A stretch of DNA of 64,000 nucleotides from Loxodes magnus (Eukaryota > Ciliophora > Karyorelictea > Loxodida > Loxodidae): the NCBI GenBank assembly GCA_946699065.1, contig CAMPDV010000455.1:1-64000 (forward strand), given 5' to 3'. Each line of letters opens with the position of its first letter. The first letter of the stretch is position 1. The notes below the pieces were generated by a model. That model was given only the letters and a program-made list of their open reading frames with translations, searched no databases and was not told the origin of the DNA. This document shows positions 1-64,000 of this stretch, piece after piece. The position numbers were made by a program, and so were the translations under genes.

Positions 1-1
1 A

Positions 2-804
2 GAATAACGGGAATAAAGAACTTTATGATTGAATGATATAAATTATCAAAAATTAAAACTACACTGAATATACACTTCTTGATTAAAAATATAGGGAATT
101 ATTATAAAACCAAGCAAATAATTTAAGTTAAATTTTATGTTTAAATCAATCTGGATTTAAGCAATTAAATTTGAGGAAAAGCAGAAAATAAAGAATTTTA
201 TTGCTGGTATAGCGATGATTTGTATAAGAATAATCATATCTAAATTAAAAGGTAGCTTATCATTATCAATTCATACTAAACACTCGTAATGGCTTAATTT
301 TTAAATATATATACTAAATTATATCAATTATGATGAAAAGAGTAGATTTATAAAAAGGCAATGCTACTAAATTATTATAAATAGATTCATCATCTTCGTT
401 TATCAAGCTTTACTAGCTAAGAAGTATTCCTAATAATTATCACTTTTACAAAGAGCATAAATATTATATCGTTATGATGCTTCTAAAGGAGGAATTACGT
501 AATTTTTAATTATTTAGAAAACCTTAAACTCAACAATATGAAGGACAAAGCCACCTTACAAAATCTTGAATTTATAGAAATAGTTTTAGATAGCTTCAGA
601 TTCGAAATCTTAATGCGAACTTAACAGAAAAGGATAAGAGAGGAAATTGATAAATATGTTAAAGATTTTATAAGCAATATAGTGGCAAAAGAAAACAGGA
701 TATCTGCAACAAAATACTTCCATACTAAGAGTTAATTAGAAAATATTACAGAATGGAATCAAGTGAACATACCTGAATTATCGAAGTTTATGTATATTTC
801 ATGA
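2..804 (+). CDS. 3' end of an unrecognised gene with two tiny introns (5' end off the window)
   Basis: Seen: exons 2-206, 229-498 and 518-804 give one continuous frame once introns of 22 nt (207-228) and 19 nt (499-517, GTAATTTTTAATTATTTAG) are removed; both start GT and end AG. The frame uses TAA/TAG as Gln and ends at TGA 802-804. The protein is Lys/Glu/Ile-rich with charged helical stretches, for example KRIREEIDKYVKDFISNIV near residue 205. I do not recognise a family. The first codons are cut by the window edge, so the start is unknown. Splicing joins two stretches that look coding in different frames, which is the main reason to believe it. It could also be part of a decayed element; no duplicate copy exists here to compare with. 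Confidence 0.55.
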
Positions 805-1530
805 ATTTTTTTATGATTAACAAGAATTATACTGTTAAATGAAGAAAGTACCTTAAGAAATGACTTTTGATAAGTATTCTATTAAAATGATATAAAAAAT
901 CATTTTTTATTTTTGAAAAGCATAATTTAGTACTTGGATAACTTGATGACTCCTTAGTTATACATTTTAAAATTGTTCTTGAAAATTCTTACATGATAGT
1001 TTTATATTAGCCATTTTAATTAAAATCCAAATAAATGAGCTAATTAGATCTTTAAAATTAAACCTTAATTTAACCTTAATCTAATAGATCTTCATTATTT
1101 ACTTTTTTTTCTTTTGCTTATATACTTTTTTTCTTTTTTGCAAGATTAACTCTGATAAATATTTTCCTTTTTTAATTAAAAATAAATTTAACATCATTAA
1201 AAGTACTAATCAGTGAATAAGTTGAACTGCAAGCTTTTGCAACAAAAGCTGCTTAAAAATTTAAATTAATATTGATTTTAGATAGTTTATTAATATAAAT
1301 AGTTAGTAACTTAAAATAGAAAAGCATTTATGTAGTGGAACTTATAACAATTAAATATATTCCTCTAATGTTTATACTTATTAATTTATAAAAGTTTCTT
1401 CAGTCAAACTATAATAATTTATAAAATATAAGTTCATTAATAAATAAAGTAAAGAATTAACTTACAGCTAAGATAAATTTATTGCAGCTATATTTATGCA
1501 TTAAGGCATGTAAAATAGCTTAAGGAAATA
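805..1530. other. AT-rich stretch, no feature recognised
   Basis: Low-complexity A/T sequence with no domain, tRNA or repeat copy that I could support. It separates the stop of the first gene from the tail of repeat A. Confidence 0.5.
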
Positions 1531-1975
1531 GATAAATAAATTTGATTGTAGAGCGCGTAGCACTCTCATTGGTGCGCAGCTCTTTAAAAAAAATGTTTCA
1601 TACTGACAAGAATGTTTTTTACTGATAAAATTATCAGATACTGGTAGACCTTGTTCAATACTGATATAATTTAAGAATACTCGTAATCTTTAATACTTGC
1701 TGGAGGTCCAAGGACATGGCAGGATTGTGTCTCATCACCAAAGCAGAGGACGACATGTGTCAGTTATGGGTACTTAAATTCCCCACCTCTGATGAAGCTC
1801 GCAATGTTATTTCTTTTTCGTTCCAGAATTAAATCTAAACTAAGTCAGTGCCGAAGGTCTAAGAATCTTATGTCTCGAGGCCAAACCAAAGCAGAGGAAG
1901 ACATAAAGTCGATTATGGGTACTTAACTTCCCCAACCTCTGATGAAGATGACCTTGCTGCTCACCTTCGAACAAC
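1531..1975 (-). repeat. SINE-like repeat family A, copy 1
   Basis: One of four copies (also 12671-13171, 37901-38371 and, opposite strand, 53170-53655). Read in element orientation it starts at the TTCGAA-containing hairpin near 1975, carries two diverged copies of a ~70-bp block centred on a shared GTACCCATAAT-type core, then degenerate ~20-nt repeats around TACTGATA (about four units here). It ends in a 3' hairpin (AGAGC...GCAC / GTGC...GCTCT, 1550-1585) and a short (TTTA)n tail. This copy lacks five bases present in the others, so the apparent 93-codon frame of the other copies is broken here; the element is non-coding. I infer a SINE-like retroposon from the tail and dispersion. Confidence 0.75.
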
Positions 1976-2610
1976 TATTTCATAATATATATATAATAAA
2001 TAAATAAATTTGACTTATAATAATTTATAAAAATGTTTATAAGTTATTTAAATCTTCCCCCTTAAACAATTTGATTTACTTTGCTTCTTCTTGATCTTTA
2101 TCTGTATATTATTCTTATTCTGTTTTTCAATTTTTTAAATCATATCTATTTTTCATACACTCATGTGTTTAAAAATCCTTAAAAATAGCACATAAATTGC
2201 TGATATTCAAAATATTCAGAATATTTTACTTAAAATTTAGTAAATTTAAGACCAAAGTTACAATTCTTACAAAAAAAGATATGATTGGATATTTAAAATG
2301 AAAAAATTAGTTTTGATTTAAATTTAAATCTTTAAACTAAGAAAAATAAAATAAAACAGGCTGAAGTTATTTCATTTTGTTCTAATTAATTTGTACATCA
2401 AATTTATCATATAAAAGGCTACTAAATAAAACTCATTTTTGACATAGGATTCAATAAGATTTTATCCCTCTTATAGTTGCAGATCTTAAATTGACATACA
2501 CTCTCAGATTGATGATAGATAACTTCAATAAGTGGTATTATTTCTCAGAAGCCATTTTATTCATATATAATAAAATAATTTATTAGTATTATTAAAGAAT
2601 ATAAAAATTA
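1976..2610. other. AT-rich spacer
   Basis: A/T-rich sequence between repeat A and a decayed zinc-knuckle element. A T-rich block (2040-2170) could be coding on the minus strand, but I see no motif. Confidence 0.4.
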
Positions 2611-3200
2611 TTTCTAAGAAATAACAGAATTTATACCAGTACACTAAAACAGGAAACCCTTCTAAAAAATAAAAATGCGTAGGCTATATAAAGAAAGAAA
2701 GTTAGATGCAAGACTGATACGATTAACATTAATCAACTGGAAACCAGAAATTGGAAAAACTGCATATAGAAACATAAATAGAAATGGTATCCAAGTCATT
2801 AAAATATTTTATATTAAAAATAGAAAACTCATGGAAGGTAGAAAAATTAGAAAAAATAATAAAGAACCTACTTGAGAAGCATTATTACTTAGTCTTAGAT
2901 ATGTAAAACAAATTAGAATAAAAAATAACTTAAATTTTACAATTTATCCAGGTAATATCATTTTCTTTTTAACAGAACAAATCGATCCTATGAAAATAAT
3001 TCTATAACTAAAAATTTTGATCTTTGGATAAAGAATAATTAAGATCGCTACAAACAAGAGAGTAACTATTCAGACTATTAAAGGATGGTGCGCTAATGAA
3101 GTGTTACACCTCCTAATTAGTCTGGTAGGAATTTTAATAAAGCAAATAAAGATAAACTGATAGAATATATCAGATGGCTTATTATTAAAACTTGACAAAG
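2611..3200 (+). pseudogene. decayed copy of zinc-knuckle retroposon G1
   Basis: Similar at both ends to the complete G1 element at 48785-49615: the start matches around TCTAAGAAATAACAGAA, and the 3' part keeps the block AAAGGATGGTGCGCTAATGAAG (3080-3101) and the final ATCAGATGGCT. The middle is heavily diverged and the zinc-knuckle region is missing. A short standard-code frame at 2675-2875 lies inside it and is not a gene. Confidence 0.6.
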
Positions 3201-3540
3201 TCCTTTATTTTCTTTTTACTATTAAAAAGATACTAATACAAGCTGCTATGGGATAAAATGTTATTTAATTTTTTTATTTTTCTTCTTTTGGTCTTAAACA
3301 TTTTACAATTTTTTAGTAAATAATAGGTTGAATAGTAGAGATAGCATTTCTTTATTAAATAATTTTATTATTAAATCTTTTTCTTTACTTTTGTTATCCT
3401 TCTATTTCAGAGATTCATTTTACTACTATGTTTAAGATCCTTCAATATCCAATTTAATTATAGTTTCCTATTTTATTCTTGTATTAAAAATTACTTTTAG
3501 TAATCAATCTGTTAGTCTCAATTACTTAGATTTATTCTTT

Positions 3541-4272
3541 TAAAGTTAAAGTTAAAGTTAAAAAGCTTTGTTAAAGCCTTAGTAGTCAGCCATCTGAACT
3601 ATTCTATCAGCTTGTCTCCATTAGTTTGTCATGAATTCCTACTAGGCTTAGTTAGGTGGTATAGCCCTTCATTAGTGCACCATCCTTTAATATTCTGAAT
3701 AATTATAGTCTTGCATGTAGCGTTCCTCATTATTTCTCCAAGAGTTAAGATTTGAATTAAAGAATTTTTTCTTTAAATTTTTCTGCTTTATGTTGGATAT
3801 ATCCTAAATAGTTTTTAAAAAATATCTTATTTATTCTTTCTTTAAATTTCGCTTAGTTAGTAGCAGTATTTTCATTGGTGTTATTTATTGCACACGTAGC
3901 ATTTTATTCTTCTTTTAAACTATTATTCCTGCAACCCTTATTTAATTTAAATTTACTACTTATTTTAAATAAACGTTTACTGTTTATTTTAATTTGAGGC
4001 TTCATTTCTATTTCCATAAGATCTGATTAATTCAGTTAAAACGAAAATGGTGTTACCTGAATTTATTATTAAATTTAAAGAATTCTTGTTCCAGTTTGTT
4101 TTTTATTTCTTATGATGATTAATATTGTTTCTCAAGCAAAGACGTTACTAATTTTTCTAATTTTTCTACTTTAGCAGTGAGGTATATATTTTGGAACATA
4201 AACTATTTTAATGACTTAGATAATATTTCTATTTTAGTTTGTGTTCGAAGTTTTTTTAATTCTGTATTTCCA
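3541..4272 (-). mobile_element. zinc-knuckle retroposon G1, 5'-truncated copy
   Basis: Reverse complement of about 85% of the complete G1 element at 48785-49615, nearly identical over the shared part. It begins abruptly at the AGAATTAAAAAAACTTCG point, so the 5' end is truncated. It ends in AGGCTTTAAC followed by about three TTTAAC units (3545-3565). It keeps the CX2CX3HX4C knuckle (CYVCNKQHQWKYC), where TGA encodes the Trp. A truncated 5' end and a short tandem 3' tail are the marks of target-primed reverse transcription, so I infer a LINE-mobilised element lacking its own reverse transcriptase. Confidence 0.75.
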
Positions 4273-4302
4273 AGTTATATAATTTTTTGTTAAAATAAAA
4301 AA

Positions 4303-5202
4303 ATGGAAGGATTCAAAAGAAGTTTCTATACCACCTCCAAAAAGTTGGAGAGGAAACTTGAATCCAATCTTGGATAGTCTTCTTACCCTTAACCCTAATC
4401 TTTTTCTTAATTCTTACAACCTGAAGAGGAACAGAAACAAGCTAAGAAGACAACACATGAGATAATTCCAACCTCAGAAGAGAAGCCCAGAAAGCAGATG
4501 AAGTCTGCTCTGCACCAGGAGGTCTCAAAGTTCAATCCTTCTGGCCAGATGAGCATGGAACAGCTCATCAAAGTGGTACTAAACCTCCAGGAAGAGGTTA
4601 GGAAACTGAGAAAGGACAATGAGAAACTGATGGAAAAACTCAACCTAGCGGAAGGAATAGAATCCAGACTTATGTCCTAAGAAAGAGAACTAAGTGCTTT
4701 CTGAAACATATCTTAAGAACAGAGTAGCTAATCCTAAAATTAGCTTCAGAAACAATCTGATCTGAGTATTAGACTGGAAATACTAGAAAAGAAATTAGAT
4801 GAACAAAGGGGAGATCCAATGATGATTGAAGAGACCAATAGGAAGACTAATGTTAAACTCCAAAAAGTAGTGAAGAAATGTTACTACTGCAATTCGACAG
4901 AACATTTATGAAGACGCTGCAAGGAATTCCAAAAATTTCAAGACGTAGTACTGGAATAAATAAAGAACCATACAAGCACAGTAGAGGAAGAAAAAAAAAT
5001 GTAGTAGAGGCAAATAAGAGAAAGATTATACTTAAATGAATAAGGATACATTTACAAGAGAAAATTTAATTAGAAATAAGGCTAGATCCTGAAATGACAA
5101 GAGTAATGGGAGGAAAGAGGAGTAGAGACATCTAAAACTTGATTTTTAACACTGGAGCAATCTGGTGTCCAGCATGAAGAGGTGAAAATCCTCGAAAATT
5201 GC
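4303..5202 (+). CDS. gag-like CCHC zinc-knuckle protein G2 (retroelement ORF1-type)
   Basis: From ATG 4303 the frame runs past 5200 without change of phase. It holds an N-terminal Ser/Gln/Pro-rich region, a coiled coil (about residues 80-135, e.g. EEVRKLRKDNEKLMEKLNLA), then CYYCNSTEHLWRRC at about residue 193, a CX2CX4HX4C knuckle in which TGA supplies the Trp. A charged C-terminus follows. Related to the decayed copy at 21614-22490, which shares the coiled coil and the FWNISQ motif. Known: CCHC knuckles bind nucleic acid in retroelement Gag/ORF1 proteins. The true end is unclear because the frame stays open to about 5470; similarity to the second copy stops near 5200. No reverse transcriptase follows it. 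Confidence 0.7.
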
Positions 5203-5334
5203 TAAACTTAATTTATCCTATTATTATAATTTTTGCTAAAATCTTCAAACTCAACATTACTTTACGAACCATTAATTTCTTTTGCAAATTTTAATTAAAT
5301 AATTAATCACTTTCTCTTTCAAGCCACTAGAAAT

Positions 5335-5560
5335 TCCTTCCCAGCTCCACGAATCAAGATGCTCCTTAATTCACATGACGTGGATATTTTATTCCTTAAT
5401 CCAATAAGCTCATTTCAGGGAGTTTTACGAATAGATATCAAGGCTTCAAGCCGCTAGTAAGAGTGAATAGCCAAAATATTTTATTTCCTTACAGGAATTG
5501 AATTTAAACAAGGACATTCTCAGTGACAGGATAGAAACTCGACCTTATCTAGCAAACTAG
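5335..5560 (+). repeat. possible very old copy of repeat B
   Basis: Contains short matches in order to repeat B (15281-15560): a GGCTTCAAGCC block at 5440 and CTCAGTGACAGGATAGAAACT at 5519. Divergence is high and the ends cannot be placed. Confidence 0.3.
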
Positions 5561-6188
5561 AAGATTATATCGAACGATCAACCTCAACTCCAGCTTTTAA
5601 CTTACTATAAGCTAATTTAAAATATTTGAACACATGTAAAGTTCTTAGCTATTTTTAAATTAGGGACTGGCTAATATAAACTTACTATATAAGAAGCTCT
5701 ATATTGCATGATCAGATACTATTATTTTTTAAATGCTCAATTAAAGTATCTAGATTTATAGATCTAAATATTCCATAGAATGATAGCATACAAAAAGTTT
5801 GAACTGTTGAAAATAAAAAAAAGTGAAAAATAAGAGTAGAATTTTAAAGTAAAAATAATAATTTAAAAATAAATAAAATAAAATAGGTACTTTATAAATA
5901 AGATATACTACTTAAAAATATTATCTATCTTATTTAAGAAGCTTTAGCTAATTTAGTTTATTAAGTTTAATATTAATAGTTTAATATGAGTCAATTAATC
6001 ATTTTGCTAACTTAATATTTGTATTAAAATTTATACTAAAAGAAATCAACTTTTATATATATTTACATTTATTATTTTTATAATAAATATTTTATATTGA
6101 AATAATTAATAAAAATAAGATAATTTTAAATATATTTTAATAATATAAATAAATAATTTAAATATTATATTCTTAATTGTAATTCAAA
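5561..6188. other. AT-rich spacer
   Basis: Almost pure A/T between the possible repeat B and a LINE fragment. Nothing supported. Confidence 0.4.
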
Positions 6189-6728
6189 AATGTAGAAAAA
6201 TTCCCAATTATAACCTACTTTTTATTGAACAAAGAGAAAATGCAACCATCAAAATTAATATTCAGACTGAGAAGCTAACTACTTTTTTTTAGAAGTGATC
6301 TTCAAGAAAGACATATTCCTTAAGAATATGATTAATGCTTATGTCAAGAAAAAGAGACATTCTAACACATATTCAAATGTAAATACTACCAAACAAATAT
6401 AGATAATATTAAAACCTAAATAGATAAAATCATTAAAAGAAAAAATAAAGCGTAAAATAATATAAACTAAGAAAATCTTTATGAAAATATAGAACAAGAG
6501 CTCTTAGAATATAATTAAAACATAACAAATTAAATATTTTGCAAAAAAGACTATATGACTCAAATTGATAGAATAATAAAATCTACATGAAGCAGAATAA
6601 AATAAACATTAAAACAAATATATTCTTTCTAAAACTTAATGAAAATAAGACAAGTAAATCTAATCTTAATGAGACAAGAAGAAATACTACAACATTTTCA
6701 AGAGTACTTAAAAGTAGAAGTGTATTGA
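6189..6728 (+). pseudogene. LINE ORF2 3' fragment with C-terminal CCHC
   Basis: From about 6290 one frame reads through CLCQEKETFQHIFKCKYY (C-x-C-x7-H-x3-C), the same arrangement as CICGELDKFQHIMDC at the end of the LINE at 34.75 kb. It continues as a helical charged region to TGA 6726-6728. Upstream of a run of eight T's (near 6285) the coding signal moves to another frame, so at least one indel is present. No reverse transcriptase core precedes it: this is a 5'-truncated insertion. A/T runs (TTTAA repeats, 6775-6795) follow and may be its tail. It differs clearly from the 32-35 kb LINE, so it is another family or an old copy. Confidence 0.6.
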
Positions 6729-6744
6729 GTATAGACTTAAAACT

Positions 6745-8445
6745 TCAAAGCTATTAAGCAAACTTTATTATTTTTAATTTAATTTAATTTAATTATATTC
6801 TTAATTAAATTATATATATCATACTGTTATTTTTATTTTTATACTATCTGATTTTATTAACTTATTATTTATTTTATTTACCTAAATTATATGCAAAATG
6901 TAAGCTACTCAAAAATGTTAAATTTGCTTATATTACAACAATTAAACTAACATTTTTACAATTGTTTTACCTTAATCCTATATTTATTGTAGTTTTGTGT
7001 TGGATTACTCAATACTATTTGTAAGATTTGATGTTATATCCTATTTATTGAGTGTTCTATATAAATTTTAAAGATTTTCTAAAGCTAAAGATTATATATA
7101 TTAAAATAAAAATATGCTAATATTATAAAAGTAAATAATTCTTAGAAAAATAAAGTTAAAAGTTTAAATGAAAGCAAATATTAAATGAGTAAAAATAAAA
7201 ATGTATTAATAAGATAAAAATAACATTATTAATAAAAATTTAGATAAAATGTGTAAAGGACTAAAATTATTAGATTTAACACTAATAAAGTTTAATTAAT
7301 AATACACCAATAAAAGGAGAATAACATTATATATTCATAAATTAAACTGATAGTTTGCTAAATTATCAAAGAATTATCAATATATAATTGATTTGATAGT
7401 AAAAAATAGTAAGAACTAAGTATTAACTTTAAAATTAAAAAATGAGACATAGAAAATAAAATATAATAATATTTTGATTGATTTTACTTCATAATTGATT
7501 AAGACTATTTTTAAATACTTTTAATTTATTAAATAATCTCTTAGTTATGTTTAGCTTAATAATTTATTTTATTTAATAGATATTAAAATAATTTTAATTA
7601 ATATATTGTTTTCAATATAAAGTCAATTATTATTTTATAAAATTAAAAAAATGGTAAATAAAAATAAATTTTATTTTTAAAAGAAAGCAAAATTTCTTTC
7701 TTTTTATTAAAATTAGAAAAATTATTAAAGTAACTTTCTTTTTTCATTCCATAAAAAAATCTACTCCTTAAGAATATTTTTTTCTAAATTTTTGATTTCT
7801 TGTAATCAATCAAATCTTAAATAGGTATTTACAATTCTTTTTATTTTTAGTAAAATATTTAAAGTAAAAAGTCTAACTTCATTATTTACGTAAAAAAATA
7901 ATGTTCTACATTATAAAAATCCTTTATTAAAGGTTAATTATAAAGTGAGATAGAGTTTCGATTATAAACTAATTAATTAATTTACTAAAAGAATTTAAAC
8001 TAGAATAAAAATAAAATACTTACTATAAATAATTTAAAACATAAAAATATTCTTAACCTGTAGAATATTTAATTATATAGTTAATAATTTTACTAAATTA
8101 TTATACCTTAATCAACTATTAATTTATGCTTTATAATTTTATTTACAATTTTAAAAAAAATAATTTACAAATAATTACATTATAAGCAAGTAATTAGAAA
8201 ATAAAACGATACGAAATAAATTATTTGCAAATATTTATCATTAAAAGAATAAAAATGTTACCAATTATATACTTTATTAAAAATAAACAAAAAATTTAGT
8301 TTAAAAGTTAGATAATTTTATTAATTAAATTATATAATTAGATTTTCCTCCAGAAAGAGGTTAATGAAAAAATTATAGTAAAAAGCAATATATATATCTT
8401 TTAGATTATATCAAGACAGTTTTAAAATAGTATTTAAAAACTAGA
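6745..8445. other. long AT-rich stretch
   Basis: About 1.7 kb of A/T-rich sequence with short simple runs. The end (8330-8450) resembles the AT-rich block at 22800-22870 and 52520-52570, so it probably holds old dispersed repeats. No gene supported. Confidence 0.4.
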
Positions 8446-8449
8446 TTAA

Positions 8450-9395
8450 CTATTAATCATTAAAATAATTATTTGTCCTTCCATTCGATTGAAGTTTTAA
8501 ATGTATGAACTCTACGTTCCTGTATGTTCTATTATTATATTTCATTTTCCTTAACTTCCCCTCTATTTATTTTCAGAGTTAAACATTTTTTTCTTTATAA
8601 TTTTCCCATTTTTTGATGGTAAGAATTCCGTCACTCTTTACTTCAGTTTCTATCAGCATATATTTCTCCAGATATTCATTTTTATTTATTTATAGTATGT
8701 GAATGTTTCCAACGCAAATGCTAAGTGCTCTTGTAAATATAGCGTCCTTTTCTTGCTCTAGGAAATGTTTTTTCTTGTTTTTCTATTTCTATGGGAGTTC
8801 CTTATAAAGGCTTCTGCAAACTTCATTCTAATAATTTTAGTTTTGAATCTAATTATACTCAATTTTTTTTACTCTCTCATTAATCAAATATCATTCTCTA
8901 ACTCTGTTATTCAATCATAAAATCCTATTTTAGCTCTTCGGTCCATCATATAGACTTCATAATCATTTGCATGTTTAGAGGTTCTGACCTATTTCAAATA
9001 TTTTTTCCTTCTATGAGTTTAATTCCCCTTCAAATTTTTTTTTAAGATATTAACTGTATCAACTATTATGAATCCATTCGTATAATTTCAATACTATCTA
9101 AATAAAATTACAGGGCCTATAATTAATTATCATACTTTGCCTTCTTCGTTCATTTTTATATATTACTTCCAGAGATTCAGTTTAATGGTCTCTTTTTTCC
9201 GTTTTTATTGGAGGCGTTGAGAGTTGTGTTAACTTTTCTGTTCGGAATTTTTTCTTCAACGTCTATTTGTATGTTGATGGAAGAAAGCTGTTTTTATTTT
9301 TTATTATTAAAGATGTTATTTCTTAATTTTTAAGTTTCTTTTCTGCTGGACTATTGTTGGTCTTAAGAAAAATGGACTAGTTGAAGTTGAAACAT
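8450..9395 (-). pseudogene. decayed coding region, retroelement-like
   Basis: Minus-strand sequence from ATG 9393-9395 down to about 8450 translates into hydrophilic, Trp-containing protein in two or three phases (e.g. TFPRARKGRYIYKST, MIINYRPCNFIQIVLKLYE). The second piece resembles the INYRP...K.YE part of a LINE reverse transcriptase, and its coding strand is the A-rich one. Phase changes suggest decay rather than introns, since I found no convincing GT...AG. Identity as a LINE is inference from one short motif. Confidence 0.4.
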
Positions 9396-10151
9396 GATAA
9401 GAGAACATACTTCTGGTTTTCTCTCCTAATCCGAGGAAGTAATAAAAAACTTTTCTGATTATAGCCATTTTAGTTTATAGACTAAATTAATCTTAATATT
9501 TAATTAAGCTAAACATGCTATAACAATTAATAAAAAGGACTTATTGATCTAATTACAGAGTTAATATTTTAATATTTGTCCATAAAAGTAAAAGAACTAT
9601 ATTGATAGAAAATGTTTATGAAAGCGTATAAAGATGAAGTAGATGAAATAAATAATAAATAGTTTAGAATTATATAAAATAAGCTATATAAACTAACTTA
9701 GTAAAATAGGATTAATTTGTAAATGAAATTAGAAGTATTATCTACTATTGATAAAGAGTATTATTATTATTATTAATGATTAAAACAAAAAATAAAAAAG
9801 GAGAAATAGCTTAGTCAATGGGATCTTAGCATATGCTAATTTGGTAAATAATAATTGAAAAAGTGAATAAAAAATGATAATAATAATAATATTTTTAATA
9901 AATATAAAATTGAAAATATCTATTTAGTGTTTTATATAATTAAGTATTACTTAAAAATTCTATAATAATAAAAAATATGAAGTTGACTTATTTTTAATGA
10001 TAGTTAATAAATTAAATATGAATAATTAGATTTTTTGAATTAAAAAATGTTGTAAATAATTTATAAATCTGATGATAACTATTTGATTATTATATTTGTC
10101 TAGTCTGATAAAATATTAAAATAAATGAATAACAATTAAATATTTTAATCG
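9396..10151. other. AT-rich spacer before duplicated unit 1
   Basis: A/T-rich with small simple repeats (ATT/AAT runs near 9760 and 9880). Nothing supported. Confidence 0.4.
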
Positions 10152-10159
10152 AATGTACA

Positions 10160-11087
10160 TAAAATAATTTTGCTCTATCTATTTTATGACTAACTATGTA
10201 ATAGTAAAATGTATTGTAATATTTAGCATTATTGAAAAGCTTAATGTATAAAAATAGTAAATTTGAAAGAGTATAAATTTCCTATATGATGTATATTAAA
10301 CTAAAATAAAATTTCTTATATAAATTATTTAATAATATTTTATATATATTAATTATAAGTTGAAAATTCTAGCAAAAAAGGAAGCAAGCAAATATATCAT
10401 GTAACCATTTTAAGTAAAATAATTGTTTAAATTAGTAATAAAGTTATTATAAATGAATATGTATTCAGATATTTTAATATATAATAGCTATTTTAATATC
10501 TATCTATATTTAAAGATGCTTAATATTTAGCTCTTTAATTCTAAAAGGTTAGTATTATTATATAAGCTTGTATGGAATTATCATTTTAATCTACTTAAAT
10601 AATTAAATAATTTTAGATAAATAAAATTATTTATTTACATTTGCTATAAAATTAGAGCCTATTATTTTATTTTTACTAGTAGATATCTTCGTAGCTAGTT
10701 TTTACCCTAAAGTTATAAATTATGTATAATAATTTTATTGAGATATAAATGTTAATAAGAGATTTTTCCATGAGAATCTTAAAGATAAATTAAACTTAAC
10801 TTCTAAATATAGCTATTAATAATAAGAATTCTAATTTTATCAAATTATAAGACAGATAATAATTCAAATTATTTACTTAAATAGTTCAATATTTATAAAA
10901 ATTATCAAGTAACCATAAATACATTTATACTATTTCACTACTAAATATCAACTAACTAGATCAAACTCTTCAAACATTACATATATATATTATACATTAT
11001 TCATTTATTTAACTATCAATTAAATTTATTATTTTAATATTTAATACTTATATATAAATAATATTATCATTAAAAAAATTATATTAG
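10160..11087. repeat. conserved 3' flank of the RING-kelch gene
   Basis: About 930 bp of A/T-rich sequence downstream of kelch copy 1, nearly identical at 35385-36287 and 60220-61120. It contains a block (10340-10480) also related to 22960-23110 and 52690-52860. No gene recognised. Confidence 0.6.
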
Positions 11088-12602
11088 TCAGTCAATTCTT
11101 TTTAATGCTATATAGCTCAAATTTACTAAGTCGATCTTTAATATTGAATCTCTATCTTATTCAAATGCAAAAACATATCCAAACTTATTTATTACTTTCA
11201 TCTCTGTTAAAGCAAAAACAATTTTAAAAATTTATCTTTATTCTCATTATTCTTTGTTTCTTTTATATATTCTTCTTGAATATTCTTCTGTTTAAATATT
11301 TTTAATACCTCCAATTATAACTAAAGGTTCTAAGCACACTATAGGTCAAGCGACAGCTTCAGGAAGATTCAAATCACACTTACTCCATCTATCATTCTAT
11401 ATTTTATACTTTCATATATCTTTCTAAGTTTATCCTTTCTAATTTCATCCTCCAAAAGAATAAATATTTTGTTCATCTTTATCTACTACTAATGTTTAAT
11501 AAGTTATTTAAAAAGGAAATTAAGAACAGTTCTATCATTTATTTTCATTTCCTATTTTTAATTTTTCTACTGATTATAAGAAATATCCCTGTCTTATAGC
11601 ACCTCCAACTACATAAATGTGTTCTTAAGCTGCTGCTATTCCCAATCCAAATCTTCCTTCATTTAGATTACTAAGTCTTTTACTATTACCTCCATAATCA
11701 ATCTATCAAGTTTCTTTTATTCCTTAATCCTATTTTCAAGATGTTCCTCCAATTAAATATAACTTGCTTTAATATTCTATATTATTAGCTGATAAGGGAA
11801 TTATATTTTAAATTTTTACTTGCTGTAGCTATTCTTTTTCGATATTAAATAATCATAAATTTTTAGTTTCTTACTAAAAATAGTGAATATACATAGAATT
11901 TTTTAACTTTTATTATGTTTAATTTATATTTAACTAAACCATCTTTTATTCTTATAGATTTATATTTTCTTATAGTTTCTTTCTTATTAGTGAGATGTAA
12001 TTTTAATTTATTAAATTTCTAAGTAAAAGTATAAAATTTTATTTTTAAGTTTATAAGATTTTAATGTTTTAATTTTATTACTTTTATATCATTTATTTTT
12101 AGTCTAAATTTTATATTTCAAAAATACTTTTTAAATTTAATTTAGAAATTATATTTCTATCTCTTATTCAATTCTATAAGATATTTATTTTCTAATCTAA
12201 ATAAAAAACACTTTAAGATTATATTTCTTTATTCCTAAGATTACTTTATACTATTAAGTTAATAAGTAACTTACTAATATTTTATTATTTCTTTGTAATA
12301 GTAAAAGCTTTTTCTATTATTTACCTCTATATATCTTTTAACTTCTATTTAGTATTCTAACCTTTTTATATTTATTATTCTTTCTCTTATATCTTTATTA
12401 TTATATCTGTATCTTTAGGTAAATCTTCAAACTTAAAATGGTATACTTTCTCACAAATAGGACAAGACATTAATCCTTATAATCAGTACTGAGTATTCAA
12501 ACATAAACCACAGTAAATATGTCCACAAGGTAAGACAGTTGGAAGAGCGTTAGTTAAGTTGTAATCTTCCAAGCAGATTAAGCATTTTGGTAAGGCTTAC
12601 AT
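11088..12602 (-). CDS. RING finger - coiled coil - kelch protein, copy 1
   Basis: ATG 12600-12602 to TGA 11088-11090 gives 505 codons with no phase change. Residues 7-50 form a C3HC4 RING (C7, C10, C26, H28, C31, C34, C47, C50; CLIC...PCGHIYCGLC...CPIC). A Gln/Lys/Ile-rich helical linker follows to about residue 265, then kelch repeats with GG pairs and spaced Trp (YLIGG, YVVGG, YSFGG, VIIGG). Many Trp are TGA: W40 in the RING, GGWN, DIWKYK, AVAWPIV. Known: RING domains recruit E2 enzymes and kelch propellers bind substrate, so a ubiquitin-ligase role is a reasonable inference. One of six related loci here. Whether the final TGA is a true stop is inferred from copy comparison; another TGA follows six codons later. 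Confidence 0.85.
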
Positions 12603-12670
12603 TTTTATTATAATTTAGATAAAAATGTGGTTTAGAAGGTATTTTATAACAGATAACATCATAAAGTATG

Positions 12671-13171
12671 ATAAATAAATAAATAAATAAATAAATTTGA
12701 TTATAGAGCGCGTAGCACTCTCATTGGTGCGCAGCTCTTTAAAAAATGTTTCATACTGACAAGAATGTTTGTTACTGATAAAATTATCAGGTACTGATAA
12801 ACCTTGTTCAATACTAGATAATTATTCAGTACTGATAAAAATGTTCAATGGTGACATAATTTCAGAATACTCGTAATATTTTCTACTTGCTGGAGGTCCA
12901 AGGACATGGTAGGATTGTGTCTCATTGCATCACCAAAGCAGAGGACGACATGTGTCAATTATGGGTACTTAAATTTCCCACCTTTGATGAAGCTCGCAAT
13001 ATTATTTCTTTTTCGTTCCAGAATTAAAAATTATAATAAGTCAGTGCCGAAGGTCAAACTAGCAGATGTCTTGAGGCCAAGCCAAAGCAGAGGAAGACAT
13101 AAAGTCGATTATGGGTACTTAACTTCCCCAACCTCTGATGAAGATGACCTTGTTGCTCACCTTCGAACAAC
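12671..13171 (-). repeat. SINE-like repeat family A, copy 2
   Basis: Full copy just upstream of kelch copy 1. 3' tail (TTTA)n at 12671-12695, 3' hairpin at 12705-12740, about six degenerate TACTGATA-type units (12750-12850), and the two ~70-bp blocks (12930-13000, 13080-13145). The open frame 12906-13187 is shared with copy 3 but broken in copy 1, so it is probably not a gene. Confidence 0.8.
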
Positions 13172-13629
13172 GAGCAAAGCAATTTAATAAAAATATATAT
13201 TATATTTTATTTATTATATGAATATAATTAGGTAGATCTAAATAAGAGTGTAAGAGTATAATAGATATTTAGTAATAATATGATATAAATATATATTATT
13301 AAAGCTAATACTTATACCTTGTTCTTCAATTACTTGGTGAGTTTAATTAGAGGGTATTTTAGTTTAATTTAGAGTGAGTTTAAAAGGATCTTTGAATAAT
13401 AATTTGGATTTGAAGTGGTTATAGGATATAAATAATAATTATAAATATAATTATGAAATCTATTTTAAGGTTTCTTATTTTGTTAAGATAATCTAAATAA
13501 TACTTTGATTAATGCTATATATTTTTATATATTTATGCTATTTTTATTAAAAGGCTTTGAATAAGGATAAATTTGTTTTAATTATATTAAGTTATTTTAA
13601 AATCATTTTTAATTGTTTCTCGCTCCAAG
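13172..13629. other. upstream flank conserved between units
   Basis: AT-rich sequence nearly identical to 38372-38829. It lies upstream of the kelch start, behind repeat A. No gene recognised; it may hold promoter sequence, but no motif supports that. Confidence 0.4.
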
Positions 13630-13644
13630 AAAATAAAGAAAAAT

Positions 13645-14497
13645 TAATTAATTAATTAATTATAAACTAAATGTAAGAAAAGAGTTTAGCATTATCTGGG
13701 ATCTCGACCAGGTACTTGCAGCCATTTTCTTAAACAGGATGGAAACCACAACCTTCTTGATTAAGTGGTAGGTAATCACTGCTGATTCTCAGTCTATCCA
13801 GCAAATATTTTTCTCTTATAAATTCCATTTGATGTAATTCAAATTTTGGTTATTTAATTTCATGTTTTGTTTTGTTCTTTTTCGTTCAGTTTTTTTCAAG
13901 TTATGCATTTCCTTAATAAATGAAATCTTGATTTGCAGCATCAACATTGTTTAAGTTCTTATCTTGATTAATTTTTTATAAATATCTTGTTTTCTATCTT
14001 TTCTAATCTTTATTATATTCTGATCTTAAATTTCTAATTATGAGATTTCTTCTTTTTTTATTTAAGTTGGAGTTTTTTCTAATTCCATTATTTGATTATT
14101 GGGTAAATTTGATTAAGATTATCTTCATAATTATTCTTCTGTTATTAATTGATTTTATATTAGTTATTTTCTTAAGATTGTTAATTCATTATCCTGAAAA
14201 TCAATATTACTCATAAGTTCTCTTATTTATATGCTTTGGTTATATATGGTTTCTTCGTATCTGGAAATTTATGTTTTCATTGCTCTACTTAATTTTAGAG
14301 TTTTTAATATGGGTCATTTTTTTATTCTTCTAATTATTACATTCCAACCATCACTTTACCTTTGTAAGAAGAACTAGATTCTGATGTATTCATCTACTTT
14401 TATTTTCCTTCACCCTTCTTTCTTTTATCTTTTCTATTTTAGTTTTCAGAAAGGCGAATCGACTATTCCATTTTACCACGCAATTTTCCATTTTTAT
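13645..14497 (-). mobile_element. 853-bp retroposon with 15-bp target-site duplication
   Basis: Unit 2 shows the empty site at 38830-38844. Here the 15-mer AAAATAAAGAAAAAT occurs on both sides (13630-13644 and 14498-14512), flanking exactly the extra sequence. The left end is a run of TAAT/AATT units, which in minus orientation is a 3' simple-repeat tail. The interior carries a zinc-knuckle frame (next entry) but no reverse transcriptase. A long target duplication and a simple-repeat tail fit LINE-machinery retroposition. It inserted after the unit duplication, or was absent from the source copy. Confidence 0.85.
13770..14393 (-). CDS. gag-like CCHC protein carried by the 853-bp retroposon
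   Basis: From ATG 14391-14393 one frame (TAA/TAG Gln, TGA Trp) runs through a Gln/Lys-rich helical region to CWCCKSRFHLLRKC, a CX2CX4HX4C knuckle with a TGA-encoded Trp, near 13930. After that the best coding signal moves to another phase (e.g. LRISSDYLPLNQEGCGFHP, 13720-13790), so one indel is likely and the C-terminus is uncertain. Same layout as the other zinc-knuckle proteins in the window (helices, knuckle, short tail), with little sequence identity to them. Confidence 0.55.
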
Positions 14498-14512
14498 AAA
14501 ATAAAGAAAAAT

Positions 14513-14895
14513 ACATTAATATTATGGACAAATAGTGAATCTCTCTTAATATATTTATTTAAATAACCCATTTTAAATATCAATTTGAAGAATTAAAATA
14601 AGGCTATGTAAGATTATTTTTAATATAAGGAATCAAAAATACTTTAATTTATTCACTAAGGGATTTTACTAAAGCACTAATATTTAATAGTAATATACTC
14701 CTACAAATTAAAACTATTAAAACTAAATATATAATTTCACACCTTTTTAATTATTACTATATTAAAAGACTAAAAATCATTACAACATAGTTTACATTTA
14801 GTTTAATTAAGAGTAAAATTACAGTCTAAGCTAGTTATATCTAATAATTAAATATATAAAATATATTATTATAATTATCATATTTTTATTTTAAA
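14513..14895. other. AT-rich spacer (unit-conserved)
   Basis: Matches 38845-39230. No gene seen. Confidence 0.4.
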
Positions 14896-15135
14896 TAGTG
14901 GAGGAGCAAGGCTCCAACTAAGATTAACTTAAACTCAAGAACAATGAAAGTACTTAAGGAGTGACAAACTGGACAAGAATCTTGACAATAGCCAAGCAGG
15001 AAAGAGACATTGAGTTACGGCTGATGAAAGACGATTATATCTCTTGGGGCATGACTCCAAACATTCCGAAGTAAAATACAGAATTTCATAAGGAATAAAG
15101 CACTGGATTAAACTTCCAATAAGAGATTTTTTATT
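14896..15135. repeat. repeat C, copy 1
   Basis: GC-richer 240-bp block (starts near GGAGGAGCAAGGCTCCAACT, contains CTTGGGGCATGACTCC). Matches 39231-39466 with scattered substitutions. Only seen in the two units, always about 150 bp before repeat B. No coding or promoter motif recognised. Confidence 0.5.
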
Positions 15136-15280
15136 TTTTAAAATAAAATTTTAAAGAACTGCGTATTATCTAGAGTGCTACGTGTTCTAAAATCCAATTT
15201 ATTTATAAACAATTATTATTTTATAAATTTTTTAATATAATAACATACATATAAATTTAATAAATATTCTTTTTAATTCA

Positions 15281-15560
15281 TTTATTTACACTAAAACAGT
15301 TTTAGGAAACTTTTTTCCGATTGCTGACGCTCTCTTTTTAAGGAATAACGGGGATATCCTGTTGTGCTCCAGGCACAGCTGCTAGGGAGCTTCATAGCTA
15401 TGAGCAGCCAGGCTTCAAGCCCCCACCAAGAACGGATAACCTCAAAGACAGTGTTCAGAAAATGACTCTGACCAGGGACTTTCTGATAGGAAAGAAACTT
15501 GTTCCTAGCCATAAAACCAGAAAGTGTAGTAAAGGGCAATATCAGCTCCCACCATCTTTT
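15281..15560 (+). repeat. repeat B, copy 1
   Basis: GC-richer ~280-bp block, also at 39607-39889, 50907-51201 and 58711-59013. It contains AGGCACAGCTGC, close to a pol III A box, and GCTTCAAGCCC, close to a B box, about 40 bp apart. Always followed by repeat R. I infer a tRNA-derived SINE or a pol III-transcribed RNA gene family. The open frame on the opposite strand (15291-15539) is a shadow. Confidence 0.6.
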
Positions 15561-15569
15561 TTATTATTT

Positions 15570-16330
15570 AAAAATTTGATTAACTTAAAATTGTTTGTAT
15601 AAGGATTAATTAATTAGGGATTTGAATTTTGAATAATTGATTTAGTAAAAAAGTTGAATATTAAAATAATAAATCTGATTTCTTATTTGGATTTAAATAT
15701 GAAGTTTTTAAATATTAAAATGAAATAAGAATAATGATATAAAGGAATTTATATCTAAAATGATAGAAATATAGTAATATAGTAATATCTATTTAATAGA
15801 AAGATATTTGATTTTAGTAAAGCATAAGAAAGTAATATACAGTTTTATTCACAAATAAAAAGTATGAAAAGATGATCAGGACTTTTAGAAATAAATTAGT
15901 AAATTAAAAGGAATGTTAATTAATATAACTACATAGTTTACATTTTACTTAATTAACTTTTAATGACAAATATAACTTATAAAATAATAAAATAGAATCT
16001 ATAAGATTATTATAAATATTATTATTATAGAAAGCTATAACATATTATACAAATTTAATAAATATTTTACCAAATCATTGATTAATTTAGAACATTTTAC
16101 CTAGTTAATTTAGGAAATGTAAGCCTTTAGAGAAAGATGTGACTTATAAATGAGATAAAGCAAAGTCTAAAAATATTTTAGATAAAATAAAATTTTATAT
16201 TTTAATTAAAAACTATTTATAAGATTTTTGCTTGCTTCATATATATTTTAATTAAACTTAATTTACCATCTAAATTATTAAATTTATAATTTTTTTAATT
16301 ATATATTTGGAAATAATTTACGGGAAAAAA
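15570..16330. repeat. repeat R, copy 1
   Basis: AT-rich ~760-bp block that follows each repeat B (also 39890-40640, 51205-51960, 59015-59800), and occurs without B at 30190-31000 and 63000-63850. Landmarks: AATAAATCTGATTT..TTTGGATTTAAATAT and the CTAGTTAATTTAGGAAATGTAA region. Confidence 0.55.
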
Positions 16331-16371
16331 TAAAGATTTTTATTAAGATAAAAATAAAATTTCTTTTATCT

Positions 16372-16540
16372 TCATTTTATCATACTGTTCAGATACGGAA
16401 CTATTTTTTGTTCTCCTTTTGTAATCCTTATAGTGGTTTGCCTTAAAATGATGAGGATGATTCTGGTGACTTTAATTTTTTTCTTCTAGTCTGGCTTATC
16501 TCCTTTCTTTACTAATTTTTTGATTCTTGTTATTCTCCAT
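16372..16540 (-). pseudogene. gene Y, unit 1 copy, frameshifted
   Basis: Counterpart of the intact 56-residue frame at 40692-40862. Same ATG (16538-16540) and TGA (16372-16374), but the span is 169 bp instead of 171, with separate small deletions near 16520 and 16430 that break the frame. Confidence 0.5.
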
Positions 16541-16700
16541 TTCCCTGATATAATAATGAAAATAATATATAATATTCTCTTATTTCTTTGATTTATTAAC
16601 TAATGAATATAATAGTAGAATAATAAGTAATTATATAATATAAAATATTAGATATTCTAATGTATAAACATGAGCCTTAATAAAGTATTATTGATTTGGA

Positions 16701-16765
16701 GATAGATAAATAAATTTGATTATAGAGCGCGTAGCACTTCGTTGGTGCGCAGCTCTTTACATATC
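16701..16765 (-). repeat. shared 3' hairpin/(TTTA)n tail in the 3' UTR of gene F, unit 1
   Basis: About 60 bp identical in design to the 3' end of repeats A and E (hairpin AGAGC/GCTCT plus TTTA-type tail), sitting directly after the inferred TGA of gene F (16766-16768), in sense orientation. Same arrangement in unit 2. Confidence 0.7.
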
Positions 16766-17151
16766 TCAATATATGTTCGTTTCTTCAAGTAAGCCTTTAG
16801 GTAATAGAAATTCTTCTCCTATTAATTACATATCTTCCTCATTTTTCTCTATATTATCTCTTGTTCTTCTGTCTTCTATCTATCTACGCTTTATTAAATC
16901 TTTATGCAAGCTTAATTTATTTTTTCTTACATATCTTACTAATTTTAATTTCTAATTCTTTTCTTTTTGATCAAGCTTTTATACATTCATAAAAATTATC
17001 CTTTTCCTGCTCTATAGTCTTTTCCTATTTCTTTTTTTCATTCAATTTTCTTTTCTATATATCCTCTTTTTCTTTTTTCTAATAAGTCTTTGATATAATC
17101 TTTTATTATCAAGTCAGCTTAGCTCTTTTTTACTCTTCTTAAATTAATTTC
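16766..17151 (-). pseudogene. gene F, unit 1 copy, 5' end deleted
   Basis: Carries the last two exons of gene F: the 22-nt intron is present (GT...AG) and the C-terminal region (DRRTRDNIE.NEEDMQLI) is intact up to TGA 16766-16768. The first exon is missing. At 17151 the sequence jumps directly into the N-terminal half of gene Z. Compare the intact copy at 41086-41610. Confidence 0.65.
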
Positions 17152-17575
17152 TTGCTTAATATAGCTAATTTAAGATTATAAAGTCATTTTGGCCAGAATG
17201 AGCACCCTCAGTAATCTCTAAATTTCCGTCCTCAGATTAATCATGACAAATTGAAGTTCAGAATTTAGTTTGGACTCCAAGTTTAGGAGTTTTCAGATCT
17301 GAGTAGCTAGGCCTCTTGTTTTAGTATAATTAGCTCAAGAGTAAACCTTTCCTCAAATCCAAAACTGGACAAGGAGAACTCTCTAATATCAGGAGTATAG
17401 ATTTGTTAATTCTTGAATGGTTGCTCTTATTCCTAAGGAGTTCTAGAAGTCAGATTCGCATTCTATTTGAATTGTAGGACGGGAATTTAATCTTTTTAAT
17501 TTTCTTCGAATTTTTTTACTTTTTCCCCCTACTTTACTTATTTGAAAGTTAAAAATTCTTTTGTAGATCCGACAT
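17152..17575 (-). pseudogene. gene Z, unit 1 copy, 3' half deleted
   Basis: N-terminal part of gene Z (ATG 17573-17575), homologous to 44278-44711 in unit 2. It has an extra T in the run near 17510, shifting the frame, and is cut at 17152, where gene F sequence begins. Confidence 0.6.
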
Positions 17576-17620
17576 TTTTTTAATTATAAATTTAATGTAA
17601 AATAATAGTTCAAAATTAAA

Positions 17621-19137
17621 TCAAACTTTTTATTAAGAGTTTATTTTTTAATCTTCTATATATTTTCCGTTTAGAAATTTTCCTTATAAAATCTCTCCAT
17701 TTATTTTTTTAAAAATTCCAGTTCCATATTTTTTTCCATCTTTCCATTCATCTTCATACATATCACCATTTGCATAATAGTAAATTCCTTTACATGTTTC
17801 TTATCATTTAAATAGTCTCCTACATATTTATCTCCTTTGCATTCTCCATGCTATCAAATAAAAGTTCCCTTTCCTTGTCTCTATCCGTTCATATATTACC
17901 CCTCATATCTATCTCCATTGTTTCATGTAAAGATTCCACATCCACTTTTTTAATCTTTTATCCAATCACCTTCATATTTATTTCTATTATAAAATTTCAT
18001 TGTTCCGTAACCATCACGTTTTCCCTATCTTCAATCACCTTCATAAATGCTTCCTTCATTAAAATAATGAATTCCTTTACCGTGTTGCTTGTCTTCATAA
18101 AAATTTCCGACATATTCATCACCTTCGTTTGGCTTTCCAAAAGTCAAGGTTCCGTGTCCTTGTTTTGTATCGTTTACAAAATATCCCTTATATATGCTTC
18201 CACTTTTTCATGTTTAAACTCCATATCCATTTCTTTTTCCGTCTAATCATTCACCTTCATAGGTGCTTCCTTTTTTAGAATAAAATGTTCCTGTACCTTA
18301 CATTTGCCCATTAAAAAATTCACCAACGTACTTATCTCTTTTCCAAGGATCTTATCCTCAAACAAAAACTCCTTTTCCTTATCTTTTGTCATTTACAAAT
18401 TATCCTTTGTATTTATCTCCATTCTATGATATAAGTATTCCGTTTCCTTATCTCTTTCCGTTTATTCAATCACCTTCATAAATTTATTAATTTGCATAAA
18501 ATTGAACTCCGAAACCTTCTCTTTCTTCATTACAGAATTAACCTATATATGTTTAATCTTTTTGCTTTTTTTATTTTTATATGTAAACACCTTATCCATC
18601 CATTTAGTTTAAATATCATTGTCCGTTATACTCATTGCCAGATTTCCATATATAATGCCCATGTCCATGTCTATCTAATTTTCCTTTTATGATAAATCCT
18701 GTATATAAATCTTTTTAATATCTTTTATTTTGTACATATTCAACTTCTTATTACTTATAATAGTCATAGAAATTATTTTCTTACTTGAAACTTTTTAAAG
18801 TTTCTTCAAGTTTTTCATTGAAATAGTCAATTTTTTTTGTATTTTCTTCTTTTGGATCTACTTTATTTTATATCTCTTGAGCAAGTTTTTATTTTTATAC
18901 TTACTATATGTTTTAATTTTATGTAAAAGTGATTTCTTCATGAGAAAACATCGGAGGAGGTAAATAATAATCACTATCAATATCTTTTTAAATTTAATAA
19001 GTATTCTTTTAATACTCTTCTTCACTTTATATATTTTCGAAATTTTGCTTTTTTGAGGACTGGCTAACAACTGTTTAAAATTATTCATCAACACTCTAAT
19101 TTTAGTTTCTTTTTTTATTTGATTGACAACAACCCAT
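17621..19137 (-). pseudogene. MORN-repeat protein, unit 1 copy with a 1-bp frameshift
   Basis: Same gene as 44784-46301. ATG 19135-19137 (MGCCQSN..., a likely N-myristoylation/palmitoylation signal), then an acidic N-terminal region, a helical stretch, and about thirteen MORN repeats (Y.G.W..G...G.G type). TGA supplies Trp and TAA/TAG supply Gln inside the repeats. Compared with unit 2, one base is missing near 17791 (TTCCTTTACATG against TTCCTTTTCCATG), so the last two repeats are out of frame. The span is 1517 bp instead of 1518. A base-call error in this copy would also explain it. Known: MORN proteins often tether structures to membranes. Confidence 0.85.
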
Positions 19138-19559
19138 TTATAATACTTTTATATATCATTAATCTTAAAAATTAGATCTATAGATAATCTTAAAATTTAA
19201 AGATGGAGATATAAGATAAAACTTAGTTTGTAATATAAAAATAATTTATAATTAAATAACTCCATAATAATACATTCTTAGCAAAGCCAGTCTAAATAAT
19301 TTATTCTTTTTAAGCTATTTAAATATTATAGTTATTTGATAAACTAAATTATCAATTTTAATATACTTTAGAAAAATTAATACAATTTGCTATTTTGCTT
19401 ATCTAGGACTAAATTTTTAATTAACTATTTTATATTTAATAGTTAATTAAATATCTTCTACTTTATCATTATTTAATTAATATCCTTTTTTGTCTCTAAA
19501 TCAATATTACATATACAAATAAAATAATACAGGCTTTTAATATTATATTAATTATATAA
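19138..19559. other. spacer between gene S and the MORN gene
   Basis: AT-rich, almost identical to 46302-46723. Presumably holds the MORN promoter; no motif identified. Confidence 0.4.
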
Positions 19560-20066
19560 TATTTAAATGTTAAATTGTATTATAAACATTATAATTGTTG
19601 CTGCACACTATTAAAAGTATAAGATAAAAGTTAAATTCATAACGATAATTCATACTAATTTTATGCAGACAAAAGTAGACTACTTTTATAAAAAAGTTAA
19701 AAGGAGTTAACAATTTAAAAGTTAGCATTATTCCCAATAATATTGAAAACATCTTTTTAGCTAAAGGAAGACTTAGAAATTCGCTAGTTTGCCATCCTTA
19801 TTTATAATTTGTACTTTATAGATGATTCTATTTCATCAAAATCTATTTTTAAAGTTATTAAATTTGATATTATAAAATTTTCCTATAGTTTAAGCTTGAT
19901 TAAGTTAATCATATAGATCTTTAATTATGCTTTTTATTATCTTTGTAAATTTATTTTCTTCATCAGCTTCTTTTATTTAATTAAAGTAATGCTTTTATTA
20001 ATTTAATAAAATTGTAAATTAATCATAGCTACTAATTTAAAAACTTCATTTTTTTAATTTCAACAT
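19560..20066 (-). CDS. candidate gene S (unrecognised), unit 1
   Basis: Starts at ATG 20064-20066 and reads as a soluble, charged protein (e.g. IKEADEENKFTKIIKSIIKD), then in another phase (FDEIESSIKYKLQ; KDVFNIIGNNANFQIVNSF) to about 19600. A short intron between the two parts is likely but I could not fix its ends. Nearly identical in unit 2 (46724-47230). Same strand as, and upstream of, the MORN gene. No family recognised; the 3' end is not defined. Confidence 0.35.
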
Positions 20067-20129
20067 TATTAAAATATTTATTTAAAATGTGACTTAAAGT
20101 TCTTCTTTTAGAAATTATAAAAGAATACA

Positions 20130-21030
20130 AATTTAGAGGAACAAAAAACTGTTTTGTTATAGAAAAATAAAGTTAAGGAAACATAATAAAGCATAATAGA
20201 ATCAAAGTTTATTCATTTTTTTAGTGAGAAAGTTAATACTTACTAATATTTAATATTGAAACAGAATAACTACGATAAGTTAAAACTTAAAAAATGATTC
20301 CTAAATTAAGTAAAAGTATAGAATACTAAAATTAATTATATTTAGTTGGAGGATTTATCTAAGAATAAGGCATAAAAGAAGCTTGATAATTTGATTATGA
20401 AGGAAAATGTAAAAAGCTTGACAATCTGAATGAGGGAAGACACTTATAGGGAATAGCTGCAGCTAAAGAACATATTTTTGTAGTTGGAGGAAGTATTAGA
20501 AAACTTCAAACCTTATAATCAGTAGAAAAATTAAAAATAGATAATCAAAATAAATGATAGAATTGCTCTTAGTTTCCTTTTAAAATATTTGCCTAAGCTT
20601 TATTAGTTGATAAAGGTGAATAAAATATTTATTCTTTTGGAGGAACAAATTCGAAAGTATAGAGTTTGAAAGATATATGATAGTATAATATATAAAATGA
20701 TAAATGGAGTAAATAAGATTTGAATCTTCCTGTAGCTCTTGCTTGGCCTATAGTATCTTTAGAACCTTTTATCATAGTTGGATGGAAGACAAATTTGTTA
20801 ACGAACGAATTTTCAAAAAAACTATTTAAAAGAAACAAAAATTAGTGGCAATAAAACTAAATTTTTAAAGATGTGTTTTCTTTTACTTAGATAAAAACAA
20901 GAGATAAATTTGGATATATTTTTACTCTAGAATAGCATGATCTTATAGTTTTGAAGCTTCATATAGAAAACTTAAGTTGTGAAGTATTAAAAACAATATT
21001 TTAACTTAATTTTTAATATTTTTAATCTTG
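20130..21030 (+). pseudogene. RING-kelch gene fragment, opposite strand (copy 6)
   Basis: In one frame: IETEQLRQVKTQ, then kelch repeats (YLVGGF, VVGGSIRK, YSFGGTN, LAWPIVSLEPFIIVG), matching residues of about 240 to the end of copy 1, with TGA again at Trp positions. No RING sequence lies upstream, so the N-terminal half is missing. It begins right where unit 1 ends (20110), suggesting a rearrangement junction. Confidence 0.7.
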
Positions 21031-21613
21031 TGTAATAGCATAAAATAATAAAATGCTCAAAATTATATCTACTGAATCTCATTTCTTATTACTTTAGATT
21101 AACTGTTTAAAGATATTTATTAACTAATCCTTTTTTTATTAAAATTAGCTTATTTTATATCTACTTTCTCAAAATAAAGTATTTGATTATTTATTCTCAT
21201 TAAAAGGGAGATATTGAAGTTACTTATTTAAACTAAGGATTTTAATATTAACAAAAATATAAAAATTATAGCTTGACATTTAGAATTATAATGAAGTTAC
21301 TAATATCATGTTAAGAAACTAATTATATATTTTTATCTTAATTAATTAAACTTTTGTATAACTTAAAAAATATATCAATATCTTTTTACACCTAATTAAT
21401 TTAATTATCGCAAAAAAAATAATTAGAAGAATGACTAGCTATATGTACGTTTTCAATGGAAAAATCCTGATGTTACAAAAGTAAAAGATTATTTGATAAA
21501 TAACATAAGAAGTTAAAATAAAAGCAAGTAGTGATTGAGTAAAATATTATAAAATAATTATTTAGATAAACCTAATATGTTATAGTTTAAGATTAGTTCT
21601 TAATAAAAAATTA
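21031..21613. other. AT-rich spacer
   Basis: No supported feature. Confidence 0.4.
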
Positions 21614-22490
21614 TGCCAGGATTTAAAGTAGGATTCTTCGCAGCTCCAAAAAAGTAGAAGTTAACGACATTCTAGAAAGACTAGGATCAGGAATAGGAAG
21701 CCAAAAAAATCACCCATCAGTAAGAGTCACATCTTTGAAGAAAGGCCTAGGAAATAGGCTAAAAATATAATGCGTTCGGAAGTCTTCAATCTCACCAATA
21801 ATAATAAATATGCTATGATTAATGATTAAAATTGTGCTGTATTTCCAGGAAACTGTCAAAAAATTGAAGAAAGACAATAAAAAGTTAATGGAAAAACTTG
21901 AACTTGCAGAGGAAATAGAATTGAGACTCATGACCTAAGAATTAAACCTTAACACATTTTGAAACATTTCATAAGACCAGAACAGTTAATCATAACACTA
22001 ACAATAGAAGCAGAAAGAACTGGTCAATAAAATAGAAAAATAGAAGAAAAACAGCAAAAATTGCAGCAATAAATGGACCTCAAAGAATAAAGAAATGACC
22101 CAATGATAATCAAGTGAGAAAATAGCTCAAGATTTAAGCCTAAAATCAAAAATATGCTATTATTGTAACTCTAGAACACCTCTATGGAAAAGATGCTAGA
22201 AATTTCAAAATTATAAATAAAAATTTCAAAATTACTAGAAGAAGTTGGAGAATAGAAAGAAGATACAACAACAACTAAAACTAAATGGAGAAAAAGTAAG
22301 ATTATATTGCAACAAATTTGGAAAAATATAAAAGATCAAAGATACCATTCATTATCTAAATTAATAGATACCTCAGCGACATATGCATAGCAAGGAGAAT
22401 AATTTTAGAGAAATTTAGGCTTTTATATTTAGATTCTAGAGCAATCTAGAGATTGGAGGGAAGAGGTTGGAATACCTTCAAGAACATCAA
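21614..22490 (+). pseudogene. decayed copy of gag-like gene G2
   Basis: Related to 4303-5202 from start to end: N-terminal ATG, the coiled coil (KKLMEKLELAEEIELRLM near 21880), FWNISQ, and a zinc-knuckle relic CYYCNSRTPLWKRC in which the His is lost. The coding signal moves between frames at about 21830 and 22050. The 3' end of the similarity (AGAGCAATCT...GAAGAGGTTGGAAT, 22440-22480) coincides with the end of G2 at 5200. Confidence 0.65.
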
Positions 22491-22499
22491 ACATTTAAT

Positions 22500-23113
22500 T
22501 TTGTATTTGTATATTTGCATAATACTTTTAGTTATTATTAGTTTATAAAAAAATAATAATAAATGAGTCTTAATTAATTATGTCAGATATTGATGATATT
22601 ATACGTATATAATCTACTAAATAATAAGAATAATTTATATAAAATATAAAGGTTAGTATAAATAAGTAAATTAATTAGCTTACTAAAATATTTAGCATTT
22701 AATAAATATAAAAAGATTAATATAAATAAATTAGTTATATTATTGCTTATAACAAATTAACTAAATACTAAATTAAAAAGTTATAGATTTTAGTTTCAAT
22801 AACAAAGAAGTATTTAATATTATCATATAATTAGATTAACCTTAGAAAGAGGATATTGATAACTTATTGTATAAAATATTAGATAATTTTTAGAATAACT
22901 ATAATATAAAAATATTAGTTAAGATAAATAATTAATTTCCTACTTAAATAAATTAATGTGATATTTATTAAACCTATTTTAAAATAAAATTTCTTATATA
23001 AATTATATAAAATAGTATACTACTTATATATTGCATTTTTTATCTAAATTATAAATAAGTTGAAGGTTATCGCTAAAAAGAGCACAAGTAAATATATCTA
23101 TAAGATATTTTAT
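22500..23113. repeat. AT-rich dispersed repeat
   Basis: 22800-23110 resembles 52510-52830 (landmark ATAATTAGATTAACCTTA) and, in part, the kelch 3' flank at 10340-10400 (AGTTGAA...TAGCAAAAAAGGA). Upstream part is plain A/T. Confidence 0.4.
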
Positions 23114-23875
23114 ATGAAAAAAACACCCAAAAATGATAATCTCCAAACTAGACAAATGAAATATAATAAGAAATACAAATCGATCTTTAGCATCTATAAA
23201 ACGAAAATATTAAACTCTAACTGATAGTCTAAGAATTTTCAATATAGTCTGTGTTCTAATTTAGCAAATTGATTAACTGAAACAAGAAAAAATGGATTAA
23301 AATAAGATATTATAAGTAGACCTTCAGATCAGCAAATAAATTAATTAATTCAGCAGACCGAATAAAGATTACAGAGAATAATTTTTGAAAAGAATTAGGA
23401 AATGTAAAATAAGATGAATTATGATTCCATGGAAGTAGAGACAGAGAGAGAGAAATAAATTAAGCACTGTTTTATCATGGGAAAGGCTATAATAAGGTGC
23501 TGATACTGTAAGAAGCAAGGTCATAAGGTAAGAAACTGTCGGAAATTTAGGAAGAAAGAAAAAAAGAACGAAAGACATAAAATAAAATATTTAGAATATA
23601 ATGCACAAAAGAAGCAAAATTATATAGAAGGAAAGAACAACTAATCCTTTAAACAATATATCAAATACTAATGGAAGCAAGAGAATGAAAAAAAGACAAT
23701 ATGGATTTGATATAGAAAAGTTTATGAAGGTAAGTCTCAGCAGATGTAAGAGAAAGAAAGAATTATTTAAAGTTTATTCCGAAGAAAATTATTATTGAGA
23801 ATTAACTATCTTCATAAACTAATATGTGTCAAGTCAAATAAAGAATTTCACAGTAATAAAATATTACTTTAATTA
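23114..23875 (+). CDS. gag-like CCHC zinc-knuckle protein G3
   Basis: One frame from ATG 23114. Basic N-terminus, Gln-rich helical middle (RPSDQQINQLIQQTEQRLQR), an acidic patch, then CWYCKKQGHKVRNC at about residue 129, a perfect CX2CX4HX4C knuckle whose Trp is TGA. A Lys/Arg-rich C-terminal region follows (IWIWYRKVYEGKSQQMQEKE). Same layout as G2 and G4 but not close in sequence, so a separate element family. The stop cannot be placed: coding character ends near 23875. No enzyme domain follows. Directly preceded by the AT-rich repeat. Confidence 0.65.
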
Positions 23876-23879
23876 TTAT

Positions 23880-24895
23880 TATAAACATTTCAAGTAAAAT
23901 AATAATTTAGTCAGTACTAAAGTATTTTCTTTATTATAAAATAAATAAATAATTATTTGTATTAAGGTATATTAATTTCAATATATAATTTAAAAGAAAC
24001 GTTAAAAAATTTTAATATTATGATTACTCCTTATAATTGGAATCTTTACTTGATCTTTTTTTGCTTAAATTCTTTCAAGTTCCATTTATTTACGAGGTTT
24101 ATCTCAAAATTAAAAAAAAAAATTTTTTTCTACCTTTACAAGGTCTAAAATAGCTAATTAAATTATTTCAGTTTATAGCTAATAAAGAGGCATTTTGATT
24201 ATTTGAAAATACTAAGATACTATTATATATTTAAATTGTCTTTACATGAAAAAGAGATTTTAGTTGATTTAATAATTATGAACATTAAAGGAAATAAATA
24301 TTATAAGTATATAGGAAAAATCATTTATTAATAATTATTTTATATTTATTATTTTTTATATTTCCTAGGTTGTCTCAATAAAATACCTTTTAAATCCACA
24401 TTTCAAATCTAAACTTAAAAGCATTGTTATTTAATTGATATTTAGGAAAATTTATTTTCAAATTAATTAACTCAAAAAATTAATTGTTATTTAAAGTTTG
24501 GAAAGTCAAATAAAGAAATAAAGCACTAAATATTTCTTTTATTTAAACTACTTATAGTTTCTTCAAGACATTACCCGTTTATTAATATCAATATTTCTTT
24601 AGCTAACTAAACATTTAGTACCTAGACTAATATACTTGAAATTCATATTACAAAGCACATCGTAAGTATGTATAGTAATTTATTTAATTAATTTTCCTTT
24701 CGTTTATTTTAAGAATTTTATTTACTAATTTTTAAATTTTATAATAGTTAAAGTTAAAAATATAATTAAGTTTAGATATATTATTTATTTATAATTATAG
24801 ATCATTATTTTATCGATGAATACTTTTAAGTTATGGCCTTAGTATTGTTGAGATATTTTCAAAAAGAAAACTTTATTATTATATATATGTATTAA
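23880..24895. other. AT-rich spacer
   Basis: About 1 kb of A/T-rich sequence; nothing supported. Confidence 0.4.
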
Positions 24896-25145
24896 ATATG
24901 GAGGAACACCACTGTCGGTAGGACTTCCAATCTGGATGATGCCATGGATAAGGGTGGACGGGACCTAATGGGAGATGCCTAACTTATTCGGGGTACCACT
25001 AGAGAGAAGGTTTAACGGTGGATTTTAGTCAAAACTCCTGGTTTTAGATCTTTAATTTAATTTTAACTATAAGGGTTAGGGTCATCTTTAATTAGAGGAA
25101 ATGTTTCCTTAAATTAAAGACAATAAAAGTTTTTATATCCAATAC
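24896..25145 (-). other. GC-richer extension behind gag-like gene G4
   Basis: The minus-strand frame of G4 stays open after its TGA and passes through a Pro/His/Trp-rich segment (QWYPEQVRHLPLGP; WHHPDWKSYRQWC) encoded in the most GC-rich part of this region. Either the TGA at 25146 is Trp and this is the true C-terminus, or this is a structured 3' UTR. The segment also holds AACCCTAACCCTT-like sequence (25070-25085). Confidence 0.4.
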
Positions 25146-26061
25146 TCAGCTGTACATGTCTTCATCCGAATCAATTTCAAACTGAGATAATTCTTCTTTC
25201 TCTTCCATAAGCTCATATAATTGTTCTTCCATCTTCTTGTAATTTTTCTCCAGCTTCTCTAAACAAATTCTAAGGTCATTGTTATCCTTTTAAAGCTATT
25301 TATTCTGCTACTATTAATTACCAAGATCCTGTTTGATTAGTGTCACACCTGAATCATCTAATATCAGCTTCTTTCTGTAAATACCTCCAAAGTAGTTGCA
25401 ATATAGCCTCCTCGATGTTCCAAATTATTTACGGTGCTGCTCAAGCACTCTTCTTCACTTCGGACATTACCTCCAAAAATGCCCAGCCTTTTGACAACAA
25501 TAGCAACGTTTTATTAAGGGCTTGAATTAAAATTTTTATTCTGTTTACATTTTTTCAATTTCCATCTTTTCTGATTGAAGTTAGTTTTTTTTGATTGGTA
25601 ATCGAATTTCTTCTTTAATTTTCTATTGATTTGCTTCAAGGTTTTTTTCTAATAGTTCAAATTAGGAAGTTAAGGCTTCAATTTAAAACTAAACTTTACT
25701 TACCAAGTCTTGATCTTCCTTTTTTCTATCTTAAAAAAGAAGACGAAGATTCAAGTTTTCCGCCTTCAGGATCTATATTTCGGTATTCATTTTCTAAATT
25801 AATGAATAAAGCTAAATGATGTCTTGCTCGTGGGGTTTCTCAAGCTTTTTCAGTTTGCTAGGAAATTCCGTATTTCCCAATCCTTAACAAGAGTAGATTT
25901 ATCTTTTTTGAATTCTTGGTTCTTGTTAGTTAACTGAGACTTAAGATTGATCTTTAAGGTTAGAATTCAAGGTTTAGATTCCCGGGTTTTTTTCCATTTT
26001 TTTATCCTCTTATAATGGATTATATTATCCCTGGTTTTAGATCTTATCTCTGCCTTTTCAT
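25146..26061 (-). CDS. gag-like CCHC zinc-knuckle protein G4
   Basis: Minus strand, likely ATG 26059-26061 and TGA 25146-25148. Over 25146-25860 one frame gives a long coiled coil (QIEALTSQFELLEKNLEANQ), then CYCCQKAGHFWRQC (CX2CX4HX4C, 25450-25492), and a second coiled coil (CLEKLEKNYKKMEEQLYELM) ending in an acidic SDEDMYS. Upstream of about 25870 the signal changes frame once or twice, so the first ~60 residues are uncertain. Knuckle proteins of this type coat RNA in retroelements; no reverse transcriptase is adjacent. Confidence 0.65.
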
Positions 26062-27371
26062 TTTGACTACAAGGAAGTAGTTTTAAGAAGTAGAAGAAAA
26101 GGCATGAAGGAGTTCCATTATTTTTGATTTACTATTCTAATATCTAATTTCAAAGAAAGAATGTGATTATTTAATCAAGATTAAAGAATTTAGAATTTAC
26201 AACAAATTCTCATTTAGAAACTACAGTTTCTCGAGATTGCGTTGCTTGAAATAATAGTCGATAAGAGAACAATTTTATTCTTTTTCTTTAAACTAAATTT
26301 GAGACAAATCTAACAATGATACGTCATGTTAATAAATTATGTTAATTTATAAATTTTAGCCTATAAGCTCTTTAAATTTTTCAAAGCATTTCATATTCTT
26401 AATTATTTATCTTTAAGGCAATTTTTTATTGAGCACTTCTTTTTTATTTAAAGCTTATAATCTTCACTTATTTAATATCCAGTAATTACATAACAAGTAT
26501 TAGCATAGAATTAGAATTTTACTCTTATAGCTTTATTTATCAACAATTATATGTAATTACTTGTGAATACAATTACCATATGAAGCATAGCAATTAAATA
26601 GCTTCATCATACAGTATTTAAGTAGAATCCCTATTTAAAATCTTACATATGTAAGAAATTTGTATATAGAGCTTTATTTACATTTTTTATAATTATTTTA
26701 ACTTTAAATAGACTGATAAATAGAAGTATACATCTTTAAGGAAAGTTTAGAAATAAAGCATTATTATAGTTTCATATTAAGAACACAATAATTATAGGAT
26801 AGTTAATAACTAGTTAAATATATTAGTAAAGTTGTAAGTAAACAAATTTAATTTCTATTGCTATATATATAATGTTAATAGACTGTATTTATACTTTTGT
26901 AATTTGTATCTAAGACTGAGAAAATAACAAAAATAGTGGAAGTAAAAATTATAGTGTTACTTTGAAATTAAATTAAGTTAAATTAATTATTTATACCTAA
27001 TGAGCTAAATTAAGCTATAAGATGTAACTACTGTTATATAGCAGAACTAAAAAAAGATAAATCCTCTTCATTTTTGCTAAGTATCTAAGTTGATCCATAA
27101 GTATATTAAAAAGAAGGTTTGTAATAATACATCTCATTTTAACAAAAAAAAGTAATTAAAAATGAGATTCTTTTATAAGTTATTGTTTATCTTATAATTT
27201 AAATAATGGAAACTAGAAATTTAAGATATTTATAAAATAATATTTTTCTCATCTTCATTATAAAATAAAGTATGACTTATTTCATAAATTATTTAAATTA
27301 TAGTTTTTTAGTGTAATTTATAAAGTAATTGGTGTTTATATTTTTATTTAGTTACATAAATTATAAATAAA
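26062..27371. other. AT-rich spacer
   Basis: 1.3 kb without a supported feature. It precedes the RING/PHR-like gene and should contain its promoter, but no motif is evident. Confidence 0.4.
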
Positions 27372-28835
27372 ATGAATAGCTTTACTCATTGTAAGCTATG
27401 CTAAAATAAATATGAATCTCTAACTAATCTTCCTAAAGTTCTTAATTGTGGCCATACTCTTTGTATTAGTTGCTGTTAACGTCTATGCAAAAATTCTTTC
27501 ATCAAATGTCCCTTTGATAATTTCACGTAGTGTGATAGTTACTTGAAGTTAAGAACTAATCTACTTCTGCTAGATTATATAAAGGAAAGTAGTTAGTAAA
27601 ACATAGCAAGTAGCATATTAAAGGACTAGAAGTAAAAAATAGAATTTTTATCTAATTAGTTAGGATAGATAGCATAAGACTTGAAGTAGCAAAAGTTATA
27701 AACTATTTAAATTATAGAAGAGTAATAAAAACTAATTTTATAGCAAATAGAAACTAACTAACTAAATATAAGACAAAAAATAACTTCACTATCTAAAGAT
27801 TAGAAATAAAATATCAACTGAAATTAAATTAACTAGAGCTCTTTATCGGAGTTAATAAATAAATTAAATGAACTAAAGCAAGAGAAATTAATAAATAAAA
27901 TATATAAAAAGTAAAAAGTGAGAGCAGAAATAAGAGATAATAAGCTATTAACTTTATTAAAAGAACAAATAATAGAAATAACAGATATAAGTAATTAAAT
28001 AAAACAAATAAAATATATGAGCAAAGAATAGCAAGTAGAAATTTAGAAACAATAAAGTATATATAATAAAAGTGAGAGTATTTATACATATGAAGATAAT
28101 TTGAAATAGTTAGCTTAGTTTGGAGATTACGAAGCGAATCGATAATTGGAAGAATATTAGTCACTTATATAAAAATCTTAGATATAGGAAAATAATAATA
28201 ATGTAGCACTGGAAGCACTAACTTTGATGTAACTTCTATTTAGTAGTCCATATGGATCATAAGAGGCAGAAGAAAATTAAAAAAATTTATTAAATTATTT
28301 GAAATAGAATAATGAAAAATAAAAAAATTGTATAGTAATGTAAAGATGCGATAACTAAAGGGAAACCTCATGAAAACCTAATGATTAACCTAATATAATA
28401 ACTTTTAAAACTAATAAGAAATGCCTTTTCTTTGGCTTTGAAATTTTCAAACCCTTTTCTATTGATTAATAATCAAGAATTACAATGCTAATGATTATTT
28501 AAGGTGATTAAGCGAAAAACAATGATTTATCTAATATAAAGTTTTTATCTAAAGATAACTTAGTTATATCTTATAATTCTTTAGATAAAATACATAGAAT
28601 CTGAATTATGTAAGATATAGAAATTTAGCAAGAAACTCCATATACTCTTTCTATTGAGTTAAAGGGAGGTGAGCTATAACAAGCTAACTTGTAATCTTTC
28701 CGTTTTAGTATTGATAAAGAAGATTTTAATGTGTAAATTTTGGAAACATAAAATGTTTGGGATAGGTAAGAACATAACTTATGGTACAAGCAAGGTCCTT
28801 TAGTAAATTTGCTGTTTAGAAATATCTAGCACTGA
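27372..28835 (+). CDS. RING - coiled coil - PHR-like protein
   Basis: ATG 27372 to TGA 28833-28835, 488 codons in one phase. Residues 7-49 are a RING variant (C7, C10, C26, H28, C31, C34, C46, then PFD with D49 as last ligand; CKLC...CGHTLCISC...CPFD). A long Gln/Lys-rich coiled coil spans about residues 80-270. The last ~140 residues (FFGFEIFKPFSID; IQQETPYTLSIELKGG; GPLVNLLFRN) resemble PHR domains in order of motifs: a G.G-type opening, Y.L in the middle and a final GP..N.LF. This is tentative. Known: RING plus PHR or B30.2 proteins are often ubiquitin ligases. Single copy here, no frameshift, so probably a working host gene. TGA is both internal Trp and terminal stop. Confidence 0.75.
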
Positions 28836-30185
28836 TTTCATCCATAATAAACTTTAAAATATTTTGATATTTAAATTTTTTTTATTTCATAAACAATAAG
28901 GAAAAAGTTTTAAGCTATTTATCATTTTTATGAAAATAGACATAAATTTAGTCTCTTTTTGTATGAAACATTTTTAAAATATCTAATAATCAGATTTCTA
29001 ATTATTTTCAATGAAAAAAATTACTAGCTATATATGCTCGAGTTTCGATATTTATTTTCTGAATTTATTTTTTTATTTAAAGAAGCTATATTCATATTCC
29101 ATTTTACTTTATATAGCCTTTTCTTTCAATAATCTTTATACTTTTATTAACTTGCTTGATTATTTCTCTATATATCAAAGATAAAATTAGTGGGCTTTAA
29201 AAATTATTTTTGGTTCAGATATTTATTTTTCTTTTAGACATCAGAAAAAAATTAATATCTTTATAAAGATGCAGATAAAAAAGTAAGTTGTAGGTAAAAA
29301 TTTGATCTAAAAAGAAAATTTAAGATAATATATTAAAGTTTCTATAAAATACTATGAAGTAACAAATAATTAAAGTTAAACTTAGCTTTTTTATCTCAAT
29401 TTGTTTTCAAGAGCTTTTGAAAAGTCCATGATCTTAGATAACATTTATAGATGAAAAATAACTGAACTGTATTATTTAATATATGTATTTAATATTTTAT
29501 TTAGTGAAAAGAAATAATCAAGTTAGATAGATTTTAATATGAAATTAAATAATTTTAACCTTTCAAATAAGAAGTTTAAGTGAAATTGATATTTTTCTCT
29601 GTTTAAAACCTTCGATCATACATTAAAAAATTAATAAAATGAAAATTAATTTATTTTGCTATAATTTAAGTTCTAGTAATATCTTTGTCTCTTAAACTTC
29701 AAGCAATTTAGAGTATTCAAAAATAAATATAAATATAAAATATGGTAGTCATAATATTGCAGGTATGATTAGATAATTATTTGCACATGGTGAATATAAT
29801 TTAAGGGAGTAGAAACATATAAACTTTATTTTATGGTAAATTTTGTATTGCAAAAAATAATTAAACTAAATTTAGATTAAATAGAAATTTTGGGACGAAA
29901 AAAGTTTAAATTATAAAAAAGTTAATTAAACTAAAAGTTAAAGCTAAATATTATTTTTATGTAAAGTAATTATATTAAGAAGTAAAAATAAAATATTATA
30001 AATATATTAAATAGAATACTTTGCTAATCTCTCAAAAAATTAACTTAGAAAATTAAGGAAAAAGTGGCAAGAAAGTTTGAGAAAAAAGCAATAGAAACAA
30101 GAGAAAACAGGTTCTTCATCAGAAGATAAATTTATCATCAGAACTGTAGAGATAGGTTAACCTTTAAATGAAATTAGCCAAAAAT
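28836..30185. other. AT-rich spacer
   Basis: 1.35 kb of A/T-rich sequence downstream of the RING/PHR-like gene; nothing supported. Sequence 30060-30180 is slightly GC-richer but unrecognised. Confidence 0.4.
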
Positions 30186-30189
30186 TCTA

Positions 30190-31000
30190 AAATAAACAAG
30201 ACTAAATGCAAAAAATAAATAAAAAATAGATTAATATTAAAATTAAATAATAAATCTCTCTTAGAATATGGATTTAAATATTAGAATGAAAAAATAAAGT
30301 AAGAAAAATTTATAAGGGAAATTTATTTATAAGAGGATAAAAATATATTAATTTCTTTTATCAGAAAAAGATTTAATTTTAGTAAGTTATAAATATTTAA
30401 TAGTAAAATAAAGCTATTTTTAAATAAAAATTATGAAAAAGAAAATTTGCCAGGGTTTTAAAAAATAGCTTAGTATGTTAAAAGAGAAAAAAGAATCATA
30501 ATTCATATAACTCAATAATATGCATCTGATTAAATTGCATTAGTTTTTGAGAGAATTGGTCATATAATAATTATTAAAATAAAGCAATCAAATTAAAAAG
30601 AAAATATAAATATATATAATATATTATTTATTAATTAAAGCTTTTTACATCCAATAGAATAACATAAATATAAGCTTAATAAATATATTTTAATTCAATT
30701 TAATCAAATAATTTAGATAATCAATAAGATTTAGAATATTTTACCTAATTAATTTAGGAAATTAAAATGCTACAGTAAATTCCAATGTGACTTATAGTAT
30801 AAATAAGATAAAACAACATCTAAAAAAATGTTTTAAATAAAATTTTCTATTTAATATAATTAAAATCTATTTCTAGGATTATTTTCTTTTTCATATTTAC
30901 ATTTTAATTGAACTTAAAAACATCTAATACTATCTAAATTATTAAATGTAATTTATAAATTTTTAGATATGTAAAAAAATAAAATAAAAATGATGGATAA
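30190..31000. repeat. repeat R, diverged copy without repeat B
   Basis: Matches the order of landmarks in 15600-16330: AATAATAAATCTCTCTTAG, TATGGATTTAAATATTAG, GATTTAATTTTAGTAAG, ACCTAATTAATTTAGGAAA. Confidence 0.45.
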
Positions 31001-31339
31001 AATTATTTAACTTTACAAGATTTAAGGTTAGTTTAAATATATTTTATCTTTATTTTATATAAATTTATAAATATTTATCATTAAACAATTTTAAAATTTG
31101 AGTTAAAAAAATAAATTTTTTTAAATTTAATAATTAAAAGTAATTATTTATAATGATTCTAATTTGTTTATAATTTTTGGTTATTAAATAATCAAATAAT
31201 TTTATCTTAATGCAAATGTGTAGTACATATATAAAAAATTATAAGATATTTTAGATTTAAGTAATGTAAATATATATAAAATTTATTAAATATAATTTTT
31301 GTAGTAAAATAAAACTTATATTAGCATTATGAAAAATAC

Positions 31340-31850
31340 TAATCTAAGATTAAAATGTGTAATAAATATTATTATAGAGTGCGAAGGATTTTGTTGATGC
31401 GCAGCTCTTTCGACATTAATGTTTAATATTAAAAAATGCTCTCTTTTTTTGTCGTTCATTCTATTTGTCCAATGAGTCATGTCAGCTTCTCCAAACAAGG
31501 AATCTTCTTATAAAAAATTATTCTTAAATTTTGAAATAAATGCTCCAATCTTCTTGAATAAGATCCAAATAAGAATTAGTTATTAAGTCATTAATTAGAA
31601 AGCCTGTCAGACAAACTTTCATACTGCTAGAGAAAACCCTCGGACAAATTAAACTTGTCTCTTCTGAGCTTGCCCAGCCTTCCCGTGGTGACATCTAGTG
31701 CGAGATTACTAGCAATACAGTATATACTGCACCAGATAACCTACTAATTCTCCTGATTGCGGCAGACATCCTTATTTTTTATATAATAAAAAGATAACTT
31801 TATTACTCTTCATATTGTATTTTATTTTTATTTTCTTAGTTTTTATTTAT
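31340..31850 (-). repeat. repeat E, copy 1
   Basis: Related copies at 41780-42275 and 53890-54310. On the minus strand it reads as protein (SYLDLIQEDWSIYFKIQEQF; LAVWKFVWQAF) and ends in the hairpin/TTTA-type tail shared with repeat A (31350-31410). In copies 2 and 3 a TGA sits directly before the tail; here the aligned codon is CGA. I infer the 3' part of a retroelement gene, or a SINE with coding ancestry. A standard-code frame at 31316-31498 lies inside it and is not a gene. Confidence 0.6.
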
Positions 31851-31862
31851 AATTAATGAAAT

Positions 31863-34800
31863 ATGACAAAAATAGATTTTCCTCCTATACTAATAAAAGG
31901 ATATAGGATATACTTTAGAAATGCTGGTAAAGGAGAAGGCGTAAGCTTGATTATTAAAGATGAAATAAATAGTACTGAATCTATAGTAAATATAGAAACC
32001 TAAAATCGATTTGTTTCAGTCAAAATGGAAAATATATTAATCACATCTTGCTATATGCTAGAAAATAATAAAAGTAGTCTTATTAAAGATTAAACTTATG
32101 ATTATATTAATACATATATTGGATAACTTCCAAATAATCCTCATATTGATAGGAGACTTCAATGCTCTATTATAAAATTACGGAAATAATACTAAAAAGA
32201 TTATGATAACACATCTAGATTTTAATAATTCTTGCAATAAACGATCTTTAAACAGTTAATAATACGATTAGTAATACATGCATACACAAAGAAACGGGAA
32301 AATAGTACTGTAATGACTATATTTTAATTAGAAGTAATTTAAATAATAATTAATTTGTAAATTTTTAGGTTCCCAATGACTGCTTAAAAACTGATCACAT
32401 TCCAATTACAATTAACTTTTTGTTTAATACAAAATATTATGATGATGATAAAATAATTTAGAGAAAATATTAAATTAATCGTTTGTAAGATCTAATTGAT
32501 AGATAAAGATATTAACAATGATTTATACAAATTTGTAATGAATTCTTTCAAATAGATAGAAATTATTTAGAGTAATATACATGTACATTAGCAGAAACAT
32601 TCAAGAAAACGCAGATTCAGAACTAGGATCATTTATTCCTGATCCTAAATAAAACAAACTTCCTTAAAATCTTGCAAGAAAGTATATAGATACGAAAAGA
32701 GCTAACTAAGAGTATAAAGAAACTCAAATTTATTTTGGAAGAATTAATTAATAAGTCCTTAATCTTTTGGATCAGCTAATAAACTTCGAAATAAATACAA
32801 ATATCATCTATGAAAATGGTTAAAAGATTAAGCAAAGAAGAAATTTCTAAATCTTAATGAAGAACCAAAAATTATGTTTTCACAAGCGAAAAAGATTCTT
32901 AACCCAAAAATGAGAGACCAACGGAACTTTAATTAAGAGCTTAAAAGCCAATTCATTGATTCATGAGAGAACTTTGTTTTTAACAAGCATTAAAATCTTA
33001 CTTAGTAAATACCTTCCTATTTACAAGAATTTAAACTCTTTATGATTTAAGAAATTTAAGAAATTATTCAATAAATCCCTAATGGAAAAGTAGCTGATCC
33101 AGATGGCATAAAGGGAGCATTATTAAAGTATGGAGGCTATTATCTTACTTTGATTCTCCATTCTTTCTTGAATAATATGCTGAGGTTAGGTAGAATACCT
33201 GAAGAACTTAATACGTCAATCATTATTCCTATATTTAAAAAAGGAAGCAAAGATGAGTGGAAAAATGGGAGACCTATTTCTTTGATGAATTCTATACTAA
33301 AAATATATGATAAAGCTTTAACTAAAAGGTTATATGATTAAATATATAAAAGAAACTTAATTCATGAAAGCTAGATAGGATTCATGAAAAGGAAATAAAC
33401 TACTATTCAAATTTTGACAAAATAGTAAATAATAGAATTTATCGCAAATAAGCAAAAAGGGAAGACAAAACTCCTTGCCACACTAATAGATGTAGAGAAA
33501 ATGTTTGATACTATAGAAAGAAGATTGCTTTTCGTTTAACTCAGGAGAGTCAAGCTACCTTTAGGACTTATAAATGCCCTTGAATCTATCTATAAAAACA
33601 TAAATTCCTCCTTTCTTATAGATGGAACTTTATCAAGAAAGATAAAATACAATAATGGAGTTATGTAAGGTAGCTCACATAGTTCAGTGCTTACTTTGCT
33701 GTATTATGATATTGTAATAAGATATTTAGAAAGTAAAAGTAACATAATAGGATTCAAATGTAATACTATTGGCAGAAGCTTCGCATGCAGAGGATGGACA
33801 GATGATCTAATTCTCCTATCCAAAACTGAAAAGTCCATGCAGATTTTAATGAATGAAATATAAAAAGTATCTGAATGAACTTAATTGAATATTAATACTT
33901 CAAAATGTGAAGTTATTTAATTCTTAAAAAAGAATCAAAAAGAAGTTAAGTTAAACTTAAAAACAAAAGGCAACCAAATTATTTAGAAGTAATAAGTAAC
34001 ATATTTAGGAGTAATTCTTTATCAAAAAAAGAACCTAATTAATCACTGCAAATCGGTTTTAATTAATTATCTGTCTGCTATGAAATGAGACACCTTGACA
34101 TTTTAAGACTTTGTGCCGAATGTTCACGCTTCCTAAAGCAGAATATGGAGGAGAATTAATACCTTGAGCAATCTAAAATGGAGTTACTGGCATAATAAAT
34201 AAAATTGATAAAAATATGAGATTAATAGCAAGGAAAGCCTTCTAAGCATCTGAAAACGCTTTTAATGAGCCCTGTAATATAGATTTTAACTGAATGCCAT
34301 TTAAACATATTAAGGCTTTGAGGTTTTTTAGATTTTTTTATAAAATAAAATAAGAAAATATTAACCTTCCGTAATCAACATTAAGAACTCTCTTTATGAT
34401 AATTGATAGGAAGGACATTAATATAGAGATTAATTAACAAGATTATCTGAATACTACAAAATTGACTTTAATAATTAGGAACATAATAGTAGCTTAACTA
34501 CCTTTACGAAATATGTAAAGAACTAGATTCAACATAAATTCCATAAAGTAACTTAGTAAAGACTTAAATGTATGCCAACTGCAAAGATTTTTATAGAATA
34601 ATTTTGTTATTAACGATAATTCCCAGAAATTACCTATCCGAAACTAAATAAATAATATAGAAAAGAAATAATCAGCATATACAAACTCAAAACCTAAAGC
34701 TACAATTTTCGGAAAGATCTTCAAGACAGAAATTACTTTATCGAGAATCCTCATTGCATCTGCGGAGAATTGGACAAGTTCCAACATATTATGGATTGCA

Positions 34801-35175
34801 ATTGTTACATAGATATAAGAGAATGGATAATAACAAAGATTGAATAAGGCGATATAAGAAGATTAATAACTTATGATTAAAATTATATCAACTAATTCCC
34901 AAAAAACAAAATAGAATACATAGATTTACAAATAAAATCTTCCAAAGGATGCTGCTCAAAGGAGATTGGAATTATTCGAAATGGAAAAAGAAGAATGATT
35001 GGAAAGTACTGAATCTAATGAAGAGGAAGTAAAAAATAAAGAAAATAGTGAAGAGAACGAAGAAGAAAAGGAATAATAAGAAGAGCTAAAAGAATAAGTG
35101 GAAGAATAGAAAGAATAGAATTATAACTAAGATAATCAAGCCTAAATATAAGATGAAGATGAAAGCGGGAGATGA
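31863..35175 (+). mobile_element. non-LTR retrotransposon (LINE) ORF2: endonuclease - reverse transcriptase - CCHC
   Basis: APE-type endonuclease pieces: KGEGVSLIIKDEINS near the start, ILIGDFNALLQNYGNN (32145), NDYILIRSN and LKTDHIPITINF (32315-32410). The reverse transcriptase is in one uninterrupted frame 33054-34030: ADPDGIKGALLKYGG, IIIPIFKKGSKDEW..RPISL, LIDVEKMFDTIE, GVMQGSSHSSVL, and GWTDDLILL in place of the usual YADD, keeping both catalytic Asp. SEWTQLNINTSKCEV uses TGA for the conserved Trp. C-terminal CICGELDKFQHIMDC (C-x-C-x7-H-x3-C), then an acidic Glu-rich tail to TGA 35173-35175. Known role: copies its own RNA at a nicked chromosomal site. One-base phase changes at about 32145, 32240, 34120 and 34740 suggest an inactive copy. 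Confidence 0.85.
33054..34030 (+). CDS. reverse transcriptase domain of the LINE
   Basis: The conserved core, listed separately because it is the only long stretch of the element without a phase change. Contains fingers and palm motifs up to QVTYLGVIL. The D in LIDVEKMFD and the DD in GWTDDL are the expected metal-binding residues. The conserved Trp after the palm is encoded by TGA (33876-33878). Confidence 0.85.
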
Positions 35176-35197
35176 AAAATTTATTAATAATTCTAAA

Positions 35198-35239
35198 GCA
35201 TCTTTAATTGAAGGAAGTAATTCTAACAATTAAAGATGC
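35198..35239 (+). other. 13-bp perfect inverted repeat behind the LINE
   Basis: GCATCTTTAATTG, a 16-nt loop, then CAATTAAAGATGC, 23 bp after the LINE stop. RNA from the + strand would fold into a 13-bp stem, a plausible 3' recognition hairpin or end signal of the element. Confidence 0.6.
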
Positions 35240-36287
35240 AGCCAGACTATTTTAGTTTAAGTTAAAACATAGTACTACTAATTAGTCTATATTTATAAGA
35301 TAGCTAATTGAAACAAAAGTATCTGATTAGCAATAAATCTACATGATATAGACTATACTCTATTTCTACCTATTTACTATCTATTTTATGACTAACTATG
35401 TAATAGTAAAATGTATTGTAATATTTAGCATTATTGAAAAGCTTAATGTATAAAAATAGTAAATTTGAAAGAGTATAAATTTCCTATATGATGTATATTA
35501 AACTAAAATAAAATTTCTTATATAAATTATTTAATAATATTTTATATATATTAATTATAAGTTGAAAATTCTAGCAAAAAAGGAAGCAAGCAAATATATC
35601 ATGTAACCATTTTAAGTAAAATAATTGTTTAAATTAGTAATAAAGTTATTATAAATGAATATGTATTCAGATATTTTAATATATAATAGCTATTTTAATA
35701 TCTATCTATATTTAAAGATGCTTAATATTTAGCTCTTTAATTCTAAAAGGTTAGTATTATTATATAAGCTTGTATGGAATTATCATTTTAATCTACTTAA
35801 ATAATTAAATAATTTTAGATAAATAAAATTATTTATTTACATTTGCTATAAAATTAGAGCCTATTATTTTATTTTTACTAGTAGATATCTTCGTAGCTAG
35901 TTTTTACCCTAAAGTTATAAATTATGTATAATAATTTTATTGAGATATAAATGTTAATAAGAGATTTTTCCATGAGAATCTTAAAGATAAATTAAACTTA
36001 ACTTCTAAATATAGCTATTAATAATAAGAATTCTAATTTTATCAAATTATAAGACAGATAATAATTCAAATTATTTACTTAAATAGTTCAATATTTATAA
36101 AAATTATCAAGTAACCATAAATACATTTATACTATTTCACTACTAAATATCAACTAACTAGATCAAACTCTTCAAACATTACATATATATATTATACATT
36201 ATTCATTTATTTAACTATTAATTAAATTTATTATTTTAATATTTAATACTTATATATAAATAATATTATCATTTTAAATTATATTAG

Positions 36288-37829
36288 TCAGCCAATTCTT
36301 TTTAATGCTATATAGCTCAAATTTACTAAGTCGATCTTTAATACTGAATCTCTATCTTATTCATAAGCAAAAACATATCCAAACTTATTTCTTACTTTCA
36401 TCTCTGTCTAAGTAGCAACATTTTAAAAGATTTATATTTATTCTCATTATTCTTTGTTTCTTTTATATATTCTTCTTAATTATTATAATGTTTATAAATT
36501 TTTAATACCTCCAATTATAACTAAAGGTTCTAAGCACACTATAGGTCAAGCGACAGATTCAGGAAGTTTCAAATCACACTTACTCCATCTATCATTTTAT
36601 ATATTATATTTTCATATGTCGTTTAAAGTTTATCCTTTCTAATTTGCTCCTCCAAAAGAATAAATATTTTGTTCATCTTTATCTACTATTAATGCTTAAT
36701 AAGTTATTTAAAAAGGAAATTAAGAACAGTTCTATCATTTATTTTCATTTCCTATTTTTAACTTTTCTACTGATTATAATATCTGTCTCTTTCTAATACT
36801 ACCTCCAACTACATAAATATGTTCTTTAGCTACTGCTATTCCAAATCCAAATCTTTCTTCATTTAGATTACTAAGTCTTTTACTATTACCTTCATAATCA
36901 ATTTATCAAGTTTCTTTTATTCCTTAAAGTTAATTTTAAGATAATCCTCCAATTAAATATAACTTATTTTAATATGCTATACTTCTACTTCCTAAGGGGA
37001 TCATATTTTAAATTTTTACTTGCTGTAGTTATTCTTTTTCAATATCAAATAATCATAAATTTTTAGTTTCAAACTAAAAAAAGTGAATATGCATAGAATC
37101 TTTTAACTTTTATTATGTTTATTTCATTTAGTTTATATTTATCTAAACCATTTTTTATTCTTCTAAATTTATATTTTCTTATAGTTTCTACCTTATTAGT
37201 GAGATGTAATTTTTATTTAGGTTTTATATTTTATTCATTAAATTTCTAAGTAAAAGTATAAAATTTTATTTTTAAGTTTATAAGATTTTAATGTTTTAAT
37301 TTTATTACTTTTATATCATTTATTTTTAGTCTAAATTTTATATTTCAAAAATACTTTTTAAATTTAATTTAGAAATTATATTTCTATCTCTTATTCAATT
37401 CTATAAGATATTTATTTTCTAATCTAAATAAAAAACACTTTAAGATTATATTTCTTTATTCCTAAGATTACTTTATACTATTAAGTTAATAAGTAACTTA
37501 CTAATATTTTATTATTTCTTTGTAATAGTAAAAGCTTTTTTTATTATTTACCTCTATATATCTTTTAACTTCTATTTAGTATTCTAACCTTTTTAGATTT
37601 ATTATTCTTTCTCTTATATCTTTATTATTATATCTGTATCTTTAGGTAAATCTTCAAACTTAAAATGGTATACTTTCTAGCAAATAGGGCATGACATTAA
37701 TCCTTATAATCAGTACTGAGTATTCAAACATAAACCACAGTAAATATGTCCACAAGGTAAGACAGTTGGAAGAGCGTTAGTTAAGTTGTAATCATCCAAG
37801 CAGATTAAGCATTTTGGTAAGGCTTACAT
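36288..37829 (-). CDS. RING - coiled coil - kelch protein, copy 2
   Basis: ATG 37827-37829 to TGA 36288-36290, 514 codons in phase. RING ligands are identical to copy 1. It differs by in-frame indels in the linker (extra ~27 bp near 37215) and many substitutions in the kelch part (FGGANQKG, VGGSIRKR), mostly at positions that keep the repeat pattern; the TGA Trp codons are kept. Divergence is concentrated in the propeller while flanks are almost identical, which could reflect selection or conversion. Preceded by repeat A copy 3. Role as in copy 1. Confidence 0.85.
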
Positions 37830-37900
37830 TTTTATTATAATTTAGATAAAAATGTGGTTTAGAAGGTATTTTATAACAGATAACATCATAAAGTATGATA

Positions 37901-38371
37901 AATAAATAAATAAATTTTATTATAGAGCGCGTAGCACTCTCATTGGTGCGCAGCTCTTTAAAAAATGTTTCATACTGACAAGAATGTTTGTTACTGATAA
38001 ACCTTGTTCAATACTGGTATAATTATTCAGTACTGATAAAAATGTTCAAAACTGATATAATTTAAGAATACTCATATCTTTAATACTTGCTGGAGGTCCA
38101 AGGACATGGCAGGATTGTGTCTCAATGCATCACCAAAGCAGAGGACGACATGTGTCAATTATGGGTACTTAAATTCCCCACCTCTGATGAAGCTCGCAAT
38201 ATTATTTCTTTTTCGTTCCAGAATTAAAAATTATAATAAGTCAGTGCCGAAGGTCAAACTAGCAGATGTCTCGAGGCCAAGCCAAAGCAGAGGAAGACAT
38301 AAAGTCGATTATGGGTACTTAACTTCCCCAACCTCTGATGAAGATGACCTTGTTGCTCACCTTCGAACAAC
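37901..38371 (-). repeat. SINE-like repeat family A, copy 3
   Basis: Orthologue of copy 2 by unit duplication: tail at 37901-37920, hairpin 37924-37960, about five TACTGATA-type units (fewer than copy 2), and both ~70-bp blocks. Confidence 0.8.
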
Positions 38372-39230
38372 GAGCAAAGCAATTTAATAAAAATATATAT
38401 TATATTTTATTTATTATATGAATATAATTAGGTAGATCTAAATAAGAGTGTAAGAGTATAATAGATATTTAGTAATAATATGATATAAATATATATTATT
38501 AAAGCTAATACTTATACCTTGTTCTTCAATTACTTGGTGAGTTTAATTAGAGGGTATTTTAGTTTAATTTAGAGTGAGTTTAAAAGGATCTTTGAATAAT
38601 AATTTGGATTTGAAGTGGTTATAGGATATAAATAATAATTATAAATATAATTATGAAATCTATTTTAAGGTTTCTTATTTTGTTAAGATAATCTAAATAA
38701 TACTTTGATTAATGCTATATATTTTTATATATTTATGCTATTTTTATTAAAAGGCTTTGAATAAGGATAAATTTGTTTTAATTATATTAAGTTATTTTAA
38801 AATCATTTTTAATTGTTTCTCGCTCCAAGAAAATAAAGAAAAATACATTAATATTATGGACAAATAGTGAATCTCTCTTAATATATTTATTTAAATAACC
38901 CATTTTAAATATCAATTTGAAGAATTAAAATAAGGCTATGTAAGATTATTTTTAATATAAGGAATCAAAAATACTTTAATTTATTCACTAAGGGATTTTA
39001 CTAAAGCACTAATATTTAATAGTAATATACTCCTACAAATTAAAACTATTAAAACTAAATATATAATTTCACACCTTTTTAATTATTACTATATTAAAAG
39101 ACTAAAAATCATTACAACATAGTTTACATTTAGTTTAATTAAGAGTAAAATTACAGTCTAAGCTAGTTATATCTAATAATTAAATATATAAAATATATTA
39201 TTATAATTATCATATAAGAATATTTTAAAT
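38372..39230. other. AT-rich flank with empty insertion site
   Basis: Unit-conserved sequence. Positions 38830-38844 are the single 15-bp target that is duplicated around the 853-bp retroposon in unit 1. Confidence 0.6.
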
Positions 39231-39466
39231 AGGGAGCAATACTTCTACTGAGATTAACTTAAACTCAAGTACCATGGAAGTACTTAAGAGCGACGAACTG
39301 GACAAGAATCTTGACAATAGCCAAGCAAGAAAGAGCCATTGAGTAGCGACTGATGAAAGACGATTATATCTCTTGGGGCATGACTCCAAACATTCCGAAG
39401 TAAAATACAGAATTTCATAAGAAATGAAGCACTGGAGTAAACTTCCAATAAGAGATTTTTATTTAT
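39231..39466. repeat. repeat C, copy 2
   Basis: Counterpart of 14896-15135, with the start region more diverged. Confidence 0.5.
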
Positions 39467-39606
39467 TTTAAATAAAATTTTAAAGAACTGCGTATTATCG
39501 AGAGTGCTACGTGTTCTAAAATCCAATTTATATATAAATAATTATTATTTTATAAATTTTTTTAATATAATAACATATAAACTTAATAAATATTCTTTTT
39601 AAATCA

Positions 39607-39889
39607 TTTATTTACACTAAAACAGTTTTAGGAAACTTCTTTCCAATTGCTGACACTCTCTTTTTAAGGAATAACGGGGATATCCTGTTGTGCTCCAGGC
39701 ACAGCTGCTAGGGTGCTCCATCGTTATGAGCAGCCTGGCTTCATGCCCCTACCAGAGCGAATAACCTTAAAGAATGTGCTCAGAAAATGACTCTGACCAG
39801 GGACTTTCTCAGCGACAGGAAAGAAACTTGTTCCTAGTCATAAAACCAGAAAGTGTAGAAAAGGCCAATATCAGCTCAAAACATCTTTT
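39607..39889 (+). repeat. repeat B, copy 2
   Basis: Counterpart of 15281-15560. The B-box-like core is altered here (GCTTCATGCCC), so this copy may be inactive if the boxes matter. Confidence 0.6.
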
Positions 39890-40640
39890 CTATTATTTAA
39901 AAATTTGATTAACTTAAAATTGTTTGTATAAGGATTAATTTATTAGGGATTTGAATTTTGAATAATTGATTTAGTAAAAAGTTGAATATTAAAATAATAA
40001 ATCTGATTTCGTATTTGGATTTAAATATGAAGACTTTAAATATTAAAATGAAATAAGAATAATGATATAAAGGAATTGATATATAAAATGATAGAAATAT
40101 AGTAATATCTATTTAATAGAAAGATATTTGATTTTAGTAAAGCATAAGAAAGTAATATACAGTTTTATTCACAAATAAAAAGTATAAAAAGATGATCAGG
40201 ACTTTTAGAAATAAATTAGTATATTAAAAGGAATGTTAATTAATATAACTGCATAGTTTACATTTTACTTAATTAACTTTTAATGATAAATATAACTTAT
40301 AGAATAATAAAATAGAATCTATAAGATTATTATAAATATTACTATTATAGAAAGTTATAACATATTATACAAATTTAATAAATATTTTACCAAATCATTT
40401 ATTAATTTAGAACATTTTACCTAGTTAATTTAGGAAATGTAAGCCTTTAGAGAAAGATGTGACTTATAAATGAGATAAAGCAAAGTCTAAAAAAGTTTTA
40501 GATAAAATAAAATTTTATATTTTAATTAAAAACTATTTATAAGATTTTTGCTTGTTTCATATATATTTTAATTAAACTTAATTTACCATCTAAATTATTA
40601 AATTTATAATTTTTTTAATTATATATTTGGAAATAATTTA
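39890..40640. repeat. repeat R, copy 2
   Basis: Counterpart of 15570-16330, following repeat B. Confidence 0.55.
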
Positions 40641-40691
40641 CGGGAAAAAATAAAGATTTTTATTAAGATAAAAATAAAATTTCTTTTATCT

Positions 40692-40862
40692 TCATTTTAT
40701 TATACTGTTTAGATACGGAATTACTTTTTGTTCTCCTTTTGTAATTCCTTATAGTGGTTTGCCTTAAAATGATGAGGATGATTCTGGTGATTTTAATTTT
40801 TCTCTTCTAGTCTGGCTTATCTTCTTTCTTTGCTAATTTTTTGACTCCTTGTTATTCTCCAT
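40692..40862 (-). CDS. gene Y, small basic protein (unrecognised)
   Basis: ATG 40860-40862 to TGA 40692-40694, 56 residues: Lys/Arg/Gln-rich N-terminus (NQQRKKISQTRREKL), a Ser-rich turn (SPESSSSF), then a short C-terminus. Lies just downstream of gene F on the same strand. The unit 1 copy is frameshifted. Short and without a family match, so it could be the last exon of something longer. Confidence 0.4.
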
Positions 40863-41020
40863 TTCCTTGATATAATAATGAAAATTATATAATATTCTCT
40901 TATTTCTTTTATTTAGTAACTAATGAATATAATAGTAGAATAATAAGTAATTAAATAATATAAAATATTAGAAATGCTAATGTATAAACATGAGCCTTAA
41001 TAAAGTATTACTGATTTGGA

Positions 41021-41085
41021 GATAAATAAATAAATTTGATTATAGAGTGCATAGCATCTCGTTGATGCGCAGCTCTTTGCATATC
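41021..41085 (-). repeat. shared 3' hairpin/(TTTA)n tail in the 3' UTR of gene F, unit 2
   Basis: Same ~60-bp module as at the 3' ends of repeats A and E, beginning right behind the gene F TGA. Diverged from the unit 1 copy (TGCATAGCATCTCGTTGATG) but with the outer stem kept. Confidence 0.65.
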
Positions 41086-41610
41086 TCAATATATGTTCGT
41101 TTCTTCAAGTAAGCCTTCAGATAATAGAAATTCTTCTCTTATTAGTTGCATATCTTCCTCATTTTCCTCTATATTATCTCTTGTTCTTCTGTCTTCTATC
41201 TACGCTTTATTAGATCTTTTCTTCAAGTTTAATTTATTTTTTCTTACATATCTTACTAATTTTAATTTCTAATTATTTACTTTTTGATCAAGATTTTATA
41301 CACTCATAAAAATTATCCTTTTCCTGTTCTATATTTTTTTCTTTTTTATTTTTTCATTCAATTTTCTTTTCTATATATCCTCTTTTCCTTTTTTCTAATA
41401 AGTCTTTGATATAATCTTTTATTATCAAGTCAGCTTTAGCTCTTTTTTACTCTTCTTAGGTTCTAATGAATTTCTTGAATTTGGCTGTACCTCATATTAT
41501 ATCAAATAGTTCCATTCCTTATCTCTCTACTCCTATTACTCTAAGATTTCAGATACATTATTATCTTCCTTCTTTGTATTCTGAACGGTTTTCTATGATA
41601 TGCCTTTCAT
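41086..41610 (-). CDS. gene F, charged helical protein with two micro-introns (unrecognised)
   Basis: ATG 41608-41610 to TGA 41086-41088. Removing introns of 17 nt (41434-41450, GTAAAAAAGAGCTAAAG) and 22 nt (41280-41301) gives exactly 162 codons. The exons change phase at both introns, and the spliced product is consistent throughout: an acidic/Gln-rich N-terminus (SEILEQQEQRDKEWNYL), a basic middle (YIKDLLEKRKRGYIEKKIEW) and an acidic C-terminus (NIEENEEDMQLIREEFLL, ending LLEETNIY). Highly charged, helical, no membrane segment. I do not recognise the family. The unit 1 copy lacks exon 1. The hairpin/TTTA tail starts directly behind the stop. Confidence 0.65.
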
Positions 41611-41779
41611 TTTCTCTTATCTTAAAATAAAAATTTAATACTTATAAAAGAATTAGAAGTAATTTTGAAATAAATAATGAAAAAATATAAATACAGTTCA
41701 TTAAGCATCAATCTATTTTTTATAAAAATAAAATTTAGATTATCATTATGATAAATCTTATCAATATTTTATACTAATC

Positions 41780-42275
41780 TAAGATTAAAACATCTGATAA
41801 ATAAATATGATAATAGAACGCTTAGCACCTTGTTGGCGTGTAGCACTTTCAAAATTAATATTAAAAAAGTGTTCTCATACTTCTTATTGTAATTTAGTAG
41901 TCCAATAAGTCATTTTAGTTTCTCTAAATGGAGAATCTGCTTATTAAAAATTATTCTTGAATTTTGAACCAAATACTCCAGTCTTATTGAATAAAATCCA
42001 AATAAGAATTATTAATTATGTCATTATAGGCCCGTCAGTCAAACTTTCATAGTGCTAGCAAGAATCCTCAGGAAAGTTAGGTTTGTCTCTTCTGAGCTTG
42101 ATCACCCTTCTTCTTGTTGGGATTTAGTGCGAGATTACTCGTAATGCAGTATACATTTCAATAGATTACCTTTAAGTTCTCTGAAAGCGGTATATATCCA
42201 TATTTTATTTATGTGATAAAAAGATGCTTTTAAGACTTTTCATATTTATTTTATTTTTATTTTCTTAACTTTTAT
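41780..42275 (-). repeat. repeat E, copy 2
   Basis: Tail/hairpin relic at 41790-41850; minus-strand frame reads in one phase (LLALWKFDWRAYNDIINNSY; IQQDWSIWFKIQEQF). TGA precedes the tail. Same family as 31340-31850. Confidence 0.6.
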
Positions 42276-42286
42276 TTATTAAATTA

Positions 42287-43025
42287 ATCTTTATTTAATC
42301 TTGATCGAGTAAAAACTTCTTCTTGTGTGAATGAAATACTATCTAATATATTTTTTATGATATCATCAGATTAATAATTTTTTGATTAGATATCTAACAG
42401 TCCAAAAAAGATTCAAGAGAATATAATTGGTTTATGATAAAATTGTATTTAGCGTCTAAGTTATCCTAGTCCATTATCAAAAAATGAATTTAGTACTTTC
42501 ATGCATCGATGATCATATAACTTGTTAATCTTATATTTGTACTTGTATTTAAATTAGTTTCATAGAGAAATGAATATGATAAATGATTAGTATATAATAG
42601 AGAGCCTAGAAGTTTAGTATAACTAATATTTAGCTTTTAGGTTGCTAGAATACAGTCATTACTGTAATATTATCGATTAACTCTATATTTAAATGTATTA
42701 GATAAAGGATTATTATTGTAGAAAATATTCTAAGAAAAGTATCAGAATGTATTTTGCTATATTTTGAATTATAGTATAACAAGAAAACTTAAATTTTAAG
42801 TTTATAGCATGCATTTATAATATTTTCGGTATAAAGTTACTTATAATATAGAACTTATGTTAAATACACTTCAAATAAATCTATATACTTGAATTATTAA
42901 TAAAAATTTTTGGTAATTTAGTTGTAAAACATTGGTATGATTTCTCATAGAATCAGAATTTTCAAAAATAACTTAGAAGGGCAGAATACAATTATAAAAA
43001 TTTTTAATTTTAGCATAATTTTTGT
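42287..43025 (+). CDS. candidate gene of unknown function; strand uncertain
   Basis: Plus-strand frame gives a helical protein of balanced composition (NEILSNIFFMISSDQQFFDQ; INDQYIIESLEVQYNQYLAF; YDFSQNQNFQKQLRRAEYN) over about 240 residues with no phase change. The minus strand is also open and moderately protein-like, so the strand call rests on composition only. No start or stop is clear. It lies in the part missing from unit 1 and begins next to repeat E. Confidence 0.35.
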
Positions 43026-43877
43026 TTAATATACTTTAAATTTTATAAACTTAAAATTTTTTGTTTATTATTGTTCTATTTATTTTTTAATCTTTTTTAT
43101 TGTTTATATTTTTTTTAATTTTTATTGCAATTTTTTGTAAATAATATTTTATTTTTCTTTTAAAAACTTTTTTTCTAATTTTTAAAGCAATTATATAATT
43201 TAACAGTATAAAATTTTTCATTTAAATGTTTTTATATTATTAAATCTTCTAAATTATGTTAAAATTCTTTCATCTAATATTTTAGTTTTTCCTCAGCTTT
43301 TAAATTTCTATACCTTAGAAATTTTAGAAAACCAGATTTTTGTAACTTTTAATTTACTTTTTGTAGAATATAATAATTTAATTCAATCTTATGAAAGAAA
43401 GTAGATAAATAATCTTATATTTGAATTTATAATTTTTAGTTAAATTTTGGATTATTAAAAAAGAAACATTTAGAAATCTTTAGATTTCCTCTTTTTCTTT
43501 TTTATTGCCTTTTTGTTTTATTTAAATTATTATGATTAATTGGGATATTTATAAATTTTTTTTAATTGTAGCTTTCTAATTTTAAATCATTTTACTAGAT
43601 TTGCTTTTAGTTTAATTAATCATGAAATTTTAAAGTTATTCTTCATATATGATTTAAGAAAAATTTATTACTTTAATTTTATATTTTTAACCATCAATAA
43701 TATATTATAAATTTAAAATTTATTTTGGATAATTTAATATTATATATAGTACTTATAAAAGTTAGATATTTTGCTTCATTGGAAATACTTATTACTTCAG
43801 TATATATAATGGATAACTTTTTTTTAATTATTTTTCCTCCATTCTAGTAGACTTGATATAATGATGTTGCTGAAACA
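43026..43877. other. T-rich spacer
   Basis: Very T-rich on the plus strand. The complementary A-rich strand could be coding but shows no motif; I leave it unassigned. Confidence 0.4.
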
Positions 43878-44711
43878 TCATTCCTGAAACTGTATCTGTC
43901 CCATGTCTTGTGCTAAAGATTTTATTTTCCATCTTCTTACCCAAGTCCGAGTTCTTTCCGTAAAATCTTACGGAAGAATCACAAAAGAGGCATTAACTTC
44001 AGCATAATTTCTAGTTTTGTTCTTTCCTTTTCTGCCTTTCGCGACATGCTTTCTCAACCTCTAATTACTACCAATAATCTTTTTATTTAGAAAGGAATCC
44101 CTTATAGTTTTTGTAGAGATGCCATCCGCTATCACAGTAGAAGAATTACTTTTTCGACCGACTTAACTTATTCTCAGGAAGTTACTTAGCTACTGGGGGA
44201 ACATTTTTATTCCAACTTCATAGATGCTCCAGGCCAGAGTTGACTGGAGGATACAATTGAAAGCTTTTTTGTGCCGTAAATTAATTTCTTGCTTGAAATT
44301 GCTAATTTAAGATTATAAAGTCATTTTGGCCAGAATGAGCACCCTCAGCAATCTCTAAATTTCCGTCCTCAGATTAATCTTGACAAATTGAAGTGCAGAA
44401 TTTAATTTGGACTCCAAGCTTGGGAGTTTTCAGATCTGAGTAGCTAGGCATCTTGTTTTAGTATTATTAGCTCAAGAGTAAACCTTTCCTCAAATCAAAA
44501 ACTGGACAAGGAGAACTCTCTAATATCAGGAGTATAGATTTGTTAATTCTTGAATGGTTGCTCTTATTCCTAAGGAGTTCTAGAAGTCAGATTCGCATTC
44601 TATTTGAATTGTAGGAAGGGAATTTAATCTTTTTAATTTTCTTCGAATTTTTTACTTCTTCCCCCTACTTTACTTATTTGACAGTTAAAAATATTTTTGT
44701 AGATCCGACAT
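43878..44711 (-). CDS. gene Z (unrecognised), intact copy
   Basis: ATG 44709-44711 to TGA 43878-43880, 278 codons in one phase. Basic N-terminus (KQSRGKKQKIRRKLKRLNS), a Trp/Tyr-rich middle where several Trp are TGA, a helical segment (LRTEIQRLLRVLILAKMTLQ), then a basic stretch (NQRLRKHVAKGRKGKNKTRN) and FVILPQDFTERTRTWVRRW near the end. The ATG lies 72 bp behind the MORN stop on the same strand, suggesting clustered, possibly read-through expression. The opposite strand is also open from ATG 43809 to TGA 44681, but its translation is unusually rich in Phe, Leu and Ser, so I prefer the minus strand. Unit 1 keeps only the N-terminal half. Confidence 0.55.
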
Positions 44712-44783
44712 TTTTTTAATTATTAATTTAATGTAATAATAATAGTTCAAAATTAAATAATATATAAGTTTTTAATTTTTAAA

Positions 44784-46301
44784 TCAAACTTTTTATTAAG
44801 AGTTTATTTTTTAATCATCTATATATTTTCCGTTTAGAAATTTTCCTTATAAAATCTCTCCATTTATTTTTTTAAAAATTCCAGTTCCATATTTTTTTCC
44901 ATCTTTCCATTCACCTTCGTACATATCACCATTTGCATAATGGTAAATTCCTTTTCCATGTTTCTTATCATTTAAATAGTCTCCTACATATTTATCTCCT
45001 TTGCATTCTCCATGCTATCAAATAAAAGTTCCCTTTCCTTGTCTCTATCCGTTCATATATTATCCCTCATATCTATCTCCATTGTTTCATGTAAAGATTC
45101 CATATCCACTTTTTTAATCTTTTATCCAATCACCTTCATATTTATTTCTATTATAAAATTTCATCGTTCCGTAACCATCACGTTTTCCCTATCTTCAATC
45201 ACCTTCATAAATACTTCCTTCATTAAAATAATGAATTCCTTTACCGTGTTGCTTGTCTTCATAAAAATTTCCGACATATTCATCACCTTCGTTTGGCTTT
45301 CCAAAAGTCAAGGTTCCATGTCCTTGCTTTGTATCGTTTACAAAATATCCCTTATATATGCTTCCACTTTTTCATGTTTAAACTCCATATCCGTTTCTTT
45401 TTCCGTCTAATCATTCACCTTCATAGGTGCTTCCTTTTTTAGAATGAAATGTTCCTGTACCTTACATTCGCCCATTAAAAAATTCACCAACATACTTATC
45501 TCCTTTCCAAGGTTCTTATCCTCAAACAAAAACTCCTTTTCCTTATATTTTGTCATTTACAAATTATCCTTTGTATTTATCTCCATTCTATGATATAAGT
45601 ATTCCCTTTCCTTATCTCTTTCCGTTTATTCAATCACCTTCATAAATTTATTAATTTGCATAAAATTGAACTCCGAAACCTTCTCTTTCTCCATTACGGA
45701 ACTAACCTATATAGGTTTAATCTTTTTGTTTATTTTATTTTTATATGTAAACACCTTATCCATCAATTTAGTTTAAATATCATTGTCCGTTATACTCATT
45801 GCCAGATTTCCATATATAATGCCCATGTCCATGTCTATATAATTTTCCTTTTATGATAAATCCTGTATATAAATCTTTTTAATATCTTTTATTTTGTACA
45901 TATTCAACTTCTTATTACTTATAGTAGTCATATAAATTATTTTCTTACTTGAAACTTTTTAAAGTTTCCTCAAGTTTTTCATTGAAATAGTCAATTTTTT
46001 TTGTATTTTCTTCTTTTGGATCTACTTTATTTTATATCTCTTGAGCAAGTTTTTAATTTTATACTTACTATATGTTTTAATTTTATGTAAAAGTGATTTC
46101 TTCATGAGAAAACATCGGAGGAGGTAAATAATAATCACTATCAATATCTTTTTAAATTTAATAAGTATTCTTTTAATACTCTTCTTCACTTTATATATTT
46201 TCGAAATTTTGCTTTTTTGAGGACTGGCTAACAACTGTTTAAAATTATTCATCAACACTCTAATTTTAGTTTCTTTTTTTATTTGATTGACAACAACCCA
46301 T
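44784..46301 (-). CDS. MORN-repeat protein, intact copy
   Basis: ATG 46299-46301 to TGA 44784-44786, exactly 506 codons. MGCC at the N-terminus fits N-myristoylation (G2) with palmitoylation of C3/C4. Residues ~10-130 are acidic and Gln-rich (KDIDSDYYLPPPMFSHEE), then about fourteen MORN repeats to the end (GEWLDGKRNGYGVQTWKSGS; GKGTFIWQHGECKGDKYVG). Trp in FTWNNGD and FIWQHGE is TGA, and Gln in EGQYMNGQRQGKG is TAA/TAG, so this gene is the best single proof of the code. Known: MORN repeats bind phospholipid or act as scaffolds, and ciliates have many; membrane attachment is inference from the N-terminus. Confidence 0.9.
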
Positions 46302-46723
46302 TTATAATACTTTTATATATCATTAATCTTAAAAATTAGATCTATAGATAATCTTAAAATTTAAAGATGGAGATATAAGATAAAACTTAGTTTGTAATAT
46401 AAAAATAATTTATAATTAAATAACTCCATAATAATACATTCTTAGCAAAGCCAGTCTAAATAATTTATTCTTTTTAAGCTATTTAAATATTATAGTTATT
46501 TGATAAACTAAATTATCAATTTTAATATACTTTAGAAAAATTAATACAATTTGCTATTTTGCTTATCTAGGACTAAATTTTTAATTAACTATTTTATATT
46601 TAATAGTTAATTAAATATCTTCTACTTTATCATTATTTAATTAATATCCTTTTTTGTCTCTAAATCAATATTACATATACAAATAAAATAATACAGGCTT
46701 TTAATATTATATTAATTATATAA
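46302..46723. other. spacer between gene S and MORN gene, unit 2
   Basis: Counterpart of 19138-19559; nothing recognised. Confidence 0.4.
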
Positions 46724-47230
46724 TATTTAAATGTTAAATTGTATTATAAACATTATAATTGTTGCTGCACACTATTAAAAGTATAAGATAAAAGTTAAAT
46801 TCATAACGATAATTCATACTAATTTTATGCAGACAAAAGTAGACTACTTTTATAAAAAAATTGAAAGGAGTTAACAATTTAAAAGTTATCATTATTCCCA
46901 ATAATATTGAAAACATCTTTTTAGCTAAAGGAAGACTTAGAAATTCGCTAATTTGGCATCCTTATTTATAATTTGTACTTTATAGATGATTCTATTTCAT
47001 CAAAATCTATTTTTAAAGTTATTAAATTTGATATTATAAAATTTTCCTATAGTTTAAGCTTGATTAAGTTAGTCATATAGATCTTTAATTATGCTTTTTA
47101 TTATCTTTGTAAATTTATTTTCTTCATCAGCTTCTTTTATTTAATTAAAGTAATGCTTTTATTAATTTAATAAAATTGTAAATTAATCATAGCTACTAAT
47201 TTAAAAACTTCATTTTTTTAATTTCAACAT
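46724..47230 (-). CDS. candidate gene S (unrecognised), unit 2
   Basis: Almost identical to 19560-20066 (ATG 47228-47230). The same two phases look coding, so a short intron is likely. Function unknown; end not defined. Confidence 0.35.
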
Positions 47231-47469
47231 TATTAAAATATTTATTTAAAATGTGACTTAAAGTTCTTCTTTTAGTTATTTAGATATTTATTAAAAGACC
47301 AAATTTATTTCGCATTAGAAGATATAAAAAATAGTAAAGATATGAACTTAATGAAAATGATTTAAATTATTACAGTTTTAAGTTATCTTAAAAGAAATAA
47401 GATAGAATATATAATTTTAATTTTTAATACTTATATTCCAAATAATATTATAATTATTAAAATTATGTT

Positions 47470-49824
47470 AACTTATCCATTCTTTAATGGCTATATAGCT
47501 CAAATTTACTAAATCAATCTTCAACATATTATTCATAAGCAAAAACATATCCAAACTTATCTCTTACTTTCATCTCATTTAAAGCAGCAACATCTTTAAT
47601 TTATTTTTATTCTCAATATTTTTTGTTTCTTTCATATATATTTCTTGAAAAGTCTTTTGTCGAATAATTTTTTATACCTTCTAGTTTTATAAAAGGTTCT
47701 AAGCATACTATAGGTAAAGCAACAGCTTCAGGAAGATTCAAATCATACTTATTCCAACTATCTCTCTAAATATTATACCTTCATATATCTTTTAAAATTA
47801 ATCTTTTCTAATTTAATACTCCAAAAGAATATATGTTTATTCACTTCTATCTACTACTAATGTCTAATTAGTTATTTAAAAAGGAAATTAAGAACAGTTC
47901 AATCATTTATTTTCATTTCCTATTTTTAACTTTTCTACTGATTATAACATCTGTCCATTTCTAGAAGCACATCCAACTACAAAAATGTGTTCTTAAGCTG
48001 CTGCTATTCCAGATCCAAATCTTCCTTCATTTAGATTACTAAGTCCTTTGCAATTACCTTTGAAATCAAATTATCAAGTTTCTTTTATTTCTTAAAGTTA
48101 ATTTTAAGATTTTCCTCCAATTAAATATAAGTTATTTTAATATTCTATACTTCTACTTCCTAAGGGAATTATATTTTAAGATTCTACCTGTTATATTTAT
48201 TTTTTTTCAATATAAAATATTCATAAATTTTTAGTTTAAAACTAAAAAAAGTGAATATACATAGAATCTTTTAACTTTTATTATGTTTATTTTATTTAGT
48301 TTATATTTAACTAAACCATCTTTTATTCTTATAGACTTATATTTTCTTATAGTTTCTTTCTTATTAGTGAGATGTAATTTTAATTTATTAAATTTCTAAG
48401 TAAAAGTATAAAATTTTATTTTTAAGTTTATAAGATTTTAATGTTTTAATTTTATTACTTTTATATCATTTATTTTTAGTCTAAATTTTATATTTCAAAA
48501 ATACTTTTTAAATTTAATTTAGAAATTATATTTCTATCTCTTATTCAATTCTATAAGATCTTTATTTTCTAATCTAAATAAAAAACATTTTAAGATTATA
48601 TTTCTTTATTCCTAAGATTACTTTATACTATTAAGTTAATAAATAACTTACTAATATTTTATTATTTCTTTGTAATAGTAAAAGCTTTTTCTATTATTTA
48701 CCTCTATATATCTTTTAACTTCTATTTAGTATTCTAACCTTTTTAGATTTATTATTCTTTCTCTTATATCTTTATTATAAAAAAATGGCTTCTAAGAAAT
48801 AACAGAACTTTGAACAAAACATTTAAACAGGAAAATTCTCTAAAAAATAAAAAAGCGAAATAATTACAATGAGTGAAAGTGAGAAATATGATTGATATGA
48901 CGAACATTAACCACTTGAAAATCCAGAATTAAAAAAACTTCGAACGCAAACTAAAATAGAAATATTATCTAAGTTATTAAAAGAGTTTATGTTTAAAAAT
49001 ATATACCTCACTGATAAAGTAGAAAAATTAGAAAAACTAATAACGTCTTTACTTGAGAAACAATATTAATCATCATAAGAAATAGAAAACAAACTGGAAC
49101 AAAAAATTCTTTAAATTTAATAATAAATTCAGGTAACGCCATTTTCGTTTTAACAGAATTAATCAGATCCTATGGAAATAGAAAATGAAGCCTCAAATTA
49201 AAATAAACAGTAAACGTTTATTTAAAATAAGTAGTAAATTTAAATTAAATAAGTGTTACAGGAATAATAGTTTAAAAGAAGAATAAAATGCTACGTGTGC
49301 AATAAATAACACCAATGAAAATACTGCTACTAACTAAGCGAAATTTAAAGAAAGAATAAATAAGATATTTTTAGAAAACTATTTAGGATATATCCAACAT
49401 AAAGCGGAAATATTTAAAGAAAACAATTCTTTAATTCAAATCTTAACTCTTTGATAAATAATTAAGACTACATGCAAGATGAAAACTATTCAGAATATTA
49501 AAGGATGGTGCGCTAATGAAGTGCTATACCGCCTAACTAAGCCTAGTAGAAATTCAAGACAAACTAATAGAGACAAGCTGATAGAATAGGTCAGATGGCT
49601 GACTACTAAGGCTTTAACTTTATTATATCTGTATCTTTAGGTAAATCTTCAAACTTAAAATGATATGATTTCTAGCAAATAGGGCACGACATTAATCCTT
49701 ATAATCAGTACCGAGTATTCAAACATACACCACAGTAAATATGTGAACAAGGTAAGACAGTTGGAAAAGCGTTAGTTAAGTTATAACCTTCCAAGCAGAT
49801 TAAGCACTTTGGTAACGCTTACAT
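47470..49824 (-). pseudogene. RING - coiled coil - kelch gene, copy 4, split by a retroposon
   Basis: N-terminal part 49620-49824 (ATG 49822-49824) keeps a full RING (PCSHIYCGVC, MSCPIC); the rest (47470-48777) keeps the linker and kelch repeats. The zinc-knuckle element G1 (48778-49617) interrupts the linker at about residue 65. Without the insertion the two halves join as in copy 1. Several kelch positions are damaged as well, so it was probably free of constraint. The C-terminus differs from the other copies: no TGA at the usual place. Confidence 0.75.
48785..49615 (+). CDS. zinc-knuckle retroposon G1, complete copy (ORF only)
   Basis: One frame of about 277 codons fills the whole insertion, from ATG 48785 right at its left end to the final GGCTTTAAC. 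N-terminal acidic region, coiled coil (NIYLTDKVEKLEKLITSLLE), a Gln-rich segment (largely TAA/TAG), the knuckle CYVCNKQHQWKYC (CX2CX3HX4C, one residue shorter than usual; Trp by TGA) and a C-terminal ADRIGQMADY. Flanks: TTTATTAT to the left and TTTATTAT to the right fit a short target duplication. Related copies at 2611-3200 and 3541-4272. No reverse transcriptase, so it must be mobilised in trans. No stop codon is visible inside the element. Confidence 0.75.
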
Positions 49825-49989
49825 TTTGATTATAATTTAGTGGTTTAGAAGGTATTTTATAACAGTTAGTATCAAAAATAAAATATGATAATAAAAATAT
49901 ATCTTATATTTTATTAATCTTATTAATATTATTTACTTAAAATAAATAGTCTTATCTAAGTGTCTAAAATAATGATAATAATAATATAT

Positions 49990-50722
49990 TCATGTGGCCT
50001 CCATTTTTTTTGGTTTATCACAAATTAGAGCTTATAAGATTTGCATAAATCAATATGACTCAAGGCCGTATTCTTCTGGATTTTCTGGTTCGTAACTCCT
50101 TATAGCTTGCTTATTTTCTCCTTTTGCTAATGCTTGTAAATCAAATCCAAATTTTCATCTTTATTATTGTCTCATTGCATCTTAAATTTTTGGAGCTTTT
50201 AAGAATGGTTAAAATATTTTTGCTTGTAAATTTTTCTGCTTGGCGAGCAATAGATCTTGAATAGGTTTTAGATTTCTCTTTCCATTACTTAAGATTGTTT
50301 CTTCTTAAATCTATAAAACTAATTAACTTTGTTTCCATTATTATTGCAATATCAACATCTATTTTTTCTTTTCTATCATGCCAAGCTTGAGTTCGAATTC
50401 CCTTATCCTTTTGATTCCGGATCTAATAGTAATTGAGTTTGGTATACCCAGTTAACTGATCCTCAGGACAAAATTTTATCTTAAATTCCATTCGATTTAC
50501 ACGATCTACCTTTCATCTCTTAAGAAATAGTTTATTATTTAATTTCTTCCTTAAGACTTTATTTATTTATCGATTTTTTGATGGTTAGCATGATGTATTA
50601 AATTATTTATTTAAGGTCTTAAATTTCTTTTGCTAGTTTCTAATTTTCCAATTGTAACAAATAGAAATAGTTAATTAATTATTAGGTTTTGCTGGAGAAT
50701 TCCATTATTTCTAAGGTGCCAT
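49990..50722 (-). CDS. gene X, small coiled protein with three micro-introns (unrecognised)
   Basis: ATG 50720-50722 to TGA 49990-49992. Removing three GT...AG introns of 19 nt (50640-50658), 23 nt (50480-50502) and 25 nt (50423-50447) gives 666 bases, exactly 222 codons. Each intron repairs a change of phase, and the spliced protein is consistent: NLRPQINNLIHHANHQKIDK, IKFCPEDQLTG, a helical middle (KRIREFELKLGMIEKKKQML; LKPIQDLLLAKQKNLQAKI) and YEPENPEEYGLESYWFMQIL. No family recognised. It lies just upstream of kelch copy 4 in map order, on the same strand, behind its start. The second copy (57784-58526) is frameshifted. Confidence 0.75.
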
Positions 50723-50906
50723 TTTATATTATATATAGTTTATAATAAAAAAAGTAATATGATTAGATATCTATAATATATAGAATATTATAAGTTTAAT
50801 TAAAAATGAAATCTATTTCAAAATAAAGTTTTCTATTTTTAATCTTAAAAGAGATCTAACTATAAATATATTTATGCTATATACTTTTTATACATTTTTA
50901 TTTATT

Positions 50907-51201
50907 CATTTACACTAAAACAGTTTTTGGGATCAGAAAATCCTTTCTGATTAGACGACTCGACGCTCTCTTTTAAGGAAAACGGGGATATCCTATTATG
51001 CTCCAGATATAGCTGCTAGGGATCTCCATCACTATGAGCAGCCAGACTTAAAGTCCCTACCAATAGAAGATAATCTCAAAGAAAGTGTTCAGAAAATGAC
51101 TCTGACCATGGACTTTTTCAGCGACAGGAAAGGAACTTGTTCCTAGCCTTAATACCAGAAAGTGTAGTAAAGAAGGCCAATATCAGCTTCAACCATCTTT
51201 T
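50907..51201 (+). repeat. repeat B, copy 3
   Basis: A-box-like core reads AGATATAGCTGC and B-box-like core ACTTAAAGTCC, more decayed than copy 4. Confidence 0.6.
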
Positions 51202-51204
51202 CTA

Positions 51205-51960
51205 TTATTTAAAAATTTGATTGACTTAAAATTTTTCGTATAAGGATTAATTAATTTTAATTACAATAAAGGATTTTAATATAATTTTTAATAATTTATT
51301 TAGCACAAGGAAAAAAAGGTTTAATATTAAAATTAAATAATAAATCTAATTTCGTATTTGGATTTAAATATCAGGCTTTTAAATATTAAAATGAAAAATT
51401 AAATATGAATAATTATATAAGGAAATTTATATATAAAAGGATAGAAATATAGTGATATTTATTTAATAGAAAGATATTTTATTTTAGTAAAGCATGGATA
51501 TTAAAAGTAGTATACAGTTTTATTGACAAATAAAAACTATGAAAGAAAATATTATAAGAACTTTTAGAAATAAATTAGCATATTAAAAGAGAAAAAGGAA
51601 TCATAATTAATATAACTACATAGTTTACATTTTATTTAGTCAATTAATTTTTAGGAAAATGACAATATAAATAATTATACAAAATTAAATAATAAAATAA
51701 AAAGAAAGTAGAATCTATATAAAAAAGATTATTATTAATATTACTATTATAGAAAGTTTTAACATCTAAATATAAAATTTTCATATAAATTAAATAAATA
51801 TTTTTTAATTCAGTTAAATTAAATAATTTAAATTATCAATTGGATTTAAAACATTTTAGCTAGATCATAAATAGGTAATTGATAAAAGGAGAAGAATGAT
51901 TATAAATTAGGAATAATAAGGAACTGAATATAAAATTAAAATATAGTTAATGATATGATG
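51205..51960. repeat. repeat R, copy 3
   Basis: Follows repeat B; nearly identical to 59015-59800. Confidence 0.6.
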
Positions 51961-52400
51961 AAGGTTAAGTAAAATAGGATTGATTTAGGTCTGATTATAG
52001 ATGAAGTAGTTATTGATATGTCTTGGAAAGTAAATGATTGGTTATTTGTGGTTTAATTAGTTAATAAATATTAAAAAAATAATCTATATTGTTGCCATAA
52101 TTTTAAAATAAGTTATTATCTTTATAAGATGCTTAATACGAATATGATTTTAACTACAGTTTTTACTTTTATTTTCTATATTTAAAATTGAAAAAATATA
52201 AAAATTCACTCTTATAAACATAAAATTATATTATTTTAAAATAAATTTAAAACTATTTTACATCAATGTATTAAATATAGTAATAAAAGCTAATTACTCT
52301 ATATTATTATATATAACAATAAAATCTAATTCAAGCAAAACTATCTAATTATTAATAAATCTACATGATATACTCTATACTCTATTTCTACCTATTTACT

Positions 52401-53165
52401 ATCTATTTAATTATTATCCTTAACTATCTATTTAGTTATTATTACTAACTATCTAATTCTTTATTATCTTTTCATCTAAAATGTTATTTATTTAGCATAA
52501 AAATAGGAATATTTAATATTAGCATATAATTAGATTAACCTTAAAATAAAGGTTATTTAAAAATATATTATATAAAAAAAGAATAGATAAGATAGTTTAA
52601 AATATTAATTAAAATAAAGATAAAGAGATAATTTTCTTTATAAAAGTAAATTAAGATGATATATACTAAAGAAACTTAATGAAATAGATTTTTTAACTAA
52701 TAATTAATGAGATAATATATTACTTATATATTTTATTTTTTATCTAAACTATAAATAAGTTAAAGTTTATAGCAAAAAAGGACATAAGCAAGTATATCTA
52801 AAAATTATTATAAATATTTCAGGTAAAGTAATTATTTAAATTGGTAATAAAAGCTTTTATCTTAATTATAGGATGATTGGGCTATTTTATACATTTAATT
52901 ATTATTTTATTTTCAATATATATTTCAAAGGAAAAGTTAAAAAATGTTAATAATATCTATATTTAAAGATGTTTAATTTTAACTAATTTATTTAATTTTT
53001 TAATTCAAAAATGTAAAATTTATTCTAAAATAGCTTAACTTGTATTGAATTATCTTTTAATCTCTTATTTTAAAATAATTAGGTATAAATATTGATTAGT
53101 TAAAAAATAAAATTAAAGTCTTTTATTTTATTTTTACTATTTTATTAAATATATTCTTTAAAACC
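52401..53165. repeat. AT-rich dispersed repeat
   Basis: 52510-52830 matches 22800-23110 (ATAATTAGATTAACCTTA and the AGTTTATAGCAAAAAAGGA region). Remainder plain A/T. Confidence 0.4.
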
Positions 53166-53169
53166 GCCA

Positions 53170-53655
53170 TAGTTGTTCGAAGGTGAACAACAAGGTCATC
53201 TTCATCAGAGGTTGGGGAAGTTAAGTACCCATAATCGACGCTATGTCTTCCTCTGCTTTGGTTTGGCCTCGAGACATAAGATTCTTAGACCTTCGACACT
53301 GGCATAATTTAAATTTAATTTAATTCTGGAACGAAAAAGAAATAATATTGCGAGCTTCATCAGAGGTGGAGAATTTAAGTACCCATAATTGACACATGTC
53401 GTCCTCTGCTTTGGTGATGCAATGAGACACAATCCTGCCATGTCCTTGGACCTCCACCAAGTATTAAAGATTACGAGTATTCTAAAATTATATCAGTATT
53501 GAACATTTTTATCAGTACTGAATAATTATACCAGTATTGAACAAGGTCTACCAGTATCTGATAATTTTATCAGCAAGAAACATTCTTGTCAGTATGAAAC
53601 ATTTTTTTTAAAGAGCTGCGCACCAACGAGAGTGCTACGCGCTCTATAATCAAAT
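53170..53655 (+). repeat. SINE-like repeat family A, copy 4 (opposite strand)
   Basis: Element-sense copy on the plus strand: 5' hairpin GTTGTTC-GAAGGT-GAACAAC (53173-53192, seven pairs), two ~70-bp blocks, about six TACTGATA-type units, then 3' hairpin and a short TTTA tail (53610-53660). Inverted relative to the other three, so not explained by the unit duplication. Confidence 0.8.
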
Positions 53656-53889
53656 TTATTTAATAGATTTTGTTTACTATATTTTACCCTTAAATAATAA
53701 ATTATCTAAAAACCATTATTGAATAATAGACAAGAATATAAAAAGAGATTTTTCCATGAGAATCATTAAAATAAAATTAAACTTCCCTAATTTCTAAATA
53801 TCTTTTAGATTTTAAACGAGTATATAAAAAAGATTAACTTTATAAAAGTTATATTTAAGGTATCGATAATAATTAAAATCTATTTACTT

Positions 53890-54310
53890 TTATTCAAATA
53901 AATAATAAATTAATTTATTATAGAGCACTTAACTCTTTCAATATTAATTTTAATATTAAAAAAACTGTTCTCATACTTCATGTTTTCATTCGTTTCGTCC
54001 AATTAGTCATGCTTGCTTCTCAAAATGGGGAATCTATTTATTAAATATTATTCTTGAATTTTGAACCAAATACTCCAGTCTTATTGAATAAAATCCAAAT
54101 AAGAATTATTAGATAAGTCATTAGTATACCATCAATCAAACTTTCATAGTGCTAGCAAGAATCCTCAGGAAAGTTAGGTTTGTCTCTTCTGAGCTTGATC
54201 ACCCTTCTTCTTGTTGGGATTTAGTGCGAGATTACTCGTAATGCAGTATACATTTCAATAGATTACCTTTAAGTTCTCTGAAAGCGGTTGACATCCATAT
54301 TTTTTATTTT
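53890..54310 (-). repeat. repeat E, copy 3
   Basis: Shares GTGCGAGATTACTCGTAATG and neighbouring blocks with copy 2 almost base for base; the hairpin tail is shortened (53905-53940). Confidence 0.6.
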
Positions 54311-54311
54311 A

Positions 54312-55301
54312 TAATAATATAATGAATTATAATGATTCTTCCTTTAATAGGCTCATCATCGCATTTAAAAACCTTTTTTTTTCTAAATATTAAATTCTAA
54401 AAATTTGTTTGAATCGCTTTCCTGAAAGATATATTTCTTGTGCTGATTTAACCCTTTTTTATAATTGAAATTATGGCTCAATCAAGATTAATACCTTGGA
54501 TTTTCTCGTTTCTTCTTTGCTATGCTAATATTTTATCTCTTAAAATTTCACTCCCTCTATGTATTTTATTTCTGTATAATGTAAAATTTGGAGTGCAATA
54601 TAAATTACTGAAAAAATAGCATAATTAAAGTTTTATTATTCTAATTTTCGTTTAAAAATATCAGTATTATCTTACCACGTGGCCAATTCTCCTGTGATAT
54701 AAGCATTACTTTATTCTCCTATATAAAAAAAAATTTTCCGGTTAATTTTTAGGTTCTAAATCCATAGAGTAGTTCATTAACATATTTTAAAGAATTAAGC
54801 TATCCGCTAACTCTGCGAATTAATTGAACTTAGTTTCTAATTATTCAAACCCATATTTTCTGAATATATGTTGTCAATTTTTTATTCTTAGATATTAGAA
54901 ATCAGGTTTATATTTGTTCTTCGAGCTCTAGTACATATCTTAAAAATTAACGATTTTCTTCTTTCTTATTTTTATAATTTCTTAAATTTATTTTGCTAAT
55001 TTTAATCTGGCTGATATGAATCCTTATTAAAAGAAACATTTACAAGAAATTTCCATTTTTATAACAATAAGCAAATTATATTGAAAAATAGCTTTAATCA
55101 ACCATAATTATTTAACTAAATTTGCTTATAGAAAGATTTTAAGCCTTTTATTCTATTTTACTCTTCCTTAAAAGATATCTATTATTTATCAATTTTTATT
55201 TAAGAAGCTATAAAACATGTTTAAAGCCGAGCTTGAGTAAAAAGTTTAGGCCGTATAAGAAATTTTTTCTTGTGAATAAAAAAAATAAAATCCAACTTCA
55301 T
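54312..55301 (-). CDS. unrecognised gene, 3' end at repeat E
   Basis: From ATG 55299-55301 the minus strand gives about 330 residues in one phase. A basic N-terminus is followed by a well-mixed C-terminal half (YIGEQSNAYITGELATWQDN; YIEGVKFQEIKYQHSKEE; VLILIEPQFQLQKRVKSAQE). The frame runs into repeat E near 54310 (last clear part KKKVFKCDDEPIKGR), so the 3' end may be replaced by the repeat. The plus strand is open too (ATG 54473 to a TGA near 55325), but its translation is a monotonous Phe/Leu/Ile mix, as expected for a complement. No family recognised. Confidence 0.45.
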
Positions 55302-56090
55302 TATTCTTTAAATTAGTTAAAAAATGAAAAAAAAAACTAAGTAAATGTAGGCAATATTATGTAAAGCATAATAAAAAAATTATAAATATATACAATTATT
55401 GATTTTAATAATAATATATTAAATATTTTCATTAAATTAATATATTTATATGGATAAGTTAAATTTTATTATATTGTTTAATATTATATTTTAGTTATTA
55501 GTGAATGCTAAAATAATCAAAATTTATTTATATTTCTTGTATATTAAAGGACTCTACTTAATTATGTGCTTATAGAAGATTTGTTTCTTTATTATAGTTG
55601 CATAGTTAATATAATAATTATTCTTACTCCACAAAAATTATTTTCTAAGAGTTTAAATTTTTATAAATATATATATAAATTTAATTTAACAATAAAGTAA
55701 ACTTAGACAACTGGATCTGTCTTGGTTATTATATTTAGTTAATATTTAACACTATTATAAAAAATTATTTTTTATGAAAAATAATATAATTTTCTTTAAA
55801 AGGCATATCTTCTAATTATATGCACTTATACTTGAAATATTTAGTTTTTTGCTATTTAATTTTAATTAATTAAAAATCTAATTCAAAGTTTATCATCAAA
55901 GTATAATTTTAGATATTTAGTAATCATTTAGATTTAACTTAAGAATATTTAAAAAATAAGTTAAAATTAACTAAAATAAATTAATTTTAATTTTAAGCTA
56001 ATTATTTAAAGAAATAAGACAATTATATAAAATAGAGAATTTTTATTTCCTATAAACTAAAATAGTATTATATTATTAAAATTATGTTCT
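55302..56090. other. AT-rich spacer
   Basis: No supported feature between the unknown gene and the 3' end of kelch copy 5. Confidence 0.4.
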
Positions 56091-57618
56091 TCATTACAAT
56101 TTTTTAACTGCTATATAGCTCAAATTTACTAAATCAATCTTCAATATTGAAAACATATTTTATTCTATAGCTAAAACATATCCAAACTTATCTCTTACTT
56201 TTGTCTCTGTTTAAGCTGCAACATCTTTAAAAATTTTACTTTATAGTCACTAATCTTTGTTTCTTTTATAAATTATTCTTGAATATTCTTCAGTAATAAT
56301 ATTTTTTATACCTCCTAATATAATAAAAGGTTCTAAAAATACTACAGGATAAGCAACAACTTCGGGAAGATTTAAATCACACTTATTTCATCTATCATTA
56401 TATATATTATATTTTCATATATCTTTTAAAGTTTATAATTTCTAATTTACTCCGCCAAAAGAATAAATGTTATTTTCAGCTTTATCAACTACTAAAGTTT
56501 AGCATGCTATTTAAAATGGGAATTAAGAACAGCTCTATCATAAACCTTATTAGCCTATTTTCAACTTTTCTACTGATTATAACAATTGTCCCTTTCTTAT
56601 AAATCCTCCAACTACATAAATATGCTCCTAAGCTGCTGCTATTCCAAATTAATGTCTTACTTCGTTTAGATTACTAAGTTTTTTACAGTTACCTTCATAA
56701 TCGAATTATAAAGTTTCTTTAATTGATTAATCTTAGTTAAATCCTCCAACTAAATATAATTTATTTTAGCATTCTATACTTCTATTTAAATAGGGAATTG
56801 TAATTTAAGTTTAAACTAGTCGTAATTATTCTGTTTCAATATTAAATAAACATAAAAATTACTTTTTCCAATAAAAGAAATGAATAAGCTTAGATTCCTT
56901 AAAATGTTATTATGTTTATTTAGCTTTATTACCTAATTAATCCATTTTTTGTACTTATAAAGTAGTTATTTTTTATAGTTTTGAGCTTATTTGGTAGATA
57001 TGTTATAATTGTAATTTTTGCGTTATATGAATTAAAGTTCTTAGTAATATGATTAAATTTAATTTCTAACTTTATTAATATTATATCTTTTATACTGTCT
57101 GCTTTTATATAATTTCTGTCTAGTCTGATTCTAAAATAATATAAATATCTGAATATTTGAATTTAGAAATAATATTTGTATTCCTTGATAAAGCCTACAG
57201 ATGATTAATTTTTTAATCTAAATAAGTAGCATTTTAAGTTAATATTTGCTGATTCTTAAGATTGTTTTATTAGATTTATAAGATATTTACTAATCTTTTA
57301 TTATTTCCTTGTAATGCATTCTTATTTTTCACTTCCTTACCTTTTCAAGTCTCTTATCTTCTGCTTAATATTTTAAACTCTTTAAGTCTATTATTCTTTT
57401 GCCTATATCATTCTTATCAAAGCCTTATCTTAAGGTAAATCTTAAAATTTAAAATGATACACTTATTAACAAACAGGACATGACATTAAACCTTATAGTC
57501 AGTACTAAGTATTCAAACACACGCCACAGTAAATATGTGAACAAGGTAAGACAGTTGGAAGAGCGTTAGTTAAGTTGTAATCTTGCGAGCAGATTAAGCA
57601 TTTTGGTAAGGCTTACAT
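56091..57618 (-). pseudogene. RING - coiled coil - kelch gene, copy 5 (most diverged)
   Basis: ATG 57616-57618, complete RING (CLIC, PCSHIYCGVC, MSCPVC), linker, and kelch motifs (SKQ., VVGG-like positions) to TGA 56091-56093. The span, 1528 bp, is not a multiple of three, so at least one indel or an unrecognised intron is present. Divergence from copies 1-3 is spread over the whole length. Followed on the same strand order by gene X copy 2, as in copy 4. Confidence 0.6.
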
Positions 57619-57783
57619 TTTTATTATAATTTAGTGGTTTAGAAGGTATTTTATAACAGTTAGTATCAAAAATAAAATATGATAATAAAAATATAAGATA
57701 TATTTTATTAATCTTATTAATATTATCTATTTAAAATAAATAGTTTTGTCTAAGTGTCTAAAATAATGATAATAATAATATAT

Positions 57784-58526
57784 TCATGTGGACTCAATTT
57801 TTTTTGGTTTATCACAAATTAGAGCTTATAAGATTTGCATAAATCAATATGAATCAAGGCCGTATTCTTCTGGATTTTCTGGTTCGTAACTCCTTATAGC
57901 TTGCTTATTTTCTCCTTTTGCTAATGCATGTAAATGAAATCCAAATTTTCATCTTTAGTATTGTTTCATTGCATCTTAAATTTTGGGAGCTTTTAAGAAT
58001 GGTTAAAATATTTTTGCTTGTAAATTTTTCTGCTTGGCGAGCAATGATCATTGAATAGGTTTTAGATTTCTCTTTCCATTACTTAAGATTGTTTCTTCTT
58101 AAATCTATAACACTAATTAACTTTGTTTCCATTATTATTGCAATATCAACATCTATTTTTTCTTTTCTATCATGCCAAGCTTGAGTTCGAATTCCCTTAT
58201 CCTTTTGATTCCGGATCTAATAGTAATTGAGTTTGGTATACCCAGTTAACTGATCCTCAGGTAAAAATTTTATCTTAAATTCCATTAGATTTACACAATC
58301 TACCTTTCATCTCTTAAGAAATAGTTTATTATTTAATTTCTTCCTTAAGACTTTATTTATTTATCGATTTTTTGATGGTTAGCATGATGTATTAAATTAT
58401 TTATTTAAGGTCTTAAATTTCTTTTGCTAGTTTCTAGTTTTTCAATTGTAACAAATAGAAATAGTTAGCTAAGTCTAGTTAATTATTAGGTTTTGTTGGA
58501 GAATTCCATTAATTCTTAGGTGCCAT
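57784..58526 (-). pseudogene. gene X, copy 2, frameshifted
   Basis: Same ATG (58524-58526), TGA (57784-57786) and all three intron sequences as copy 1, but a 10-bp insertion in exon 1 near 58467-58476 (GCTAAGTCTA) makes the spliced length 676, not divisible by three. Confidence 0.65.
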
Positions 58527-58710
58527 TTTATATTATATATAGTTTATAATAAAAAAAGTAATATGATTAGATATCTATAATATATAGAATATTATAAGTT
58601 TAATTAAAAATGAAATCTATTCAAAATAAAGTTTTCTATTTCTTAATCTTAAAAGAGATCTAACTATAAATATATTTATGCTATATACTTTTTATACATT
58701 TTTATTTATT

Positions 58711-59013
58711 CATTTATTAATTTATGTTAAAACAGTTTTTGGGACCGGAAAATCCTTTCTGATAAACGACCCGACGCTCTCTTTTTAAGGAATAATGGGG
58801 ATATCCTGTTGTGCTCCAGGCACAGCTGCTAGGAAGATCCATCGCTATGAGCAGACAGGCTTCAAGTCCCTACCAAGAGCGGATAATTTCAAAGACAGCG
58901 TTCAGAAAATGACTCTGACCAGGGACTTTCTCAGCGACTGGAAAGGAACTTGTTCCTAGCCATAAAACCAGAAAGTGTAGTAAAGAAGGCCAATATCAGC
59001 TCCCACCATCTTT
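58711..59013 (+). repeat. repeat B, copy 4 (best promoter-like boxes)
   Basis: AGGCACAGCTGC at 58818-58829 matches the pol III A box consensus TRGCNNAGYNGG at 10 of 12 positions, and GCTTCAAGTCC at 58859-58869 matches the B box GGTTCRANTCC at 10 of 11. Spacing between starts is 41 bp, within the normal range. Confidence 0.6.
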
Positions 59014-59014
59014 T

Positions 59015-59800
59015 CTATTATTTAAAAATTTGATTGACTTAAAATTTTTTGTATAAGGATTAATTAATTTTAATTACAATAAAGGATTTTAATATAATTT
59101 TTAATAATTTATTTAGCACAAGGAAAAAAAGGTTTAATATTAAAATTAAATAATAAATCTAATTTTGTATTTGGATTTAAATATCAGGCTTTTAAATATT
59201 AAAATGAAAAATTAAATATGAATAATTATATAAGGAAATTTATATATAAAAGGATAGAAATATAGTGATATTTATTTAATAGAAAGATATTTTATTTTAG
59301 TAAAGCATGGATATTAAAAGTAGTATACAGTTTTATTGACAAATAAAAACTATGAAAGAAAATATTATAAGAACTTTTAGAAATAAATTAGCATATTAAA
59401 AGAGAAAAAGGAATCATAATTAATATAACTACATAGTTTACATTTTATTTAGTCAATTAATTTTTAAGAAAATGACAATATAAATAATTATACAAAATTA
59501 AATAATAAAATAAAAAGAAAATAGAATCTATATAAAAAAGATTATTATTAATATTACTATTATAGAAAGTTTTAACATCTAAATATAAAATTTTCATATA
59601 AATTAAATAAATATTTTTTAATTCAGTTAAATTAAATCATTTAAATTATCAATTGGATTTAAAACATTTTAACTAGATCATAAATAGGTAATTGATAAAA
59701 GGAGAAGAATGATTGTAAATTAGGAATAATAAGGAACTGAATATAAAATTAAAATATAGTTAATAATATGATGAAGGTAAAGTAAAATAAGATTGATTTA
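59015..59800. repeat. repeat R, copy 4
   Basis: Near-identical to 51205-51960. Confidence 0.6.
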
Positions 59801-60211
59801 GGTCTGATTATAGATGAAAGTAGTTATTGATATATCTTGGAAAGTAAATGATTGGTAATTTGTGGTTAATTAGTCAATAAATATTAAAATAATAATCTAT
59901 ATTGTTGCCATCATTTTAAAATAAGTTATTATCTTTATAAGATGCTTAATACGAATATGATTTTAACTACAGTTTTTACTTTTATTTTCTATATTTAAAT
60001 TATAAAAAATATAAAAATTCACTCTTATAAACATAAAATTATATTATTTTAAAATAAATTTAAAACTATTTTACATCAATGTATTAAATATAGTAATAAA
60101 AGCTAATTACTCTATATTATTATATATAACAATAAAAGCTAATTCAAGCAAAACTATCTAATTATTAATAAATCTACATCATATACTCTATACTCTATTT
60201 CTACCTATTTA

Positions 60212-62640
60212 CTATCTATTTTATGACTAACTATGTAATAGTAAAATGTATTGTAATATTTAGCATTATTGAAAAGCTTAATGTATAAAAATAGTAAATT
60301 TGAAAGAGTATAAATTTCCTATATGATGTATATTAAACTAAAATAAAATTTCTTATATAAATTATTTAATAATATTTTATATATATTAATTATAAGTTGA
60401 AAATTCTAGCAAAAAAGGAAGCAAGCAAATATATCATGTAACCATTTTAAGTAAAATAATTGTTTAAATTAGTAATAAAGTTATTATAAATGAATATGTA
60501 TTCAGATATTTTAATATATAATAGCTATTTTAATATCTATCTATATTTAAAGATGCTTAATATTTAGCTCTTTAATTCTAAAAGGTTAGTATTATTATAT
60601 AAGCTTGTATGGAATTATCATTTTAATCTACTTAAATAATTAAATAATTTTAGATAAATAAAATTATTTATTTACATTTGCTATAAAATTAGAGCCTATT
60701 ATTTTATTTTTACTAGTAGATATCTTCGTAGCTAGTTTTTACCCTAAAGTTATAAATTATGTATAATAATTTTATTGAGATATAAATGTTAATAAGAGAT
60801 TTTTCCATGAGAATCTTAAAGATAAATTAAACTTAACTTCTAAATATAGCTATTAATAATAAGAATTCTAATTTTATCAAATTATAAGACAGATAATAAT
60901 TCAAATTATTTACTTAAATAGTTCAATATTTATAAAAATTATCAAGTAACCATAAATACATTTATACTATTTCACTACTAAATATCAACTAACTAGATCA
61001 AACTCTTCAAACATTACATATATATATTATACATTATTTATTTAACTATCAATTAAATTTATTATTTTAATATTTAATACTTATATATAAATAATATTAT
61101 AATTAAAAAAATTATATTAGTCAGTCAATTCTTTTTAATGCTATATAGCTCAAATTTACTAAGTCGATCTTTAATACTGAAGCTCTATCTTATTCATAAG
61201 CAAAAACATATCCAAACTTCTCTCTTACTTTCATCTCTGTTTAAGTACCAACATCTTTAAAAATTTATCTTTATTCTCATTATTCTTTGTTTCTTTTATA
61301 TATTCTTCTTGAATATTCTTATGTTTAAATATTTTTAATACCTCCAATTATCACTAAAGGTTCTAAGCACACTATAGGTAAAATAACAGCTTCGGGAAGA
61401 TTCAAATCACACTTGCTCCATCTATCATTCTATATTTTATACTTTCATATGTCTTTCAAAGTTTATCCTTTCTAATTTAATCCTCCAAAAGAATAAATAT
61501 TTTATTCATCTTTATCTACTATTAATGTTTAATAAAATATTTAAAAAGGAAATTAAGTACAGTTCTATCATTTATTTTAATTTCCTATTTTTAACCTTTC
61601 TACTGATTATAACATCTGTCCTTTTCTTAATATTCCTCTAACTATATAAATGTGTTCTTAAGCTACTGCTATTCCAAATCCAGATCTTCCTTCCTTCCTT
61701 TAGATTACTTAGTATTTTACTATTACCTTCATAATCAGTTTATCAAGTTTCTTTTATTCCTTAATCCTATTTTCAAGACTTTCCTCCAATTAAATATAAC
61801 TTATTCCAATATTCTATATTTCTACTTACTTTTGGAATTATATTTGAAATTTTTACTTGCTGTAGCTATTCTTTTTCAATATTAAATAATCATAAATTTT
61901 TAGTTTCTTACTAAAAATAGTGAATATACATAGAATCTTTTAACTTTTATTATGTTTAGTTTATATTTAACTAAACCATCTTTTATTCTTATAGATTTAT
62001 ATTTTCTTATAGTTTCTTTCTTATTAGTGAGATGTAATTTTAATTTATTAAATTTCTAAGTAAAAGTATAAAATTTTATTTTTAAGTTTATAAGATTTTA
62101 ATGTTTTAATTTTATTACTTTTATATCATTTATTTTTAGTCTAAATTTTATATTTCAAAAATACTTTTTAAATTTAATTTAGAAATTATATTTCTATCTC
62201 TTATTCAATTCTATAAGATATTTATTTTCTAATCTAAATAAAAAACACTTTAAGATTATATTTCTTTATTCCTAAGATTACTTTATACTATTAAGTTAAT
62301 AAGTAACTTACTAATATTTTATTATTTCTTAGTAATAGTAAAAGCTTTTTCTATTATTTACCTCTATATACCTTTTAACTTCTATTTAGTATTCTAACCT
62401 TTTTAGATTTATTATTCTTTCTCTTATATCTTTATTATTATATCTGTATAGGTAAATCTTCAAACTTAAAATGATATGTTTTCTAGCAAATAGGGCATGA
62501 CATTAAGTCTTTTAAATAATATTAAGTAGACAAATATACACCACAGTAAATATGTGAACAAGGTAAGACAGTTGGAAGGGCGTTAGTTAAGTTATAACCT
62601 TGCAAGCAGATTAAGCATTTTGGTAAGGCTTACGTTTTAT
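60212..62640. repeat. third copy of the kelch part of units 1 and 2
   Basis: From TTTTATGACTAACTATGTAAT onward, nearly identical to 10185-12600 and 35385-37830 in the 3' flank, with more differences in the gene. Confidence 0.85.
61121..62635 (-). pseudogene. RING - coiled coil - kelch gene, copy 3, start codon and RING damaged
   Basis: Same 505-codon length as copy 1, but the start codon is ACG (62633-62635) instead of ATG. The fourth RING cysteine is Tyr (GVYL for GLCL) and PCGH is PCSH. Linker and kelch repeats remain in phase to TGA 61121-61123, so decay is recent or the kelch part is still used from an internal start. The shadow frame at 61652-61885 on the plus strand is not a gene. Confidence 0.75.
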
Positions 62641-62999
62641 TATAATTTAGATAAAAAGTGAGTTTAAATAGTAAATTTATAACAGTAAGTATCAAAAATA
62701 AAGTATGATAAATATAAAATTTATATAGATTATATTTAAATATAATTTGTTTAAAATAACTGGTCTTATATAAGAGTCTAAAATAATAATAAATAGTTTA
62801 TAGTAAAAATATAATATAAATAGATAATAATAATATATAATATTTTAAATATAATTAAAGATTAAATCTATTTTACTATAAAAATTATAGATTTTTTAAT
62901 CTTAAAGATAGTCTAAATATTATATTCGTTTATACTATTATATTTTTTATAAATTTGTATAAAATTAGATAACTAAAGTTTTTTGACTAAAGGTAATTT
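62641..62999. other. AT-rich spacer
   Basis: Upstream flank of kelch copy 3; diverges from the other units soon after the start codon. Nothing supported. Confidence 0.4.
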
Positions 63000-63850
63000 T
63001 TTATTTAATTAAGGATTTTAATAGAATTTTCGATAATTTTTTTTTTCGAAGAAATTAAAAAAATTAGAATAAAAACTAAGTGATAAATCTCTCTTAGTAT
63101 TTGGATTTAAATATCATACTTTAAATATTAAAATAAAAAATAATAAAATTAAAATATTATAAGGGAAATTTATATTAAGGATAAAATATATTAATTTCTA
63201 TTTAAAAGCAAGGATCTTTATTTTAGTAAAACATTAATAATTAATTCTAATATTTAATATTAATATACAGTTTTTCAAAAATATCAATTATGAATAGAAA
63301 AGATAATTCAATAGGGTTTTAAAAATAAATAATTATATCAAACGATAAAACGAATTATAATTAATTTTTACTAAATAGATATTTTAATTTATTATCATTA
63401 ATATTAATAAAATAAAAATAAAAAATTATTATTTGCATAAAATATAACATTTGGAAATAATTTACTATAATAAAATTAATTGAAAAGCTAAATTAATTAA
63501 TTTAAATTATATAATTTTAAATTAAAAATTAAACTATAAATTTATATAAAATAAAGGCTATTATAAATACTATTTTTTATATAAGTATTTTAATTACATA
63601 AAGAATTAAAAAAAATATAAACTTAATAAAAAATTATAAATTAAGCTAAAAATAATCAACTAGATAATCTATAAAATCTAATTCATTTTATCTATTTAAT
63701 ATAGTAAATTTAATTTTTACAGTAATTTCCGGTATGAGGTTTAGTTAAAATGAGATAAAGTGATATCTAATAAAGAGTTTCTAAATAAAATAATTAGTTT
63801 GTTTAATATAATTAGTAACCTTTTATACTAGTTTTGCTAGATTTAAAATA
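63000..63850. repeat. repeat R, diverged copy without repeat B
   Basis: Landmarks in order: GATAAATCTCTCTTAGTA, TTTGGATTTAAATATCAT, TTTTAGTAAAACATTAA. Comparable to 30190-31000. Confidence 0.45.
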
Positions 63851-64000
63851 TATATCTTAAATTGAAAAACATAAAATAATATTTAAATTATAATACTTAA
63901 ATAATATATTTTTTTATTGATACTAAAGATTAAATAAAAAAATAAATATGAATAGAATTAATTTAAATTTGAGATTTTTATTAAGGGCAGTATAAAAACT

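Follow-up and report, generated by a model that had tools for sequence, protein, structure and literature searches.

A gene for a MORN-repeat protein was located at positions 44784..46301, on the reverse strand of the window, by which the whole analysed stretch of 64,000 nucleotides from Loxodes magnus is meant. With TAA and TAG translated as Gln and TGA as Trp, the frame ran from an ATG to a TGA over 506 codons (505 residues and the final TGA), and its product scored 209.4 bits against the Pfam MORN model (PF02493); the intact 505-residue protein anticipated by an earlier reading made from the letters alone (the sequence-only reading) was thus recovered. The frame holds 36 TAA, 7 TAG and 9 TGA triplets, the latter comprising eight internal codons and the terminal one. 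A search of the protein collection returned 3,158 homologues at E ≤ 0.001, 120 of which were listed.

For NCBI tables 1 and 4, no stop-to-stop frame of at least 150 aa was listed in the 64 kb (frames running off the ends being excluded from the listing), and both tables were rejected for the window. A standard-code gene finder would find no 150-aa frame in it. Table 6 gave 219 stop-to-stop frames of at least 150 aa, many of which must be spurious, given how rarely TGA occurs at a GC content of ~22%. For the choice of frames alone, use was made of a codon-usage gene finder, whose training was poor. Introns of ~17 nt are described for the macronuclear genome of L. magnus.

Further genes and gene fragments were identified in the window. 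A kelch-repeat gene (460 codons and a TGA) lies at 11088..12470 (reverse strand), with additional kelch copies near 36.2-37.7, 47.4-48.9, 56.0-57.5 and 61.1-62.5 kb (all reverse strand) and near 20.1-21.1 kb (forward strand). A paralogue of the MORN gene at 17788..19137 (reverse strand) covers codons 1-450 of the 505, after which the frame is lost. Segments carrying kelch and MORN genes recur at spacings of ~25-27 kb and shorter (window 10-20, 35-48 and 56-63 kb). A LINE reverse-transcriptase domain (RVT_1) related to LINE-1 ORF2 was found at 33243..34019 (forward strand), and was the sole hit in a Pfam scan of ten other window frames. Its motif SEwTqLN (33870, forward strand) and three zinc knuckles, CYYCNSTEHLwRRC (4879..4920), CwYCKKQGHKVRNC (23498..23539) and CYVCNKqHQwKYC (49289..49327, all forward strand), had been cited as independent instances of the same decoding rule, and all of them are present. 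QwKYC occurs at 49313 (forward strand) and is repeated at 3877 (reverse strand). More zinc-knuckle-like motifs, in which a Trp falls on TGA or TGG, were seen on the reverse strand at 3877, 13946, 25505, 50357 and 58151; as a guess, these extra motifs are perhaps remnants of LINE ORF1. Rfam and ARAGORN searches of the window found nothing.

The amino acid encoded by the internal TGA codons was assessed by a column test. Briefly, every TAA, TAG and TGA in the MORN protein was masked as X, the masked protein was aligned to the 120 listed homologues, and the aligned residues were tallied. The homologues had been recruited with the Gln/Trp translation, so that their choice was not blind and the alignment alone was. 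Columns with at least ten aligned residues were kept, leaving seven of the eight internal TGA codons; the eighth, codon 174 (45780..45782, reverse strand), had two aligned residues (Leu and Met) and was uninformative. The mean Trp share in the seven columns was 34% (0.339), compared with 2.1% (0.021) across 294 further columns, from which those of TGG codons were excluded. The sequence-only reading had placed TGA at the Trp of the repeats and had taken a scatter of TGA over random columns as the outcome that would speak against it; in the MORN gene, none of 100,000 random draws of seven columns was as rich in Trp. By log-odds over the 120 listed homologues, Trp ranked first (14.8) and Phe next (9.5), and in a calibration with masked ordinary sense codons the known amino acid was ranked first in 16 of 20 cases.

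Trp was the commonest residue at four of the seven columns, namely codon 224 (45630..45632, the Trp of YEGDW; 18 of 31 residues), codon 297 (45411..45413, YEGEW; 39 of 97), codon 369 (45195..45197, YEGDW; 116 of 232) and codon 405 (45087..45089, FTWNNGD; 100 of 321), all on the reverse strand. It was tied with Tyr at codon 428 (45018..45020, reverse strand, FIWQHGE; 80 each of 280) and stood below Tyr or Phe at codon 260 (45522..45524, reverse strand, GVFVW; Trp 3 of 24, Phe 5, Tyr 4) and codon 310 (45372..45374, reverse strand; Tyr 35 and Trp 16 of 94). Among eight readings of TGA, the Pfam MORN score was highest for Trp (209.4 bits), followed by Phe (202.6), Tyr (189.8), Leu (184.8), Ser (177.6), Cys (167.9), Arg (157.0) and Gly (145.5). 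Alignment and profile scores together support the decoding of TGA as Trp within the MORN gene.

In the kelch repeats, where the same rule had been said to work independently, it was borne out for TGA in most of the models, though not in all. The motif FGGwN is present, and the Trp of NDRWSK is encoded by TGG in five of six copies and by TGA in the remaining one. When eight readings of TGA were compared, Trp scored best in four of five models (Kelch_4, Kelch_1, Kelch_6 and PF24981); PF24681, on the other hand, preferred Arg (53.8 bits) and Leu (48.8) over Trp (48.6, or 69.5 with the flanks included). For TAA/TAG, Glu scored above Gln in three of the five (PF24681 at 73.3 bits, Kelch_4 and Kelch_1) and Gln above Glu in the other two (Kelch_6 and PF24981). 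A homologue search with the kelch protein gave four weak matches. Between kelch copies, TGA was paired with TTA 15 times, with TGG 13 times and with TAA 6 times, these pairs being non-independent.

The use of TGA as a terminator was followed in histone H4 and eRF1 genes of the assembly that contains the window (705,730,643 bases in 7,843 contigs). Nine matches to histone H4 were obtained, all of which end in GFGG-TGA. Two eRF1 genes scored above the family cut-off (a third, weak match on contig C2 fell below it); these are very similar to each other (loci L021 and L022, G000:C196:19698-20912 and 54601-55812) and both end in DEDFL-TGA, further in-frame TGA following within the next six codons. 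Neither eRF1 match contains an internal TGA, and none of the 11 H4 and eRF1 genes ends in TAA or TAG. Codon 506 of the MORN gene (TGA, 44784..44786, reverse strand) is best read as its stop, a role suggested by the fall in GC content from 27.3% in the coding sequence to 6.7% over the following 60 nt; such a drop past the stop was found in two genes. Across 11 paralogues, the corresponding column holds TGA in six cases, TTA in three and a gap in two, and TGG in none.

All three triplets serve as sense codons, as the sequence-only reading had claimed; overlooked in that reading was the second role of TGA, which is the last codon of the MORN gene and the stop of 9/9 H4 genes and 2/2 eRF1 genes. 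Since TGA also acts as terminator, the code is that of NCBI table 27 and not a stopless one. The closest competitor is the code of Condylostoma magnum (table 28), which shares with the present case that 64 of 64 codons are sense and that position sets the stop. There TAA and TAG also terminate, whereas here 11 of 11 H4 and eRF1 genes end at TGA and the MORN and kelch genes also fit a TGA end. The 13 inspected gene ends (nine H4, two eRF1, one MORN and one kelch) are a small sample in which an occasional stop at TAA or TAG may have escaped notice; even so, table 28 is very improbable.

For the meaning of TAA and TAG, the MORN gene proved a poor guide. With all stops masked, Gln came first at 13 TAA columns (6.1) with Glu close behind (5.1); at five TAG columns, Ala came first and Gln fourth. 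The Pfam MORN score was 209.4 bits with TAA/TAG as Gln and 206.3 with Glu, so that from this gene by itself Gln and Glu are inseparable. Clearer columns were provided by other genes. The eRF1 copy L021 carries 13 TAA and 7 TAG at Gln positions, including the Gln of GGQ, FGTLQGN and SQEGSQF, which by alignment are common to human eRF1, and the eRF1 model TIGR03676 scored 405.1 bits with Gln, 400.0 with Glu and 398.7 with Lys. In one H4 gene the Gln of KRQGRTLYGFGG falls on a TAG, and TAG or TAA occurs within the match in another three. In the LINE reverse transcriptase, TAA/TAG fall at two Gln common to LINE-1 ORF2 (sQiGF and mQGs). The proposed placement of TAA/TAG at Gln accordingly gains from eRF1, H4 and the tRNAs described below, and in the MORN protein it holds narrowly for TAA and is left undecided by the five TAG columns. 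Gln rather than Glu is assigned because of the Gln columns in the eRF1 and H4 genes of this genome, MORN and kelch not being decisive, and the set of tRNA genes supports the assignment as well.

A code of the Blastocrithidia type (table 31), with TAA/TAG as Glu, TGA as Trp and TAA as stop, would suit the several MORN and kelch tests in which Glu scored near or above Gln. It conflicts with TAA/TAG at the GGQ Gln and other invariant Gln of eRF1, with the best TIGR03676 score being obtained for Gln, with the TAG at Gln in one H4 gene, with the cognate tRNAs being called tRNA-Gln by ARAGORN (under a ciliate-code setting) and with a terminator that is TGA here instead of TAA. It is still less probable than table 28.

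Relatives of the MORN gene were also found on contigs C287, C589, C1043, C869 and C130. The frame is open throughout in two copies on C287 (C287a and C287b), in the C130 copy and in the copy at 44784..46301; in copies on C1043, C869 and C589 (L009-L013, and L014 by a split match), it is lost near codon 190. The internal TGA codons hardly vary among paralogues. Relative to the nine TGA of the gene, C130 keeps seven and has one TAT and one TAA, with a swap from TGG to TGA at codon 465, and in C287a one TGA is replaced by AGA. Identity to C130 was 63%, on a scale in which the gene compared with itself reached 90%, apparently as stops count as mismatches. Eleven comparisons of the gene with its copies gave dN/dS values between 0.30 and 1.16; they were 0.86 and 1.16 for two near-identical copies (very few changes) and 0.56 for C130, the sole well-diverged copy. 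The family is partly decaying, because several paralogues are frameshifted and dN/dS comes near 1, albeit from very few changes. The frameshifts and the dN/dS near 1 of two young copies are what could be said for decayed or non-coding AT-rich DNA being read through its stops, an explanation as improbable as table 31 in view of TGA at Trp columns (0/100,000 draws), the whole-gene frame kept in C287a, C287b and C130, the dN/dS of 0.56 to C130, and the same TAA/TAG rule in eRF1 and H4.

The reading we favour, with a probability of about 0.96, is that the window is macronuclear DNA of L. magnus using NCBI table 27, in which cognate tRNAs translate TAA and TAG as Gln and TGA means Trp inside genes and stop at their 3' ends. 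The guess of the sequence-only reading that the DNA came from a karyorelict was correct: it is from L. magnus, for which this code has been published. The L. magnus paper gives table 27 with UGA as sole stop, a GC content of 33.5% in coding sequences and 18.6% in 3'-UTRs, and a LINE-rich macronuclear assembly of 706 Mbp with AT-rich UTRs (PMC11441545). Shared with table 27 as used by Loxodes and Parduczia are TAA/TAG as Gln, internal TGA as Trp and TGA as the sole stop seen; the one LINE domain in the window and the GC drop past the stop in two genes would fit the LINEs and AT-rich UTRs of L. magnus. What the MORN gene shows is already known, both the code and the genome having been published, and the raw sequence confirms an extreme form of the genetic code. 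The sole difference found is the presence of TAA near the stop of the MORN gene (3, 4 and 9 codons upstream of the terminal TGA), UAA being described as generally depleted just before the stop in L. magnus (PMC11441545). This proximity of TAA to the stop counts against the table-27 reading, as does the slight excess of TGA/TTA over TGA/TGG pairs in kelch. The MORN score for Glu, which nearly equals that for Gln, the undecided TAG columns of MORN, the kelch scores that favour Glu or TGA as Arg and the partial decay of the MORN family also weigh against it.

Under table 27, the cognate tRNA-Gln(UUA) and tRNA-Gln(CUA) would decode TAA and TAG, and genes for both of these tRNAs were detected. The tRNA-Gln(UUA) pattern gave 251 matches against 83 in the control and the tRNA-Gln(CUA) pattern 92 against 29; ARAGORN confirmed two loci of each, the Gln label following the chosen ciliate-code setting. 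Tandem matches to tRNA-Gln were also seen (C214 and C130). Internal TGA would most likely be read as Trp by a tRNA-Trp(CCA) that lacks the top pair of the anticodon stem, a step for which the gene structure was observed and the decoding would follow what has been published for Condylostoma and Blastocrithidia. Where a gene reaches its 3' end, ahead of the AT-rich trailer, eRF1 would win and TGA would terminate, consistent with the stop positions observed in H4 and eRF1. In the published model, as set out in PMC4967479, decoding by the tRNA is the default outcome and eRF1 prevails close to the end of the transcript; nearness to the poly(A) or 3' end as the deciding factor would apply here by analogy with that model. 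In human numbering, with positions counted from the alignment, the eRF1 proteins have altered stop-recognition residues, with Ala for Glu55, Gln (encoded by TAA) for Ser60 and Ala for Ser70, and Phe replaces the Tyr of the YxCxxxF motif. Ser70 is among the eRF1 sites named in PMC12153298, which gives Gly at this residue in Blastocrithidia, in contrast to the Ala found here.

A tRNA-Trp(UCA) pattern yielded 59 matches against 46 in the control, and ARAGORN found no tRNA in the 30 of these loci to which it was applied. With a strict pattern for tRNA-Trp(CCA) with 43C, there were 124 matches and none in the control. Among all 127 strict tRNA-Trp(CCA) matches, 124 have an unpaired 27.43 and hence a 4-bp anticodon stem, and three have a 5-bp stem. 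A looser pattern gave 132 matches (100 listed) against 20 in the control. No match combined 43C with a pairing 27G; the three 5-bp matches carry a paired 27U-43A and lie on C110, and one of them (L094), in which the T-loop is unusual, is possibly a pseudogene. The 100 listed of the 124 matches with 43C all have 27A or 27U, 48 of them on C67 and 52 on C148. Those on C67 form a tandem array at G000:C67:482313-491186 (forward strand; 27A.43C, unit of ~187 bp), whose flank has a GC content of 23%, like the window; those on C148 form one at C148:155454-169431, perhaps extending beyond (27U.43C, mostly with a 241-bp unit). The idea that these arrays reflect a special amplification of tRNA-Trp was dropped: a comparison search with a tRNA-Cys(GCA)-like pattern found 166 matches against 2 in the control, and 124 copies of tRNA-Trp are therefore not exceptional.

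The presence of the 4-bp tRNA-Trp(CCA) in Loxodes is itself mentioned in earlier work, in passages citing Swart et al. (PMC13092985, PMC12005148), and the 4-bp form is stated to raise UGA read-through in reporter systems (PMC13092985). In Amoebophrya sp. ex Karlodinium veneficum, one of seven predicted tRNA-Trp(CCA) has a 4-bp stem according to PMC12005148, in contrast to 124 of 127 strict matches here. We put at slightly below even odds the claim that the form with the unpaired stem makes up nearly the whole tRNA-Trp gene set and is not a minor suppressor, a claim based on strict patterns by which divergent 5-bp genes may be missed. The near-exclusive share of the 4-bp form among the tRNA-Trp genes found is possibly a small novelty. 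If the claim is true, one tRNA would read UGG and UGA alike, and UGA termination would come wholly from eRF1 and the 3'-end context. The tRNA genes of the assembly offer a concrete and testable view of a single codon serving as both Trp and stop. The A.C and U.C arrays differ in their mismatch and are both unpaired, as if the unpairing itself were kept; the two 43C forms may alternatively go back to a single origin, position 27 having changed afterwards.

A satellite with a unit of ~850 bp (L075-L079 on C140 and L084-L089 on C454) carries a decayed tRNA-Trp-like piece, which is without the 3' side of the anticodon stem, has TTCA in the loop region and is not called as a gene by ARAGORN. The piece was seen in L084 and L087, and on the reverse strand in L075.
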